Positions 1 through 64,000 of a DNA stretch of 64,000 nt are shown here, in pieces. Within the stretch, counting starts at the first letter, position 1; every line of letters starts with the position of its first letter. The notes below the pieces were generated by a model, which worked only from the letters and a program-made list of their open reading frames with translations, did no database searches and had not been told where the DNA came from. Source of the DNA: Atopobiaceae bacterium (GTDB taxonomy: Bacteria; Actinomycetota; Coriobacteriia; Coriobacteriales; Atopobiaceae); assembly GCA_022483015.1 (NCBI GenBank), contig JAKVOB010000001.1, positions 1,698,902 to 1,762,901 of the forward strand, given 5' to 3'. The position numbers and the translations under genes are program-made.

Positions 1-486
1 CCCCACAACGTCAGGCATGGTACGGGCCAGGGAGACCTTGAGCGTGATGTCGGTATGCTCAGGCAGGCGCCCTGAAGCCGGCGACTGCGAGATCACGAAC
101 CCAGGCTGTCCGTCTGCCAGCACGTCCTCCTGCGTCACAGAGAATCCGAGGTCCTCAAGGTCCGAGGCGGCGCGCTCGGCGCGCCAGCCTGTGACGTCCG
201 GCGCGGTGACACCTCCCAGCAGCTCAGCGTTCCAAGCAAGCGCGACCACGGCCGCAATCGCGGCGAGCACGATCACGATGGCAACGAAGACCCTGAAGCG
301 CCGCGGCTTCTGCCTTCCGGCATCGCGCACGAGCCCTTCGGCCTGGGCGCGAGAGTCAGCGGCCCGCCTTACGCCATCCTTGGCACCGGGGCCTACAGAT
401 CCTTGGGTCAGGTTGGCGCCGCATTTCGGGCATCGGACGGGGAGGATGTCGCCTTCGAGCTCATGTCCGCACTTGGGGCATTTCAT
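1..486 (-). CDS. Zinc-ribbon, single-TM, PASTA-domain protein (3' end beyond window)
   Basis: The reading frame is open from an ATG at 486 to the window edge, so 162 residues are visible. Two CPKC knuckles (Cys 3, 6, 19, 22) form an N-terminal zinc ribbon. A basic linker leads to one membrane helix at about residues 66-85. The outer part (about 94-154) looks like a PASTA repeat, with a beta strand, the APDVTGW start and the FVISQSPASG signature, and a second repeat begins at MPDVVG as the window ends. PASTA domains bind muropeptides or beta-lactams in serine/threonine kinases and penicillin-binding proteins, but no kinase or transpeptidase domain is visible here. The start is supported by GAGGAGG about 7 bases upstream. 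It lies 29 bases downstream of leuS on the same strand. A cytoplasmic zinc ribbon sensing or scaffolding a wall-binding ectodomain is an inference. Confidence 0.75.
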   Translation of the reverse strand, partial: MKCPKCGHELEGDILPVRCPKCGANLTQGSVGPGAKDGVRRAADSRAQAEGLVRDAGRQKPRRFRVFVAIVIVLAAIAAVVALAWNAELLGGVTAPDVTGWRAERAASDLEDLGFSVTQEDVLADGQPGFVISQSPASGRLPEHTDITLKVSLARTMPDVVG

Positions 487-515
487 CAGACGACCTCCTC
501 ACTACGGCCTCTTCG

Positions 516-3107
516 CTAGTTTGCGACGATGTTCACGAGCTTGCCAGGGACGACGATGACCTTCCGGACCGTCTTGCCCTCGAGGTGCGACGCGACCGCC
601 GCCTTGGCAGCCTCCTCGCAGGTAGGTCGGTCTGCGTCGGCAGCGACACTGACATGTCCTCGGACCTTGCCCATGACCTGCACGGCGAGCTCGATCGTGG
701 AGGCCTTTGCCTGCTCCGGATCGAACAGGGGCCACGGCTCGTTGTAGACGGAGCCCTCATGGCCCAGCGCCTCATGGAAGAGCTCCTCTGACCAATGGGG
801 GCAGATGGGAGCCATGCAGTCCACGACCGCCTCGGCCACGCGGGCGCACAGCGCCGAGTCGCGAGACTCCGGGACGACATCGTTGACGTAGAGGCTTGCG
901 GCGTTCACAAGCTCCATGATCGAGGATATCGCCGTGTTGAACTGCATGCGATCGAAGTCCTCCGAGCACTTGATGCCCAAGCCGTTCAGGCTTCGGTTGA
1001 GCTCGGCGGAACGCGAGTCGAGCGCGTCCGGGTCGACGGAGGCCGACGGGTCTGCCGTGCGTGCGAGCTCCCAGACGATCCTCCAGGCGCGCTTGAGGAA
1101 GCGGTTGCAGCCCGCGACGGCCTTGTCGTCCCACGCGAAGTCCTTCTCGGGAGGCGCGATGAACAGGATGGCAAGACGCATCGTGTCCGCACCATAGGGG
1201 TCGATGACCGAGCTCGGCGCCACGACGTTACCCAGCGACTTCGACATCGTGACCCCATTGGAGTCCTTGACCATCCCCTGACAGAGGAGGTTCTGGAACG
1301 GCTCGTCGCAATCGATGAGGCCGAGGTCACGAAGGACCTTGGTCCAGAAGCGGGAGTAGAGCAGGTGCAGGATGGCATGCTCGATGCCGCCGATGTAGTT
1401 GTCGACGGGCATCCAGCGGTCGACGGCCTCCTTCGAGAAGGGCAGCTCGTCGTTGTGAGGGTCACAATAGCGCAGATAGTACCAGCTCGAGCAGGTGAAG
1501 GTGTCCATGGTGTCTGTCTCGCGGCGGGCAGGTCTGCCACAGACGGGGCATGTGGTCTCATAGAACTCGGGACACTGGTCCAGGGTCTGGCCGGCAGAGA
1601 GGTCGAGGTCCTCTGGAAGCGTCACCGGCAGCTGGTCCTCTGGCACCGGTACGATGCCGCAATGGTCACAGTGGACGGCCGGGATGGGATTCCCCCAGTA
1701 CCGCTGACGAGAGATGAGCCAGTCGCGGAGGCGGAAGTTGACGGTTCGCTTGCCCATGCCCCGGCCCTGGAGCCACTCGATCATGGCCGACTCCGCAGGC
1801 GAGTGCTTGCCGCCGACCATGCCCGTGAACTGCCCGGACTGGATGAGCGTGCCCTCGGCGTCCATGGCATGGTCCCAGTCGACGTCGGTGACCTCGAGGT
1901 CGGTCACGTCCTTCAGCTGCTGGTAGAGGGGATCGTCGGTCGTCGCGATGATGGGAGGGACCGGCAGGCCGTACTTGCGGGCGAAGTCGAAGTCACGCTG
2001 GTCGCCGCAGGGTACTGCCATGACCGCACCCGTACCGTAGTCCATGAGCACGTAGTCGGCGACCCAGATGGGTACAGGGCTGGCCGTTCACCGGGTTGAT
2101 GGCGAAGCGTCCTGTGGGGGCACCGTGCTTCTCGCGCTCGCTCCCCTGCCGCTCGATGGCGGTGGCCGTGGCGGCCTCCTCCTGGAGCTCGCGCACGCCT
2201 GCCTCGTACTCGGTCCCCGACACGAGCTCGTCGACCATGGGGTGCTCAGGTGAGAGCAGGAAGAACGAGCAGCCGAAGAGGGTGTCAGGCGCGGGTCGTG
2301 AAGACCTTGAAGGTGGTGTCGGTAGGTGTCACGCCATCGGTGTCCGCGAGCGTGAAGACGACCTCGGCGCCCTCTGAGCGCCCGATCCAGTTGCGCTGCA
2401 TCTGCTTGACGCGGTCGGGCCAGCCGGGGAGCTTGTCGAGGTCGTCAAGCAGCTCCTGGGCATAGTCCGTGATCTTGAGGTACCACTGCTCGAGGTCACG
2501 CTTCTCGGGAATCGAGCCGCACCGCCAGCAACGCCCCTCCGTGACCTGCTCGTTGGCGAGCACGGTCTTGCATGTGGGACACCAGTTGACGGGTGACTTA
2601 TCGCGATAGACGAGGCCCTTCTCCCACATCTTCAGGAAGATCCACTGGCCCCACTTGTAGTAGTCAGGGGTCACATGTGCGGACCATGCGGTCGTAGTCG
2701 TACGAGAAGCCCATGCGACGCATCGTGGCGATGGCGTTGTCCATGTTCTCGTAGGTCCACTTCTTGGCCTGCGTGTTGTGCTTGATCGCTGCGTTCTCGG
2801 CAGGAAGGCCGAAGGCGTCGAAGCCCATGGGGTGGAGGACGTCATATCCGCGCATGCGAGCCTGGCGGGCGACCGCGTCCCCGATGGAGTAGTTGCGGGC
2901 ATGGCCCATGTGAAGGTCGCCTGAAGGGTACGGGAACATCTCGAGCACATACTTCTTGGGCTTAGCGGGGTCCTCGTCGGTGCGATAGAGGTCCTCCTCA
3001 TCCCAGATGCGCTGCCACTTCTCCTCGATGGCATGTGCGTCGTAGACCGGATAGCTGCCACCGGCGTCATCGGTGGGAACGTCTGCCTCCACGTTGTCTT
3101 CTGCCAC
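516..3107 (-). CDS. leuS: Leucyl-tRNA synthetase (three +1 frame disruptions)
   Basis: Class I aminoacyl-tRNA synthetase that charges tRNA-Leu in the cytoplasm. The corrected product is about 863 residues, normal for bacterial LeuRS. The HIGH box appears as HMGH (residues 66-69), KMSKS as TMSKS before SLGNVV, and a CP1 editing region and a CxxC zinc element lie between. The C-terminal tRNA-binding tail ends in KLVNIVAN. The frame is broken three times, each by one extra base: at the run 2667-2670 (after RMVRTCDP), near 2288-2296 (after FKVFTTR), and at 2077-2079 (after INPVNGQP). Removing them joins continuous LeuRS sequence, and the total extent is divisible by three once the extra bases are counted. 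Start is GTG at 3107 with a purine-rich GGAAGGA upstream. Consensus errors are more likely than a true pseudogene because the gene is essential. Confidence 0.93.
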
Positions 3108-3174
3108 GATCTTCCTTCCCTATGGCGACACCTGACCCTGCGGGCCGAGGTCGCACGATGATGTCTGTACGGAC

Positions 3175-4696
3175 CTACGAGCGGAAGTTGACGCTCACCT
3201 GCTGGTTGGCGTCCTTCAGGACGACGTCGTGCGCCCCGCCCTCGACGAGCGAGGTCGACGAGACGAGCGTCATCTTGGCCTTGTCACGTAGCTCCGGTAG
3301 CGTGAGCGCGCCACAGTTGCACATCGTCGAACGCACCTTGAGCAGGGAGTTGTTGACGTTATCCTTGAGCGGTCCGGCGTAGGGCACGTAGGAGTCGACA
3401 CCCTCCTCGAAGCTGAGCTTCTTGGCGCCGCCCATGTCGTAGCGCTGCCAGTTGCGGGCACGACTGGAGCCCTCGCCCCAGTACTCCTTCATGTAGGAGC
3501 CGTTCACGTTGACGCGCCTCGTGGGGCTCTCGTCGAAGCGAGCGAAGTAGCGACCGAGCATGAGGAAGTCGGCACCCATGGCGAGGGCGAGCGTCATGTG
3601 GTAGTCGTAGACGATGCCGCCGTCCGAGCAGACCGGTACGTAGATTCCCGTCTCCTCGAAGTAGTCGTCACGTGCACGGCAGACATCGATGAGGGCACTC
3701 GCCTGGCCGCGACCGATGCCCTTCTGCTCGCGGGTGATGCAGATGGAGCCGCCACCGATGCCGACCTTCACGAAGTCAGCGCCGCTCTCGGCCAGGAACC
3801 GGAAGCCCTCGGCATCGACCACGTTGCCCTGCACCGACCTTGACGGAGTCCCCGTAGGTCTTGCGGATCCAGTCGATGGTGAGCTTCTGCCACTCGGAGA
3901 AGCCCTCGGAGGAGTCGATGCAGAGCACGTCGGCACCGGCGTCAACGAGCATCGGAACGCGGGTCTCGTAGTCACGCGTGTTGATGCCAGCCCCCACCAG
4001 ATAGCGCTTGTGGGCATCGAGCAGCTCGTCAGGGTTCGACTTATGCGAGTCATAGTCCTTGCGGAAGACCAGGCCGACGAGGTTGCCATCGGCGTCCACA
4101 CAGGGCAGCTGGTTGAGCTTGTTCTCCCAGATGATGTCATTGGCGGTCTTCAGGGTGACCTCGGGGCCACCCACTATGAGCTTCTCGAGCGGCGTCATGA
4201 AGTCACGCACGAGGCTCGCCCGGTCATCACGGGAGGGACGGTAGTCACGCGAGGTAACGATGCCAACGAGCCTGCCATGGGAGGTGCCGTCCTCGGTGAC
4301 GGGCATCGTCGAATGGTCAGTCTGCTCCTTGAGCTCCATGACCTGGGCGAGCGTCATGTCTGGCGTGAGGGTCGAGTCGCTCTCGACGAACCCTGCCTTG
4401 TAGCTCTTGACCTCCTCGACCATGGCCGCCTCGGACTCCGCGGACTGGGAGCCGAAGATGAAGGAGAGGCCGCCCTCCTGGGCGAGCGACACGGCGAGCT
4501 TCGGCCCGGAGACGGCCTGCATGATGGCAGACACCATGGGGACGTTGAGCTGGATGGGAGACTCCTCGCCGCGGCGGAACCTCACCAGGGGGGTTCGGAG
4601 GCTCACGTTGGCCGGTATGCACTCCGAGGAGGAATAACCAGGTACCAAGAGGTACTCAGAGAATGTGTGGGCTTCACCCTCGAAGAACTGTGCCAT
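3175..4696 (-). CDS. guaB: Inosine-5'-monophosphate dehydrogenase (one +1 frame disruption)
   Basis: Converts IMP to XMP with NAD, the committed step of guanine nucleotide synthesis. The (beta/alpha)8 barrel is interrupted by two CBS modules at about residues 95-230, the region of [10 protein letters not shown] and [12 protein letters not shown]. The catalytic loop reads [18 protein letters not shown] with the nucleophilic Cys. The flap carries [16 protein letters not shown] and the C-terminus [11 protein letters not shown]. This is the divergent type I associate with the Tritrichomonas foetus enzyme, rather than the common bacterial GIGPGSICTTR type. One extra base in the run 3827-3829 breaks the frame between KVGAG and NVVDAEG; the corrected length is 506 residues. 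Start at 4696 (MAQFFEG) has AAGGAG 7 bases upstream. It lies between the glycosyltransferase and leuS on the same strand. Confidence 0.93.
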
Positions 4697-4755
4697 GCCA
4701 GGCTCCTTGCGCTCGTAATCGACAGGTCGGCCCAATGGGCCATATAATCCCAGCG

Positions 4756-4761
4756 ATTGTA
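4756..4761 (-). promoter_or_regulatory. Possible -10 element for guaB
   Basis: The minus strand reads TACAAT about 60 bases upstream of the guaB start, in the 81-base gap after the glycosyltransferase gene. It matches the -10 consensus at five of six positions. No convincing -35 hexamer lies 16-18 bases further upstream, so this is a weak call. Confidence 0.25.
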
Positions 4762-4777
4762 GCGCATCGGGGGCCTT

Positions 4778-6096
4778 CTAGGCTTCGCTCGTGGTTCCCT
4801 CCTTGGCTCCTTCGCTCATGACGTCGTCGAACGACACGGAGACCATGTGCTTGGTGGGAACCCACTCCACCTTCTTGAACAGGGCCACGACCGTGATGGG
4901 CACGTAGGTCATCATGAAGAGCGGGAAGGTGAACAGGTTGGTGAAGATGCGCAGGCGGCTCTTGGAATGGATGTGCTTTCTCTCAGAGATGGTCGTGATG
5001 AGCGCCAGCACGAAGAAGACGACGTACATCGAGAGGAACGTCATCACCAGCGAGCCCACGCACATCCCGATCTCGGAGGACGTGGCCAGGAACCCATGCG
5101 AGGCCGTGCCTAGGACGAGGTAGATGCCGTTCACGAACGTCGAGAGCAGCGTGAGGATCATGCCGGGGGCGATGGTCATGAGCATGTCGTAGCTCGAGAA
5201 GTGGCCATGGCCTATCCCGCGCATGAGGTCCCTCCCATACGAGAAGAACACCTGGTAGAACCCCTTGGTCCAACGAAGGCGCTGAATCCAGGACTGAGAG
5301 AACGTGATGGGCTGCTCGTCGTAGAACTCAGCAGGTGCGAACCCGATCGTGATGTTGTTCGAGTTGCAGAAGGTCGAGAACTGGATGTCCTCAGTCAGGG
5401 TATGGAAGTTCCACCCGTGCATGCCTCGCACGATCTTGGACGAGACGAGCCAACCGGACCCCGAGATGGCGCAGCTCGTATGGAGCAGCATACGAGCGTT
5501 GTTGAGATACTTCGCCTCGCGCATGAACCACGTCGCGTTGGCGGCCGAGACACCCAGCTCGAGTCGAAGTTCTTCGAGTTGCGATAGCTCGTGCACACGA
5601 GGTATCCCGCATCGAAGGCCTGGTTCATGATGGTGACGTAGTTAGGGGCCAGCAGGTTGTCCGCATCGAAGACGATGAACGCCTCATAGCGGTCGCCGTA
5701 CTCGTCGAGGATCCGGTTGAACCCATAGTCGAGCACCCAGCTCTTGCCCTTGCGCGCGAGGTCGTTACGCTCGTAGACGATGGCTCCCGCCGCGCGCGCC
5801 TCCTCGGCCGTCCTGTCGTTGCAGGCATCCGCGACCACGAACGTGTCGATGAGGTCTGCCGGATAGTCCTGGGCCTTGATCGACCTGACGAGGTTGCCGA
5901 TCACCGGTTCCTCGTTGTGGGCCGCGATGAAGAAGGCATACCGGTGCTGCCTCTTGGCCTCAGGCAACTTCACGGTGCCACGGCGCCACACCACGATGAT
6001 GTAGACGAACTGGTAGAAGAAGGCGAAGGTGAAGAACGCCCACACGATGATGTTGAAGATGACGATGGGCGTGAGGCCCAGCCGATTCAATTCCAC
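4778..6096 (-). CDS. Membrane GT2-family glycosyltransferase (one frame disruption)
   Basis: Processive-type family 2 glycosyltransferase, probably polymerising or transferring sugar from a nucleotide donor at the cytoplasmic face of the membrane. An N-terminal membrane helix spans about residues 11-36. The GT-A core follows, with FFIAAHNEEPVIGN, the FDADN metal/donor motif, TEDIQFS (general-base aspartate) and the QRLRWTKG acceptor motif. Three or four further helices precede a cytoplasmic tail. The frame changes near 5547-5552, where KNFDSSWV should continue into SAANATWFMREAK. Two extra bases (a TC duplication) give the best join; corrected length is 438 residues. It starts one base after the RluD-like gene ends, so the two are probably co-transcribed. 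The polysaccharide it makes cannot be told from sequence. Confidence 0.85.
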
Positions 6097-6097
6097 G

Positions 6098-7150
6098 CTA
6101 CGCTCCCTGACGAGAGTCCGGATCCGACACTTCGCCCGCGACGAGGGCGGGCGCGATGCGCTCCCCCGCCTCGGTTCGGCCCATGGAGCGACCAGAGAGT
6201 GATTCTAGCGCACGAGAGAGGTCGCCCGGGAGGCTGTCGGTAAGCTTCACTGGTTCCCCAGTCACGGGATGGTCGAAGCCGATGCTCCAGGAATGCAGGA
6301 ACTGCCTGGTAAGGCCGAGGTTCTCGCGCCCGTCCCCATGCCCGTAGAGCTGGTCACCCACGACGTCGTGGTTGATGTGCCGCATATGCACCCTGATCTG
6401 GTGCGTCCGACCCGTGTAGAGATGGCACTCGAGAAGGGAGTACCCCTCGTCACGGCGTCCGGCCTCGAAGCGCTCGAGCGTCCGGAAGGTCGTGATGGCC
6501 TCGCGCGAGGAGGGACCGTCAGCCACGCACATGCGCAGACGGTCACGGCTCGAACGTGCGATGGGGGCAACGACCTGTCCCTCGTCAGGCGCCACATACC
6601 CCTGCACGAGCACCACGTAACGTCGGTCGAGCACCCTCAGGCGTATGAGGTCCTGGAGCGCCTTGGCCGTGGCGTCATCATGGGCGCAGACCATGAGGCC
6701 CGAGGTGTCCATGTCGAGCCGGTGCACGATGCCCGGACGGTCCTCGCCCTGCACATGCGAGAGGTGCTCCTCCCCATAGCGGGCGACCAAGGCGTTGGCG
6801 AGGGTATCGGCCTCATGCCCGGGGCTCGGGTGGCAGACGAGACCCGCCTGCTTCGAGATGACAATGAGGTAGGCGTCCTCGTAGCGCACGTCGATGGGTA
6901 TCGGCACGGGAAGCAGTCCGCCACGCGGGCCCTCTTCCTCGATGGGAAGCATGACCTGCAGCTGGTCGCCTGGACGGAGGCGTTCGGACTTTGACGTGAC
7001 GACGACGCCGTTCAAGCTCACACGCCCCTGCTCCACCAGATGGGCACAGGCGCTCCGTGAGGGGAGCCCCTCGACACCCGAGAGCCACGAGTCGACACGT
7101 ACGCCGTCGGCATTCATCCCCGCCATACGGTTGACGACACGATCAGTCAC
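6098..7150 (-). CDS. rluD: RluD/RluA-family 23S rRNA pseudouridine synthase
   Basis: Isomerises uridine to pseudouridine, by family most likely in 23S rRNA helix 69. An S4 RNA-binding domain at the N-terminus (about residues 10-75, SRSACAHLVEQGRVSLNG) precedes the synthase core with the catalytic HRLDMDTSGLM motif and the GRTHQIRVHM motif. About 350 residues, normal for the family. The start is ambiguous. A GTG at 7150 forms a GTGACTGA overlap with the lspA stop and has a G-rich SD about 8 bases upstream; an ATG at 7168 and ATGs at 7126 and 7117 are alternatives. The gene sits between lspA and the glycosyltransferase in one minus-strand operon; lspA-rluD adjacency is common in bacteria. Confidence 0.88.
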   Translation of the reverse strand: MTDRVVNRMAGMNADGVRVDSWLSGVEGLPSRSACAHLVEQGRVSLNGVVVTSKSERLRPGDQLQVMLPIEEEGPRGGLLPVPIPIDVRYEDAYLIVISKQAGLVCHPSPGHEADTLANALVARYGEEHLSHVQGEDRPGIVHRLDMDTSGLMVCAHDDATAKALQDLIRLRVLDRRYVVLVQGYVAPDEGQVVAPIARSSRDRLRMCVADGPSSREAITTFRTLERFEAGRRDEGYSLLECHLYTGRTHQIRVHMRHINHDVVGDQLYGHGDGRENLGLTRQFLHSWSIGFDHPVTGEPVKLTDSLPGDLSRALESLSGRSMGRTEAGERIAPALVAGEVSDPDSRQGA

Positions 7151-7673
7151 GGTCGGAGCCCCCCGCATCCGCGACGCGCGAGTGGTCCCACACGAGCCAT
7201 GAGACGATCACGGCCACTATGCCGCAGGTGACAGCGATGTCAGCCAGGTTGAAGACGGGGAAGTCGATGAAGCTCGTGGCGAGGTAGTCGACCACACGGC
7301 CGCTCGTGACCCGGTCGATGAGGTTACCGATGCCTCCGCCTGCCACACAGGCGAGCGAATAGACGACCGAGCTCGGCAGCTCCTCTCGGACGACCCAGAC
7401 CGCCATGCCGACGACCAGCACGGCAGCGATCGCGACGAACACCCATCCGGCACCCTCGCCCAGGCTGAACGCCGCCCCCGTGTTGTAGACGAGGTCGAGG
7501 TCCATGACCCCGGGTATGAGAGAGACCCGCTGACCAGCGACCAGGGAGCCCTCCACGAGCCTCTTCAGCAGCTGGTCCGTGAGGGCTATGGCAGCCGCCA
7601 CGGCAACATAGCGGTCGAGCCTATGGGCCCAGCCAGCCTCCGAGATACGGTAGTCGCTACTCGCAGCAGCCAT
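7143..7673 (-). CDS. lspA: Prolipoprotein signal peptidase (signal peptidase II)
   Basis: Aspartyl membrane protease that removes the signal peptide from diacylglyceryl-modified prolipoproteins. 176 residues with four hydrophobic segments. The conserved boxes are visible: TDQLLK, YNTGAAFS, GNLIDRVTSGRVVDYL and FNLADIAV, with catalytic aspartates in the last two. The ATG at 7673 has GGAGG 6 bases upstream and overlaps the end of ileS by 17 bases; the ileS-lspA-rluD order implies coupled translation. An upstream extension in the same frame would run deep into ileS and lacks family similarity. Confidence 0.92.
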   Translation of the reverse strand: MAAASSDYRISEAGWAHRLDRYVAVAAAIALTDQLLKRLVEGSLVAGQRVSLIPGVMDLDLVYNTGAAFSLGEGAGWVFVAIAAVLVVGMAVWVVREELPSSVVYSLACVAGGGIGNLIDRVTSGRVVDYLATSFIDFPVFNLADIAVTCGIVAVIVSWLVWDHSRVADAGGSDRD

Positions 7674-10470
7674 CCGCGGCCTCCACGGCATCATGGCAAC
7701 GAGGGCAGAGCCCATCCTTACCGACCTTGCGCCAGTTCCAGCAGCGCTCGCAGCGCTCGCCCTCGGCAGGCATGACCTCACATGAAAGGGAGTCACCTAC
7801 CGCAAGGACGACCTCAGAGCACACGAGGACCTCGGCAAGGTCGGGGGCATCGGGACCAGTGAGCAGGTCATAGCCTTCCTGGGGCAGGACGACCTTCGCG
7901 CGGGCCGCCTGGGTGGTCTTCTCGGAGATCAGGCCCGAACCCACCGCCTCCTCGTAGGCCTTCGTGAAGGCAGCTCGTACCTCGAGCATGGCATCATAGC
8001 AGGGAACGAGGCGGTCGGCCTCTGCATCAGCCATGGGAGAGACGTACCAGTCAAGGAGGGCGGCACGCTCGCGACCATCACGGAGCGACTCGGGCACATA
8101 GCTCATGACCTCGTCGCAGGTGAATGCCAGGATGGGCTGGAGGTCATGGAGCAGCATCGAGAGGATCTGCCCCCAGCACGTCTGGGCGCTCCTCCGCGCG
8201 GCGCTGGTCCTCTCGCTGCAGTACATGCGGTCCTTGGTGGCGTTGAGGTAGCCGTTCGAGAGTTCCGTGATCACGAAGTCATAGAGCGTGCGGTAGACCA
8301 CGTTGAACCGGTAGTCCGCATAGGCAGCGGCGACCTCCTCGTGCACCTTGGTGAGACGAGCCAGGACGAGACGGTCATAGGGGTCGAGCTCAGCCTCGGG
8401 GACGGTGTCACAGGTGGGGTCGAACTGCCCATCGAGCTCGCCGAGGAGGAAGCGGAACGTGTTACGGAAGCGACGATAGGCGTCCCCCACGTGGTCGAGG
8501 ATGTCGTGATCGCAGGCGACGTCGGTGGACGTGTCGCAGGAGGCGACCCAGAGACGCACGATGTCGGCCCCACGCTCGTCGCAGACCTTGTTAGGGTCGA
8601 TCACGTTGCCGACCGACTTGCTCATCTTGCGGCCCTTGCCGTCAAGCACGAACCCCTGGGACACGACCGACTTGAACGGGGCGCAGCCATAGGCGCCCAC
8701 GCTCGTGAGCAGCGAGCTCTGGAACCAGCCACGGTGCTGGTCCGAGCCCTCGAGGTACATGTCCGCGGGGAACCTCAGCTCCGGTCTGTTGCCGAGGACG
8801 GCCGTGTGCGAGACGCCCGAGTCCCACCAGACGTCGAGGATGTCGGTGTCCGCCGTGAGGTGGTGCCCTCCGCACGAGGGGCAGGTGCAGGCATTCCCCA
8901 GGTAGCTTGCGGGGTCATCGGTGAACCAAGCATCCGAGCCCTTCTCGTGGAAGAGCTTGATGATGGCATCGAGCGTGTCGTCGTTCATGACCTTCTCGCC
9001 ACAGTCTGCGCAGGTGAAGCTCGGAATGGGGACGCCCCAGCAGCGTTGGCGCGAGATGCACCAGTCAGGACGGCCCTCCACCATGGCGGTGATGCGCTTG
9101 GAGGCGTGGCTCGGGTACCAGCGCACGCTATGCTGGATGGCATCGAGCGCCTGGTCACGCAGGCCCGTCTTGTCCATCGAGACGAACCACTGGTCGGTGG
9201 CACGGAAGATGACCGGACGCTTGCAGCGCCAGCAGTGCGGGTACGAGTGCGTGATGTCGATGGCGGCCACGAGGGTGCCACGATCGCGCAGGAAGTCGAT
9301 GACGTGCGGATTTGCCTCGTCGGTGTCCATGCCCGAGAAGGGGCCTCCGGTGCCGATGCCCTCTCCCTTGAAGAAGCGGCCGTCGTCATCGACGGGCATG
9401 ACGAGCTCGAGGCCCCACTTCATGCCCGCGTTGTAGTCGTCGACGCCGTGGCCGGGAGCCGTGTGGACCACGCCCGTGCCGTCATCGAGGGTGACGTAGT
9501 CGGCCGTGATGAAGCGGCCCTCGAAGTCATCGAAGATGGGTTGCGTGTAGGTGTTCCCCACCAGGTCGTCACCCGTGGCATGCCACTCGGAGCCATTGAC
9601 GCTCACGAGCTCGTAGTCCCAGCCCGCGAGCCCGCAGACCTTCTCGGCGAGCGCCGAGGCCATGATCTCGGCACGACCATCGTGGAGAACGGCGACGTAG
9701 TCGAACTCGGGCCCGAGGATGACGCCGGTGTCTGCCGGCATGGTCCAGGGCGTGGTCGTCCAGACCACGACGTCGACCTTGCCCGCGTAGGCCTCGAGGC
9801 CGGCTGGCACGCTCGTGAGGACGAAGCGCACGTAGATGGAGGGGCTCACCTCGTCGGAGTACTCGATTTCGGCCTCGGCGAGCGCGGTGTGGCAGTGCTT
9901 GCACCAATGGACCGGCTTGCGGCCGCGATAGATGGCGCCCTTGTCGAAGATCTTCTTGAAGATCTCGATGTCGGCCGCGTCGTAGTCGTTCACGAGCGTG
10001 AGGTAGGGGTGGTCCCAGTCGCCCAGCACGCCGAGACGCTTGAAGCCCTGACGCTGGATGTCGATGTTCTCGACCGCGAACTCGCGGCACATCGTGCGGA
10101 CCTCGGGCGTGGGGGTCTCGTTGAACTTCTTGGTGCCGAGGGTCTCCTCGACCTTGTGCTCGATGGGCTGGCCGTGGCAGTCCCAGCCGGGGACATACGG
10201 CGTCTGATAGCCACGCATGGACCAATAGCGATTGATGATGTCCTTCGAGATCTTGTTGAGGGCATGTCCGATGTGGATGGGGCCATTGGCATACGGCGGG
10301 CCGTCGTGGAGGACGAACCGGGGATGGCCCTCGTTCTTCTTGAGCATCTGGGAGTAGACGTCGTCCTCGTACCAGCTCGCCAGCCGCTCAGGCTCACGCT
10401 TGGCAAGTCCCGCCCGCATGGGGAAGTCGGTCTTGGGAAGGTTCATGGTCTTCTTGAACGTGTTAGCCAC
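7657..10470 (-). CDS. ileS: Isoleucyl-tRNA synthetase
   Basis: Class I synthetase that charges tRNA-Ile; 937 residues and intact. Visible elements in order: the HIGH box in GPIHIGHALNKISKD, the CP1 editing region with WTTTPWTMPADTG, the KMSKS loop in GRKMSKSVGNVI, the anticodon-binding helical domain, and a C-terminal zinc finger (CERCWNW...CPRC). The likely start is GTG at 10470 (VANTFKKTMNLPKTDFPMRAG), just after GAGAGGACGCACGA. The frame stays open further upstream, but that part lies inside the T-box leader and cannot be coding. Expression should depend on uncharged tRNA-Ile through the leader at 10497-10735. It heads the ileS-lspA-rluD-glycosyltransferase operon. Confidence 0.95.
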   Translation of the reverse strand: MANTFKKTMNLPKTDFPMRAGLAKREPERLASWYEDDVYSQMLKKNEGHPRFVLHDGPPYANGPIHIGHALNKISKDIINRYWSMRGYQTPYVPGWDCHGQPIEHKVEETLGTKKFNETPTPEVRTMCREFAVENIDIQRQGFKRLGVLGDWDHPYLTLVNDYDAADIEIFKKIFDKGAIYRGRKPVHWCKHCHTALAEAEIEYSDEVSPSIYVRFVLTSVPAGLEAYAGKVDVVVWTTTPWTMPADTGVILGPEFDYVAVLHDGRAEIMASALAEKVCGLAGWDYELVSVNGSEWHATGDDLVGNTYTQPIFDDFEGRFITADYVTLDDGTGVVHTAPGHGVDDYNAGMKWGLELVMPVDDDGRFFKGEGIGTGGPFSGMDTDEANPHVIDFLRDRGTLVAAIDITHSYPHCWRCKRPVIFRATDQWFVSMDKTGLRDQALDAIQHSVRWYPSHASKRITAMVEGRPDWCISRQRCWGVPIPSFTCADCGEKVMNDDTLDAIIKLFHEKGSDAWFTDDPASYLGNACTCPSCGGHHLTADTDILDVWWDSGVSHTAVLGNRPELRFPADMYLEGSDQHRGWFQSSLLTSVGAYGCAPFKSVVSQGFVLDGKGRKMSKSVGNVIDPNKVCDERGADIVRLWVASCDTSTDVACDHDILDHVGDAYRRFRNTFRFLLGELDGQFDPTCDTVPEAELDPYDRLVLARLTKVHEEVAAAYADYRFNVVYRTLYDFVITELSNGYLNATKDRMYCSERTSAARRSAQTCWGQILSMLLHDLQPILAFTCDEVMSYVPESLRDGRERAALLDWYVSPMADAEADRLVPCYDAMLEVRAAFTKAYEEAVGSGLISEKTTQAARAKVVLPQEGYDLLTGPDAPDLAEVLVCSEVVLAVGDSLSCEVMPAEGERCERCWNWRKVGKDGLCPRCHDAVEAADGCCE

Positions 10471-10496
10471 TCGTGCGTCCTCTCGTCTGGGACGCC

Positions 10497-10536
10497 AAAA
10501 AAGGCGCCCGTCCCGTCGCAGCTGGGACGAAGCGCC
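10497..10536 (-). terminator. T-box intrinsic terminator
   Basis: On the minus strand, GGCGC-TT-CGTCCC pairs with GGGACG-G-GCGCC and is followed by six Ts (10502-10497). The CGTCCC segment is also the 3' half of the T-box antiterminator, so the two structures are mutually exclusive. Confidence 0.85.
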
Positions 10537-10735
10537 TGCACGTTGCTTCGCTGACCACCCAGCGAGCGGAACCTCTCCGCTGTACTCGGCTGGCCTGTGA
10601 CGGCGGCCACTCCGACGACGCCTACCGGCAGCGGATGCTGCGTTCGGGCCGTGGCTCCGGGGTGATCTTCGTCGGGATGCGCACGCGGGCTCACACCGTC
10701 CCCGCTCGCTCTTGGTACGCACGGCCCCGACTACT
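10497..10735 (-). promoter_or_regulatory. T-box riboswitch leader for ileS (isoleucine specifier)
   Basis: Reading the minus strand, a stem I closing helix forms between GGGCCGTG (near 10727-10719) and CACGGCCC (near 10655-10647). On its 3' side, GAAGATCACC puts an ATC codon (10666-10664) in the specifier position, matching isoleucine. Further down, CTGGGTGGTCAGCG contains the TGGT bulge expected to pair with the tRNA NCCA end, and T fits a discriminator A. The element closes with a classic terminator hairpin and T run. It precedes ileS by about 26 bases. Uncharged tRNA-Ile should stabilise the antiterminator and permit ileS transcription. Confidence 0.85.
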
Positions 10736-10761
10736 CGTCCCCATCGATGCCTTCGCAGGAA

Positions 10762-10768
10762 CTATAGC
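10762..10768 (-). promoter_or_regulatory. Possible -10 element for the ileS leader
   Basis: The minus strand reads TATAGT about 30 bases before the T-box stem I begins. The region upstream is a G/C hairpin (10770-10804) with no recognisable -35, so the call rests on position and one hexamer. Confidence 0.3.
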
Positions 10769-10769
10769 A

Positions 10770-10804
10770 CGCCCGCCCGCCTTCATGTGGGAGACGGGCG
10801 GGCG
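10770..10804. other. G/C-rich perfect hairpin between lysozyme gene and ileS leader
   Basis: Ten-base arms CGCCCGCCCG and CGGGCGGGCG flank a 15-base loop. It lies 26 bases past the lysozyme stop on the minus strand and has no T tract on that side. It may stabilise the mRNA 3' end or act as a weak terminator. Confidence 0.5.
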
Positions 10805-10829
10805 CAAGGCATCGACCATAGGCTTGGCG

Positions 10830-13384
10830 CTATCTCGCCCCAGCCAGGTACTTCCAATAGGAGAGGTCGCCGTAGAACTTATCGACGTCGACCTGCGAGC
10901 CATAGCCCGAGACGTAGGTCGTCGATGAGTACTGGAAGATCGTGGGGCTGGACCAGGACCCATACCCGTTGCCGTCGGTCCATGGGTCGGACTGATAGCC
11001 ACTATGAGAGTCCATGTCCGCATATTGGGCCACCCAGAGGCCATACGAGCTGGAAACCGAGGACCAGTTGTACTCGCTCGTCACGGCCTTGCTGACATAG
11101 AGGAGCGCCCTCACGCCCGTGGTCTGATAGACCCGATTGAGGAAGGTGCTACACCAGGAGACGTCGCTGCCGGACCCGAACGTAGCGTTATCCCCGCCTT
11201 CCCAGTCAAGTGCCAGCACGGCAGAGCCGAGGACGCCGAGGCTCCTGGCACGCGCAACGAAATGGTCGGCCTCGGAGACCGCATCGCCGCCCTCGGCATA
11301 GTGGTAGAGGCCGACACCCTTTCCTGCCGAAACAGCGCCAGACAGCTGAGAGGACGCATAGGGGTTGTTGTATCCGGTGCCCTGGGTCGCCTTCACGATG
11401 ATGAAGTCAGCTGATACTCCCGAGGTGTTCATGGACGACTGGTAACTCGCTATGTCGATGCCATCCATGCACTGCGAGACGGCGAGCAGATAGGCATCAT
11501 TGTCCGCCCTATAGAGCACTCCGTCTGTGTGGATGTAAGCGTTCCTCAACGCATATCCCTCGCTGGTGGTGTAGTGGGCCCAGCCCGCCGTGGAGTAGCC
11601 GGTGACGCAGCCGTGGAAGGCGGCGGTCACGTAGTAGCGCTGGAGGCCCTGGCCGTAGGCGGAGCTCACGACCCAGCCCTCGGAGTTCGCCAGGCGCCCG
11701 TCGTTGTCGGCCAGGTAGGTGACGGTGCCGGAGGTGAGGTGGCCGCGCAGGACGTAGCCGGCGGAGGTGGCGTAGGCCCAGTACCCCGCGCCCTCGGAGG
11801 GCGAGACGAGCCTGGAGGCGGCCACGGAGCCGCCGGAGAGCCAGTAGCGCTGGAGCCCCTGGCCGAAGGCGGACGTCACGAGCCAGCCGGAGGCCTGGAC
11901 GCGGCCGTCGTTGTCGGCGATGCGCCTCGCGCCGTCGGCGCAGGTCGCGGCACCGCGCAGGACGTAGCCCGCGGGGGTGGTGTAGTGGGCCCAGCCCGCC
12001 GTGGAGTAGCCGGTGACGCAGCCGTGCTTGGCGGCGGTCACGTAGTAGCGCTGGAGGCCCCTGGCCGTAGGCCGGAGCTCACGAGCCAGCCCTCGGAGTT
12101 CGCCAGGCGGCCGTCGTTGTCCGCCAGGTAGGTGACGGTGCCCGGAGGTGAGGTGGCCGCGCAGGACGTAGCCGGCGGGGGTGGTGTAGTGGGCCCAGCC
12201 CGCCGCGGAGTAGCCGGTGACGCAGCCGTGGCTTGGCGGCGGTCACGTAGTAGCGCTGGAGGCCCTGGCCGTAGGCGGAGCTCACGTGCCAGCCCTCGGA
12301 GTTCGCCAGGCGGCCCGTCGTTGTCTGCCAGGTAGGTGACGGTGCCGGAGGTGAGGTGGCCGCGCAGGACGTAGCCGGCGGGGGTGGTGTAGTGGGCCCA
12401 GCCCGCCGTGGAGTAGCCGTCGGTGCAGCCGTGCTTGGTCGAGTCCACGTAGTAGCGCTGGAGGCCCTGGCCGTAGGCGGAGCTCACGTGCCAGCCGGGC
12501 GACTCGAGCCTGCCGTCGTTGTCTGCCAGGTAGGTGACGCCGCCCTCCGTGTAGCGGCCGCGCACGACGTAGCCGTACCTGGTGGCGTAGGCCCAGTACC
12601 CGGCCTCGGAGGCCTTGACCAGCTCGGAGGACGCGAGGGCCTTGGTCGTGGTGTCGAGCCAGTAGCGCTGGAGGCCGTAGGTCTTGAAGGTGGAGTTGAC
12701 GACCCAGCCGGAGGCACGGGAGCCGGAGGCGTCGTAGTAGTACCAGCGCGAGCCCTCCTGGACCCACTGGTCCCTGTACGCCTGCGTGGTGACGGTGGTG
12801 GTCGCGGCCTGGGTGGTGGCCGCCTGGGTGGTGGCCGCGGCCGTGGCGGGCTCGTCGTCCGTGGTGGCATCCGGTGTCGTGGCCGTGTCGGGCGTGGTGC
12901 CATCGGCGTCAGGCGTCGTCGTCCCGTCTGGCGTGGTGGCATCCGGTGTCGTGGCCGTGTCGGGCGTGGTGACATCGGCGTCAGGCGTCGTCGCCTCGTC
13001 GGGCGTGGTGGCGTCCGGCGTGGTCGGGGTCGTCGCCGTGTCGGACGTGGTGGCATCCGGCGTGGTCGCAGTGTCGGACGTCGTGGCATCCGGCGTGGTC
13101 GTGGTGGTCGCCGTGTCGGACGTCGTGGCATCCGGCGTGGTCGTGGTGGTCGCCGTGTCGGATGTCGTGGAATCGACGGCATCGGTGGTCGGGGTGGTGG
13201 CCGAGGTGGCCTGCTGGTCCTTCTCGGTCGTGTCAGCAGTCTTGGCCTCGTCGGCCGCCGAGCCACTCGCAGAGGCCATATCATCCTGGTCCACGGCTAC
13301 GGCAGCAGAACCAGGCTCCTAAGCCAAGGCCAACGTGGGCATGCCAGCGCCAATGGCGACACAAAGTCCGACACAGACAGTCAT
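10830..13384 (-). CDS. Secreted GH25 lysozyme with cell-wall-binding repeats (amber codon, five +1 disruptions)
   Basis: Probable muramidase exported to the wall. The frame begins at ATG 13384 with a hydrophobic signal-like segment (MTVCVGLCVAIGAGMPTLALA), meets an in-frame TAG at 13321-13319, then continues as EPGSAAVAVDQDD. A long Thr/Asp/Pro linker rich in TTPDAT follows, then six wall-binding repeats of about 68 residues (units like GWVVSSAYGQGLQRYYV, GYSTAGWAHYTT and YLADNDGR). The C-terminal glycoside hydrolase 25 domain runs from MDGIDIASYQSSM through ALDWEGGDN to QVDVDKFYGDLSYW. Five extra bases break the frame in the repeats, at 12058-12061, 12071-12075, 12141-12143, 12230-12231 and 12314-12316, judged against sister copies. 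Corrected length is about 850 codons. The signal segment lacks a basic N-region, so another early error is possible. Whether it is a functional gene or a pseudogene is open. Confidence 0.8.
11550..12640 (-). repeat. Six tandem ~200-bp cell-wall-binding repeat units
   Basis: Six near-identical units occur, with the Trp-Ala-Tyr/His core codons near 12585, 12390, 12185, 11985, 11772 and 11570 (spacing 195-213 bases). Four carry the GYSTAGWAHYTT version and two the EAGYWAYAT version. DNA identity between neighbouring units is very high over long stretches. That favours recombination in the cell and misassembly on the bench. Confidence 0.85.
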
Positions 13385-13444
13385 GAGAAGGTGCCTTGAT
13401 GAAACTGTCAATGGACTGGCCTCTCATCAGAATCGGCTACGTTT

Positions 13445-13474
13445 AGTGTATGCAGGCATTCTACACCGAACCAA
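13445..13474 (-). promoter_or_regulatory. Possible promoter for the lysozyme gene
   Basis: On the minus strand TTGGTT (13474-13469) and TACACT (13450-13445) are 18 bases apart, about 60 bases upstream of the ATG at 13384. Each matches the vegetative consensus at about four of six positions. Confidence 0.35.
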
Positions 13475-13643
13475 ATCGACATATGCGGCACTACGGTTTC
13501 AGCTTCGTGAGCTTCGGTCGTACACCGAACGTGATCGACCGTCCTGCCTTTGCGGGATTGTTTGTGACGTCTCGGCCCAAGGGCCCCCCGCACGTGATAA
13601 TGGTCCTTGATCGAGCGGTCACCAACAATTGGGAGCATCCGCG

Positions 13644-15551
13644 ATGAGCCTGAACACCCCTAACTCGCAAGAGCTCAAGTACCTCTCGCTACTCTCGGCA
13701 CAGTTCCCCACATGCCAGGCGGCCTACACCGAGATCATCAACCTTGAGGCCATCCTGAACCTTCCCAAGGGCACCGAGCACTTCATGAGCGACGTCCATG
13801 GGGAGTACGAGGCGTTCGAGCACATACTCAACAACTGCTCGGGAGTCATCCGCGAGCGGGTGGCCGCCACCTTCCGCCATGAGCTCACGACCACGGAGCA
13901 GGCAGACCTCTGTACCCTCATCTATTACCCTAACGAGCGTCTCCGTCAAGTACGGGCTTCGGGCCAGGACACACCAGCGTGGTACTCTCAGACGTTGCTC
14001 CAGCTCATCAGGCTCGCGCGCTTCCTCTCGGAGAGCTATACGCGCTCGAAGGTCAGGAAGGCCATGCCCGTGGCCTATGCCTACATCATCGACGAGCTGC
14101 TCCATGCGAGCGACGGGGCCGCATCCGACCGTCACGCCTATCACGTGAGCATCATCGACTCGATCATAGAGACGGGGTCGGCAGGAGACTTCATCTGCTC
14201 GATCGCCTCCCTCATCAAGCGCCTGGCAGTGGACCACCTCCACATCGTCGGAGACATCTTCGATCGCGGGCCCCATGCCGACCGCATCATCGACCGGCTC
14301 ATGGGATACCACTCCCTCGACATCCAGTGGGGCAACCACGACGTATGCTGGATGGGCGCCGCCGCAGGGTCGGCCGCCTGCGTGGCTGCCGTCGTCCGCA
14401 ACAACGTGCACTATCGCACCCTCGAGGTCCTCGAGAGCGCCTACGGGATCAGCCTGAGGCAGCTGGCCGTGTTCGCCGGCGCCACCTACAAGGCCGACGA
14501 TGGCATGAACCCGTGCGAGAAGGCCATCTCGGTCATCCTGTTCAAGCTCGAGGGTCAGCTCGTCAAGAGGCACCCCGAGTTCGACATGGATGACAGGCTC
14601 CTCCTCGACCACGTCGATCCCGACCTTGGCGTGGTCAAGATAGCAGGGGTCGACCATGCGCTCGCCACCTGCGACTTCCCCACCCTGGACCCCACTCGCC
14701 CCTACGAGCTGAGCCCCGAGGAGAAGGTAGTTCTCGACGGCCTCGTCACCTCCTTCCGCGAGAGCGAGCGTCTGCACGCGCACATCGACTTCCTCTACGA
14801 GCACGGCTCCATCTACCTCGTCCACAATGGGAACCTGCTCTTCCACGGGTGCGTCCCCCTCACGGACCACGGCAGTTTCAGATCCGTGTCATGCTCGGGC
14901 CAGCGCTACGCAGGCAGGTCGTACCTCGACTTCGCCGACCGCGTCTGCCGAAGGGCCTGGCAAGGAAGCGACCCAGACGCGCTCGACTGGATGTGGTACC
15001 TGTGGTGCGGCCGCTATTCCCCCCTCTGCGGACGGGTGGTCAAGACGTTCGAGAGGACCTACCTCACGGACGAGAAGACCTGGGTAGAGGCCGAGGACCC
15101 CTATTACCAGCTTCTCGAGTCCCCTGGGACCTGTGAGCGGATTCTGGCCGAGTTCGGCCTCGCGGGGCCCGCCTGCCATATCGTGAACGGGCACATGCCC
15201 GTGCGTGCCGCCCAGGGCGAGAGCCCCATCAAGGCCGACGGAAGACTCATCGTGATAGACGGTGGCTTCTGCAAGGCCTACCACAAGACCACGGGCATCG
15301 CGGGATACACCCTCATCGCAGACCCCACGGGCATGCGGATCAAGGCTCACCGGCCCTTCGAGAGCGTGCGGGCGGCCCTCGAGTCCAATGCTGACATCGT
15401 CTCGGAGTCCGACCAGTTCGAGACCTACGAGCGGCCGCTCACCATCGCCGACACGGACACGGGTGATGCCATCAACGCCCAGATCGCCGACCTCCAGACG
15501 TTGCTCGGAGCCTATCGGTCCGGCGAGCTCACGGAACATGCCGAGGCGTGA
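13644..15551 (+). CDS. fbp: Fructose-1,6-bisphosphatase, class III
   Basis: Gluconeogenic phosphatase converting fructose-1,6-bisphosphate to fructose-6-phosphate. It belongs to the large class III family known from Firmicutes and some Coriobacteriia. 635 residues, normal for the class. Metallophosphoesterase motifs are visible in order: SDVHGE (residues 49-54), GDIFDRGPHADR, WGNHDVCWMG and the late VNGHMPVRA and VIDGGFCKAYHKTTGIAGYT segments. The ATG at 13644 (MSLNTPN) is chosen because GGGAG lies 8 bases upstream. The in-frame TTG at 13629 would swallow that SD. It is followed by ftsH after 105 bases on the same strand. Confidence 0.95.
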   Translation: MSLNTPNSQELKYLSLLSAQFPTCQAAYTEIINLEAILNLPKGTEHFMSDVHGEYEAFEHILNNCSGVIRERVAATFRHELTTTEQADLCTLIYYPNERLRQVRASGQDTPAWYSQTLLQLIRLARFLSESYTRSKVRKAMPVAYAYIIDELLHASDGAASDRHAYHVSIIDSIIETGSAGDFICSIASLIKRLAVDHLHIVGDIFDRGPHADRIIDRLMGYHSLDIQWGNHDVCWMGAAAGSAACVAAVVRNNVHYRTLEVLESAYGISLRQLAVFAGATYKADDGMNPCEKAISVILFKLEGQLVKRHPEFDMDDRLLLDHVDPDLGVVKIAGVDHALATCDFPTLDPTRPYELSPEEKVVLDGLVTSFRESERLHAHIDFLYEHGSIYLVHNGNLLFHGCVPLTDHGSFRSVSCSGQRYAGRSYLDFADRVCRRAWQGSDPDALDWMWYLWCGRYSPLCGRVVKTFERTYLTDEKTWVEAEDPYYQLLESPGTCERILAEFGLAGPACHIVNGHMPVRAAQGESPIKADGRLIVIDGGFCKAYHKTTGIAGYTLIADPTGMRIKAHRPFESVRAALESNADIVSESDQFETYERPLTIADTDTGDAINAQIADLQTLLGAYRSGELTEHAEA

Positions 15552-15656
15552 GGTCCACGCGAGCCATCCATAAGTCCAAGTGCGCAGATAGAAACCCGGG
15601 ATGATGGGTATCTCTTCTCGGACCAACAAACCACATGCCTTCCTCAGGAGAAGCCC

Positions 15657-17579
15657 ATGGAGATGAACGACAACAAGAAGCGACAGTCGATGATCCTGTA
15701 CGTGGTCATCGCCATCGCCTGCATCATCGCCCTCAACTCGCTGCTGTATCCCAGCATCCAGAAGACCGAGGTAACAGACGTCGACTACTCCACCTTCATC
15801 CAGATGGTCGACGATGGCCAGGTGAGTGAGGTCAGCCTCGACACGAGCTCGTCCAAGATCACCTTCACGACCGGCTCGGGAGACTCCCAGCAGGTCTACG
15901 AGTGCAACCAGTTCCCCAACGACTCGGAGCTCGTGAGCAGGCTCGAGGACAAGGGAGTGACCTTCTCGGCAAAGATCACCGACACCTCGAGCAACCTCTG
16001 GCTCTACATGCTCCTCTCATATGGCATCCCCATCCTCATCTTCATCCTGCTCGGCTGGTGGCTCAATCGCCGTATGAAGAAGCAGATGGGCGATGATGGC
16101 CCCTCCATGACCTTTGGTGGCGGAGGCATGGGTGGCATGGGTGGTCTCGGCAAGTCGGGTGCCAAGGTCGTGGCGCAGACCGAGACCGGCATCACGTTCA
16201 AGGACGTCGCCGGTGAGGACGAGGCGAAGGAGTCCCTCGAGGAGATCGTGGGATTCCTCGAGAACCCGAACAAGTATGCGGACATCGGTGCCAAGCTTCC
16301 TCGCGGAGCCTTGCTCGTGGGCCCCCCGGGCACAGGCAAGACGCTCCTTGCCAAGGCGGTTGCCGGCGAAGCCAAGGTCCCGTTCTTCTCGATCTCCGGG
16401 TCCGAGTTCGTCGAGATGTTCGTCGGCCGTGGTGCCGCCAAGGTCCGCGACCTGTTCAAGCAGGCAAACGAGAAGGCCCCCTGCATCGTCTTCATCGACG
16501 AGATCGACACGATCGGCAAGCGCCGTGACGCCGGGCTCTCGACCAACGACGAGCGCGAGCAGACGCTGAACCAGCTGCTCACCGAGATGGATGGCTTCGA
16601 CAACCACAAGGGCATCGTGGTCCTTGGAGCCACCAACCGCCCGGACACCCTGGACCCGGCACTCCTGCGCCCAGGCCGCTTCGACCGTCGGGTTCCCGTG
16701 GAGCTCCCCGACCTCGCCGGCCGTAAGGCGATCCTCGCCCTCCACGCCCACGACGTGAAGATGGAAGGGAAGATCGACCTCGACGTCATCGCTCGGATGA
16801 CGCCAGGCGCCTCAGGCGCTGACCTCGCCAACATCATCAACGAGGCGGCACTCAGGGCTGTCCGCATGGGTCGCAACCGAGTCGACCAGGACGACATAGT
16901 CGAGTCCGTCGAGACGGTCATCGCCGGCGAGAAGCGCAAGTCGACCGTGCTTTCCGAGAAGGAGAAGCAAATCGTCTCGTACCACGAGATAGGCCATGCC
17001 ATCGTCGCCGCCACGCAGAAGGGCGCGGCGCCCGTCTCGAAGATCACCATCGTCCCCCGTACCTCCGGGGCTCTCGGCTACACGATGCAGGTCGAGGAGG
17101 ACGAGCACTTCCTCATCTCACGCAAGGAGGCCGAGGACAAGCTTGCCGTGCTCTGCGGTGGGCGCGCCGCCGAGGAGCTCATCTTCCACGAGGTCACCAC
17201 AGGAGCATCGAACGACATCGAACAGGCGACCAAACTCGCGCGGAATATGATCACCCAGTACGGGATGTCAGATGAGTTCGGCATGGTGGCCCTGGGCGAG
17301 GTGCAGAACCGCTACCTCAACTCGGGAGCCACCCTCACCTGCTCGGAAGGCACCGCCGAGAAGGTCGATGACGCGGTGGTCAAGCTCGTGGAGAACGCCC
17401 ACAAGGAGGCCACCGACACGCTCATGAGGAACCAGTTCAAGCTCCATGAGCTCGCGCGCTACCTCCAGAAGAAGGAGACGATCACGGGCGAGGAGTTCAT
17501 GCGCATCTTCACGCGAGATGATGGGTTCGCCCCTGCGCTCACTCCCCCCGAGTCCGGCACCCTTCCTGCCCAGTCCTAA
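15657..17579 (+). CDS. ftsH: ATP-dependent zinc metalloprotease FtsH
   Basis: Membrane-anchored AAA+ protease for quality control of membrane and short-lived cytoplasmic proteins; 640 residues, intact. TM1 spans about residues 12-30 and TM2 about 112-135, flanking a small outer domain. Next come a GGMGGMGG linker, Walker A GPPGTGKT, the pore motif [12 protein letters not shown], Walker B FIDEID and the second region of homology with RPGRFDRRV. The protease zinc site reads HEIGHA, where most FtsH have HEAGH, and the third ligand lies in the ASNDIEQAT region. AGGAG is 6 bases before the ATG. The end overlaps the convergent methyltransferase gene by 41 bases. Confidence 0.97.
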
Positions 17580-18375
17580 GCTCCCAGAAGGCCACGGCGC
17601 TGGCAGCAGCCACGTTGAGCGAGTCGACGCCGTGGCCCATGGGTATGCGCACCACCACGTCAGAGGTCGCGACCGTGGTGGGTGCCAAGCCGTCGCCCTC
17701 GGTGCCCAGAAGGAGCGCGAGCCGGTCGTATGACTTGAGCGTCGGGTCGTCGAGCGGGATCGAGTCATCGGAGAGCGCGAGCGCCGCACAGGTATAGCCC
17801 TCGGCGTGGAGGGCGTCCATTCCCCGCGCAGGCCAGGAGTCGAGCCGGGCCCATGGTACGAGCAGGGCCGTGCCCATCGAGACCCGGAGGGCCCTCCTGT
17901 TATACGGGTCGGCCGCACGGGGGGTCAGCAGCACCGCATCCACCCCAAGCGCAGCGGCAGATCGGAAGATGGCCCCGAGGTTGGTGGCATCCGTCACGTC
18001 CTCGATGACGGCGACGCGCCGACCCCCGAGCACGTCAGGGACGCGCATGGGTCGCGGACGCGAGAGCTCGCAGAACGCGCCCCTTGTGACGTTATAGCCC
18101 ACGAGCTCGCTCATCTGGGCGTGCGGCAGGACATAGACAGGCACGCCGTCAGGCAGCCCCTCGATGACATCGGCCATGGGCCTCAGCCACTTCTCCTCGA
18201 GCAGCATGCTCCTCGGCTCGAGGCCAGCCTCGAGTGCGACCCGTATGACCTTCTCGGTCTCTGCGATCAGGATGGCCCTCTGGGGCTCGAGTCGGTTGCG
18301 AAGCTGTCGGTCGGTCATGGAGGCATAGGGGCTGAGCCTTGCGTCGCAAGTCCCCTCGACCCGTACGATAGACAT
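17539..18375 (-). CDS. SpoU/TrmH-family RNA 2'-O-methyltransferase
   Basis: SAM-dependent ribose methylase of the SPOUT class, acting on tRNA or rRNA; the exact nucleotide is not predictable. 278 residues. A small N-terminal substrate-binding region is followed by three SpoU motifs: motif 1 EDVTDATNLGAIFRSAAALG, motif 2 LLLGTEGDGLAP and motif 3 VRIPMGHGVDSLNVAAASAV, which form the knotted cofactor site. The ATG at 18375 (MSIVRVEG) has AAGAAGGG about 7 bases upstream. The gene is divergent from the L,D-transpeptidase and converges with ftsH, its last 41 bases lying inside the ftsH 3' end. Confidence 0.9.
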   Translation of the reverse strand: MSIVRVEGTCDARLSPYASMTDRQLRNRLEPQRAILIAETEKVIRVALEAGLEPRSMLLEEKWLRPMADVIEGLPDGVPVYVLPHAQMSELVGYNVTRGAFCELSRPRPMRVPDVLGGRRVAVIEDVTDATNLGAIFRSAAALGVDAVLLTPRAADPYNRRALRVSMGTALLVPWARLDSWPARGMDALHAEGYTCAALALSDDSIPLDDPTLKSYDRLALLLGTEGDGLAPTTVATSDVVVRIPMGHGVDSLNVAAASAVAFWELRTGQEGCRTRGE

Positions 18376-18488
18376 ATGGTGCCCTTCTTGATACAGATGG
18401 CGTGTTTCAATCAAACTGGGCCACGGTTGCAGTACCATTGTGCCCGTTCACGATAACACCCCCAGACACATCAAACAGAGAGAGCACC

Positions 18489-20042
18489 ATGGCCAAACCA
18501 GCAGGCAGCCACATGAGGCAGACAGACACCACAGGCAGAAGGCCAGAGCCGAAGGTGGGCTATGTCTCCGCCAACCCCCTCTCGGGAGGCGAGGTGGTTG
18601 GTTCGCAACCACGCCCCGCAGGTCGCCGTCGCCGCCATCCAGGCAAGGTCATCGCTGTCGTCATCGCTGTCGTGGCAGTCGTCTATGTGGTCGGCTCCGT
18701 TGCGTTCATGAACGTGTTCCTCCCCGGAACGACGCTCAATGGGACGGATGTGTCACTCAAGTCCACCTCAGCCGTCGCCTCGACCCTCACGGATCAGACG
18801 GGCTCATACGCGTCCACCGTGACTGGCGACGGCATCGACATCACGATCAAGGGGTCGGACATCGGCCTCTCATTCGATGCTGACGCCTACGTCAAGCAAG
18901 CGATATCAGGCATCAACGCCTGGGCGTGGCCCATCGAGGCCTTCCAGAAGAGGGATCTCGGAACGGGCCTCGGTGTCACGTTCGACCAGGACAAGCTCAC
19001 CACCCTCGTGTCTGACGCCGTCGATGCCGTCAACGCGACGGCGACCCAGCCCGTGAATGCGACCATCGCCTACGACCAGGCAAGCTCGAAGTTCACGGTC
19101 CAGCCCGAGACATATGGTACGGCCATCGACAAGGACCTGCTCGTGAGTGAAGTCTCTAAGGACATAGACGCCCTCGAGGCAAGCATCACCCTCGGAGACG
19201 AGAGCCTCCTCAAGCCCGCCGTCCTCAAGGACGACGCCACGCTCGCCGAGAGTGCAGCGAAGGCCAATGCCTACCTCACCACGACGCTCACGCTCAACTC
19301 GAACGGGACGGTCGCGGCGACAGTCGATGCCGCGACCATAAAGGACTGGGTGGCCGTCGACGGGACGAACGTCTCGGTCAGCCTTGACGCCGTCAAGGCC
19401 TGGACGCAGGGCACCCTCTCGACACAGCTCGACACCGTAGGGACCTCCCGCACCTACACGCGCGCCGACGGCGTGGTCATCACCGTCACAGGAGGCACCT
19501 ACGGCCGGAGCATCGACGGCGAGACCCTCGCGCAGACCATCGTCGACGACCTCAATGCCGGCACCTCCGCAAGCGTCGACATCCCCATGCTCCAGGAGGA
19601 CGCCGTCTATGCGACGCAGGGCCAGCCCGACTGGGGTCCGAGCTACGTCGATGTCGACCTCACCAACCAGCATGTCCGCTACTACGATGCATCCGGTACC
19701 TTGGTCTGGGAGAGCGACTGCGTGAGCGGCGACACCACCGAGGACCATGGCACCCCTGAGGGCGTCTATGCCATCACCTCATACATGAGCAGTGGAAACG
19801 TCAAGCTCACCGGAGCGACGGATACCGCGACCGGCGAGCCCGAGTACATCAGCTATGTCGACTACTGGATGCCGTTCATCGGCAACGGCTATGCCCTCCA
19901 CGACGCGAGTTGGAGGAGCAGCTTTGGCGGCACCGTCTACGAGGGCAATGGCAGCCATGGTTGCGTGAACCTCCCGTCCAGCAAGGCCGCCGAGCTCTAC
20001 GGGATGGTAAGCGTGGGCACGCCCGTCGTGGTCCACTACTAG
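18489..20042 (+). CDS. L,D-transpeptidase (YkuD) with PG_binding_4-like domains
   Basis: Membrane-anchored cell-wall enzyme that makes 3-3 peptidoglycan cross-links or attaches proteins to peptidoglycan. 517 residues. A basic cytoplasmic N-terminus (RRRRHPGK) leads into one membrane helix at about residues 55-78. Two alpha/beta repeats of the PG_binding_4 type (about 80-370, with VTGDGIDITI and ETYGTAIDKD) follow. The C-terminal YkuD domain has HDASWRSSFGG and the catalytic SHGCVNLP motif (Cys nucleophile, His). The ATG at 18489 (MAKPAGS) has a GAGAG stretch upstream; an earlier in-frame ATG lies in the divergent promoter region. A strong terminator follows 32 bases after the stop. Confidence 0.92.
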   Translation: MAKPAGSHMRQTDTTGRRPEPKVGYVSANPLSGGEVVGSQPRPAGRRRRHPGKVIAVVIAVVAVVYVVGSVAFMNVFLPGTTLNGTDVSLKSTSAVASTLTDQTGSYASTVTGDGIDITIKGSDIGLSFDADAYVKQAISGINAWAWPIEAFQKRDLGTGLGVTFDQDKLTTLVSDAVDAVNATATQPVNATIAYDQASSKFTVQPETYGTAIDKDLLVSEVSKDIDALEASITLGDESLLKPAVLKDDATLAESAAKANAYLTTTLTLNSNGTVAATVDAATIKDWVAVDGTNVSVSLDAVKAWTQGTLSTQLDTVGTSRTYTRADGVVITVTGGTYGRSIDGETLAQTIVDDLNAGTSASVDIPMLQEDAVYATQGQPDWGPSYVDVDLTNQHVRYYDASGTLVWESDCVSGDTTEDHGTPEGVYAITSYMSSGNVKLTGATDTATGEPEYISYVDYWMPFIGNGYALHDASWRSSFGGTVYEGNGSHGCVNLPSSKAAELYGMVSVGTPVVVHY

Positions 20043-20073
20043 GTCCGCCGCGCGAGACAGGACTTCGATACAT

Positions 20074-20112
20074 GACAAAGGCCCCATGCCAGAGCGGCAT
20101 GGGGCCTTTGTC
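20074..20112. terminator. Bidirectional intrinsic terminator
   Basis: Seventeen-base perfect arms (GACAAAGGCCCCATGCC and its complement) surround a 5-base loop between the convergent L,D-transpeptidase and ffh genes. The arms' ends give A-rich and T-rich flanks on both strands. Confidence 0.9.
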
Positions 20113-20144
20113 ATCTGCCAAGACGATCGGGGGCTCCAAGCAGA

Positions 20145-21524
20145 TCAGAATGGGAGCCCGTTCGCGCCGCCACCCATGCCCATCTGCTGCATCATCTGAC
20201 GCATCTGGCGCTTGCTCCCCTTGCCGCCCTGGGCCATGCCTCGCATCTTGCCCATCATCTTGTTCATCTCGCCCCACTGCTTGAGCAGCTGGTTGACCTC
20301 CTGCACGCTCCGGCCGGAACCACGTGCGATGCGCGCCCTGCGCTGACCGTTGATGGTCTTGGGCTTCGCACGTTCCTCGGAGGTCATCGACCTGATCATC
20401 GCCTCGATGCGCGTGAGCTGGCTCTCGTCCACGTTGGCACCAGACTGTTGCATCATCCGCTCACCGTTCGGCAACATCGAGATGATCTTCGAGAGTCCAC
20501 CCATCTTCCTGATGGACTGCATCTGCGAGAGCATGTCGTCCATGGTGAAGCCCTCACGGAGCATCCGCTCGGCATCCATGGCCTGCTGCTCGTCGACGTT
20601 CGCCTGGGCCTGCTCGATGATGCCCACCACGTCGCCCATGCCGAGGATGCGCTTGGCCATGCGGTCAGGATGGAACACCTCGAGGCTGTCGGGCTTCTCG
20701 CCCATCGAGACGAACTTGATAGGCTTGCCGGTCACCTCGCGTACGGAGAGTGCGCCACCACCGCGGGCGTCGCCGTCGAGCTTCGACATGATGACGCCGT
20801 CGAAGTCGGTGCGCTCGGAGAACTCGCTCACCACGTTCACGATGTCCTGGCCCGTCATGGCATCGACCACCATGAGCACCTGGTCAGGCTTCACCGCATG
20901 CTTGATGTCGACGGCCTCCTGCATCATCTCCTCGTCGATCTGGAGACGTCCGGCCGTGTCGACGATGACGATGTCATTGAGGTGCTCGACAGCCTGATGG
21001 ATCGACTCGGAGGCTACCTTCACGGCATCCTTGCCGTCGCCGCGATACACAGGCACACCGATCTCCGTGCCCAAGGTCTCGAGCTGGTCGGCAGCAGCGG
21101 GGCGGTGCGTGTCGCAGGCAGCCAGCAAGGGGCTTCTCCCCTGGTGCTTGAGGAGGTAGGCAAGCTTGGCTGCGGCGGTGGTCTTGCCCGAGCCCTGGAG
21201 GCCGACGAGCATGATCACGTTGGGGGTGCGGTTGGGAGCGAGGACGAGCTTGGAGTCGGTGGACCCCAGCAGCTCGGTCAGCTCGTCGAGCACCACCTTG
21301 ACCACGTTCTGGGCAGGCGTGAGCGAGTCGAGGACGTCAGCCGTGAGGCACCGCTCCTTGCAGGTAGCCACGAACTTCTTGACGACCTTGAAGTTGACGT
21401 CGGCCTCGAGCAGGGCCATGCGGATCTCTCGCATGGCGACGTTGATATCGTCCTCTGTGAGCTTGCCCTTGCCCTTGAGCTTGTCAAAGGTGTCCTGCAG
21501 GCGATCGGAAAGGCTGTTGAACAC
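20145..21524 (-). CDS. ffh: Signal recognition particle GTPase Ffh
   Basis: GTPase and signal-sequence-binding core of the bacterial SRP, delivering nascent membrane proteins to FtsY and SecYEG. 459 residues. The N domain (1-85) precedes the G domain with GLQGSGKTTAAAK (P-loop), DTHRPAA, VDTAGR and SKLDGDARGG. The Met-rich M domain (about 300-459) ends in a glycine/methionine tail ANGLPF. The start is GTG at 21524 with GGGGAG upstream inside the ftsY 3' end; the two genes are separated by 4 bases. It is the last gene of the long minus-strand housekeeping run. The 4.5S RNA gene is not in this window. Confidence 0.96.
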   Translation of the reverse strand: MFNSLSDRLQDTFDKLKGKGKLTEDDINVAMREIRMALLEADVNFKVVKKFVATCKERCLTADVLDSLTPAQNVVKVVLDELTELLGSTDSKLVLAPNRTPNVIMLVGLQGSGKTTAAAKLAYLLKHQGRSPLLAACDTHRPAAADQLETLGTEIGVPVYRGDGKDAVKVASESIHQAVEHLNDIVIVDTAGRLQIDEEMMQEAVDIKHAVKPDQVLMVVDAMTGQDIVNVVSEFSERTDFDGVIMSKLDGDARGGGALSVREVTGKPIKFVSMGEKPDSLEVFHPDRMAKRILGMGDVVGIIEQAQANVDEQQAMDAERMLREGFTMDDMLSQMQSIRKMGGLSKIISMLPNGERMMQQSGANVDESQLTRIEAMIRSMTSEERAKPKTINGQRRARIARGSGRSVQEVNQLLKQWGEMNKMMGKMRGMAQGGKGSKRQMRQMMQQMGMGGGANGLPF

Positions 21525-21528
21525 GTGA

Positions 21529-22425
21529 TCACTGCTCCCCTACGAGCGCACGGGTGAAGTCGAGCGGAACGAACTCCTGGAAGTCTCCCACGGCCTCGCC
21601 GACCCCGATCCGATAGATGGGGAGCTTGAGCTCGGAGGAGATCCTCACGGCAATGCCGCCCTTGGCGGTGCCGTCGAGCTTGGTGACGATGAGGCCGTCG
21701 ATGTCGAGGGCATCGTTGAACTCCTGCGCCTGGACAAGGCCGTTCTGACCGGTGGTGGCATCAATCACGAGCACCACCGAGACGGGCATGGTGCTGCGCT
21801 TCCGCGTGACCGCGACCACCTTGGCGAGCTCGCGCATGAGCTCGGGGCTCGTATGGAGGCGACCGGCCGTGTCTACGAGCACGAGCTCCGCATCACGCCT
21901 CTCGGCCTCCTCGAGAACGTCATAGCAGACGCTGGCAGGGTCGGCCCCTCGCTCGCGGGTGATGACGTCGACGCCCCCACGCTGGCCCCATACCTCCAAC
22001 TGCTCGATGGCGGCAGCACGGAAGGTATCTGCCCCACCAATGAGGGTCGTCGTGCCAGAGGCCTCCGCAGCCGCGGCAAGCTTGCCGACCGTCGTGGTCT
22101 TACCGGCGCCGTTGATGCCGACGAAGAGCACGCAGCTGGGTAGGTCCGAGAAGGGGTCACGCTCGACCACGGGGAAGACGTCGGCCAGACGGACCGCAAG
22201 GGCCTCCTGGAGCTGGTCTGCCGTCTTGAGGTTCTCACGCGCGGCCTGCTCCCGGAGGTCATCGGTGACGCTCATGGAGACCTCTGGCCCCATGTCACCC
22301 ATGACCAGGGTGTCCTCGAGGTCCTCCCAGAAGTCCTCATCGACCTCGCCACCAAGGTAGAAGACCTCGTTAAGGGCCTCACGCGAGCGCTTGAGGCCAC
22401 GCTTCAGGCTGTCCTTCAGCCCCAT
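21529..22425 (-). CDS. ftsY: SRP receptor FtsY
   Basis: Membrane-associated GTPase that docks SRP-ribosome complexes. 298 residues, a compact form lacking the long acidic A domain of Escherichia coli. The N domain contains the LKRGLKRSREALNEVF helix. The NG core has GINGAGKTTTVGKLA, DTFRAAA, VDTAGRLHT and TKLDGTAKGG. The start ATG overlaps the smc stop by one base (TGATG), implying translational coupling. ffh follows after 4 bases, so both halves of the targeting GTPase pair are made together. Confidence 0.96.
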   Translation of the reverse strand: MGLKDSLKRGLKRSREALNEVFYLGGEVDEDFWEDLEDTLVMGDMGPEVSMSVTDDLREQAARENLKTADQLQEALAVRLADVFPVVERDPFSDLPSCVLFVGINGAGKTTTVGKLAAAAEASGTTTLIGGADTFRAAAIEQLEVWGQRGGVDVITRERGADPASVCYDVLEEAERRDAELVLVDTAGRLHTSPELMRELAKVVAVTRKRSTMPVSVVLVIDATTGQNGLVQAQEFNDALDIDGLIVTKLDGTAKGGIAVRISSELKLPIYRIGVGEAVGDFQEFVPLDFTRALVGEQ

Positions 22426-25400
22426 CAGGCATCGACCACCTTTCCGGTCTCGTGGTCAAGGCGCTGCGAGACCACATGGCTGACACCGTCGGCCTGCATG
22501 GAGACACCATACAGGACGTCGGCCTGCTCCATCGTGCGACGCTGGTGAGAGATGACGATGAGCTGCGTCGTCTCCTTGAGCTGCTCGATCGCACCCAGGA
22601 GCTTGTCGAGGTTCGAGTCGTCGAGCGCGGCCTCGACCTCGTCGAAGACGTAGAACGGCACCGTACGCGTACGGTAGACCGCGAAGAGCAGGGCCAGGGC
22701 CGTGAGGGACTTCTCGCCACCGCTCATGAGCGTCATCTTTGAGATGCGCTTGCCACGCGGCTGGGCGACGACCTCGATTCCCGTGTCATCGGGATGGTCA
22801 GGGTCGAGCATCTCGAGATGCGCCTGCCCTCCCGGGAAGAGCATCCCAAAGATCTCCTGGAAGTTGGCATTCACCGTCTCGTACGTGGTGACGAACTGGC
22901 GGCGCATCTTGCGGTCGATGGCGCTCATGATCTTGGTGAGCGCGGAACGGGCCGCCGTGAGGTCGCGAAGCTGCTCTTCGATGTAGTCCGCACGCTCCTT
23001 GAGCCGGTCATACTCGTCCATGGCGACCTGGTTGACAGGACCGATCCCCTCCAGCTGGCGCCTGAGCTTGGCGACCTCGCGCTCGGTTGCCGCCCGGTCG
23101 TCCGGCGCGGGAAGCGTGAGGGCCTCGTCGAGTACATGGGTCCCATCGGCCGTGATCTTCTTGATGGCCTCCTCGACCTGGACCTCGAGCTTACCTGAGG
23201 CGACCTTCGCATCGGCTTGGGCGGTCGTCGCCGTCTCCAAGGCGGAGTTCGCGTCCGTCACCTGCTGACGGGCGTCAGCGATGGTCTGCTTGAGCGAGGA
23301 AGAGTCTGCCTCGGCAAGACGGCTCCTGTCCTTGAGGCGGCTCGCCCAGGCCACGGCACACTCCTGGAGTGCCTGGTAGCGCTCATGGAGGGGATCCACC
23401 CTCAGGCGGAGGACCTCGAGCGACCTGCTCCCATCGAGTGCCGCATCCCGACGTGCATCGAGGTCGGCATGGCGCTTCGCGAGCTCGGTGGTCCTGACCT
23501 CGAGGTGATGCCCTCGCTCCGTGGCGGTCGCAGCCTTGAGCCTCGCATCCGAGAGTGCGGACGCGGCCTCGGCATCAGCCTTGGCGGCGGCCTCGCGCGA
23601 GTCCCCTGCCTCATCGATGCGATGGAGCAGCTCGGCCGCGGTCTGGCCCGCGGTCTCGGCCTTCTCCTTGAGCTCAGCCAGGCGCGGCTTCGCCTCGTCG
23701 GCCTTGGCGCACACCTCCTCGCGGTGGCGTTGGAGATCGGCGCGCTCGTCGGTGGCACGGCTCACCTGCTCGGTGAGACGCCCGACCTCAGAGGCGAGCG
23801 AGTCCGCCTCGCCCTTGAGCCGAGAGAGGTTACGGGCGGCCTCGGCTGCGGCAGAGCGCGCATCCGAGAGTGCGGACGATGCGTCCCCGACCGCGGAGGT
23901 GGCCTTGGCAAACGTCTGCTCGAGCTCCGGGAGCTCGGCCTCGAGGCTGCGCACGCGAGCCTTGCGCTCGAGGGCACCTGCCTCCGCGGCATCGGCCTGC
24001 CCGACATAGGTGCGCCCGTCAGGAAGCACCGTGGCACCCTCTGGCGTGACATAGGTGAACACCGGGTCGGTGGCATGGGCGGAGACGGCTCGACCGATGG
24101 AGTCCACCACGCGAACGTCGCCAAGAAGCGACGCCACGAGCCCCTCGGCTCCCTCATGGACCGTGAGGGAGTCCACGAGCGGACGTCCGACGTCGCAGAG
24201 GGGTATGTGGGAGGGGGCCGCCTGCCCACGCGACACGATGGTGGCACGACCTGTGACCGAGGATGCGCCGAGCGCAGCCCCAGCCACGGCGGCGACCTCT
24301 GGCGACCCGGCGACGACCAACGCATTGAGGTCATCCCCGAGCAGCCGTTCCACGACGACGCGAAGGTCGTCGGGCACCTCGATGAGGTCAGCCAGCCGGC
24401 ACTCGACCTTGGACGACACCGCGTCGTCCTCCATGAGGCCCGCCACGAGGGGGCTCGATGCCTCGGCAGCCTTCACCACGGAGGAGAGCGCGGCAAGCGA
24501 AGCCTTGGCATCGCTGAACGTGGTGCGTGCGGCGTCCTCGGCCGTACGGGCCTCGGATAGCGCCGTCTCCGCGGCCTTCGTGCGGCCGGCGCCAGAGTCG
24601 ACGGCCGTCTGGGCCTCGCCCATGGCGTCAGCCTGTCTTCTTGGCACGCTCCGAGCGTTCTGCAAGCGCCTCCTGGGCTACCGAGATCGTCTCGTCCACC
24701 TGGCGGATTCGACTCTCGAACATGGCATCCTCGACCTCGGCAGACGAGATCTGGTCCTTGAGCTTGGCATGCGCCAGCGTAGCCTCGTCGGCGGACCTCT
24801 GGGCGCTCCTGAGCTCGGCCGTGAGCTTGGTCGAGGCCTCGTCGGCCTCCGACCGCGCGTCACGGGCGGCCTTGGCCGCGGGCTCGAGCACCGCCAGGTC
24901 GTCCTCGAGCCGCTTGGACTCGACACGCACCGACGAGAGCTCGGTCGCGACGCGACCCTCCTCCTCGATGAGGTCACGGCGCTGCTTCTCGACGGTCGAG
25001 ACCGTCATGCGCATGTCCGAGAGGCGGTCCACCATGTTGTGGCCCTTCTCCTCCAGGAGGCGCATGTCGCTCTCGATACGGCCGAGAGACGACTGGCACC
25101 TGCGGCGCTGCTCTCCGAGGTCGCCGACGAAGAGGCCCTTCTGCTCGAGCATCGACTGGAGCTTCTCGAGCTCTGCCTGCTTCTCCTGCAGGCGATAGCG
25201 CGCCATCTCGACCTCAGCCGAGGCCTCCTTGCCAGAGGCCTCCAGGCCCTTCCACTGTCCCTGGAGCTGTCGCAGGTCATCGACCGCGAGGATGCAGGTG
25301 AGCTCCGAGAGACGGGAGTCGATGTCGTTGTACTGCTTGGCCCTGTCGACCTGACGCTCGAGCGGGCGGAGCTGGCGCGAGATCTCACGCGAGACGTCCT

Positions 25401-25974
25401 TGGCACGTACGAGGCTCGCATCCATCGAGGCGAGCTTCCGCTCGGACCGCTCCTTGCGCCGACGGTGCTTCGAGATGCCAGCGGCCTCCTCGATGAGGGC
25501 CCTGCGCTCCTCAGGACGGCTTGCAAGGATCGAGTCGAGCTTGCCCTGGGAGATGATGGAGTGGGTGTCCTTGCCAAGACCGGAGTCGTGCAGGATGTCC
25601 TGGATGTCCATGAGTCGGGCCGGCGAGTCGTTGATGAGATACTCGGACTCCCCAGAACGGTACATCCTCCGCGTGATGGCCACATCGGAGAAGTCCACGG
25701 GAAGCGTGCGGTCGGAGTTGTCGAGCACGAGGGTGACCTCGGCCAGCCCCACAGGCTTACGGGCGGAGGAACCGGCAAAGATCACGTCCTCCATGGCCGC
25801 TCCGCGCAGCATCTTCGCACTCTGCTCGCCGAGGACCCAGAGGATGGCGTCCGAGATGTTCGACTTGCCGCTGCCGTTGGGTCCCACGACCACCGTGAGA
25901 CCAGGGTCGAAGACCATGTGCGTGCGGTCCGCAAAGGACTTGAACCCCTTGAGGGTGAACGACTTGAGGTACAT
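22425..25974 (-). CDS. smc: Chromosome segregation ATPase SMC (one +1 frame disruption)
   Basis: Structural maintenance of chromosomes protein, which condenses and helps segregate DNA as a dimer with ScpA/ScpB. Corrected length is about 1182 residues. The N-terminal head has GFKSFADRT, Walker A GPNGSGKSN and the Q-loop ISQGKLDSILASRPEERR. Two long coiled-coil arms flank a hinge near residues 500-650. The C-terminal head has the signature LMSGGEKSLTALAL and Walker B FYVFDEVEAALDD. One extra base near 24635-24637 interrupts the coiled coil between ERSERAKK and QADAMGEAQ. Start ATG 25974 lies 5 bases after the rnc stop with GGGGAGG inside rnc. It overlaps ftsY by one base. Confidence 0.94.
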
Positions 25975-25979
25975 GGGCC

Positions 25980-26747
25980 CTATGCCTCCCCGCGGGATGG
26001 GTCGCCTGCGGCCTCGGCGAGCCTCGAGCCATGGGCCACGCCCGACTCGGCGTCCAGCCGCTCGATGGCATCCTGGGCCGCGAGCGACTCGGCCTCCTTC
26101 TTGGATGAGCCGACCCCACGCCCCATGCGGCAGCCGTCGAGAAGGACCACCGAGGTGAAGGTCGGCGCATGCGCCGGCCCCTCCTCGCCCACGAGCTTGT
26201 AGACGGGGGCGCAACGCAGGTCCCGCTGCGTGATCTCCTGCAGGCGGGACTTCGCGTTCAACGCATGCGAGGCGACGTCAGCCGAGATGTGCGGCCCCAA
26301 GGTGCGTGTCACGAAGGCGTCGGTGACCTCATAGCCGCCATCGAGGTAGAGCGCCCCGACCACGGACTCGTAGACGTTCTCGAGGGCGGAGTGCAGTCCG
26401 CGCGCGCCGGTCCCCAACTCGGACTCACCGAAGACGATGCACTCCCCTATGCCAAGCTCGCCGGCGACCTCAGAGAGCATCCCGCCCGAGACCAGGCTGA
26501 TCTTGAGACGCGTGAGCTTGCCCTCGTCCATGTCGGGGAAGCGCTCGAACAGGCGCGTGGCGACGATGGCTCCCAGGATGGAGTCACCGAGGAACTCGAG
26601 GCGCTCATAGCACGCCGAGATGTGCTCTCCCTCAGCTGCGGACGGGTGCGTGAGCGCGGAGGTGATGAGACGACGGCTGGCGAAGTTGTGATCACAGATG
26701 CGCTCGACACGAGCGATCTTCTCGTCTGTGGTCGTTGGTGCTGACAA
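25980..26747 (-). CDS. rnc: Ribonuclease III
   Basis: Double-strand-specific endoribonuclease that processes rRNA precursors and some mRNAs. The catalytic domain (about 10-160) holds the signature ERLEFLGDSILG, with acidic residues at VYESVVGALYLDGG. A C-terminal dsRNA-binding domain runs about 160-235 (KSRLQEITQRDL to GSSKKEAESLAAQDAI). I choose the TTG at 26747 because GGGAG lies 5 bases upstream. The ATG at 26780 would add 11 residues and has no evident SD. The order plsX-rnc-smc-ftsY is typical, except that acpP, often between plsX and rnc, is absent. Confidence 0.93.
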   Translation of the reverse strand: MSAPTTTDEKIARVERICDHNFASRRLITSALTHPSAAEGEHISACYERLEFLGDSILGAIVATRLFERFPDMDEGKLTRLKISLVSGGMLSEVAGELGIGECIVFGESELGTGARGLHSALENVYESVVGALYLDGGYEVTDAFVTRTLGPHISADVASHALNAKSRLQEITQRDLRCAPVYKLVGEEGPAHAPTFTSVVLLDGCRMGRGVGSSKKEAESLAAQDAIERLDAESGVAHGSRLAEAAGDPSRGEA

Positions 26748-26825
26748 GTTGGCTCCCTTGGGCGACGCATGACGCCGCATGACGTTATCTGTTGCGATAC
26801 GTACTGATTGTACCTGCCACGCGCC

Positions 26826-27806
26826 CTAGGCGCAGGCCTCGGTGAGCTTTCCCACGAGGTCGCCGCGGACGGCGGTCGCAGCGGCCAACGTGCCGTTCCT
26901 GATGGCCTCCACGCTCGTGGCGCCGTGGCCCACGAGGACGGGGGCCTTGAGACCGAGGAGGTTGGCCCCGCCGTAGACGTCGCCTGACAGCGACGCCGCG
27001 ACGCCCTTGATGGCGGGCTTCACGAGCATGCCGCCCAGGCCCACCTTGACGCTGGCATGCGCCGCCACCTTGAGCTCATGAGATATGTACTTCGCGCAGC
27101 CCTCGATGGCCTTGATGGCGCAGTTGACCGTGAAGCCGTCACCCACGATGACGTCGAAGGAGCCCAGGAGCAGATCACTCCCCTCTGCGTTGCCCACGAA
27201 GGAGGGAAGCTTGGCCGCGAGCGCCTCGTGGTAGCCAAGCGTCGCGGCATTACCCTTCGTTTCTTCGCTCCCGTTGGAGAGCAGGCCGACCTTGGGCGCG
27301 TCGCATCCGAGCGCGAGGGTCGCATAGGCAGCGCCCATGCGCGCGAACTGCACGATCTGCTCGGGAGTGCAGTCGGCGTTGGCCCCGATGTCGGTGACGA
27401 CCGTCTCGTGGCCGTCCAGGCCTGGGAGCGCCGTCGCCAGGGCAGGCCTCCCGATTCCCTTGATACGTCCGATGCCAAGGGTGCCAGCGGCAAGGATGGC
27501 GCCCGTCGAGCCAGCCGAGAAGAACGCCTCGGCCGCACCCTCACGGACGGCCTTGCAGCCGCGGACGATGGACGAGTCGCGCTTGGAGCGCACGGCCTGG
27601 GTCGGGTGCTCGCCCATGCCGATGACCTCCGTGCAGGTGAGGGCCTGCGCGCGGTCGTTCCTCTCGCAGAACGGGGTGACGACCTCGTCGGTGCCAGCCA
27701 CCAGCACCGTGAGGTCATCATCGGCGGCGAGGGCGGAGGCGATGCCCTGGCATACGACACCGGGCTCCTCGTCGCCGCCCATGGCATCAACGCAGATGGT
27801 GGTCAT
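26826..27806 (-). CDS. plsX: Phosphate acyltransferase PlsX
   Basis: Converts acyl-ACP to acyl-phosphate, the donor for PlsY in phosphatidic acid synthesis. 326 residues, peripheral to the membrane. Visible family signatures are ICVDAMGGDEEP at the N-terminus, SKRDSSIVRG, FFSAGSTGAILA, TDIGANADCTPEQ, NGSEETKGN and FTVNCAIK. The ATG has GGGAGAGG about 4 bases upstream. It follows rpmF and an intervening hairpin that could lower expression relative to rpmF. FakA, encoded about 6 kb upstream in the same run, makes acyl-phosphate from exogenous fatty acids for the same pathway. Confidence 0.96.
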   Translation of the reverse strand: MTTICVDAMGGDEEPGVVCQGIASALAADDDLTVLVAGTDEVVTPFCERNDRAQALTCTEVIGMGEHPTQAVRSKRDSSIVRGCKAVREGAAEAFFSAGSTGAILAAGTLGIGRIKGIGRPALATALPGLDGHETVVTDIGANADCTPEQIVQFARMGAAYATLALGCDAPKVGLLSNGSEETKGNAATLGYHEALAAKLPSFVGNAEGSDLLLGSFDVIVGDGFTVNCAIKAIEGCAKYISHELKVAAHASVKVGLGGMLVKPAIKGVAASLSGDVYGGANLLGLKAPVLVGHGATSVEAIRNGTLAAATAVRGDLVGKLTEACA

Positions 27807-27822
27807 GATCCTCTCCCGTCAT

Positions 27823-27858
27823 AGAAAGGAGGCCGACCCCCGGATGAGGGCCGGCCTC
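27823..27858 (-). terminator. Attenuator or terminator between rpmF and plsX
   Basis: On the minus strand GGAGGCCGGCCC and GGGGTCGGCCTCC pair over more than ten bases with a short loop, followed by TTTCT. It sits 24 bases after the rpmF stop and just upstream of plsX. It probably lets ribosomal-protein transcription exceed that of the lipid gene. Confidence 0.65.
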
Positions 27859-27881
27859 CCGACCGATCAAGCACATGAGGG

Positions 27882-28061
27882 CTACTCGGTAACGATGACC
27901 TCGCGGTCCTTGTAGTAGCCACAGTTCGGGCACACGTGGTGCGGCAGCTTGACGGCACCACACTGCGGGCACGTGGAACGTGCGGGAGCGTCGAGCTTGC
28001 TGTTGGCGGAACGGCGGGTATGCGTGGCGCCGCGGCCCTTCTTCTGTTTAGGTACTGCCAT
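27882..28061 (-). CDS. rpmF: 50S ribosomal protein L32
   Basis: Small zinc-ribbon ribosomal protein, 59 residues. The basic N-terminus MAVPKQKKGRGATHTRRS is followed by CPQC and CPNC knuckles. Zinc-type L32 (all four cysteines kept) rather than a Cys-minus paralogue. The ATG at 28061 has AGGAG 7 bases upstream; an in-frame extension to 28118 lacks an SD. The order yceD-rpmF-plsX is widely conserved. Confidence 0.97.
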   Translation of the reverse strand: MAVPKQKKGRGATHTRRSANSKLDAPARSTCPQCGAVKLPHHVCPNCGYYKDREVIVTE

Positions 28062-28087
28062 GTTGATTCTCCTAGCGCTCTTCACGG

Positions 28088-28106
28088 ACGCCCCGGTGGG
28101 GCGGAC
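28088..28106. other. Small hairpin in rpmF leader
   Basis: A CGCCCC/GGGGCG palindrome with a 3-base loop lies about 30 bases upstream of the rpmF start on the minus strand. An extended -10-like TGGTACCAT lies about 25 bases further upstream. Together they suggest an independent rpmF promoter with a short structured leader. Confidence 0.35.
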
Positions 28107-28223
28107 TAACCGATTCACACGAGATGGAATGGTACCACAAGACCTGGTGGACGCACAGGGGGAAGTGCCACATCCGTCATTGATTCACGAGCAGGACACG
28201 AGTGGATGCATCAGACCGAGGGC

Positions 28224-28796
28224 CTACTCGCCCGCAGGTGGGACGTCATCGGTGACATCGAAGTCCTTGAGGACGGCAAAGGGACTTGCCGGGTCAGGCT
28301 CTGCCGCCGCCTTGGCAGCGCACCCACAATCCCCCTCGTTGAGGTTGGCCCCACAGGTGGGACACAGGCCCTTGCAGTCGGGGGTGCAGAGGACGACGAA
28401 GGGGGTCTCCATGAGAAGCGCGCTCGTGAGCGCGTCCGTGAGGTCGATCGTATCGTCATCGAGGACGAGCGAGAAGTCCACATCGTCCTCGTCGTCGCCC
28501 TGGTCCTCCTCGGCAGGGGCCTCGTACAGGTAGTACTCGTCGACCTCGCCGGCCACGTCGAAGCACGCAGCCTCGAGGCAGCGGTCGCAGGTGCCCTCCA
28601 CGTGGGCCGTGAGCAGGCCCGTGACCAGGATCCCCTCACCGGCGTTGGTGAGCATGAGGTCATAGTCGACGCCGGAGGGGAGGGAGAAGTCATGCTCCCC
28701 CAGCGAGTAGCCCTCCTGGGCGATGTGTCCCTTGCACGGGACGGTGTCGCCAGCGTTGGCAAGGCGATCGTCTATGTGGACGATGATGGGATCCAT
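28224..28796 (-). CDS. yceD: YceD/DUF177-family protein
   Basis: 190 residues. The family is linked to 23S rRNA accumulation or large-subunit biogenesis and is nearly always encoded next to rpmF, as here. The central CDRCLEAA segment and a C-terminal zinc-binding pattern (CTPDCKGLCPTCGANLN...CGC) match the DUF177 signature. A highly acidic stretch (EEDQGDDEDD) lies between. The start ATG is 5 bases after the stop of the coiled-coil gene, so the two are co-transcribed. A gap of 162 bases separates it from rpmF. Its molecular activity is not established. Confidence 0.88.
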   Translation of the reverse strand: MDPIIVHIDDRLANAGDTVPCKGHIAQEGYSLGEHDFSLPSGVDYDLMLTNAGEGILVTGLLTAHVEGTCDRCLEAACFDVAGEVDEYYLYEAPAEEDQGDDEDDVDFSLVLDDDTIDLTDALTSALLMETPFVVLCTPDCKGLCPTCGANLNEGDCGCAAKAAAEPDPASPFAVLKDFDVTDDVPPAGE

Positions 28797-28801
28797 GTGT
28801 C

Positions 28802-29299
28802 CTACCAGGCCGCCGCGCTCGTGTCGGCAGAGGAGGAGGAGTTCTCTACCAGGGTCTGACGGCAGCGTGAGACGGAGCCCGTGATGGACTTGAGGTTCTC
28901 CTCGAGCTGCCCCAGCACGTTCTCGGCGTACTCCTCGGCATTGTAGCGGGTGTCGCGCTCGTACTGCTGGGCCTGGTCACGGATGTCGTCGGCCTGCTGC
29001 TGGGCAAGGCGCACGACCTCCTGGTCGGAGGCGAGGATCATGGCCTGCTGCTGGGCGTCGGCGATGATGGAGTCAGCCTGCTGCTGCGCATGGGCGAGAA
29101 GCTCCTCCTGCTCCTTCATGACTCGACGCGCGTCCTGGAACTCCTGCGGGAAGACGCGGCGAATCTCGTCGAGGTACTCATAGACGTCCTGGGCATCGAC
29201 GATCTTCTTCTGGCCACCACCCGTGAGCGGCGACTTGGCATCGGTGATCATCTGCTCGAGGTCGTCGACGATGGCCTCTATCTCCTCACCTGGCTGCAT
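28802..29299 (-). CDS. Coiled-coil cytoplasmic protein of unknown function
   Basis: 165 residues, no membrane segment. An N-terminal region (about 1-60, IEAIVDDLEQMITDAKSP...YEYLDEIRRVFPQEF) precedes a long coiled coil (about 60-145) with repeated AQQQAD units (AHAQQQADSIIADAQQQAMIL, LAQQQADDIRDQAQQYERD). The coil resembles DivIVA-like or ATP-synthase-b-like stalks, but neither family is a clear match. AAAGGAG lies 6 bases before the ATG. Position between coaD and yceD suggests a growth-linked role. DivIVA/SepIVA-like polar or septal scaffolding is a guess based only on architecture. Confidence 0.75.
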   Translation of the reverse strand: MQPGEEIEAIVDDLEQMITDAKSPLTGGGQKKIVDAQDVYEYLDEIRRVFPQEFQDARRVMKEQEELLAHAQQQADSIIADAQQQAMILASDQEVVRLAQQQADDIRDQAQQYERDTRYNAEEYAENVLGQLEENLKSITGSVSRCRQTLVENSSSSADTSAAAW

Positions 29300-29349
29300 G
29301 TAAGGCTCCTTTCATGGTGCGGACATAGACATGACGACCCGCAGTCACC

Positions 29350-29372
29350 GCGTACGGGCACACCCCGTACGC
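29350..29372. other. Perfect GCGTACGGG palindrome in leader of the coiled-coil gene
   Basis: Nine-base perfect arms with a 5-base loop, 50 bases upstream of the start at 29299. On the minus strand it would form a stable 5'-UTR hairpin, or serve as a dyad operator. No T tract follows. Confidence 0.55.
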
Positions 29373-29476
29373 ACAATTTCTCGAAATATCCTACCAGATT
29401 CTCGGTGTAGCTGCGCGGATGGTCCCTTGCTGACAAGGAACGGCCACGCGGGCCCCGCAAACAGGCGCCGCCCATC

Positions 29477-29989
29477 TCAGGACGCGAAGTGCGCCGTGAG
29501 GTGACGCGCCACGCAGGGTGGCACCAGCAGGCTCACGTCGGACCCGAACCCGGCGAGCTCGCGGACGATCGACGACGAGACATAGCCGTACTCCGGTGCG
29601 CTCATGACGAAGATGCTCTCGATGTCCGGCGCCATGCGGCTGTTGAGATCCGCCTGCTGGAGCTCGTACTCGAAGTCGGTGGTGGCTCGAAGGCCCTTGA
29701 CCACCGCAGACGCCTCCACCTCGCGGCAGAAGTCGACGAGGAGCCCCGTGAAGGGAATCACGTCCACGCCATCGACCACGCCCTCTGCAGCAAGGGCCTG
29801 ACGCGCCATCTCGACACGCTCCTCGAGCGGGAACGCAGGCCCGCTCCCATGCTTGGCAAGCGAGGCTGCCACCCCCACGGTGACCTTGGGACAGAAGCGG
29901 CGGGCCCTGCGGACCACGTCGATGTGGCCATAGGTGATGGGGTCGAACGTCCCCGGGACCACCACGTGCTCGATGTCGCAGCCTGTCAT
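29477..29989 (-). CDS. coaD: Phosphopantetheine adenylyltransferase
   Basis: Fourth step of coenzyme A synthesis: 4'-phosphopantetheine plus ATP gives dephospho-CoA. 170 residues, normal length. The nucleotidyltransferase motif GTFDPITYGHID lies at residues 13-24, and the late EYGYVSSSIVRELA carries the ISSS/T-type motif. RGLRA-like KGLRATTDFEYE is also present. The start overlaps rsmD by 4 bases (ATGA), a pairing common across bacteria. Confidence 0.96.
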   Translation of the reverse strand: MTGCDIEHVVVPGTFDPITYGHIDVVRRARRFCPKVTVGVAASLAKHGSGPAFPLEERVEMARQALAAEGVVDGVDVIPFTGLLVDFCREVEASAVVKGLRATTDFEYELQQADLNSRMAPDIESIFVMSAPEYGYVSSSIVRELAGFGSDVSLLVPPCVARHLTAHFAS

Positions 29990-30564
29990 GCTCGCTCCCC
30001 GATCCTCAAGAGGTCCACTGCCGTCTGACCATAGCGCTTCTGCTTGAGCAGCCGCCCGACATCCGAATCGAGCGATGGCGCCGATGATGCCCGCTCGTAG
30101 CCCACGACCGCCCCAGGCGCCAGGGAGCCGCTCCCGTGGAGGCTCCTCACCAGATCGCTCACCACCCCCGCGTCCGTAGCATAGGGGGGGTCGAGAAGCA
30201 CGACGTCGAAGGGGGCGCCGGGCAGCCTGCCCTGTGCCAGCCTCATCACGTCGCCCGCCACGACCGAGACCTGGCTGGACGCTGCCCCCATGGACGCGAC
30301 GTTTCGACGAACGCGCGCCTGGGCACCGCGGTCCTGGTCGCAGAAGGTGGCATGGGCGGCCCCCCTGCTCAGGAGCTCGAGGCCGAGGGCGCCCGAGCCG
30401 GCGAAGGCATCGAGGACCGAGGCGCCGGCCAGGTCCAGGTCCATGGCCGAGAGCACCATGGAGGCGAGGGCCTCGCGAACACGGTCCGTGGTCGGGCGCG
30501 TCACACCGCGCCCGTCAGGAGCCTCGAGGGGACGCCCCCTCCAGATGCCGCCGACAATCCTCAT
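29986..30564 (-). CDS. rsmD: 16S rRNA (guanine966-N2)-methyltransferase RsmD
   Basis: SAM-dependent methylation of G966 in 16S rRNA. 192 residues. Family signatures are MRIVGGIWRGR and RPTTDRVREALFN-like RPTTDRVREALASM at the N-terminus. The Rossmann motif I is VLDAFAGSGALGLE and the catalytic motif IV is LLDPPY, typical of N-methylation of guanine. It overlaps recG upstream and coaD downstream by 4 bases each, so all three are translated as a coupled set. Confidence 0.95.
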   Translation of the reverse strand: MRIVGGIWRGRPLEAPDGRGVTRPTTDRVREALASMVLSAMDLDLAGASVLDAFAGSGALGLELLSRGAAHATFCDQDRGAQARVRRNVASMGAASSQVSVVAGDVMRLAQGRLPGAPFDVVLLDPPYATDAGVVSDLVRSLHGSGSLAPGAVVGYERASSAPSLDSDVGRLLKQKRYGQTAVDLLRIGERA

Positions 30565-32726
30565 GCGCCTCTGACCTCCTCGAAGTAGGCTCCGAACCTG
30601 TCACGTGCCTCGAGCGCCATGCAGCGATGCCCGGCATCCTTGAGCTCAGGGTCATGACCCAGGACCTCAGCGGCATCGGAATGCGCCGCCTCCACGAGGT
30701 CGACGTCGGCCGCAAGGTCCACGAGCATGAGCGTCACCCCACCCGACTGGCGATATCCCAGCACCTCTCCCTCGCGCCTCAGCTTGAGGTCGAGCTCGGC
30801 GAGCTCGAGGCCGTCCGAGGTGGCCTCGAGGGCCGAGAGGCGCGAGCGCGCCGGCGACCCCTTGCGGGCGGCGCTCGCAAGGAAGACCCGACCCGAGACG
30901 TCGCCGCGACCCACACGGCCCCTGAGCTGGTGGAGCGTCGCCAGGCCGAAGCGGTCGGCGTCCCATATGAGCATGACCGTGGCGTTCGGCACGTCAACGC
31001 CCACCTCTATCACCGTGGTGCACACGAGGACGTCGATCGTGCCGGCATGGAAGCGTCCCATGACGTCGTCCTTCTCGGCGGCGGACATGCGCCCGTGGAG
31101 GAGCTCGACGGTGAGGTCGGGGAACACACGGGTGAGCTTCTCGGCGGTCGCCACCGCCGAGCGGGGATGCCCTCCCGTGACCACGTCCGCCTCGGGCACG
31201 TCGTCGAGGTCGTCGCCTGTGTCCGTGTCATCGACCAGCGGACAGACCACGTAGGCCTGATGCCCTGCCTCGGCAGCGGCACGGATGGCCGAGTAGGCGA
31301 GGTCAACGTTCTCGGGGGTGACCACGGAGGTCGAGATGCCAGCACCGGCGCGTGGTCTGTGCCTGATCCTCGAGCAGTCAAGGTCCCCATAGACCGAGAG
31401 GGCCAGCGTCCGCGGGATGGGCGTCGCCGTCATCGTGAGCATGTCAGCACCAGCGCCCTTCTCGCGCAGGGCCGCTCGCTGGTCGACGCCGAAGCGATGC
31501 TGCTCGTCCACGACCACGAGCGTGAGATGCTTGAACGCGACGTCACCAGAGAGGAGCGCCGTGGTGCCGAAGGTGACGCTCACCTCCCCGGAGGCGATCC
31601 CGGCCGTCGAGGCCGCGCGCTCGTCCGCAGGCGTGGCCCCGGTGATGAGCGCCCAACGGATGCCGGCAGCATCGAGGAGCGGCCCGACCTTCTGGGCATA
31701 CTGGCGCGCCAGCACCGAGGTCGGTGCCATCACGGCCGCCTGCGTCGCGGTGTCCGCGACGGCGGCGCAGGCGATGGCGGCGACGGCGGTCTTGCCGGTG
31801 CCGACGTCGCCCAGGAGGATGCGGTTCATCACGCGGCGAGCCGCCATGTCGGCAAGGACCTCATCGGTGGCCTGCTGCTGCTCCTCCGTGAGCGACCATG
31901 GGAGCGACGAGACGAGCGCCCGCAGGCAGGGGCCATCCGTGACGTGGGCCGTGGGGACCACACCCGCAAGGTCGAGGTCACGGCGGGAGAGGAGTGTCAG
32001 CTGGAGCGAGAGGAGCTCGTCGTAGGCGAGGCGCCTGCGGGCCTGCTCCGCCTCGTCGAGGCTTGCCGGGAAGTGGATCTGCCTCAGGGCGCGAGCGCGC
32101 GTCATGAGCGAGTGGCGGCACACGAGCGCAGACGGGAGCCAGTCACAGACGTCGCCCTCGTCCGCCAGCGCTGCCGACACGATCCTCCGCATCCAGGCGC
32201 AGGTGATTCCCTCCCCCACCGCATGCACGGGAAGGACCCTCTGGTAGGAGCTCGCATCGTCCGCAGAGCCGAGCACCTCATAGAACGGGGCCTTCATCTG
32301 CTTGAAGCCATACCCGAAGGTGACCTTGCCCGAGAGGGCCACCATGTCACCGACATGGACCTGGTCAGCGATCCAGGGCTGCTTGAAGAACGTCGCCTGC
32401 AGTACCCCCGTCTCGTCGATCACGTAGAGCTCGACGATCTGCATGCGGGGACGTGGGCGTTTGACGGTGACCTTGTCCACGCGGGCCACCACGGTCGCGT
32501 CCTGTCCCACGGCGGCCAGCTCGACGGGACTCGTGCTCGTGAAGTCGAGGTAGCGCCTCGGGACATGCAGGAGCAGGTCACGCACGGTGCGGATGCCCAG
32601 GCGGGCAAGTGCCGCCTCGCGGGCGGCCGACACATAGCGCAGCCGCCCCACGCCGTCGGCAAGCGATGCCGTTCGCCCGGGGCGGTCTGCGGCCGCACCT
32701 ATCGTGGGAAGATGGCCTTGTGCCAC
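30561..32726 (-). CDS. recG: ATP-dependent DNA helicase RecG
   Basis: Branch-migration helicase that remodels stalled replication forks. About 721 residues. An N-terminal wedge/OB-fold region (about 30-230) precedes helicase motifs: Q/I region GDVGTGKTAVAA (Walker A), DEQHRFG (motif II), TATPIPRTLAL (motif III), HGRMSAAEKDDVM, VGVDVPNATVMLI and QLRGRVGRGD (motif VI). The start may be the ATG at 32726, or slightly downstream, because the first 25 residues are poorly conserved in character. It begins 8 bases after fakA and overlaps rsmD by 4. The fakA-recG-rsmD-coaD order is a Gram-positive hallmark. Confidence 0.95.
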   Translation of the reverse strand: MAQGHLPTIGAAADRPGRTASLADGVGRLRYVSAAREAALARLGIRTVRDLLLHVPRRYLDFTSTSPVELAAVGQDATVVARVDKVTVKRPRPRMQIVELYVIDETGVLQATFFKQPWIADQVHVGDMVALSGKVTFGYGFKQMKAPFYEVLGSADDASSYQRVLPVHAVGEGITCAWMRRIVSAALADEGDVCDWLPSALVCRHSLMTRARALRQIHFPASLDEAEQARRRLAYDELLSLQLTLLSRRDLDLAGVVPTAHVTDGPCLRALVSSLPWSLTEEQQQATDEVLADMAARRVMNRILLGDVGTGKTAVAAIACAAVADTATQAAVMAPTSVLARQYAQKVGPLLDAAGIRWALITGATPADERAASTAGIASGEVSVTFGTTALLSGDVAFKHLTLVVVDEQHRFGVDQRAALREKGAGADMLTMTATPIPRTLALSVYGDLDCSRIRHRPRAGAGISTSVVTPENVDLAYSAIRAAAEAGHQAYVVCPLVDDTDTGDDLDDVPEADVVTGGHPRSAVATAEKLTRVFPDLTVELLHGRMSAAEKDDVMGRFHAGTIDVLVCTTVIEVGVDVPNATVMLIWDADRFGLATLHQLRGRVGRGDVSGRVFLASAARKGSPARSRLSALEATSDGLELAELDLKLRREGEVLGYRQSGGVTLMLVDLAADVDLVEAAHSDAAEVLGHDPELKDAGHRCMALEARDRFGAYFEEVRGA

Positions 32727-32734
32727 GACTCCCC

Positions 32735-34473
32735 CTACTCGATGGAGAAGACCACGGGATAGAGGGGCTGCTCGCCACGATGCGAGTCGATCTCGAGGTC
32801 AGGCTCGGCCTCCTGGATGGCGTCACAGAGGGCCTTGAAGGCACCGTCATCGAGGTCCGACCCGGCGAGGATCGTGAGGGTATCGCCCTCCTCCTGCTCC
32901 TGCATGCCATGGATGACGTCAAGCGTCACCTGCTGCACGTCACTGCCTACCACGGTGATCTTGCCGCCTTCGATGCCCATGACGTCGCCGTCGTGGATGG
33001 GGGTACCATCCGCCGCCGCCGAGTCACGGACGGCCGTGGTCACCTCTCCGTCGCGGATCTCACCGATGGCATCGCACATCTCGGCGACGTTCTCGTCGAG
33101 GGAGGCATCGGCGTCCACCACGAACATGGCCGCGAAGGCCTGCGGCACCGTCTTGGTGGGGACGACCGCGACCTCGCGCCCGTCACAGGCGTTCGCGGCC
33201 GCCTCGGCCGCCATGCGGATGTTGCCGTTGTCGGGCAGGACGATGACGCGCTCGGCGTTGACCTTCTCGATGGCGGCAAGGATGTCGGCCGTGGAGGGGT
33301 TCATGGTCTGTCCGCCGGACACGACGTAGTCGACCCCCAGGGAGCGGAGGATGTCGGCCTCGCCGGCACCTGCAGCGACAGCCACGAAACCCAGAGGCTT
33401 GGGCGGCTCGGACGAGACCTGCGGGGCAGCAGGCTCAGCCGTATCGGAGGCGTTGGGATCATCGGCCTTGGCAGCCTGGTCGGCCGCGATGCCAGCCGTG
33501 CGGTCCGCCGCCTCGAGGTCCATGTTATGGATGAAGACCTCGAAGATCTGGCCGAGCTCGAGCATGTGGTGCAGTACCTCGTCGGGCTCGTTTGAGTGGA
33601 CGTGGATCTTGTAGTCGGGGTTGGTGCCCACCAGCAGCTCGCAGTCGCCCATGGACGAGAGGAACGAGAGGGCAGCCTCCTCGTCGAAGTCGGCGGAGTC
33701 GGCGTGGAAGAGGAACTCGGTGCAATAGCGATACTCGGAGCCCGCCCAGTCCTCGTTGAGCTCGATGGCGACCTTGCTCTCGGCACCGGCCTTGGCAGCT
33801 TCGTTCGAGGTCACGGCAGGCTCGTCTATGGTGGTCTTGAACTCGGTCATCTCTCCCTCGTGTCCCAGGTACGCGTTCACGAAGGCCTCGAGGAACGTCG
33901 CGATGCCGTAGGCGCCGGAGTCCACGACGCCGTTCTCCTTCAGGACGGGAAGCAGGTCAGGGCGTGCGGGCGACGGACTCGTAGGCCTCCACGACGAGCG
34001 CCTCGAGGCACTCGGGAACCTCCATGTGCTCGGCCTCACAGGCATCGGCACAGGTGGAGACGTCGCGGAGCACCTGTGAGGATGGTCCCCTCGACGGGCT
34101 TGCGGACCGCCTTGAACGCGACCTTGACGCCGCGGCGCAACGCATGGGCGACATCCGCGGTGGTGGCATGCTCCCCCTTGGCGTCGACCAGCCCCTCGGC
34201 CACGCCACGCAGTATCTGGCTCGTGATGACACCGGAGTTGCCGCGGGCACCCATGAGCGAGCCGTGGGTGATGGCGGCGGCGACGTCTGACATGGAGGCG
34301 CCGGTGGGGAGCGCCTCGACCTCCTTCACCACGGTGCCCAGGGTGAGCGACATGTTGGTGCCGGTGTCGCCGTCAGGGACCGGGAAGACGTTCAGCTTGT
34401 TGATGTCTGAGGCCTTGTCCGCGACGGCCTTGGCGGCCACGGGGAAGCAGGTGCGAATGGTGTTGGAAATCAT
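32735..34473 (-). CDS. fakA: Fatty acid kinase FakA (DhaL/DegV-like; two +1 frame disruptions)
   Basis: ATP-binding subunit of the fatty acid kinase. It phosphorylates fatty acids presented by a FakB (DegV) protein, supplying acyl-phosphate for phospholipid synthesis. The DhaL-like N-terminus has NVFPVPDGDTGTNM (residues 28-41) and GARGNSGVI. A middle domain and a C-terminal DAK1-like domain (about 360-578) follow. Two single extra bases break the frame: near 34071-34078, where GTIL should join TVLRDVSTCADAC, and at 33960-33962, where ESVARTP should join DLLPVLKENG. Corrected length is 578 residues. It is preceded by an Asp23-family gene, as in most Gram-positives. No fakB is present in the window. 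Confidence 0.92.
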
Positions 34474-34524
34474 GGATGGAATCTCCGATTTCAGGTGATG
34501 GCCGAAGGTGGGGTACCGCGCTGC

Positions 34525-34869
34525 CTAGCGGGTCCTGAGTCCCTCGATATGGACGATGACGTCGCAATCGCCGAGCTCGGCGATCTCCTTGAGCGTGAAG
34601 CGGACGGCGCTCTTGAGGTTGTCGCAGACGGACGCCATGTTGACGCCCTGCTCCACCACGACGTGGAGGTCCACCGTGAGGTGACCGTCGTCGTTCACGA
34701 CCTTGATGCCCTTACGGAGGCTGGCAAGCGTGAGCAGGCGCGTGATGCCGTCCTGCGCGTCGGTGACGGCCATACCGACGACGCCATAGCACTCGAGAGC
34801 CGCATAGCCGGCGAGGTCGGCGATGCACTCGTTAGACACCTTGAGGGTTCCGGGAATGGCCTTTGACAT
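34525..34869 (-). CDS. Asp23/Gls24-family envelope stress protein
   Basis: 114 residues with the DUF322 alpha/beta fold. Visible signatures are VSNECIADLAGYAALECYGVVGM at the N-terminus and VVEQGVNMASVCDNLKSAVRFTL near the C-terminus. The family includes membrane-associated cell-wall stress proteins. The short form upstream of fakA (YloU in Bacillus) is strictly positional and of unknown detail. It is the first gene of the long minus-strand run, after a likely promoter and a leader hairpin. Confidence 0.9.
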   Translation of the reverse strand: MSKAIPGTLKVSNECIADLAGYAALECYGVVGMAVTDAQDGITRLLTLASLRKGIKVVNDDGHLTVDLHVVVEQGVNMASVCDNLKSAVRFTLKEIAELGDCDVIVHIEGLRTR

Positions 34870-34881
34870 CTGGTCTCCTCT

Positions 34882-34903
34882 CGCCGGGCGAGCACACCCG
34901 GCG
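34882..34903. other. Leader hairpin before the Asp23-family gene
   Basis: CGCCGGG and CCCGGCG arms with an 8-base loop lie 13 bases upstream of the start codon, just before the AGAGGAG SD on the minus strand. It may influence translation initiation or mRNA stability. Confidence 0.4.
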
Positions 34904-34928
34904 CCATAGATGAGCTAATAGCCTATGA

Positions 34929-34957
34929 AGTATAACGCAGCCCCGAGACGATGGCAT
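34929..34957 (-). promoter_or_regulatory. Probable promoter for the asp23-fakA-recG run
   Basis: The minus strand has ATGCCA (34957-34952) and TATACT (34934-34929), 17 bases apart. The elements match the vegetative consensus at four and five of six positions. They lie 60 bases upstream of the start at 34869 and downstream of the adhesin stop at 35014. Confidence 0.5.
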
Positions 34958-35013
34958 GGGGACCACGCAAAGCGCGGCGGGTCGCGGCCGGGGCCGGTAC
35001 CACAGACAACGGG

Positions 35014-38000
35014 CTATGCGCGCCTGGAGAGCCTTCGCGCCAGCAGGAGGGCGGCCGCCCCACCCACGGCGATGCCGCCAAGGAGCAGCCATGGGGAGGT
35101 CGCACCGACATTCACACCGGTGACCGGGACGGATGCCCTCGTGTTGGTGACAGCCACCGTGGTCATGCCGGCAGGCGCCGTACTCGTGACCGACAGCTTG
35201 TTCTCGATGTCCGACACCGGCGTACCGGTACCTTTGCCGCCTACCACAGCCGTCGACGTGTAAGTGGTCCCCGAACCATCGTACGAGGCCGCAGGGTCAT
35301 AGCACGTGACGGAATACTGGGCCCCGGCAGCCATTCCATCAATGATCACGTACTGGCCACCCGAAAGCTTAAACTGCGAAGCGCCCCTCTCGTCGAACGA
35401 GAGCATCGCACCCGTCGGGATCCCACCGGCATCATAGATGGTACCTGTGTAGGTGCCCGTAGGAAGGGACACCTCATACTCGAATGCCTTCGTGAGGTCC
35501 GCATAGTCGCCGACCGTCGTGTTGGAGATGGTGAGCCCACCGTCAGAGCGATTGTTCGGGAGCGTAATCGTGCCGTCAGCGGCGACGTTGAAGTCAGGCG
35601 TGGCTATGGCACCGTTCTTGATGGTGGTGAACGTGAACTTGCCAGGATCGGCCGCCGTCGAGTCGACCTTGACCTGCCATTGACCTGTCGGGCAGGCATA
35701 GTAGGTGGGAGCCGCTGTCTCCACGATGCGGAAGTAGCCGTCGGGCAGGTCCTCGGTCTTGACGACGCCGTCGGTGACGCTCGTGTAGCTATTCACAAGC
35801 TGCCAGCCGGTGGGTACCGTTCCCGAGAAGTCCACGTACGTGGATGTGTCAGGCGTTCCCGAGCCGATGTACTGATAGACGGAGAAGGTCGCACCCGAGA
35901 GCCCGTCCGTGGCATCATCGGCTGAGACCTTCGTGAACGAGAAGGCCGTGGGTGGCTCGAAGTAGAGGTAGGTGCTATGGCTCACGCTCGCCACGGTGGC
36001 ATTGGCCCCGATCGTGAGCGAGGGGACGCGGTCGTCGGAGAACTGGCCCACGGCAGCCGTGGCCAGGGCCTCCGTCGAGGCCTTCGCGAAGTCGTGGAAG
36101 GCGACGTGCTCGGCAGCGGAGGACACCGTCACGCCGATGCTCGAGCTTGAGAGCATGTCGCCGATGCCCACGACGCCCGCAGCCGTGGCGATGAAGACGT
36201 TGTTGGGATTACCCGAGGCGTTGGTGTTGCCGGTGATGGAGACCGTCCCGTTGACCGTGAACTCGCCAGAGGCGACGTCGACCGCACCGGTCCCCGACGT
36301 GTTCACGCAACCCGAGACCGTCACGTTCTTGAGCGCAAGGCCGACCGTGGAGGTCACACAGGGCGCGGAGGAGCTCACCCCGCCGCCCGAGACGACGAGG
36401 TTGTCCACAGTGGTGCCGGCAGCATCCGTCTTGAGCAGCGCGGTAGTGGTGAGCGAGCTCGCACGCGCGACCGCGGCGGTCGTGGTCTCCCCCGTCGCCG
36501 GCACGAAGACATGGGCCCCCGTCGCCGTGGGCGTGCCCGTAGGTGCCGTCTTGATGGTGACGCCACTTGCCGAGGACGCGAGCGTGGCCGTGGAGTCGAC
36601 GACATGGCTCTTATAGACCTCGATGGTATCCCCGGCCTCGGCCGCCGCACAGGCTTGGGCGAGGGTCGCATAGAACCCTTGGAGGGCGCCGCTGCGGATG
36701 ATCTGGCAGGTGCCGTCACCCCACACGACGGCCGTACCGGTACCAGGGAGACCGACCAGACCTGTGGTGAGGTCGTTGGTGAGATGGTAGAGGCCAGACA
36801 CGGTCGTGGCCGTGGCGGTCGAGGTCGCGAACTGCTCACCAGAGTCCTTCATAGCATCAGTACCGACATAGATGCCGACCTCGCCACCGGCGAGGTCCCC
36901 GGTCACCTTGACCTTCGACGTGTTGGCAGCATAGATGTTCATGGTGGTGGAGGAGGAGGTGTTCGAGTTCCCCGTCACCGTGGGCGAGCCAGAGAGCTGG
37001 ACCGTGGCACCATAGGGATAGATCGCACCGCCTGCGTAGGCTGTCTCATAGTTCTTGTTACCCGTGATGCTCGCAGACCCGCTGATGATGATGGTGCAAG
37101 AAGAGGTATAGGCACCATGTATGAAGGAACCGTTCGCAGTCGTATAGTTGCCCGTTGCGCTGAAGGTACCCGTGAGGGTGGTGGTTATGTTAGATGTGCC
37201 CGAAGCAGGATCTTGCATGATGGCGCCACCGGACTGGAGATAGCTCGCCGTGTTCCCGTTATCATTCAGGGCGCCGCCTGTCGCAGTGAAGGATGATCCC
37301 GTCTTCTGGAACAAGAAGCCACCGTGACCAGTGGAGAGACAGTTCTGCCCCAACGAGCCATCGACCATGGTCATGGTCGACCGCGAATCCAGATAGACGG
37401 CCCCGCCCTGTGCAGTTGCATACGAGTTCTGCAACGTACAGCCTGAGCCCATGACAAATGTGGAGGCAGACGTGACGGAGACAAGACCGCCATTCGCACT
37501 CGAGGACCTCGCACTCCCCGAGAGCGTGCCAGCCCTGTCCCCGTCGACCGTCACGTTGGTCATGGTGAGGTTCGTGCCCGACGTGGTCGCGATGAGGCTG
37601 TTGCCGGAATAGTTTCGATAGAAGGTGCACACGGATCCCACGCTCGAGGCCGTGGTCAGGGTGACGGTCTTGGCGGGAACGGTGACCTGCGAGTCAACGG
37701 CATAGCTTGCGACCAGCATCTCGACGGTGTCGCCGTCCTGGACCGCGGCCATGGCCGCCGCAAGCGTGTCGTACGACGCATAGACGGCACCCGACCGCAT
37801 GATCTGGCAGACGGCGGTCGCCATGGGCTGGATCTCCTCGTCGTCCTCGACGGACAACACCGACGCCTCGGCATCACCCGCCGTGGATGCCGTTGCCGCC
37901 GCAGTACTGGCAGCAGCGGTCGTCGATGACGTGGCATCCGTGGCAGCGCTCGTCGTTGGGGCGACCCCACCCGTGGAGGCTGACGACACCCCCGTGACCG

Positions 38001-38142
38001 ATGCCGCCGCGTTCGTGAATGCCGAGGTGGCGGCCGACGTCTCCGCAGCGATGGCATCGACCGCACCAGGGACCAGCGACAGCGAAAGCAGACCGGCGAG
38101 GCCGACGACCATGAGGCACGCTATGAGGCGCAGTCGACGCAT
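35014..38142 (-). CDS. Sortase-type surface adhesin with beta-helix-like and SpaA/Cna-B-like domains
   Basis: 1042 residues, exported and probably wall-anchored. Signal peptide about 1-33 (MRRLRLIACLMVVGLAG). A Thr/Ser/Ala-rich region (35-100) is followed by two blocks opening with CQIMRSGAVYASYDTLAAAM and CQIIRSGALQGFYATLAQAC. These lead into long runs of short beta strands (TMTNVTVDGD, GGAVYLDSR, TGNKNYETAYAGGAIY) typical of right-handed beta-helix adhesins. Near residue 735 a pilin-type domain starts (FSFTKVSADDATDGLSGATF, SpaA-like), followed by another beta domain. The C-terminus is VPVTG, a hydrophobic helix and RRLSRRA: a non-canonical LPXTG-type sorting signal. It lies 99 bases downstream of the ABC exporter pair. 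Ligand unknown. Confidence 0.82.
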   Translation of the reverse strand: MRRLRLIACLMVVGLAGLLSLSLVPGAVDAIAAETSAATSAFTNAAASVTGVSSASTGGVAPTTSAATDATSSTTAAASTAAATASTAGDAEASVLSVEDDEEIQPMATAVCQIMRSGAVYASYDTLAAAMAAVQDGDTVEMLVASYAVDSQVTVPAKTVTLTTASSVGSVCTFYRNYSGNSLIATTSGTNLTMTNVTVDGDRAGTLSGSARSSSANGGLVSVTSASTFVMGSGCTLQNSYATAQGGAVYLDSRSTMTMVDGSLGQNCLSTGHGGFLFQKTGSSFTATGGALNDNGNTASYLQSGGAIMQDPASGTSNITTTLTGTFSATGNYTTANGSFIHGAYTSSCTIIISGSASITGNKNYETAYAGGAIYPYGATVQLSGSPTVTGNSNTSSSTTMNIYAANTSKVKVTGDLAGGEVGIYVGTDAMKDSGEQFATSTATATTVSGLYHLTNDLTTGLVGLPGTGTAVVWGDGTCQIIRSGALQGFYATLAQACAAAEAGDTIEVYKSHVVDSTATLASSASGVTIKTAPTGTPTATGAHVFVPATGETTTAAVARASSLTTTALLKTDAAGTTVDNLVVSGGGVSSSAPCVTSTVGLALKNVTVSGCVNTSGTGAVDVASGEFTVNGTVSITGNTNASGNPNNVFIATAAGVVGIGDMLSSSSIGVTVSSAAEHVAFHDFAKASTEALATAAVGQFSDDRVPSLTIGANATVASVSHSTYLYFEPPTAFSFTKVSADDATDGLSGATFSVYQYIGSGTPDTSTYVDFSGTVPTGWQLVNSYTSVTDGVVKTEDLPDGYFRIVETAAPTYYACPTGQWQVKVDSTAADPGKFTFTTIKNGAIATPDFNVAADGTITLPNNRSDGGLTISNTTVGDYADLTKAFEYEVSLPTGTYTGTIYDAGGIPTGAMLSFDERGASQFKLSGGQYVIIDGMAAGAQYSVTCYDPAASYDGSGTTYTSTAVVGGKGTGTPVSDIENKLSVTSTAPAGMTTVAVTNTRASVPVTGVNVGATSPWLLLGGIAVGGAAALLLARRLSRRA

Positions 38143-38169
38143 GATACCCCCTTCAGGAAGAGGGTATCA
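38142..38169. promoter_or_regulatory. Inverted repeat covering SD and start codon of the adhesin gene
   Basis: TGATACCC and GGGTATCA are perfect 8-base arms with a 12-base loop. On the minus strand the downstream arm contains part of the SD (GGGGG) and runs into the A of the ATG at 38142. As RNA it would sequester the ribosome site; as DNA it is a good dyad operator. Confidence 0.6.
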
Positions 38170-38193
38170 TTTCACGCTCGTCGACGCGCCGAC

Positions 38194-38212
38194 CAGCGGT
38201 TCTTCTCCGCTG
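38194..38212. other. Short hairpin between ABC exporter and adhesin genes
   Basis: CAGCGG and CCGCTG arms with a 7-base loop, 30 bases downstream of the exporter stop on the minus strand. There is no T run, so it is at most a weak terminator or mRNA 3' end stabiliser. Confidence 0.35.
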
Positions 38213-38241
38213 AACGGTATTCGAAGACGCTCGGCCGCCCC

Positions 38242-40083
38242 CTAGTCGCAGTCCTCGAACTGCGAGTTGTAGAGCCCGGCATAGAACCCACCCGCCGCGA
38301 GCAGCTCCTCATGCGTGCCCGTCTCGACGACGTCGCCGTCGCGCAGCACCAGGATCTGGTCGGCGTCGCGGATGGTCGAGAGCCGGTGCGCGATCACGAA
38401 GCTCGTGCGTCCCTCCATGAGCCGGTCCATGGCGTGCTGGATGACCTCCTCGGTGCGGGTGTCCACGTTCGACGTGGCCTCGTCGAGGATGAGGATGGGC
38501 CGGTCCGCCAGGATGGCCCGGGCGATGGTCACGAGCTGGCGCTGGCCCTGGCTGAGGTTGGTGCCCTCCTCGTTGATCTGGAAGTCGTAGCCGCCCGCGA
38601 GCGTATGGATGAAGTGGTCGCAGTGGGCAGCCTTGGCAGCCGCCTCGACCTCCGCGTCCGTCGCCTCGAGCCTGCCATACCTGATGTTCTCACGGATGGT
38701 GCCACGGAAGAGCCAGGTGTCCTGCAGCACCATGGCGAAGTCGTCACGCAGGTCAGCACGATCCCAGTCGCGCACGTCATGGCCCTCGACCTCAAGGGTG
38801 CCGTCCGAGACGTCATAGAAGCGGAGCATGAGCTTCATGAGGGTGGTCTTGCCGGCGCCCGTGGGCCCCACGATGGCCACGGTGCGGCCCGGCTCCACAT
38901 CGCACGTGAAGTCGTGGATGATGGTCTTGTCGGGAAGGTAGCCGAAGCGCACGTGGTCGAAGCTCACGGCACCATGCCGCCCGTCCATGGCCACCTCGAC
39001 CGGGCTCTCCGGCTCTGACTCCTCGGGGGCGTCGAGGAACTGGAACACACGCTCGGCGGCCGCCGCCATCATCTGCAGCATGTTCGAGACGTTCGCGAGC
39101 TGCTGGATGGGCATCGTGAAGTTGCGAACGTACTGGATGAACGACTGGATGTCGCCGGGCTGGATCGAGCCCGCGATGGCGAGCTGCGCGCCTACGACCA
39201 CGACGCCCACGTAGCCCATGTTGCCTACGAGCGTCATCAGCGGCTGCATGAGGCCCGAGAGGAACTGGCTCTTCCATGCGGAGTCGAAGAGCCTCCCGTT
39301 GGCGTCATCGAACTCCTCGACCGCCTTGTCGCCACGGTCGAACACCTGGATCACGTCCTGGCCGGCGAAGTCCTCCTCGATGCGTCCGTTTACCTCGCCC
39401 AGCACGGCCTGCTGCTCGCGGAAGAAGCGCTGCGAGAAGTGCACGACGCAACCCACGATGACGATGGAGACGGGTAGCGTGAGCAGGGTCACCCCCGTGA
39501 GAGGCAACGAGATCGAGAGCATCATGACGCACACGCCTATGACCTGCGTCACCGAGGTGATGAGCTGCGTCACGCTCTGGTTGAGCGACATCCCCAGCGT
39601 ATCGACATCATTCGTGATGCGCGAGAGGACGTCGCCCTTGGAATGGTCCTCGAAGTAGCTCATGGGGACCACGCTGATCTTCTCGGCGATCTGCTTGCGC
39701 ATGCGATAGCACACACGCTGGGTCACCCCCACCATGAGCCAGCCCTGCACGAACTGGCAGGCCGCGCTCGTGAGGTAGAGGCCGAGCAGGAACACGAGAA
39801 TCTCGGCTATGCCGGCGAAGTCGACCTCGCCGGTGCCCTGGACGCGGGCGACGAGGCCCTCATAGAGCTTGGTCGTGGCCTGTCCCAGGACCTTGGGCCC
39901 CACGACGTTGAAGACCACGGACGCCACCGCGAAGGCTATCGCGAAGGCGAGCGCGACCTTGTGGCGGCCGATGTAGTGAAGGAGCTTGCCGATGGTTCCC
40001 TTGAAGTCCTTGGGACGCTCCGTGTACATGCGGATGCCGCCGCCCGAGACGGGCTTCCTGGCCTGCGTCTTGGTCGCCATCAT
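38242..40083 (-). CDS. Heterodimeric ABC exporter, subunit with canonical Walker B
   Basis: 613 residues, a type IV ABC half-transporter: six membrane helices (about 40-330) then a nucleotide-binding domain. Walker A is GPTGAGKTTLM and Walker B is ILILDEATSNVD with the catalytic Glu. The switch His is in VIAHRLSTI. The signature reads NLSQGQRQL rather than LSGGQ. With the partner gene, which has an intact SGGQ but degenerate Walker B, this predicts one competent and one degenerate ATP site, as in heterodimeric exporters. The ATG overlaps the partner's stop by 4 bases (ATGA). A MarR repressor begins the operon, so an exporter of a toxic small molecule is likely; the substrate is unknown. Confidence 0.92.
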   Translation of the reverse strand: MMATKTQARKPVSGGGIRMYTERPKDFKGTIGKLLHYIGRHKVALAFAIAFAVASVVFNVVGPKVLGQATTKLYEGLVARVQGTGEVDFAGIAEILVFLLGLYLTSAACQFVQGWLMVGVTQRVCYRMRKQIAEKISVVPMSYFEDHSKGDVLSRITNDVDTLGMSLNQSVTQLITSVTQVIGVCVMMLSISLPLTGVTLLTLPVSIVIVGCVVHFSQRFFREQQAVLGEVNGRIEEDFAGQDVIQVFDRGDKAVEEFDDANGRLFDSAWKSQFLSGLMQPLMTLVGNMGYVGVVVVGAQLAIAGSIQPGDIQSFIQYVRNFTMPIQQLANVSNMLQMMAAAAERVFQFLDAPEESEPESPVEVAMDGRHGAVSFDHVRFGYLPDKTIIHDFTCDVEPGRTVAIVGPTGAGKTTLMKLMLRFYDVSDGTLEVEGHDVRDWDRADLRDDFAMVLQDTWLFRGTIRENIRYGRLEATDAEVEAAAKAAHCDHFIHTLAGGYDFQINEEGTNLSQGQRQLVTIARAILADRPILILDEATSNVDTRTEEVIQHAMDRLMEGRTSFVIAHRLSTIRDADQILVLRDGDVVETGTHEELLAAGGFYAGLYNSQFEDCD

Positions 40084-42371
40084 GCCTCACCTCCTTCCAG
40101 ACCGAGCTCGCATGCAGAGAGCTGGCTCGTCGCGATCTCGAGGTAGGTGGGACAGGTGCGCAGGAGATCCCTGTGGGTGCCACGGCCGACGACCACGCCC
40201 TCGTCGAGGACGAGGATCTCGTCGGCATGCATGATCGACGAGATGCGTTGCGCCACGACCACGACGGCGACGTCCGACGCCTCGGTGGCGAGGGCCTCGC
40301 GCAGATGGGCGTCGGTGGCATAGTCGAGGGCAGAGAACGAGTCGTCGAAGACGAGCACCTCAGGATGGACCGCGAGCGCGCGGGCGATGCAGAGCCTCTG
40401 ACGCTGCCCACCCGAGACGTTGGCGCCGCGCTGTGAGATGTCCGCCTCGAGCCCACCGTCCATCTGCGAGACGAACTCGCTGGCCTGAGCCGTGTCGGCG
40501 GCAGCCCGCGCGTCCCTCTCGGTGATGTCGTCACGTCCGTAGCGGATGTTGGACCCCACCGTACCTGCGAAGAGCAGGCCCTGCTGGGGCACATAGCCGA
40601 TGCGGCCGCGGAGGTCGGCGAGCGTCATCTTGCGCACATCGATGCCGTCCATGGTGACCGAACCCGCCGTGACATCGTAGAGACGAGGGATGAGCTGCAC
40701 GAGCGTGGACTTTCCCGAGCCAGTCGATCCGATGATCGCCGTGGTCCTCCCGGGGGCCGTACGCAGCGAGACGTGCTCGATGACATCCGCATCGGCGTCA
40801 GGATAACGGAAGGAGACGTCATCGAAGACCACCTCGCCACGCGGCGCATCGGCACCTGGCGTAGAGGGCTGCACGGGGTCGGTGATCGAGAGCGGCTCGT
40901 CGAGCACCTCGCACACGCGGTCGGCCGCGACCGAGGCCCTCGGCAGCATGACGGCGACCATGGCCAGGATCATGAAGCTCATCACGATCTGCATCGTGTA
41001 CGAGATGAAGGCCATCATGTCGCCCACCTGCATGACGCCGTCGTTCACGCCATGCGCACCGAACCAGACGATGAGGACCGTGATGCCGTTCATCACGAGC
41101 ATCATGATCGGCATCGCGAGCGACATGGCGCGGTTGGTGAAGAGCTGCGTGTCCATGAGGTCGGTCGAGGCCGCGTCGAACTTGTCGAGCTCGGCCGACT
41201 GGCGGCCGAAGGAACGGATGGGCATGAGGCCGTCGAGCATCTCGCGGGCATTGAGGTTCACGCGGTCCACCAGACGCTGCATCATCTTGAACTTGGGCAT
41301 CGTGAAGCCGAAGAGCAGGCCCATGGCGGCACACACCACGATCAGGGCGACCCCGATGGTCCACTCGAGGCCCGTATGGGTGGCGAGCACGCGGACCAAG
41401 GCGACGATGCCGGTGATCGGTGCGAGGATGACCATGCGCATGATCATGACCACGACGGTCTGGATCTGCTGGGCGTCGTTGGTGCAACGCGTGATGAGCG
41501 AGGCCTGGGAGTACTTCCCGACCTCGGCCGGCGAGAAGCGCATCACCTTGGCAAAGGTGGCATGGCGCACCTCACGGCCGATGGCCGCGCCCGTGCGGGC
41601 CGCCACGAGGCCCACGAGCACCGCTGCCACGAGGCTCGCGAGGCAATAGCCGAACATGACGGCAGCCGTCGACGAGAGGTAGCTCGTCTGCAGGGCGTCG
41701 AGGTCGATGCCCTGGGCCGTGTACTCCTGCTGCACGTACTGGACCGCACGCTGGCCCACGATCGACCCGCTCATGGAGCCCATGGAGTCGGCGAGCGAGG
41801 ACGCGGCACTCGTGAGCTGGTCATTGGTGACAAGGCCGGCCTCAGCTGCCAGGCGGACATAGTCCATGTCCACCTTTCCGTCGTTGCTGTCGAGGATCTG
41901 CTGGAGCTGCGCGAGCGTGGCAGCCCCCTCCGGGGTCGCGGCAAGCGCGGCCACATTCGACTGGGCTTCCGACGAGGACGAGTCCCCGCCGAGCATCGAC
42001 TGGTCGACGCCTTGCTCGAGCGAGAGAACGATCGTCTCGGGGAGGCCCATGGCGTCAGCGAGCGCGCTGTCCTTCTCGGCTTCGGCGGGGCTGCCCACGT
42101 ATGCGCGGACGCCGTTGGCATCAGGCGCCCCGTAGGCGGCCTCGACGGTGCCGGCATCGTCCGCAGACATGAAGAGCTCGAGGTCGGAGAGGCTCTGGGC
42201 GCGGATGGTGTCAGGCACCGCCGAGGCGATGCCACCCTGTTGGATACCCACGTCGACGATGCCGCTCATGTAGCTGGGAAGCGCCAGGTCACAGTTCGCC
42301 TGGACTATCAGCAGGACCGTGGTCACGAGGACGGCCAGGACATGGCCCTTGAAGAAGCGGAGGAACCTCAT
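40080..42371 (-). CDS. Heterodimeric ABC exporter, subunit with large TM1-TM2 extracytoplasmic insert and degenerate ATP site
   Basis: 763 residues, about 180 longer than a standard half-transporter. The extra length is an insert between TM1 (about 9-28) and TM2 (about 235-260), rich in Ala, Ser, Asp and Gln, and predicted outside the cell. The nucleotide-binding domain has Walker A GSTGSGKSTLV and signature NVSGGQRQRL. Walker B reads VLVFDDSFSALD, with Asp in place of the catalytic Glu, and the switch region VVAQRISSI has Gln in place of His. Start ATG 42371 overlaps the marR stop by 4 bases. An upstream in-frame extension lies inside marR and is not coding. The insert may capture substrate or contact the wall, which is an inference. 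Confidence 0.9.
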   Translation of the reverse strand: MRFLRFFKGHVLAVLVTTVLLIVQANCDLALPSYMSGIVDVGIQQGGIASAVPDTIRAQSLSDLELFMSADDAGTVEAAYGAPDANGVRAYVGSPAEAEKDSALADAMGLPETIVLSLEQGVDQSMLGGDSSSSEAQSNVAALAATPEGAATLAQLQQILDSNDGKVDMDYVRLAAEAGLVTNDQLTSAASSLADSMGSMSGSIVGQRAVQYVQQEYTAQGIDLDALQTSYLSSTAAVMFGYCLASLVAAVLVGLVAARTGAAIGREVRHATFAKVMRFSPAEVGKYSQASLITRCTNDAQQIQTVVVMIMRMVILAPITGIVALVRVLATHTGLEWTIGVALIVVCAAMGLLFGFTMPKFKMMQRLVDRVNLNAREMLDGLMPIRSFGRQSAELDKFDAASTDLMDTQLFTNRAMSLAMPIMMLVMNGITVLIVWFGAHGVNDGVMQVGDMMAFISYTMQIVMSFMILAMVAVMLPRASVAADRVCEVLDEPLSITDPVQPSTPGADAPRGEVVFDDVSFRYPDADADVIEHVSLRTAPGRTTAIIGSTGSGKSTLVQLIPRLYDVTAGSVTMDGIDVRKMTLADLRGRIGYVPQQGLLFAGTVGSNIRYGRDDITERDARAAADTAQASEFVSQMDGGLEADISQRGANVSGGQRQRLCIARALAVHPEVLVFDDSFSALDYATDAHLREALATEASDVAVVVVAQRISSIMHADEILVLDEGVVVGRGTHRDLLRTCPTYLEIATSQLSACELGLEGGEA

Positions 42372-42958
42372 GCGATCACGTCCTCTCCAGGCGTGCCGCA
42401 AAGGTCCGAGGGACGCCCCTGTTCGAGATGAGCATGCATGATCTGCGCCGAACGGGTCAGGAGGCGCACGAGGTCTGCGGAGTCCTTCTCGCCAAGCTCG
42501 GCCAGGAAGCCCGACATGCACGTGAGCATCCTTGCGTTCACCTCTTCGACGGCGGCACGTCCGGCCGCGGTGATGGCCACCTCGACCTGCCTGCGATCCT
42601 GGGAGGAATGCTCTCGCGTCACGAGCCCACGGCCCTCGAGGGTGGTCACCACACTCGTCACCCGCGCGCCGGTCACCTGCATGAGCCGTGCGATGTCCGT
42701 GGGCGTGAGGGGGTCAGGCGCCTCGGCAAGGAACCTGAGCGCCGCCATCGCACCGCGGCCTCCGTTCTGGAGGTCGGAGATGGTCATCCCCTTGAGAGGG
42801 GCCATGGCGCGGAGCAGGTCGACCGCCCGAACCGCATAGGGTCGGAGCGCCTCGTCCATGTCCGCCGCATAACCGTCGACCACCTCCGCTGACGAACGTC
42901 CCTCGAGGTGGAACGGGTCATATGCGCCCTCTGACGCAGCATCTCGGTCCTCGCTCAT
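42368..42958 (-). CDS. MarR-family transcriptional regulator
   Basis: 196 residues. The winged helix (about 70-160) has DIARLMQVTGARVTSVVTTL (recognition helix) and the wing GLVTREHSSQDRRQVEVAIT with the DxR motif typical of MarR. Start ATG 42958 follows ATGGAGCTTGG (GGAG, 5-base spacing). An in-frame extension to 43042 runs through the operator-like dyad and is rejected. It is first in an operon with the two ABC half-transporters. Local repression relieved by a ligand of the exporter is the standard arrangement. Confidence 0.9.
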   Translation of the reverse strand: MSEDRDAASEGAYDPFHLEGRSSAEVVDGYAADMDEALRPYAVRAVDLLRAMAPLKGMTISDLQNGGRGAMAALRFLAEAPDPLTPTDIARLMQVTGARVTSVVTTLEGRGLVTREHSSQDRRQVEVAITAAGRAAVEEVNARMLTCMSGFLAELGEKDSADLVRLLTRSAQIMHAHLEQGRPSDLCGTPGEDVIA

Positions 42959-42970
42959 CCAAGCTCCATT

Positions 42971-43000
42971 CTTAACCCGGTTTAGTTTTAACGGGGTAAG
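42971..43000. promoter_or_regulatory. Dyad operator upstream of marR
   Basis: Imperfect inverted repeat: CTTAACCCGGTT and TAACGGGGTAAG match as complements at 9 of 12 positions, with 6 bases between. It lies 13-42 bases upstream of the marR start. It is the likely site of autorepression. Confidence 0.55.
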
Positions 43001-43027
43001 ACTAGAACGATGAGACCACCGATGCAA
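42999..43027 (-). promoter_or_regulatory. Weak candidate promoter for marR-ABC operon
   Basis: On the minus strand TTGCAT (43027-43022) and TAGTCT (43004-42999) are 17 bases apart and the -10 abuts the dyad at 42971-43000. Each hexamer matches consensus at only three positions; position is the main support. Confidence 0.3.
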
Positions 43028-43081
43028 CCCCACTTGGGGCATACTGGTTCACGGATCACACAACATCCTGCGGTCCAGGGG

Positions 43082-43109
43082 TTGCGTCTTCCGGAACCTG
43101 TGTTACAGT
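43082..43109 (+). promoter_or_regulatory. Candidate promoter for rpmB
   Basis: TTGCGT (43082-43087) and TACAGT (43104-43109), 16 bases apart, about 70 bases upstream of the rpmB ATG. Confidence 0.5.
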
Positions 43110-43177
43110 AAACCAGCTATGTGACTATGCGTCGCGCGCGTACGAGCGCTCCCGCGCAGCTTATGGAGGTATGTGTC

Positions 43178-43366
43178 ATGTCGAAGGTTTGTGAGATCTG
43201 CGGAAAGCATGCCGTCGCCGGCCGTTCGGTCAGCCACTCGCACCGCACCGTCACCCGTAAGTTCCAGCCCAACATCCAGCGCATCAGCGTGGTCAAGGAT
43301 GGTCATCGCCAGAAGATGAACGTCTGCACCACCTGCCTCAAGTCTGGCAAGGTCGCCCGCTCCTAA
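43178..43366 (+). CDS. rpmB: 50S ribosomal protein L28
   Basis: 62 residues: MSKVCEICGKHAVAGRSVSH with a CxxC, RTVTRKFQPNIQRISV and a second CTTCLKSGKV pair, so this is the zinc-ribbon type of L28. The ATG at 43178 follows TATGGAGGTATGTGTC (GGAGG, about 8 bases). In many Gram-positives rpmB sits next to the asp23-fakA pair; here it is about 8 kb away, separated by the adhesin and exporter genes. It is monocistronic, with its own promoter and terminator. Confidence 0.96.
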   Translation: MSKVCEICGKHAVAGRSVSHSHRTVTRKFQPNIQRISVVKDGHRQKMNVCTTCLKSGKVARS

Positions 43367-43385
43367 GGCGAGACTCATACGGGTC

Positions 43386-43416
43386 AAGGGGCCGTCCTCC
43401 GGGGCGGTCCCTTTTT
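43386..43416 (+). terminator. Intrinsic terminator after rpmB
   Basis: AAGGGGCCG pairs with CGGTCCCTT around a 12-base loop region and ends in five Ts. It starts 20 bases after the stop. Confidence 0.85.
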
Positions 43417-43453
43417 GTATGTCGAGCGTTCAGTACCGAGATCCCAAGGTACC

Positions 43454-44125
43454 TTACGAGACCAGGAACGCGGCCAAGATGCCCTCATGGCAGGTGACCT
43501 GTGCCGCTTCGGAGCGGACCACGTTCGAGATGCCGAGGTCGTCCATCGCACGCATGCGCCGGTGGTCGAGCTCCCACTCGAACCCGCGCTCGCTCACGCA
43601 CGCCTCCCCGAACAGAGGCACCACCGAGAAGGTCATGCCGCAAGCGTCCGCCCCGGGCGCCCATGCGGGAGTGCCCTCGGGCGAGAGCACATGGCACTCG
43701 AGGCCATCGTCCACGAGGACCGGGGAATCGGCCGCGAACCGGGCGAGCACGCCGAAGACGCCGAGCGCATGGTCGGACCTGCCGCCCGACGCACAGCAGA
43801 CGGTGGTCGCGACATAGCTGCCTCGCTGGTAGGCGAGCTCCTCTGCCAGACGCATCCCGAGCGCGAGGTCAGTGTCATCCTTGTGGGACGGATACAGCCG
43901 TTCGCATGGCACGCGCGAGCGCACCCAGGCAAGCCCCTCCTCGCTGATGGAGTCGGCATCCCCGCAGAACGCGGTCGGTACGACCCCAGCCCGCCTCAGG
44001 GCGTCAGCGCCCCGGTCCACCGCCACGACGACGTCGCACGAAGCAGCCGTCGAGGCCACCAGCTCGGCGCTCGAAGGTTCGGGCGAGCCTGCCACCACGA
44101 GGGTTCGTACCAGCTCGTCGATCAT
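43454..44125 (-). CDS. thiN: Thiamine pyrophosphokinase
   Basis: Transfers pyrophosphate from ATP to thiamine, giving TPP directly. About 223 residues. The N-terminal nucleotide-binding half has VAVDRGADALRRAG, FCGDADSI and KDDTDLALGMRLAEE; the C-terminal beta-sandwich binds thiamine. Family motifs SGGRSDHALG are intact. The start is ATG at 44125, overlapping the HAD gene's stop by one base; a GTG at 44128 would add one residue. No TPP riboswitch is visible, which fits a salvage enzyme. It is coupled to the HAD phosphatase upstream. Confidence 0.93.
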   Translation of the reverse strand: MIDELVRTLVVAGSPEPSSAELVASTAASCDVVVAVDRGADALRRAGVVPTAFCGDADSISEEGLAWVRSRVPCERLYPSHKDDTDLALGMRLAEELAYQRGSYVATTVCCASGGRSDHALGVFGVLARFAADSPVLVDDGLECHVLSPEGTPAWAPGADACGMTFSVVPLFGEACVSERGFEWELDHRRMRAMDDLGISNVVRSEAAQVTCHEGILAAFLVS

Positions 44126-44799
44126 CACGCATCATCCCCTACCCCACGGATGGCCGCTAGCGAGACGTCGGAGTACCCCTCCGAGAAGAGCGTCGAGGCC
44201 GCGCGCAGCGAGCCGGCGTCACGACCGTCATGGTCATTATGGATGCAGACCGTGTTGAAGCCCGCCGATCGTGCGACCTCGACCCCGAAGGGGGCATCCT
44301 CGAAGACCCAGGTGCTTCCCTTGGGAGTCCCGAGCTCTGACAATGCCGCGAGATAGACGTCGGGACGCTCCTTGCTGGCGCCCACGTCAGAGGTGCAGAA
44401 GACCCGCCGGAAGAATCCGTCGAGGCCGTTCGCCCGCAGCGCGACCCAGACGAGTGACTCGGTGGTCGAGGTCGCGACGTCCATGGGGATGCCCGCCTCG
44501 GCAAGCGTGGACAGGAAGGCCTGGCACCCATCGAAGGCACGCACGTCATGTGCGTAGTGCTCGCGCACCTGTTCATAGAGCTCGGCGAACAGGGTCTCGC
44601 CGCTCCTACCTATTCCCAGTCGCTCGTACAGCACGTCGCACTCGTCCTCGAGGTTGAGCGGCTCGAGCTCGGCCACGAGCTCGTCGGACATGGTCCCCCC
44701 ATGTCTGGCGACCAGCTCAGGGAAGGCGTCGAACCACATCGGCATGGAGTCGACGAGGGTCCCGTCGCAGTCGAAGATCGCGCCGGTGATGTCTGCCAT
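44125..44799 (-). CDS. HAD-family hydrolase, beta-phosphoglucomutase-like
   Basis: 224 residues. HAD motif I is FDCDGTLVDSMP with the nucleophilic Asp. The helical cap runs about 15-85. Motif II is ATSTTES, motif III the Lys in GASKERPDVY, and motif IV VFEDAPFGVEVARSAG. This is subclass IA, which includes sugar-phosphate phosphatases and mutases; the substrate cannot be assigned. ATG 44799 has GGGAGG 7 bases upstream. An in-frame extension to 44955 crosses the divergent fmdB promoter region and is rejected. Coupling to thiN might indicate dephosphorylation of thiamine monophosphate, a speculative link. Confidence 0.88.
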   Translation of the reverse strand: MADITGAIFDCDGTLVDSMPMWFDAFPELVARHGGTMSDELVAELEPLNLEDECDVLYERLGIGRSGETLFAELYEQVREHYAHDVRAFDGCQAFLSTLAEAGIPMDVATSTTESLVWVALRANGLDGFFRRVFCTSDVGASKERPDVYLAALSELGTPKGSTWVFEDAPFGVEVARSAGFNTVCIHNDHDGRDAGSLRAASTLFSEGYSDVSLAAIRGVGDDA

Positions 44800-44977
44800 G
44801 AACGTCCTCCCATGAGTGGTCCCGGCAGGCACGAGAGCGCCCACCATTCTTTCACCATGGTATATGAATCGACGGGAGGCCCCCGCCCGCACATCCGGTC
44901 CGGTTTTTGGGTACAGTATGACCATGGCCGTGAGGCCATTCTTCTTGTTACGCACCGCATGCTGGAGGTTTTTCTCA

Positions 44978-45220
44978 ATGGCTCGTTATGACTATCGCTG
45001 CCCCGACTGCAATGCCACCTTCGAGGTGGAGCACCCCATGTCGGCCCATCCCACGGTCACGTGCCCGAGCTGCGGAGCGAAGGCCGAGCGGGTCTTTGCT
45101 CCCTCGGGCATCTCGCTCACCGGATCCGGCTTCTACAACACCGACCAGAGGGGCAAGGGCTCGTCAGCCCACTCATGTGCCAGCTGCGGCTCCTCGTCGT
45201 GTGCGACCTGCGGGAAGTAG
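44978..45220 (+). CDS. FmdB-family zinc-ribbon protein
   Basis: 80 residues. The N-terminus MARYDYRCPDCNATFEVEH and the second knuckle CPSCGAKAERVF form the FmdB-type regulatory zinc ribbon. The tail SCASCGSSSCATCGK has two further Cys pairs and may bind a second metal. GGAGG lies 9 bases before the ATG at 44978. The longer in-frame extension to 44816 overlaps the divergent HAD start and is not coding. The family is widespread but functionally unclear; roles in gene regulation or metal handling are suggested. Confidence 0.88.
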   Translation: MARYDYRCPDCNATFEVEHPMSAHPTVTCPSCGAKAERVFAPSGISLTGSGFYNTDQRGKGSSAHSCASCGSSSCATCGK

Positions 45221-45375
45221 CAGCCGCCCCGCCACTTGTCTTTTATACCAATACCAGTGCCTCGTCACCGAAGCCCTCGTACGAACGGCCGGAAAGCGGG
45301 CATATACCTCATCAAGGTCGTCTGTTGACGGCACCAAGAGGTGATGTCCGAACCCGTGTTGACGAGGAGGCGGTC

Positions 45376-45918
45376 GTGAGCGTTTTCGATACCGAGTCAC
45401 ATAACCATTTCCGGTGGGACAAGCTGGGAAACATAGAGGAGGGACGGGGCACCCTCGGCACCGAGATGCCCGTCGTGGCATATCGCATGCTCGAGTATGC
45501 GATGAACGACATCCTCCACCAGCATTATGGCGACGAGGGAGCCAACGAGCTTTGGATCGAGGCTGGGGCCCTTGCAGGGTCAGAGTTCGCCAAGAACGAG
45601 CTCGATCTCACGCTCGACCTCGCCCCGTTCGTGGCTCAGCTGCAGGCCAAGCTCAAGGACCTCAAGATCGGCTTGCTCCGCATCGAGGAGTTCGATGAGT
45701 CCGACGGCGCGTTCGTGCTGACCGTCGGAGAGGATCTTGACTGCTCGGGGTTGCCTCCCACCAACGAGGTCGTCTGCACGTGGGACGAAGGGTTCCTGGC
45801 GGGCATACTCAAGGCCTACACCGGCAAGGACTACGTATTCAAGGAGGTCGACTGCTGGGCGAACGGCGACCGGGTCTGTCGATTCAAGGGCGGCATAACG
45901 GCCGTACCTTCCGAGTGA
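45376..45918 (+). CDS. V4R-domain (4-vinyl reductase-like) ligand-binding protein
   Basis: 180 residues, cytoplasmic. The C-terminal half fits the V4R fold, a small-molecule sensing domain: TNEVVCTWDEGFLAGIL, YVFKEVDCWANGDRVCRFKG. Four cysteines (123, 134, 160, 168) are placed as in metal- or ligand-binding V4R proteins. The N-terminal part (HFRWDKLGNIEEGRGTLG; MLEYAMNDIL) resembles a dimerising H-NOX-like half. The start is GTG at 45376, 5 bases after GAGGAGG. A diguanylate cyclase gene follows after 15 bases, so this is probably the input partner of a two-gene signalling unit. The ligand is unknown. Confidence 0.8.
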   Translation: MSVFDTESHNHFRWDKLGNIEEGRGTLGTEMPVVAYRMLEYAMNDILHQHYGDEGANELWIEAGALAGSEFAKNELDLTLDLAPFVAQLQAKLKDLKIGLLRIEEFDESDGAFVLTVGEDLDCSGLPPTNEVVCTWDEGFLAGILKAYTGKDYVFKEVDCWANGDRVCRFKGGITAVPSE

Positions 45919-45933
45919 ACACCAAGAGGCAAC

Positions 45934-47193
45934 ATGGATGAGAAGACCGAGTCGCTCCTCATGGAGTACCTCAGGAATGTGATCTATGACCCACAGAAGG
46001 CCGAGCTGGACCTCGCCGAGCTGCCCCCATCGCATAGGCGCCTCGGCGAGGCACTCGTCTTCCTTGGCCAATGCGCCAAGGAAGACCGCTCGTTTGCCAA
46101 GGAGATCATGGCGGGCAACATCGACGTCAGGCCTCCGAGCATAGAGAACGGGCTTGCCGCCCCCATGAAGGAGATGCAGGGGATGCTCCGACACCTCCGC
46201 TGGCAGACACGAGAGATCGCCAAGGGGGACTATGACCAGAAGATCGACTACATGGGCGACATCGGCGAGGCGTTCAACCTCATGAGCGTGCAGCTCAAGG
46301 AGCGCCAGGACAGGCTCGTCCATGAGCGCCAGGTCTTGGAGGAGCAGAACCGCGAGCTCGACAACATGCAGCTCATGATCACCAACCTTGCCCTCGACGA
46401 GGCTCGCTTCATCGTCATCACCGACGAGTCCATGACCAAGGTCATCTTCCGCACGAACACGGCTCGCCAGTTCCGCGACAAGAACCTTGACCTGAGCGCC
46501 ATGCTCGACGGACACCTTGCGGATTGCCCCTCCTCGGTGCATGACCATATGGTGACCTGGGACATCGAAGAGCACACAGGCTCGGACGAGGACGCGAGGC
46601 ACTTCCATTACTCGATCAGGTCGTATCGCCTCCATTGGGAGGACGGCCACGCCATCGCGCATATGATCGTCAACGACACCGACGAGTTCGAGCGGCAGGC
46701 GGAGATGGAGCACCTGGCCTTCTCGGATGCCCTAACCAACCTCCATAACAGGCGCTATGCCATGCAGCTCGCAGCCTCCCTGCGAGAGAAGGGTCAGGCC
46801 TTCGCGCTCGCCTTCATCGACATCGACTATCTCAAGTACTGCAACGACGAGTTCGGCCATGAGGAAGGTGACCGCTACCTCGTCGCCTTGGCCCTGCTCC
46901 TGAAGACGCTTCCCGGCAAGTGCTCCGTCTGTCGCATCGGCGGCGACGAGTTCATGGTCCTCATGGAGGACTGGACGGCATCCGAGCTCACGCACCAACT
47001 CGAGAAGCTCCGACTGAGCTTCATGCAGCAGCCGGTACCGACGGGATACCTGTTCAAGCGCTCCTTCAGCTATGGGGTCGTCGGGATACTGCCTGATGAT
47101 GGCACCCCGCTCAGCGACTCGCTGGAGGAGGCCGACCAGCTCATGTATGCCTACAAGACCTCACACAAGAAGTTCCTCATACGAAGGCAGTGA
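45934..47193 (+). CDS. Soluble GGDEF diguanylate cyclase with HAMP-like and PAS-like regions
   Basis: 419 residues, no membrane helix. The N-terminal helical part (1-70) leads to a HAMP-like coiled segment (about 71-145, REIAKGDYDQKIDYMGDIGEAFN). A PAS-like region (about 150-250, EARFIVITDESMTKVIF) and a GGDEF domain (about 255-419) follow. Catalytic features are intact: FIDIDYLKYCNDEFGH binds metal and GTP, and RIGGDEF occupies 334-340. The RxxD inhibitory site expected five residues before GGDEF is absent, so product inhibition may be weak. AAGAGG precedes the ATG. Paired with the V4R gene upstream. No EAL, HD-GYP or PilZ gene is present in the window. Confidence 0.9.
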   Translation: MDEKTESLLMEYLRNVIYDPQKAELDLAELPPSHRRLGEALVFLGQCAKEDRSFAKEIMAGNIDVRPPSIENGLAAPMKEMQGMLRHLRWQTREIAKGDYDQKIDYMGDIGEAFNLMSVQLKERQDRLVHERQVLEEQNRELDNMQLMITNLALDEARFIVITDESMTKVIFRTNTARQFRDKNLDLSAMLDGHLADCPSSVHDHMVTWDIEEHTGSDEDARHFHYSIRSYRLHWEDGHAIAHMIVNDTDEFERQAEMEHLAFSDALTNLHNRRYAMQLAASLREKGQAFALAFIDIDYLKYCNDEFGHEEGDRYLVALALLLKTLPGKCSVCRIGGDEFMVLMEDWTASELTHQLEKLRLSFMQQPVPTGYLFKRSFSYGVVGILPDDGTPLSDSLEEADQLMYAYKTSHKKFLIRRQ

Positions 47194-47212
47194 GGGGAAT
47201 GGCCGAGGCTGG

Positions 47213-48662
47213 CTAACACTCGCGCACCAGGCGTGCGCAGAAGTGGCCGTCGAACCCGCCCAGACGGGGATACGTCCTCAGGAAGCCCTCCGGGGAGAGG
47301 TTCGACTCGACGAGGCTCCTGACCGAGTGCTCGGACGCCTTGACGGCCGGAGCTTCCGACACGCTCGTGATGGTGAAGCCCTGGCCCTGCTCGCTCAGCA
47401 GGAAGGCCTCGATCACACGCTCGTCCTCCTCGCGGAGGATAGAGCAGGTCGCGTATGTGAGGGAGCCGCCAGGCCTGACCCTGGTCGCGGCAGACTCGAG
47501 CAGGCGCAGTTGCAAGCCGGTGATCGAGCCCTCGGCAGAGGGCATGAGGAGCCCCTCATCGAGCGACCAGGGGATCTCGGGATGACGTCGCATGGTCCCG
47601 GTGCCCGAGCAGGGAGCGTCAAGGAAGACCGCATCGAAGGTACGGTCGAGCTCGGACGGGACGGGCGATGATGCAGGACGGGCGACCTGCCCCACGAGCG
47701 ACACGTCATAGCAGACCTCGTGGACATGCTCGGACCAGCCATGGGCCACACGCTCGGTCGCGACACGGACCTTGTACGGGACCGAGTCGACGCTCGTGAG
47801 CTCGGCCGGCCCCCCGAGCGCGCAGGCATCGTTCTGGAGCAGGATGGTCTTGCTTGCCCTACCCTGCCCGACCTCGAGCAGGGAGGTCCCAGGCATAGGA
47901 GCGGCCACGAGCGCCGTAAGCTGGGCACCGAGGTCCGACACGACCACATCAACCCCACCGACCAGGCCCGAGGTCGCAAGGCCTGCAGGGTGCGCGAGCG
48001 CGAATGAACCGGGAAGCGGCATGGCCTTGGGTCCAAGCCCGGCTTGCTCGAGAAGGTCAGCCGTCTCTGCGGCGGTATGGAGCGCGGTGTTGGAGGTCAC
48101 GTAGGTAGGCGCAGGCTCGAGCTCGGCCGATGCGAGGTCACAGGCTCTCTCGAGGCCGCACGACCCAACGATGCGCGAGACCAGCCAGCTTGGAAGCCCG
48201 CCCGCTATGGCGAGGTCGCCCTCGGTAGCCTCACGAGTCCGCACCCGTGAGCGAGCGGCATCGACCTCGGGCCTATCGTTCGCGGCAAGCTTGCGGAGGA
48301 TGGCATTGGCCATGCCTGCGGCGCGTGGCGCCACATGGCGTACGAGCTCGACCCCCTGGCTCACCGAGACGCGAGACGGCGTCGAGAGGTAGAGGACCTC
48401 GAAGGCCGAGATGCGGAAGGCGTCCGACACACGAGGCTCCAGGTGGGACGTCCGCCGCACATAGGCGAGGACCCTACGGTCGAGCTCGCCCGAGGCGGCA
48501 GGTGGCCCCGAGCACGAGCCTGGTGGCGAGCGCACGGTTGTGGGGACCCAAGGCATTCATCTCGGGACTCGTCCGGAGCAGGTCGCGCACGTGCGCGGAC
48601 CTCCTCCGCTGATGCCCGAGCGAGGAGAGCGCCACCTTGCGAGAGGGGGATGCCTCAGCCAT
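47213..48662 (-). CDS. rsmB: 16S rRNA (cytosine967-C5)-methyltransferase RsmB (one +1 frame disruption)
   Basis: SAM-dependent m5C methyltransferase for 16S rRNA. An N-terminal NusB-like RNA-binding domain (about 1-145) starts MAEASPSRKVALSSLG. The Rossmann domain (about 230-482) has LDAPCSGTGTMRRHPEIPW (motif IV) and YATCSI (motif VI), carrying the two catalytic cysteines. Motif I is VGQGRASKTI. One extra base near 48500-48502 breaks the frame between LVLGAT and ASGELDRRVLAYV; corrected length is 482 residues. The ATG overlaps the fmt stop by one base, and the fmt-rsmB order is conserved. It is the last gene of the priA-def-fmt-rsmB set and converges with the GGDEF gene. Confidence 0.92.
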
Positions 48663-49583
48663 CAGACGCTCCTCCAACAACTCGGTGCCTCATGAAGGCC
48701 TGCCGCCCACGCCGAGACAGGCATCTCCCGCTTGCCGTCGGGTTTCACCGAAAGCACCTCGAGCACGCCGTCGGCACATCCCAGGCCGACACGGCCATGG
48801 GAAACCACGACCTCTCCATGAGGGGCCCTGAGGTCTTCGCAGACCGGTCGCGGTCATGGCCCTCATGCCATGGTCACCGATGCAGAGACGCGCAGGTGCG
48901 GCATCGCTGCTCGCCGCCACCCGTCGGCAGTTCACGGTCGCGGTCTGTGTGGGGTCGAGCCTGAGCTCGGGCTTCATCACCTTGGGAGCAAGCGTCACCA
49001 GGGGCTCGTACTGCTTGGTCCACGTCACCGTGCCATCCTGCATCTGGGCGAGCGCTGACACGAGCTCGGTCGCGCCGAGCTGGGCCAGCTCGGAGGTGAG
49101 CTGCGAGGCGTTCTTGTCGTGAGCGTCGATGGAGGCCTGACGGCAGTAGGCGCCCGCGTCGAGCTCGTGGGCGACCGCCATGATTGAGATGCCCTGCCGC
49201 TCGTCGCCAGCGAGGATGGCGCGCTGTATGGGAGCTGCCCCCCTCCAGCGCGGAAGCAGGCTCGCATGAACGTTGATGCAGCCCACGGTCGCCATCGCAA
49301 TGAGGGCGTCGGGAAGGAGGCAGCCGAAGGCAGCCACGCAGATGACATCAGGTGCCGCCTCGGATACGGCATCGAGGGCGGCCGCATCCATACGCGAGGC
49401 CTCCAGCACCGGAATGCCCATCTCTTGCGCCGCCGCCTTGACCGCCGAGGGCTCGAGCCTCTTGCCCCTCGAGCGCACGGCATCGGGACGCGTCACCACG
49501 AGTGCCACCTCGTGCCCGGCTGCCACGAGTGCTGAGAGCGAGGGGACGGCGAAGCTCGGGGTGCCCATGAAGACGATGCGCAT
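48662..49583 (-). CDS. fmt: Methionyl-tRNA formyltransferase (one +1 frame disruption)
   Basis: Formylates initiator Met-tRNA using 10-formyl-THF. The N-terminal formyltransferase domain has MRIVFMGTPSFAVPSL, the catalytic NVHASLLPRWRGAAPIQRAI (Asn, His) and the DAGAYCRQ Asp region. The C-terminal OB-like domain resumes as VVSHGRVGLGCADGVLEV and ends at WRSV. The frame is broken by one extra base near 48841-48858, after HGMRAMT. The extent is 3n+1, consistent with a single insertion, and corrected length is 306 residues. GGAG lies 7 bases before ATG 49583. def immediately upstream makes the matching deformylase. Confidence 0.93.
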
Positions 49584-49593
49584 AGTGGGACTC

Positions 49594-50142
49594 CTACTCG
49601 TGGTCGATGTCACCGGGACGTACCCCGGCATCAAGGGCGGCCTGGTAGTCACGCAGCGCCTCGACGCGCTGGGTGGGCGTGAGATGGTCGAGCATGGTCA
49701 CCCCGTTGACATGGTCTATCTCGTGTTGGAGACAGACGGTGAGCAGGTTGCCCTCGGCCTCGTACTCCATGAGGTCGCCGTCGAGGTTCTGGGCCTGGAC
49801 CACCACATGCGACGGTCTCGACACGGGGACCGTGATGCCAGGGAACGACAGGCAGCCCTCCCCCGTCACGCGCTCGTCCCCAGAGGTCTCGACCACGACG
49901 GGGTTGATGAGCACGTAGGGGTTCCTGCGGCCTTCCTCGCCGGCATAGTCGACGTCGATGACCACGATCCTGCGAAGCTCGCCCACCTGGGGACCAGCCA
50001 GGCCACAGCCATCGGCTGCGTACATGTCGCGAAGCATGCGCTTCGCGAGCCGCTTGACGCCGCCATCTATGGTGTCGATGGGCTCGCACTGCTCACGCAG
50101 GCGAGGGTCGGGCGAGAGGACGATGTCATCGAGCGGTCCCAT
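49594..50142 (-). CDS. def: Peptide deformylase
   Basis: Fe2+/Zn2+ hydrolase that removes the N-formyl group from nascent proteins. 182 residues. All three motifs are intact: motif 1 GCGLAGPQVG, motif 2 EGCLSFPG and motif 3 QHEIDHVNG (metal ligands Cys, His, His; catalytic Glu). AAGGAG lies 4 bases before the ATG. fmt follows after 10 bases. A gap of 193 bases separates it from priA; I see no gene in that gap. Confidence 0.96.
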   Translation of the reverse strand: MGPLDDIVLSPDPRLREQCEPIDTIDGGVKRLAKRMLRDMYAADGCGLAGPQVGELRRIVVIDVDYAGEEGRRNPYVLINPVVVETSGDERVTGEGCLSFPGITVPVSRPSHVVVQAQNLDGDLMEYEAEGNLLTVCLQHEIDHVNGVTMLDHLTPTQRVEALRDYQAALDAGVRPGDIDHE

Positions 50143-50335
50143 GGTTCTCCTTGTAGGTCATAGGCCGCCAGGCGACCAGAATTGATGAAACAGCGAGGGG
50201 ATGCGGCACGTCCCGAGGGCATGGCCGCATCAGGCCCATGGTACCGCGCATGGACGCCCTTGCGCAGAACGACACGAGGAAACCAGGGGAAGCAGGCCCA
50301 TGGCACCTCATGTCTGACACGGGGCGCGAGCTGCA

Positions 50336-52639
50336 CTAGAGGAGGTCATAGGGGTCGACGTCGATCGCGAGCGAGACCCCGCGGGGCACGGGGCACCCGT
50401 CGACGCACCCCCCGAGGATCGGGCCGAGGTCGGCATCAGGCGGTGCCTTCACGAGGAAGTGCCGCCTGAAGCGATCCTTTGCCCGGGCCTTCACGCATTC
50501 GGCAGGGCCCACCACGCGCCATCCACGCTCCGCCTCGGCACGAGCACGTACCACGTCGGCAAGTGAGTCGAGGTAGCCCTCGACGATGTGGGAGTCACGT
50601 CCCCAGGCGAGCACGTTGGCAAGGCGAGAGAAGGGAGGGTAGTAGGCCTCCTCACGATCAGCCAGGTCAGCCGAGATGAAGAGGGAGCGGTCGTCCCGGG
50701 CCACCGAGGCGATGGCGGGGTGGTCCGGCCAATAGGTCTGGATCACGACCTCGCCGGGACGTTCCCCCCTACCGGCACGTCCCGCCACCTGCTCGAGCAG
50801 GTCATAGGTACGCTCCCCGGCACGGAAGTCCGGGAGCTTGAGCGTGGTGTCGGCGTTGATCACCCCGACGAGCGTCACCTCGGGAAAGTCGAGCCCCTTG
50901 GCGATCATCTGCGTGCCCACGAGCACCGCGCACTCGGCTGCGTCGAACTTCTCGAGCAGGCGCTGATGGGCGCCCTTCCCCGAGGTGGTGTCGGCATCCA
51001 TGCGGATGACCTCGACCTCGGGGGGCAGGATCATAGAGAGCTCGTCCTCGACGCGTTGGGTCCCGATGCCCATCTGGGCCAGGTAGCGGCTCCCGCAGTT
51101 GGGGCAACGCGTGGTGGGGTCCGGATAGGCCCGTATGGGCCAGGCGCTCCCGCAGGTGTGGCAGACGAGCGAATGGGACCGCTCGTGATACGTGAGGGCG
51201 GTGGAGCAGTGGGGACACTCCGGGACGCATCCGCACTCACGGCACATGAGGAAGCTCGAGAAGCCACGACGGTTGAGCATGAGCACGGCCTTCTCGTGCG
51301 CCTCGCTCACACGGTCGAGGCCGTCCCGCAGGGGTTTCGAGAAGATCGAGCGGTTGCCGAGGGCGAACTCGCGCTTGAGGTCGACCACGGTGACACGGGG
51401 CAGCAGCGCACCTCCTGGACGCTCGGGCATCTCGACCCTCGTCCATGACGAGCCCCGCCAGTCCCCGACCTGGCAGCGTTCGAGGCTCTCGAGCGAGGGG
51501 GTGGCGCTACCGAGCACGAGTGCCGCGCCCCGCCTACGCGCGAGCTCTGCCGCGACATCGCGCGCATGGTAACGCGGGGCCGAGTCCTGCTTGTAGGAGG
51601 CCTCGTGCTCCTCGTCGACCACGATGAGGCCCACGTCCCGCATGGGCGCGAAGAGGGCCGATCGAGCGCCCACGACCACGCGGGCCTCGCCGGAACGGAC
51701 GAGGTCCCATTGGTCGAAGCGCTCGCCCACGGAGAGGCGCGAATGCAGGATGGCGACGGCGCCCCCGAACCGGCTTCGGAACCTTCCCACAGTCTGGGCC
51801 GTGAGGGATATCTCGGGCACCAGCACGATGGCACCCCGACCAGCCTCCAGGCAGCGCTCGATGGCATCGAGGTAGACCTCCGTCTTCCCCGACCCAGTGA
51901 CGCCATCCACCAGGACCACGTCGCCCTTGCCTGCAGACGTGGCACCATCGATCGTTGCCAGGGCCTTGACCTGCCCGTCGGTGAGACGCTCCGGGCGAGG
52001 CGCGGTCGCGCTCGAGAGGGTGGTCCCCTCGGCCCCACGCACGCGCCGCTTGTGGTCGATGTGGGCATAGCCTCGCTTCTGGAGCGCGCCCACGACCGTG
52101 GTCGCACCCGAGATGATGGCCGAGAGCTCGGCCATCCGTACCGGCCCGGCACCGAGGGCGGCGAGCACCTCCCGCTGGCGGCTCGCGTTCCTCCGAGGCT
52201 CGAAGGCACGACCCTCATCGGTGAGCGACACCCAACGGTCGTCGACCGGGGTGGCCTTCTCGCAGACGAGCTCCCACGGGTCGTTATCGCTCGAGCGACG
52301 CACGCGCATGGACTGCCCTGGCGCGAGGAAGAGCCTGAGCACCACGGGGAGCGGACAGGCATACTCAAGGCTCATCCACTCCGCGAGACCTGCGGAGACC
52401 TCATCGAAGCAGGAGGGGGCGAGCACCCGCTCCACGGGGAGCAGCTTCCTGGGATCGACTCCCGGGGACGGCTCGGGAGAGACGCTGACCACATAACCCA
52501 CTGCCGCACGATGCGAGAAGGTCACGAGCACCGTGGTACCGACGACCGCCGTCTGCGCGAGCGACGTCGGAATCTCGTAGTCGAACGTGCCGGTGAGGGC
52601 ACGCGTCGGTATGTCTATGACCACCCCGGCATACGCCAC
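50336..52639 (-). CDS. priA: Primosomal protein N' (replication restart helicase PriA)
   Basis: DEAH-type helicase that reloads the replisome at repaired forks. 767 residues. The N-terminal 3'-DNA-binding domain (about 1-110) is followed by a winged helix and the helicase: GVTGSGKTEVYLDAI (Walker A), VDEEHEASYKQ (DEEH box), GSATPSLES, a Cys cluster binding two zincs (CRECGCVPECPHC, CHTCG, CPNCG), GTQMIAKGLDFP and QVAGRAGRGE. The start is taken as GTG 52639 (VAYAGVVIDIPTRAL) because GGAGGG lies 4 bases upstream; the in-frame ATG at 52681 would add 14 residues. It is first of the priA-def-fmt-rsmB cluster. Confidence 0.94.
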   Translation of the reverse strand: MAYAGVVIDIPTRALTGTFDYEIPTSLAQTAVVGTTVLVTFSHRAAVGYVVSVSPEPSPGVDPRKLLPVERVLAPSCFDEVSAGLAEWMSLEYACPLPVVLRLFLAPGQSMRVRRSSDNDPWELVCEKATPVDDRWVSLTDEGRAFEPRRNASRQREVLAALGAGPVRMAELSAIISGATTVVGALQKRGYAHIDHKRRVRGAEGTTLSSATAPRPERLTDGQVKALATIDGATSAGKGDVVLVDGVTGSGKTEVYLDAIERCLEAGRGAIVLVPEISLTAQTVGRFRSRFGGAVAILHSRLSVGERFDQWDLVRSGEARVVVGARSALFAPMRDVGLIVVDEEHEASYKQDSAPRYHARDVAAELARRRGAALVLGSATPSLESLERCQVGDWRGSSWTRVEMPERPGGALLPRVTVVDLKREFALGNRSIFSKPLRDGLDRVSEAHEKAVLMLNRRGFSSFLMCRECGCVPECPHCSTALTYHERSHSLVCHTCGSAWPIRAYPDPTTRCPNCGSRYLAQMGIGTQRVEDELSMILPPEVEVIRMDADTTSGKGAHQRLLEKFDAAECAVLVGTQMIAKGLDFPEVTLVGVINADTTLKLPDFRAGERTYDLLEQVAGRAGRGERPGEVVIQTYWPDHPAIASVARDDRSLFISADLADREEAYYPPFSRLANVLAWGRDSHIVEGYLDSLADVVRARAEAERGWRVVGPAECVKARAKDRFRRHFLVKAPPDADLGPILGGCVDGCPVPRGVSLAIDVDPYDLL

Positions 52640-52726
52640 GGCGCCCTCCCCTCCTCGCGTTGAGACAATAGCCTCAAGCATAGCGGGTCGGGAGGACGAG
52701 AGGGACGAGCGACGACATATGGCCTG

Positions 52727-55700
52727 CTATCGCAGGTTCCCCTTACGGACGAGTCGGAGCGCGAGGGCGAGGCCAAGCAGGACGATACCAACCCCCAGCA
52801 AGGACAGGGACATCCCCGACGTGTGGTCACCCGTCGACGGCGTGCCACCCGCAGGGACGGCCGTGGCCGCTGCCCCTGAGTTCGTTGACGTGGTGGCAGC
52901 CGACGTGCTCGGCATGGTATCTGTGGTGGCGGCCGGAGTGTTGGGGGTGTTGGGGGTGTCGGGGGTGTCGGGGGTGTCGGGGGTGTCGGGGGTGTCGGGG
53001 GTGTCGGGGGTGTCGGGGGTGTCGGGGGTGTCGGGGGTGTCGGGGGTGTCGGGGGTGTCGGGGGTCGTCGGCGCGACGTAAGTATTCGAGAAGGTCGCCA
53101 CCCCATCAGCGACGATCGCCCCCGTCGAGTCCGTGAGCGTGCTGCTCACGAGAACGACGGAGCCGCCGGTCTCGCCCACGACGACGGTCCAGGTGTAGGA
53201 CGCCGTGTCATATGTGTAGCCGGACGAGCTTCCCGCCGTCTCCGAGACCTTGAAGACATAGGTCCCCGGCTTCGTGAACGTGGCGGTCCCGAACGCGTTC
53301 TCGAGCGATCCGGCACCGGTCACCTGGGCGGTCGTGGCAAGCCCGGTCACGCCATCGGCAGGATTGCCCTTGTCGGCAGCCAACGCGAAGTCGAAGGTCT
53401 CGCTCGTGGTCGGCGAACCGGCAACGACCTTCTTCACGTCAGGCGAGGATGACGTCACCTTGGTCGCTCGGTAGACGTTCTCGAAGGTCGCGGTGTCGTT
53501 GGTGATGGCGTTGCCGTAGGAATCCTTCAGCGTGTTGCTCGTGACCGTCATCTGGCCATCTTTGTCTTCCACGACCACGGTCCACGTGTAGACCGTGTAG
53601 TCATCGATATAGCCCTCCTTGATGACCGAGCTCTCCCCGATGTAGTAGGTATACGTGCCCGCGCGGGAGAACGTGGCGGTGCCGAACGCCTTGGTAAGCG
53701 TCTCGTCGGCATGGATGGTCACCGCGGATTCATTCAGCCCGGTCTCGCCGCCTTTGGGATTGGCTTCATCGGGGAAGAGCGCGACCAGGAAGCTCGATGC
53801 CTCTGACGGCGTACCGTCGAGGATCTTCCTCACATCGGGAGAAACCTGCGTCGTGATATCGGGCTCATAGTCATTGGTGAACAGCATGGTGTCGGCTTCT
53901 GTGCCATCGGCAGTCGTCACCGTGCCCGTGGGCACCAGCTTGTTGCCAACGCTTGCTACCGTCACCCTCAGCGTATAGACGCTCTGGTCGTAGGAATACC
54001 CCGTGGTGCTCCCTAGCTCCTCGCTGATCTTGTAGACATAGATGCCCGGATTGACGTATTCAATCGACCCGAACGAGGCGGTACCGTTGCCAGTGACGGT
54101 GATGGTGGTGTCAGCTGGCAGGGGCGCACCAGCCGTGTCGGCCGCGATGGTGAACGTGAAGGTCCCGTCGCTGGGCGTCTCGCCCTCGACCACCTTCGTG
54201 ACGCCCGGCACCAGGTAGGGGTTGCTCGGCGCGGCATAAGTGTTTTCGAAGACGGCGACGCCGTCGTCTATGGAGGTCTGACCCTGGACGAGCGTGTTGC
54301 TCTTCACCGTCAGTTGGCCGCCCACGTCCTCGATGACGACGGTCCAGGTATATGAGTCTCCGTCGTAGGTCCAGCCGTCGCTCATGCCCGCGTACTCGAA
54401 GCACGTGAACGTGTAGGTGCCGGCCTTCGTAAACGTAGCGGTACCGAATGCGTTCTCGAGCGAGCCCGCACCGGTGGTCTGCGCGGTCGTAGCGAGCCCG
54501 GTGACGCCATCGGTCGGATTGTCGCCCGAGGGGATGAGCGCGTAGGTGAAGGTCTCATCGGAAGTCGGCGAACCGAGGACAGTCTTCTTCACACCGATGC
54601 TCGCGGCATCCACCGATTCGGGGGTGTACGTGTTCAGGAACAGTATCTGGTTCACCGGCACCGCCGAGGAGTCGGGCGTGTCCATATCGGTCTTCACCGC
54701 GAGTGACGTTGATGTGACCTCGAGGGAGTTGGTCGCGGAGTCAAGCGCCGTGGTCACCGTGTAAACGAAGACGGATGTGTCATAGCCATAGCCCGTCTCG
54801 CCGGAATACTCCTCGGAGATGTAGAACGTGTATGTGCCCGCTGCAGTGAAGGTGATGTCACCGAACGGCGTCTTGTTGGTGCCGGTGTCCGTGATGGTCG
54901 CAGTGGCCGGAGTGGGCAGTATGGCACCTGCTGGGTTCGACGCGCTTGCAGTCAAGTCGAACGTGAACGTCTTGTCGCTAGGACGCTCGGTTGCGGTGAA
55001 GAAGCTCTTCGTGATGGGCGGTACCGCCTGGGTTACGGTCGTGGTATCGACCAGCTTGAAGTTGTATGTGCCGAGGCTGACCGAACGGTCGTAGTAGGCC
55101 CACACGTCGAGCGCCGTCTTATCGCCGACCATATTTGTGTACTTCAGCGCCGTGCCAGACGTTGAGACGACGCCGCTGGTGGCGTCCACCTTGTCGGCGA
55201 CGGTCCAGTTCTTGTCGACCGTCCAAGGAGAAGTAGCATCGCCCGCATTCGAAGCGGAGTCGTTGTAGTAGACCGTTGCCTTCTGGTCGGTGGTGCCTTC
55301 ACCATTCAAACGGTTGACGATGATGCCGTTCTGGTTGTTCTCCACGTCCAGCAGCGGGAAGTGGATCTCGCCGCCTTTCAGCTTGACGGTCACGTTGGAT
55401 GTGTCATAGGTACCAGCGGACACCACGTTGCCCTTCGCATCCTTGCCATCCCAGGTGATTGAGTTCGTGGTGCCCTTTACCAGAGCATTGGAGAGCGTGA
55501 CGGTGTTATCGGTACCGAAGTTCAGCTCTATCTGATAGGAGGTCGCGGAGGTGTCGGAGGACGCATCGAACGAGAACGTGCCCCCGTAGCCCACGTAGCC
55601 TTCGTTCTCAGTGGCATCACCACTGCCTGTGAACTCGAAGTTGCTGATAGACCCGACGCCCGACGTGGGGCTTGTGGGGATGCCGAGCGCGGTGAGCGCT

Positions 55701-56857
55701 TCGGCGTCGGGCTCGTTGTAGAAGATCCAATACGACTGGTCGAGCGAGCTCGTCGAGGTGCCGCTCAGGGCCACATAGTGATTGGCGAGATCCGAGAGCT
55801 GATTGTTATCGGACTCGACGGAATGGTAGAGCGATGTCCCAGCTGATGTGTACTGGGTATTGAGGAGTCCGCGGTTATTGCACGTGAAGCGGAGTCCATA
55901 GGGGTCCATCCCGTTGAAGTTGACCTCGTACTGATAGCCATCTTTAGTGACCGGGTAGACCTTCGCCTTGAGCATGTCGGTGCCGGTCTTGTTGGTCCCC
56001 ATGTTAAGGAACAGCGCGTCGGTGAACACGCGGCCGGTCTTGAGGCTGCCGTCGGCAGCATAGACCGAGAGGTCCCAGGCGGCGATGGTGCTGTTCTTCT
56101 GGTCCCATGCCTCCGTCACCAGGGCAGGCACCGGATCGGTGGTGCCGTACTCCGTGCTGTAGAAGGCGATGGTGTAGATGCCTGACTGGCCGGCCGTGAA
56201 GGTGTTGCCTTCGTACTTCACGTCCGCCGCGACGCCCGCAGGCGAGGTGACGGCGCTCTCGGCAGCACAGGCATAGCCACCCGCCGCATGGTCCGCAGGA
56301 CCTGCCGCCTCCTGAGCGTGGTCAGAGATATAGCCCGCGGTGGAGGCGGACGCCGAGTCCGGGATGTCGATGAAGGTGACGCTGGCATCTCGCTGGCCGT
56401 TCACATAGGGCTCGGCATCAGGGTTGTTCGACGCATCCCAGCCGGGGGCACAGATGCATATGTCTGCATCGTTCAGGAAGTTCAGCTGGTCGTCCGAGAA
56501 GGAGGTGCCCATGCTGGTGTTGTCGAACAGGAAGTCCCCACCAATGGTCTTTCTCAGCTGGGCCGTGGACACGCTCGAACCCAGATAGAGCGTCTCGCCC
56601 TCTTCCAGGTAGACCTTCATGACGGACTGTCTCTTCACGCCCGCCGTCTCGGCACCGTAGCGCTCGGTATAGGCGCGATAGCCGCCATTCTCCGTGAGGT
56701 CGGAGCTACCCTCGGCATATGCCTTGGGCACGAGCAGGAGACCTGCCACAAGGGCCAGCACGAGGGCCAGCACGAACGACGGTAGCCGCACGCCACGACG
56801 CTTGCGAACGGGATGATGGGCTTGCATCGGCATGACGTGACCGGGGTATGTACGCAT
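52727..56857 (-). CDS. Large sortase-type surface protein with five pilin isopeptide-like domains
   Basis: 1376 residues. Signal peptide with a long basic N-region and hydrophobic core (RLPSFVLALVLALVAGLLLVPKAYA, shown in parts in the gene). The N-terminal half (about 50-640) is rich in beta structure and not matched to a named family. Five Spy0128-like domains follow, each starting with KKTVLGSP- or KVVEGETP-type strands, with GTYTF..E acceptor strands typical of intramolecular isopeptide bonds. A (Thr-Pro-Asp)n stalk leads to TPSTG, a hydrophobic helix and RKGNLR: a non-canonical LPXTG sorting signal. The ATG at 56857 has GAGGAG 7 bases upstream; an earlier in-frame start lies in the divergent promoter region. 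A pilus backbone or large adhesin is likely. Confidence 0.85.
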   Translation of the reverse strand: MRTYPGHVMPMQAHHPVRKRRGVRLPSFVLALVLALVAGLLLVPKAYAEGSSDLTENGGYRAYTERYGAETAGVKRQSVMKVYLEEGETLYLGSSVSTAQLRKTIGGDFLFDNTSMGTSFSDDQLNFLNDADICICAPGWDASNNPDAEPYVNGQRDASVTFIDIPDSASASTAGYISDHAQEAAGPADHAAGGYACAAESAVTSPAGVAADVKYEGNTFTAGQSGIYTIAFYSTEYGTTDPVPALVTEAWDQKNSTIAAWDLSVYAADGSLKTGRVFTDALFLNMGTNKTGTDMLKAKVYPVTKDGYQYEVNFNGMDPYGLRFTCNNRGLLNTQYTSAGTSLYHSVESDNNQLSDLANHYVALSGTSTSSLDQSYWIFYNEPDAEALTALGIPTSPTSGVGSISNFEFTGSGDATENEGYVGYGGTFSFDASSDTSATSYQIELNFGTDNTVTLSNALVKGTTNSITWDGKDAKGNVVSAGTYDTSNVTVKLKGGEIHFPLLDVENNQNGIIVNRLNGEGTTDQKATVYYNDSASNAGDATSPWTVDKNWTVADKVDATSGVVSTSGTALKYTNMVGDKTALDVWAYYDRSVSLGTYNFKLVDTTTVTQAVPPITKSFFTATERPSDKTFTFDLTASASNPAGAILPTPATATITDTGTNKTPFGDITFTAAGTYTFYISEEYSGETGYGYDTSVFVYTVTTALDSATNSLEVTSTSLAVKTDMDTPDSSAVPVNQILFLNTYTPESVDAASIGVKKTVLGSPTSDETFTYALIPSGDNPTDGVTGLATTAQTTGAGSLENAFGTATFTKAGTYTFTCFEYAGMSDGWTYDGDSYTWTVVIEDVGGQLTVKSNTLVQGQTSIDDGVAVFENTYAAPSNPYLVPGVTKVVEGETPSDGTFTFTIAADTAGAPLPADTTITVTGNGTASFGSIEYVNPGIYVYKISEELGSTTGYSYDQSVYTLRVTVASVGNKLVPTGTVTTADGTEADTMLFTNDYEPDITTQVSPDVRKILDGTPSEASSFLVALFPDEANPKGGETGLNESAVTIHADETLTKAFGTATFSRAGTYTYYIGESSVIKEGYIDDYTVYTWTVVVEDKDGQMTVTSNTLKDSYGNAITNDTATFENVYRATKVTSSSPDVKKVVAGSPTTSETFDFALAADKGNPADGVTGLATTAQVTGAGSLENAFGTATFTKPGTYVFKVSETAGSSSGYTYDTASYTWTVVVGETGGSVVLVSSTLTDSTGAIVADGVATFSNTYVAPTTPDTPDTPDTPDTPDTPDTPDTPDTPDTPDTPDTPDTPNTPNTPAATTDTMPSTSAATTSTNSGAAATAVPAGGTPSTGDHTSGMSLSLLGVGIVLLGLALALRLVRKGNLR
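52938..53063 (-). repeat. 9-bp minisatellite encoding a Thr-Pro-Asp stalk
   Basis: Fourteen head-to-tail 9-base units: two GTGTTGGGG then twelve GTGTCGGGG (plus-strand spelling). On the coding strand they give Pro-Asn-Thr and Pro-Asp-Thr triplets in the wall-spanning region of the surface protein. Unit length is a multiple of three, so copy-number change alters stalk length without a frameshift. Confidence 0.95.
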
Positions 56858-56891
56858 CGCCGTACTCCTCACACTCGGCTCATTTGATTGA

Positions 56892-56897
56892 AGTATA
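56892..56897 (-). promoter_or_regulatory. Possible -10 element for the pilin-like surface gene
   Basis: The minus strand reads TATACT 35 bases upstream of the ATG at 56857, in an A/T-rich patch shared with the divergent esterase gene. No clear -35 was found. Confidence 0.3.
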
Positions 56898-56981
56898 GGA
56901 TGTTTTAAGCAACGCCACGCCGACAGGCCTGCAAACGGCAGGACGGCTCGGCCATGGCGTGACGGAACCCAGGAGGCGCCC

Positions 56982-57911
56982 ATGGGCCTGCTCTATGAGA
57001 TCGCATCCACGCCAGCGGTCTATGCGATGCCTGCCTACTATGACCGGCACGAGCCGCGACGCGACCATGGACCCATACGGGTCGACTTCGGCCCCGACCG
57101 CCTGCAGCACAGCCTCATCTGGGAGCCCTCGCAGGTGACCCACGACACCGTGGTCATGTGGTTCCATGGGGGTGGCTATGTCGTGGGCACGGCCGAGAGC
57201 ATGCAGGATGCCGCCAACGTGTACAACGCGATGGGGTACCGGTTCGTCTCGGTAGGGTTCCGCCTGGTTCCTGCCGACCGCGTCCCCGCACAGGTGGAGG
57301 ACGCCTTCCTCGGCGTGAGCGCCGCCATGGGCTGGCTCAGCGACCATGGCCGGCCATGCGAGAGGATCGTGGTGGGCGGCAGCTCGGCGGGAGGGTTCAG
57401 CGCCGCCATCCTGGCATACAGCAAGGACCTCCAGGCACGCTATGGCCTCGATGCGGAGAAGCTCGCAGGATACGTCTCGTGCGCGGCGGTCCTCGACGCT
57501 GACGACTTCTTCGTGAACCCCTTCCCGTCGGGCGCCGTCGGGCTCGCCGCCACGAGGGCCTTCCTCGACATGGATGCGCTCGACCCCACACGGACGCTCT
57601 CGACGCACGAGGCCCTGCTCCCCTACTCGCCCGTCGCGCTTCTCGAGACGTGGGACATGGGGGACGGAAGGCACCCCGTACCGTACTATGGCGTCCACGG
57701 CACCCACGACACGGCGAGTCCCTATGCCACCGAGGCCACCTTCGCCCACGAGCTCGCACATGTCTCAGGCCGTGGCGCGGCGACGCTCTGCACCGTCGAC
57801 AGGCCGAGCTGGCAGCACATGGTGACCACGGTCACGATGCACAAGCGACGCGTCGAGACAGACCCCGTGCTGCGGGGACTCTTTGCCTGGCTGCAGGCCA
57901 TCGGCGACTAG
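56982..57911 (+). CDS. Alpha/beta hydrolase, HSL/esterase-lipase family
   Basis: 309 residues, cytoplasmic (no signal peptide). The oxyanion-hole motif HGGG is at residues 62-65, the nucleophile elbow GGSSAGG has Ser135, and late HGTHD and W-Q-H segments offer the acid and His of the triad. This matches the hormone-sensitive-lipase-like family of short-chain esterases. AGGAGG lies 5 bases before the ATG. It is divergent from the surface protein and convergent with metK, apparently monocistronic. The natural substrate is not predictable. Confidence 0.88.
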   Translation: MGLLYEIASTPAVYAMPAYYDRHEPRRDHGPIRVDFGPDRLQHSLIWEPSQVTHDTVVMWFHGGGYVVGTAESMQDAANVYNAMGYRFVSVGFRLVPADRVPAQVEDAFLGVSAAMGWLSDHGRPCERIVVGGSSAGGFSAAILAYSKDLQARYGLDAEKLAGYVSCAAVLDADDFFVNPFPSGAVGLAATRAFLDMDALDPTRTLSTHEALLPYSPVALLETWDMGDGRHPVPYYGVHGTHDTASPYATEATFAHELAHVSGRGAATLCTVDRPSWQHMVTTVTMHKRRVETDPVLRGLFAWLQAIGD

Positions 57912-57948
57912 GAACGGGACGAGCGTGAGGGAGCCCCTGGTGACAGAT

Positions 57949-57984
57949 GAGGCGGGTGGCCCGCCTTCGCAGGTCACCCGCCTC
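57949..57984. terminator. Bidirectional hairpin between esterase and metK
   Basis: GAGGCGGGTG and CACCCGCCTC are perfect 10-base arms with a 16-base loop containing further G/C pairs. They are placed between convergent stops. T tracts are short or absent, so efficiency is uncertain. Confidence 0.6.
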
Positions 57985-58006
57985 GGGTCTCGCACGTCGT
58001 CGATCC

Positions 58007-59266
58007 TTATGCCTGCAGCTCAGCCACCGCAGCCTTGAGCTGGTCCACGCGGTCGACGTTCTCCCACGTGAAGTCAGGGTCGTTGCGGCCGAAGTGCCCA
58101 TAGGCGGCCGTCTTCTCGTAGATTGGGCGACGCAGGTCGAGGTCGCGGATGATGGCACCGGGACGCAGGTCGAAGACCTTCTCGACCGCCTGCTCGATGA
58201 GGGTGTCAGGGACGCTGCCGGTGCCGTGCGTGTCCACCATGGTCGAGAGCGGGTGCGCCACGCCGATGGCATAGGCGAGCTCGACCTCGCAGCGATGCGC
58301 CAGACCCGCGGCCACGACGTTCTTGGCGACCCAACGCGCCGCATAGGCTGCCGAGCGGTCGACCTTGGTGCAGTCCTTGCCGCTGAAGCAGCCGCCACCG
58401 TGGCGGCCCATGCCACCGTAGGTGTCGACGATGATCTTGCGGCCGGTGAGGCCGGTGTCACCCATCGGGCCACCCACCACGAAGCGACCGGTGGGGTTCA
58501 CGTAGACGTCGGCGTTGCGCCACTCGATGCCCACCTGGTCGAGGACCGGGGTGATGACACGGTTGACCATGTCCTTCTTGATGGTATCCATCGTGAGGAT
58601 CGAGGGGTCGTGCTGCGTCGAGATGACGATGGCCGTGACCTCGACGGGGCGGCCGCCCTCATAGCGCACGGTCACCTGGGTCTTGCCGTCGGGACGGAGG
58701 TACCCCACGGAGCCGTTCTTGCGAACCTCCGCCAGCTTCTGGGCCAGACGCTGTGCCAGATAGATGGGCATGGGCATGAGGACGTCCGTCTCGTCCGAGG
58801 CGTAGCCGAACATCATGCCCTGGTCGCCCGCGCCGATGAGGTCGAGCGGATCGGTGGCGCCGCTCTGGGCGTCGAAGGACTCGTCGACGCCCTGGGCGAT
58901 GTCGGGGCTCTGCTCATGGATCATGTTGATGACGCCGCAGGTGTCGCAGTCGAAGCCGTACTTGGCACGGTCGTAGCCGATGCGGCGGAGTGTCTCGCGG
59001 GCGATCTGGGCGACATCCACGTAGGCCTGGGTGCGGATCTCGCCTGCCACGATCACGGTGCCGGTGGTGACGAACGTCTCGCATGCGCAGCGGACCTCGT
59101 CGACCGATGCGGGGCGACCGTTGGGTGCGATGTAGCCGGCCTTCTCGAGCGCGCCCTCCTTGGTGAGAATGGCGTCCAGCACCGCGTCAGAGATCTGGTC
59201 GCAGATCTTGTCGGGGTGCCCCTCGGTCACGCTCTCCGAGGTGAAGTAGTAGCTCTCGTCTGCCAT
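58007..59266 (-). CDS. metK: S-adenosylmethionine synthetase
   Basis: Makes SAM from methionine and ATP. 419 residues, a little longer than the usual ~395. Motifs are intact: [13 protein letters not shown] (ATP and metal), [12 protein letters not shown], and [19 protein letters not shown] (phosphate loop and active-site Lys), with Cys in two usually small or Pro positions. ATG 59266 (MADESYYF) is preceded by AGGA and GGAGG at 4 and 15 bases. The gene is controlled by the SAM-I riboswitch at 59369-59501. The many SAM-dependent RNA methyltransferases in this window (RsmB, RsmD, TrmH-like) depend on its product. Confidence 0.97.
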
Positions 59267-59305
59267 GGTTCCTGCGTCCTCCTTCTGCGCTTGCGCGCAC
59301 TTTGC

Positions 59306-59348
59306 GGGGACCAAGCGAAAGGTCCCCTCGACTCATGCCAAGGGGACC
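59306..59348 (-). terminator. Expression platform of the metK S-box: competing hairpins
   Basis: On the minus strand three segments occur in order: GGTCCCC (59348-59342), GGGGACC (59327-59321) and GGTCCCC (59312-59306). The middle one can pair with either neighbour, so two hairpins are mutually exclusive. The first is followed by TTTCGCTT and could act as a terminator. The second lies closer to the metK SD. Confidence 0.65.
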
Positions 59349-59368
59349 CATGTGTGCGACACATCTCT

Positions 59369-59501
59369 CCCCCGTCTTCCAGGCCATATGTGGCCTGCCG
59401 AGAATTGGCACCGAGGCCGCGTCACCGCGGCGGGTTGCCGGAGCTTCATAGGGCTCGGTCCCTCAGCTCTGTGCGCCCTCACGAGCGCCTCTTGACGAGC
59501 A
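59369..59501 (-). promoter_or_regulatory. SAM-I (S-box) riboswitch in the metK leader
   Basis: On the minus strand the S-box consensus is clear: TCAAGAGG at the 5' side, GAGGGACCGAGCCCTATGAAG, CCGGCAACC, GGTGCCAATTC and a closing GGAAGACGGGGG. The GCCGCGGTGACGCGGC hairpin is P3. The promoter just upstream puts the RNA start at about 59500, directly before P1. SAM binding should shut off metK. Confidence 0.9.
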
Positions 59502-59507
59502 AGGACC

Positions 59508-59536
59508 ATGGTAGCCATAACAGGTGAGGATGTAAA
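59508..59536 (-). promoter_or_regulatory. Promoter for metK leader RNA
   Basis: TTTACA (59536-59531) and TACCAT (59513-59508) on the minus strand, 17 bases apart. The -35 matches consensus at five of six positions. It ends seven bases before the riboswitch begins. Confidence 0.7.
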
Positions 59537-59598
59537 TCGAACCGGAGTCAGTTTTTTCGAAACACGAAGACGGAGCGATGGAGCGCAGCGGCCGCATG

Positions 59599-61710
59599 TC
59601 ACATAAGCAGGAACCAGCCCCTCACCGTGGCATAGAAGCCGGGGCTGACCGTGTCGAGCGAGTAGAACATCCCGTTCGCAAAGACGCTCATGGCGTAGAG
59701 CAGGACACAGATGGTGACGCAAGCAAGGACGACACCGACATAGATCCTCGTCCGACTGGCATCAGCATCCTGCATGAGCGTCGCGACCACGATGACGCTT
59801 GCGATGCCAAGTGCCCATCCGAAGTCAGACTGGTAGCGTTGCGTGATTCCCGACCCCTCCGTCACCACCACGATGCAGACCAAGGAGATTGCCACGAGCA
59901 TCGCGCAAAGCCCGAGTACGCCGCTCTTCCGCAGGACGTCACGATGCCTCCAGCCCTGAACGGCGCCCACGACCATGAGGGGATTCAAAGCCAACATCCC
60001 TGCTATGTAAGGCTCTGACGAGGTGTAGCCGATATAATCGGCTCCTATGGACTTGGCAGATACCACCGTGAGGTATGGGAACTGCGGATCGATGCGAACA
60101 GGCTGGAACAGGTACTCGAAGAACCCGAGGGGAAGCCGACCGAGCTGGAACCCCCTGTTGGTCATGTCCCCGCCGGTAAGGTTATAGTTCGCGCCGAACT
60201 CCATGGGCGAGCCGAACCGCGCCATGTTATACGCACCGACGGCACCGACCACGAGCACAAGGGGCACCAGCACGCAGAGCGTATTGGCAGACCCGGCCCA
60301 CGAGAAGAAGAGCCGGCCCCGTGTGATCTCATCCCAGAAGAGCGGAATCGCGAGAAAGAAGGAGAGGAAGAATGTCGGACGACATCCCAGAGTAAGTGAG
60401 ACGCAGAGGGAACCCACGACAAGCCATACCAGGCTCGAGCGTCCGCCAATGCTCAAGGCAGACTTCGCCCTGAGCCACGCCCAGAGACCAAGGAACAGGA
60501 GCGCCAGCGCGGACGCATAGGGAATCGAGTAGGTGCTATGCACCATCATAAGCAGGTAGAGGAGCCCCGAGCAGAGGAAGACCGAGACGTACGAGAGAAT
60601 GAGCAGGGCATATGAGCTGCGCGGCGCGTATCTCTTGAAGAGCTCATACAGGAAGAGCCCGAGCGCGACGACCGCAAGCACCATCCAGAAGGTCTGGAGG
60701 ATTCCGACGGATGGCACGTGACCCGTCAGCGCGGCAAGGGGAAGCGAGAATAGCACCACAGGTACCACGCCGAAGTACGTGTAGTAGTGACCTTGATAAT
60801 AGGCCACGTCAATGTAGTAGGGCTCACCGTCATCGCCCCGCGCCGCATCGCGGGCTGAAGGGTCGTAGGGATTGTCGAGCTCAGCCAACCAGTCTGGAAC
60901 AGGAAGGTCGAGATCGACTCGCCCCTGCATGAGCGAGTCGGCAAGCTCGGTATATTGGCCGTGCAGCCAATAGCACCCCGATTCGGGGACCAGCACGGGC
61001 TTATCATCGCTCGCAGTCGCAAGCCCCAGCACCGCACAGACAGCGGAGACGACAAGGATGACCGTAGCCACCATGGCGATACCGAACCTGTCCTTCTCGC
61101 AGATGCGCTCCCTCCAGAGGCGTGACGTGGGCCTGAAGAGGAAGATGATGCCCGCAATCAGCAACATGCATACGACTCGAAGTGCCGAGACCTTGAAGGG
61201 ACGGACCTCGTTGAGCCCAAGATGGCTGACGCTGACCTTGGTTCCCTGGGGGAGGTCGAAGCTCAGGTGCAGCGAATGGGTCACGCCAGAGGTATGCAAC
61301 CTGAGATACGTGCTGTCAGAGGACGATGCCGTGATTGTGGCAGGATACTCGTGATATCCCTCATTCTCCCAAGCTGAGTCGGACCAGCCAACCGAGGCCT
61401 CGAGCGAGGCGGATGCGTCCGTCGATATGACGGCGTGGAGGTTGTTGACCTGAGAATCAATTCCCTCAAGCTCCACGACCTGATCATCTGTGCCTACGAC
61501 GGTAAGCGTCCCATCGCCGTTGTCCACGAGACCGGCACCATAGGAGACCGAGGTCGGCGAGGCCTCGTGGAACGTGAGAGACTCCCAGAAGGGGAAGTTG
61601 AACAGGAAGGTCTCGAGCAGGCCCACAGCAACGAGGCACATGAGAAGTGACGGAAGGCGACCATGTCCCTCATGCCGATTCGTGGCAAGGTCGCTCGGCA
61701 TGCTGGCCAT
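59599..61710 (-). CDS. Large multispan membrane protein, GT-C-glycosyltransferase-like
   Basis: About 703 residues. TM1 lies near residues 18-40. An extracytoplasmic beta domain (about 45-175, ELEGIDSQVNNLHAVISTDA; YLRLHTSGVTHSLHL) follows, then ten or more membrane helices. A hydrophilic loop (ELADSLMQGRVDLDLPVPDWLAELDNPYDP, about 250-300) holds acidic residues like those of GT-C or mannosyltransferase-type enzymes, and YYTYFGVVPVVLF follows. No family is recognised with certainty; lipid-linked sugar transfer outside the cell is an inference. I place the start at ATG 61710 (MASMPSD) because GGAGG lies 10 bases upstream; the ATG at 61743 has its SD too close. It stands alone between metK and tetR. 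Confidence 0.7.
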   Translation of the reverse strand: MASMPSDLATNRHEGHGRLPSLLMCLVAVGLLETFLFNFPFWESLTFHEASPTSVSYGAGLVDNGDGTLTVVGTDDQVVELEGIDSQVNNLHAVISTDASASLEASVGWSDSAWENEGYHEYPATITASSSDSTYLRLHTSGVTHSLHLSFDLPQGTKVSVSHLGLNEVRPFKVSALRVVCMLLIAGIIFLFRPTSRLWRERICEKDRFGIAMVATVILVVSAVCAVLGLATASDDKPVLVPESGCYWLHGQYTELADSLMQGRVDLDLPVPDWLAELDNPYDPSARDAARGDDGEPYYIDVAYYQGHYYTYFGVVPVVLFSLPLAALTGHVPSVGILQTFWMVLAVVALGLFLYELFKRYAPRSSYALLILSYVSVFLCSGLLYLLMMVHSTYSIPYASALALLFLGLWAWLRAKSALSIGGRSSLVWLVVGSLCVSLTLGCRPTFFLSFFLAIPLFWDEITRGRLFFSWAGSANTLCVLVPLVLVVGAVGAYNMARFGSPMEFGANYNLTGGDMTNRGFQLGRLPLGFFEYLFQPVRIDPQFPYLTVVSAKSIGADYIGYTSSEPYIAGMLALNPLMVVGAVQGWRHRDVLRKSGVLGLCAMLVAISLVCIVVVTEGSGITQRYQSDFGWALGIASVIVVATLMQDADASRTRIYVGVVLACVTICVLLYAMSVFANGMFYSLDTVSPGFYATVRGWFLLM

Positions 61711-61799
61711 AAGGAAGATGCCTCCACAGTTGAGGTTGCTCATCTCCTTAACGTTACCTGATTAGGAGCCGGTCGTCACCCGCGGGAGATGGGACCTTC

Positions 61800-62609
61800 C
61801 TATTGTGGGAGACTCGCTCGACCGGAAGACGAGCTGGAATCGGCCACGGGAGCGACGCCGACCCCGTTCATGACGATGCTCACGAGCTTGTCGGTGAGGT
61901 CGTCAGCATCGAGATTGTCCCTGTCGTGGGCCATGGCCTCGACCAGCGAGAAGAAGAAGGCGCCGCACACGCACGAGGCCGCCACAGAGCAGTCGAGGTC
62001 CTTGCGGACCACGCCCTCCTGCTTGGCACGCTCGAGCTGCACCTCGATGATGTGTCCGATGCGATAGAAGCGGTCCTCGATGGTGTCGAGCATGCTCGAC
62101 CGGCCTTGGATGAGCTCGACGGCAATGGCCAGCGTGAGGGGTCCACCCTCGCGCACGCAGTCGGAGAAGGCCACGCAGAGGTCATGCAGCGCCTCGCTCG
62201 AGGAGCGCGCACCTGCCACAGCGCCTTCGAGGCTCGAGACGAAGTGGTCGATGGCCTCCGAGAAGATCTCCTGCACAATCTCCTCGCGGTCGGCGAAGTA
62301 GTAGTAGAGCGAGCCCTTGCTCATCTTGCAGCGGCGGGCCACCTCGGCCATCTGGAAGTCGACGGCCCCGCGCTCGTCGATGAGCTCACTGGCCGCAGCC
62401 AGGATGCGCTCGCGGGTCTCGGCGCTCTTGCGGGTCTTGGAGACCTTGCGGCCGACGACCTTCTCCTTGGCTATCTCGAGGAGCTCGGCCGCATCGGCAG
62501 AGACGTCCGCGTTGGCCGCGGGCATACCGAGCTCGGGCCTCTGACCACCCTGTGCTATGTCGCCCATCATCGTACCCACGGTCTGGTCACTACCCCTCTT
62601 GACAACCAT
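61800..62609 (-). CDS. TetR-family transcriptional regulator
   Basis: Up to 269 residues, longer than most TetR proteins because of a ~55-residue N-terminal extension. The HTH lies at about residues 60-105 (ETRERILAAASELIDERGAVDFQMAEVARRCKMSKGSLYYYFADREE, quoted in parts: ARRCKMSKGSLYYYF is the recognition helix). The C-terminal helical ligand domain follows. The start is uncertain: ATG 62609 has no SD and lies close to the -35-like TTGACC, while ATG 62570 or 62567 would shorten the extension. A palindrome just upstream suggests autoregulation. Target genes are unknown; the neighbouring TetR/MMPL pair is a candidate. Confidence 0.85.
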   Translation of the reverse strand: MVVKRGSDQTVGTMMGDIAQGGQRPELGMPAANADVSADAAELLEIAKEKVVGRKVSKTRKSAETRERILAAASELIDERGAVDFQMAEVARRCKMSKGSLYYYFADREEIVQEIFSEAIDHFVSSLEGAVAGARSSSEALHDLCVAFSDCVREGGPLTLAIAVELIQGRSSMLDTIEDRFYRIGHIIEVQLERAKQEGVVRKDLDCSVAASCVCGAFFFSLVEAMAHDRDNLDADDLTDKLVSIVMNGVGVAPVADSSSSSGRASLPQ

Positions 62610-62620
62610 TCGACAAAAAC

Positions 62621-62633
62621 TGACCCGCGGTCA
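62621..62633. promoter_or_regulatory. Palindromic operator candidate upstream of tetR
   Basis: TGACC-CGC-GGTCA: perfect 5-base arms with a 3-base centre. It overlaps a TTGACC -35-like hexamer on the minus strand and lies 11 bases from the ATG at 62609, in the 77-base gap between the two tetR genes. Confidence 0.5.
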
Positions 62634-62686
62634 ACATCCTACTACTTTGGCCGGAACGCAAGCAGGGGAACCGCAGAAGGCAGTGG

Positions 62687-63266
62687 TCATGCCTCCAACG
62701 CCATGGCCGTGGACCTCACGAGGCCGCTCAGATAACGGTTGACGTCATCGATGGTCGCATCGCCGTAGTCACCCGAGAGCCATGAGCGATAGGCCCCGAG
62801 CACGCCGCTGGTCAGGTACTCGGTAGCCGACGAGCACGAACCTCTCGTCCATGCTCGAACGCCTCGTGGCGAGCTGCTCGCGGATCTTCTCGCAGAACAT
62901 CTCGCGGAGAGAGTTGATGAAGGGCTCCACGCTCGTGGACATGACAAGCTTCTTGAAGAGCTCCTGGTCGCTCCCCAGGTAGCCGCCGATGTGGCTTAGC
63001 ACGGGCATGGGGTCCGCCGGGAAGTCCTCGTTGATGCACTGGTCGATGAGGTCGCTCACGCTCTCCGTGTAGTCCTGCATCGTAGAACGGAGCAGGTCGT
63101 CCATGTTGTTGAAGTGGGCGTAGAAGGTGCCGCGGTTGAGGTCGGCCGCGCGCGTGACGTCCGAGACCGAGATCTGGTCATATGGCTTCTCCACAAGGAG
63201 CTGCAAAAAGGCGTCCTTGAGCAACCGTATCGAGCGCCGCGCGTTCCGGTTGGGTGTGTCGCCCAT
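62687..63266 (-). CDS. TetR-family regulator divergent from MMPL transporter (one +1 frame disruption)
   Basis: Corrected length 192 residues. The N-terminal HTH has ISVSDVTRAADLNRGTFYAHF (about 28-48), typical of the TetR subgroup with a C-terminal TetR_C_33-like helical domain. The frame is broken near 62819-62826: SSMDERFVLVGY should join EYLTSGVLGAYRSWLSG. Removing one base restores it, and the extent is 3n+1. ATG 63266 (MGDTPNRN) has GGGAGG 7 bases upstream; an upstream in-frame ATG at 63299 is less likely. Divergence from the MMPL gene over a 176-base spacer implies it represses that transporter. Confidence 0.87.
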
Positions 63267-63286
63267 GAGATCCTCCCTACTTTCGG

Positions 63287-63301
63287 ACATGTTTGCCATG
63301 T
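63287..63301. promoter_or_regulatory. Short inverted repeat upstream of the second tetR
   Basis: ACATG-TTTGC-CATGT, 5-base arms with a 5-base centre, 21 bases upstream of the tetR ATG at 63266. It is a possible TetR operator, but short enough to arise by chance. Confidence 0.3.
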
Positions 63302-63339
63302 TCTGTCTGGTTCCACACAGTCGCGCGTCTGTTTGGGGA

Positions 63340-63367
63340 TTGACGTACGCCTGTCACTCACAATAAT
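63340..63367 (+). promoter_or_regulatory. Promoter for the MMPL transporter gene
   Basis: TTGACG (63340-63345) and AATAAT (63362-63367), 16 bases apart, each matching consensus at five of six positions. It lies about 75 bases upstream of the likely start and inside the tetR-MMPL divergent spacer. Confidence 0.65.
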
Positions 63368-63442
63368 TGACTCCTGGTAGAAAACGACACCCGTATGAGT
63401 TTCGACAACTGTACATCAATGGGCAAGGGAGCATGCAACGCG

Positions 63443-64000
63443 ATGGAACGTCTTTTCAGAAACGTCCTCAAGCACAGGAAGATCGTCGTCGCCGTCTTCG
63501 TGGCGCTCACATGCATCTGCGCCTTCCTCATCCCGCAGGTAGGGATCGACGCCGACATGAGCGACTACCTGCCGCCCTCGGCAAAGTCCTCGCAGGACCT
63601 CGATGCCATGAAGGAGGTCTACGGCAACGACATCACCAACGGACGTGTCTACGTGACAGGCATCTCGCAGGTCGATGCCGCGGACTTCGTCGACCAACTC
63701 AAGGGTCAGGGCGACGTGATCTCGGTGACCTGGCTGGGCGACGAGGTCGACCTGACGGAGCCGCTCGCCGTGCAGGACCAGGACACCATCGACGAGTGGT
63801 ATGACGGCAAGGGATACCTCTTCCAGCTGGTGCTCTCGGACACCGTGGACCAGACCGAGATCGACAACATCCGCAGCATGGCCAAGGCGATACCCGGTGC
63901 CGAGACCGTGGCCATAGACGGCTCGGCGGCATCGACCGCCTCCTCCATGGCCTCCATCAACACGGACATGGTCAGGATCATGATCATCGCCGTCATCACG
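63443..64000 (+). CDS. MMPL/RND-family transporter, N-terminal part (runs off window)
   Basis: 186 residues visible. A basic start (MERLFRNVLKHRK) leads into TM1 at about residues 14-31 (IVVAVFVALTCICAFLIP). The extracytoplasmic region that follows (DMSDYLPPSAKSSQDLDAM; GNDITNGRVYVTG) ends as TM2 begins (MVRIMIIAVIT). This is the layout of RND-superfamily MMPL proteins, which export lipids or toxic compounds using the proton gradient. The ATG at 63443 has GGGAG about 10 bases upstream; in-frame ATGs at 63395 and 63419 are alternatives without an SD. A divergent TetR gene and a strong promoter suggest inducible export. Confidence 0.85.
   Translation, partial: MERLFRNVLKHRKIVVAVFVALTCICAFLIPQVGIDADMSDYLPPSAKSSQDLDAMKEVYGNDITNGRVYVTGISQVDAADFVDQLKGQGDVISVTWLGDEVDLTEPLAVQDQDTIDEWYDGKGYLFQLVLSDTVDQTEIDNIRSMAKAIPGAETVAIDGSAASTASSMASINTDMVRIMIIAVIT

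Follow-up and report, generated by a model that had tools for sequence, protein, structure and literature searches.

Organization of the V4R-cyclase locus

The window analyzed here is a 64,000-nucleotide stretch of DNA from an Atopobiaceae bacterium, in which a gene encoding a V4R protein was followed by one encoding a diguanylate cyclase (Table 1). Exactly 15 nt separated the V4R stop codon from the cyclase ATG. The initial annotation, made from the sequence alone, had described a stand-alone V4R protein with four cysteines next to a soluble cyclase, and this description was borne out by the open reading frames, the Pfam matches, and the lack of a transmembrane stretch.

Table 1. Features of the V4R-cyclase locus (window coordinates).
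Feature	Position	Strand	Details
Shine-Dalgarno-like GAGGAGG before V4R gene	45364..45370	+	sequence
V4R gene	45376..45918	+	GTG start at 45376, stop 45916-45918; 180 aa; stand-alone
C123 of V4R	45742..45744	+	extra cysteine outside the zinc-ligand set; alignment of relatives
Predicted zinc site of V4R	45775..45879	+	C134 (45775-45777), E157 (45844-45846), C160 (45853-45855), C168 (45877-45879)
Shine-Dalgarno-like AAGAGG before cyclase gene	45924..45929	+	sequence
Soluble diguanylate cyclase (DGC) gene	45934..47193	+	ATG start, stop 47191-47193; 419 aa; PF00990; no transmembrane stretch
NMOD, V4R-associated N-terminal module	45937..46329	+	residues 2-132; helical, HAMP-like end (85-122); profile A5
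PAS-like domain of cyclase	46396..46674	+	about residues 155-247; least conserved part; alpha/beta in model
GGDEF domain of cyclase	46717..47169	+	residues 262-412; motif at 46939-46953; no RxxD I-site

Fold and cysteine site of the V4R protein

Pfam assigned the protein to V4R (PF02830, E 5e-15, 55.8 bits versus a cut-off of 31) and not to HNOB, while its best NCBIfam match was MsvR (47 bits versus a cut-off of 220). A whole-genome profile search identified it as the only V4R match in its own 2.28-Mb genome. The AlphaFold model (pLDDT 88.6) showed a V4R/Bet3 fold; in the fold search, its nearest neighbors were the sensor domains of MopR, PoxR, and DmpR (Z about 15-16; MopR 15.8), followed by Bet3 (Z 14) and MJ1460 (Z 13.8) and, more distantly, by H-NOX and soluble guanylate cyclase (Z about 9).

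In a DmpR structure, zinc is held by three cysteines and one glutamate (PMC7264223). Because the glutamate number given there mismatches the PoxR/MopR spacing, the zinc ligands were taken from the alignment with PoxR and MopR, in which C134, E157, C160, and C168 coincided with conserved C/E/C/C positions; by sequence alignment, these positions of MopR-type V4R zinc sensors were both aligned and invariant. The four cysteines of the window protein (C123, C134, C160, and C168) were invariant in 65/65 aligned V4R relatives, a figure that is partly built in for C123 and C134, since both belonged to the pattern used for the named-genome scan described below. C123 was missing in a divergent fused member (L174) and C160 in a divergent paired member (L207). 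The window V4R is thus predicted to carry a MopR-type zinc site. The phenol-pocket tryptophan of MopR, PoxR, and DmpR aligned with an aliphatic residue.

Heme had been put forward in the initial annotation as a possible ligand. No histidine was invariant among the V4R family: the best candidate, H9, was present in 73/82 members and lay within the weakly predicted N-terminus, and H48 and H50 showed no conservation. The YxSxR motif was also missing from the window V4R sequence. Heme was dropped as the leading reading because both an invariant histidine and YxSxR were missing, and the alignments make a MopR-type zinc site the better reading.

The cyclase and its N-terminal module

The cyclase matched PF00990 with an E value of 3.6e-26, and its GGDEF motif occupied residues 336-340. 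D296, D298, N304, D305, D338, and E339 were invariant in 61/61 aligned cyclases, of which 59 carried GGDEF, one GGDEY, and one SGDEF as the active-site motif. With its catalytic motif intact, the window cyclase should make c-di-GMP. An RxxD I-site, expected five residues ahead of GGDEF, was found in 0/61 of these cyclases, and the window protein has PGKC in its place, confirming the absence of an I-site noted at the outset. No transmembrane stretch was detected in the window cyclase (maximum 19-residue Kyte-Doolittle mean, 1.43).

The proposed HAMP-like/PAS-like/GGDEF architecture was secure for GGDEF and needed qualification for the rest. The PF00672 HAMP match at residues 85-122 scored 22.8 bits, below the cut-off of 25, and is therefore described as HAMP-like only; HAMP matches at E up to 1e-3 were obtained in 40/61 family members. 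PAS gave no Pfam match in the window cyclase, and a PAS-like alpha/beta domain appeared in the structure model. The region upstream, termed NMOD, was modeled together with the following stalk as helices at residues 3-18, 32-59, 73-96, and 108-154. A repeated AKGD[LY] hinted at two tandem HAMP units, an idea that was dropped when a profile comparison of the two halves did not support it. The PDB matches of NMOD, mostly designed coiled coils, were judged to be composition matches.

Cyclic di-GMP components in the same genome

Eleven GGDEF matches and one MshEN domain were found in the genome. EAL matches occurred elsewhere in it and none near the V4R-cyclase pair, and the whole-genome profile search gave no PilZ match, so that the original statement that neither lies nearby held. 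A search for c-di-GMP-I riboswitches gave no match in the genome, with the controls equally silent. MshEN, the c-di-GMP-binding domain of a type IV pilus ATPase, is a possible c-di-GMP output in this genome, which has no PilZ match.

Two further loci and one gene in the window deserve mention. At G000:C1:2123366-2124044, an EAL domain was split over two frames (the end of a 624-aa frame, then a 187-aa frame) beside a weak GGDEF match, and is probably a frameshifted GGDEF-EAL gene. At G000:C1:1265879-1280463, a 2,238-aa frame with two GGDEF domains and one EAL domain lay about 8 kb from MshEN. Within the window, the minus strand at 52727-56983 encoded a surface protein of 1,418 aa in which Cna/SpaA-like units are repeated and a (TPDTPD)n stretch precedes a sorting-signal-like end.

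Conservation of the gene pair

Among 60 relatives, four genomes contained V4R, the present one included, and the cyclase adjoined it in 4/4. Conservation across Coriobacteriia had been suggested as a check; the module was present in the class but rare (3/298 genomes of the sample), and it recurred well outside it. A scan of named genomes covering 84,980 species, which favors close relatives of the query, returned 178 relatives, from which 80 loci were retained. These spanned Actinomycetota, Bacillota, Synergistota, Pseudomonadota, and Thermodesulfobacteriota, among others. Many of them are metagenome bins, and binning errors may have entered the taxonomic labels and the apparent mixing of phyla; one cultured carrier is Blautia schinkii DSM 10518 (L031). 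Counting related genomes, which are non-independent observations, a partner was directly downstream or fused at 77/78 evaluable loci, with a median gap of 39 nt. The 80 loci comprised 75 with a complete separate downstream partner, one fusion (L067), one partner truncated by a contig end (L092), two loci ending at a contig edge (L050 and L064), and one without a partner (L047). The long ORF of L047 was considered as a V4R fusion and dropped as a frame artefact over another gene.

The bias toward relatives of the query was countered by an order-wide scan, in which the generic Pfam V4R model was run against 392 genomes of the order containing Blautia schinkii. Here, 27 of the 31 V4R genes above the cut-off adjoined or were fused to the module, two with a gap of 0.5-0.7 kb. 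The exceptions were one truncated by a contig end, with the module right at the beginning of a different contig (L170), two V4R genes of genome G376 lying apart from its NMOD-cyclase gene, and a gene of another V4R family (L147, 33 bits). V4R and NMOD occurred together in 29 genomes, V4R only in one, NMOD only in four, and neither in 358 (Fisher p 2e-38, relatedness ignored). In G666, which was counted as NMOD-only, a divergent V4R gene sits directly upstream of the NMOD gene. NMOD without an adjoining V4R gene was found in G265 and G017 of Coriobacteriia and in G354, G424, and G524 of the order-wide set, indicating that NMOD does not strictly need V4R.

V4R-partner adjacency greatly exceeds chance and is by no means unique to this strain. 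The split module proposed in the initial annotation is conserved as a unit, and its impression that no such system had been described was shared by our literature search, which covered few subscription journals and yielded no description of V4R paired with GGDEF.

Other arrangements were also observed. At L176:621-3936 in G376, the last 20 nt of a gene for a 933-aa PAS-GGDEF protein are shared with a V4R gene. The C-terminal part of the PAS-GGDEF protein is HD-GYP-like, and the NMOD-cyclase gene of this genome is elsewhere (L208); this may represent a further class of V4R partner. A Synergistaceae locus carried, besides its first V4R-cyclase pair, a second and divergent one (L086:839-2776), encoded on the other strand at a distance of about 2.2 kb. 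L204 and L205 contain near kin of the L207 cyclase gene without the divergent V4R gene that is directly upstream in L207.

Fusions and exchange of output domains

NMOD, the transmembrane-free, HAMP-containing first ~130 residues, was found in 77/77 separate partners, followed by GGDEF in 65 and by a hybrid histidine kinase in 12. The kinase partners, that of L081 among them, had PAS or GAF and then HisKA-HATPase-REC after NMOD. The view of the pair as a c-di-GMP input module fits the cyclase partners and is too narrow for the 12 kinase loci, which bear the same NMOD. Since the kinase partners keep this NMOD, the constant unit is V4R plus NMOD, and the output is swappable. A PAS-like linker was present in 58 of the 65 DGC partners and missing from seven, all with NMOD, so that PAS is dispensable.

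V4R, NMOD, and an output were joined in one ORF at three loci as counted here: L159 (613 aa, complete), L174 (526 aa, divergent), and L067/L149 (one sequence, ending at a contig end). V4R was the most conserved part of the system, with a mean pairwise distance of 0.31, compared with 0.47 for NMOD, 0.52 for GGDEF, and 0.70 for the PAS-like domain. Mirror-tree correlations of V4R were 0.85 with GGDEF and 0.73 with NMOD, which shows co-inheritance of V4R and partner and does not mark NMOD as the contact. On the V4R tree, output swaps required five changes, of which well-supported branches force only one, and phyla were mixed (14 changes versus a minimum of five).

A model for V4R signaling

We consider it likely that the window pair is one split signaling device, in which a V4R sensor acts through NMOD on the output enzyme. 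The sensor would be a zinc-stabilized, probably dimeric MopR/Bet3-like fold whose input may be a small ligand, thiol chemistry, or both. V4R would dock onto the partner's transmembrane-free, HAMP-containing NMOD, whose helices would pack differently upon docking or upon binding of the ligand. Through the stalk (residues 108-154) and then the PAS-like domain, this change would reach the GGDEF dimer and raise or lower c-di-GMP synthesis. Because the cyclase has no I-site, product inhibition through RxxD would not operate, and V4R would be its main brake or throttle. Elsewhere, the same V4R-NMOD input would drive a hybrid histidine kinase. The physical complex, the bound zinc, and regulation in trans, together with its sign and ligand, are what we infer from sequence and models.

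As for the input, a tentative and on balance doubtful version of this model holds that V4R is a redox or thiol sensor whose partner is switched when C123 or the zinc cysteines become oxidized, in the manner of oxidized H-NOX and MsvR. It draws on the invariance of the four cysteines in 65/65 relatives and on hosts that belong mostly to groups of anaerobes; moreover, the V4R cysteines of MsvR are redox-active (PMC3729527), and H-NOX can signal to a kinase by zinc-cysteine oxidation (PMC12329717). However, the scan selected on C123 and C134, and the divergent paired members L174 and L207 do without C123 and C160, respectively.

The rival hardest to exclude is a purely structural one, in which V4R senses nothing and serves as a scaffold or obligate subunit for folding, stability, or placement of the cyclase. 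Tight pairing and fusions would be seen equally with a sensor and with an obligate subunit, and among the proteins related to V4R, Bet3/TRAPP and BcsD serve as structural subunits. We nevertheless regard this role as improbable, since V4R has the MopR-type cysteine site of known ligand sensors, and NMOD enzymes without a V4R neighbor exist, implying that V4R is unneeded for the persistence of NMOD-GGDEF. Very unlikely is a heme-based gas sensor acting as a functional copy of H-NOX: it is favored by the relatedness of the fold to those of H-NOX and soluble guanylate cyclase and by the identical operon logic, but neither an invariant histidine nor YxSxR was found. Least probable is that horizontal transfer left the two genes hitch-hiking in one operon without any direct link in function, for although the mixing of phyla on the V4R tree shows the pair acting like a mobile cassette, at least two separate-looking fusions, the constant gene order, and a constant NMOD with changing outputs argue against it.

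The split sensor device thus remains the preferred reading, and the V4R-enzyme pair is very probably a widespread, undescribed two-protein sensing switch shared by anaerobes from five or more phyla. With more reserve, we favor the broader proposal that V4R plus NMOD constitutes an undescribed, horizontally spread class of trans-acting sensors in anaerobes, in which a stand-alone zinc/cysteine V4R plugs into a soluble, HAMP-containing socket of cyclases and hybrid kinases, following H-NOX-like logic with a possibly non-heme (redox or small-molecule) input. To our knowledge, few bacterial sensors control two or more classes of output enzyme in trans. The familiar example, H-NOX, is linked to the sensing of gases by heme, and V4R-NMOD appears to be a second example with a different chemistry.

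Gut and other anaerobes carry the pair, and little is known of the c-di-GMP inputs of these organisms; V4R is an obvious candidate controller for a cyclase without the RxxD feedback site. The model would give a concrete function to many proteins annotated as "V4R domain protein" and predicts a missing subunit for many orphan-looking soluble cyclases. Natural fusions and output swaps provide material for testing V4R signaling.

Comparison with known systems

H-NOX proteins work with HnoK, a histidine kinase, or with HaCE, the H-NOX-associated c-di-GMP enzyme; like V4R, they are stand-alone sensors of related fold (Z about 9) with a kinase or c-di-GMP partner. We know of no HAMP-containing NMOD in H-NOX partners. 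The hnox gene adjoins its kinase gene, and H-NOX controls a kinase or a c-di-GMP enzyme (PMC12329717); at the V4R loci, the sensor gene likewise adjoins a gene for a c-di-GMP enzyme or a histidine kinase. In contrast to H-NOX, V4R has a predicted MopR-type cysteine site and no heme histidine, and the window protein does not contain an HNOB domain with a proximal histidine and YxSxR. Because the domain is V4R rather than HNOB and the heme determinants are absent, the pair is not a member of the H-NOX system.

MopR, PoxR, and DmpR have the closest fold (Z about 15-16) and the same C-E-C-C zinc-ligand pattern; their V4R domain is fused to an AAA+ sigma54 activator, whereas the window V4R is a separate protein and the partners are cyclases or kinases. 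MsvR likewise contains V4R with conserved cysteines and is redox-responsive (PMC3729527). It is a DNA-binding regulator of methanogens, whereas the window pair has no DNA-binding domain. In the SiaC-SiaD system, the small protein SiaC does not belong to V4R and its switch is phosphorylation, whereas SiaD is not known to contain NMOD or PAS. Like the pair described here, SiaC-SiaD combines a soluble cyclase with a separate small protein, which in that system is activating, and its structure (7e6g) was matched in the fold search.
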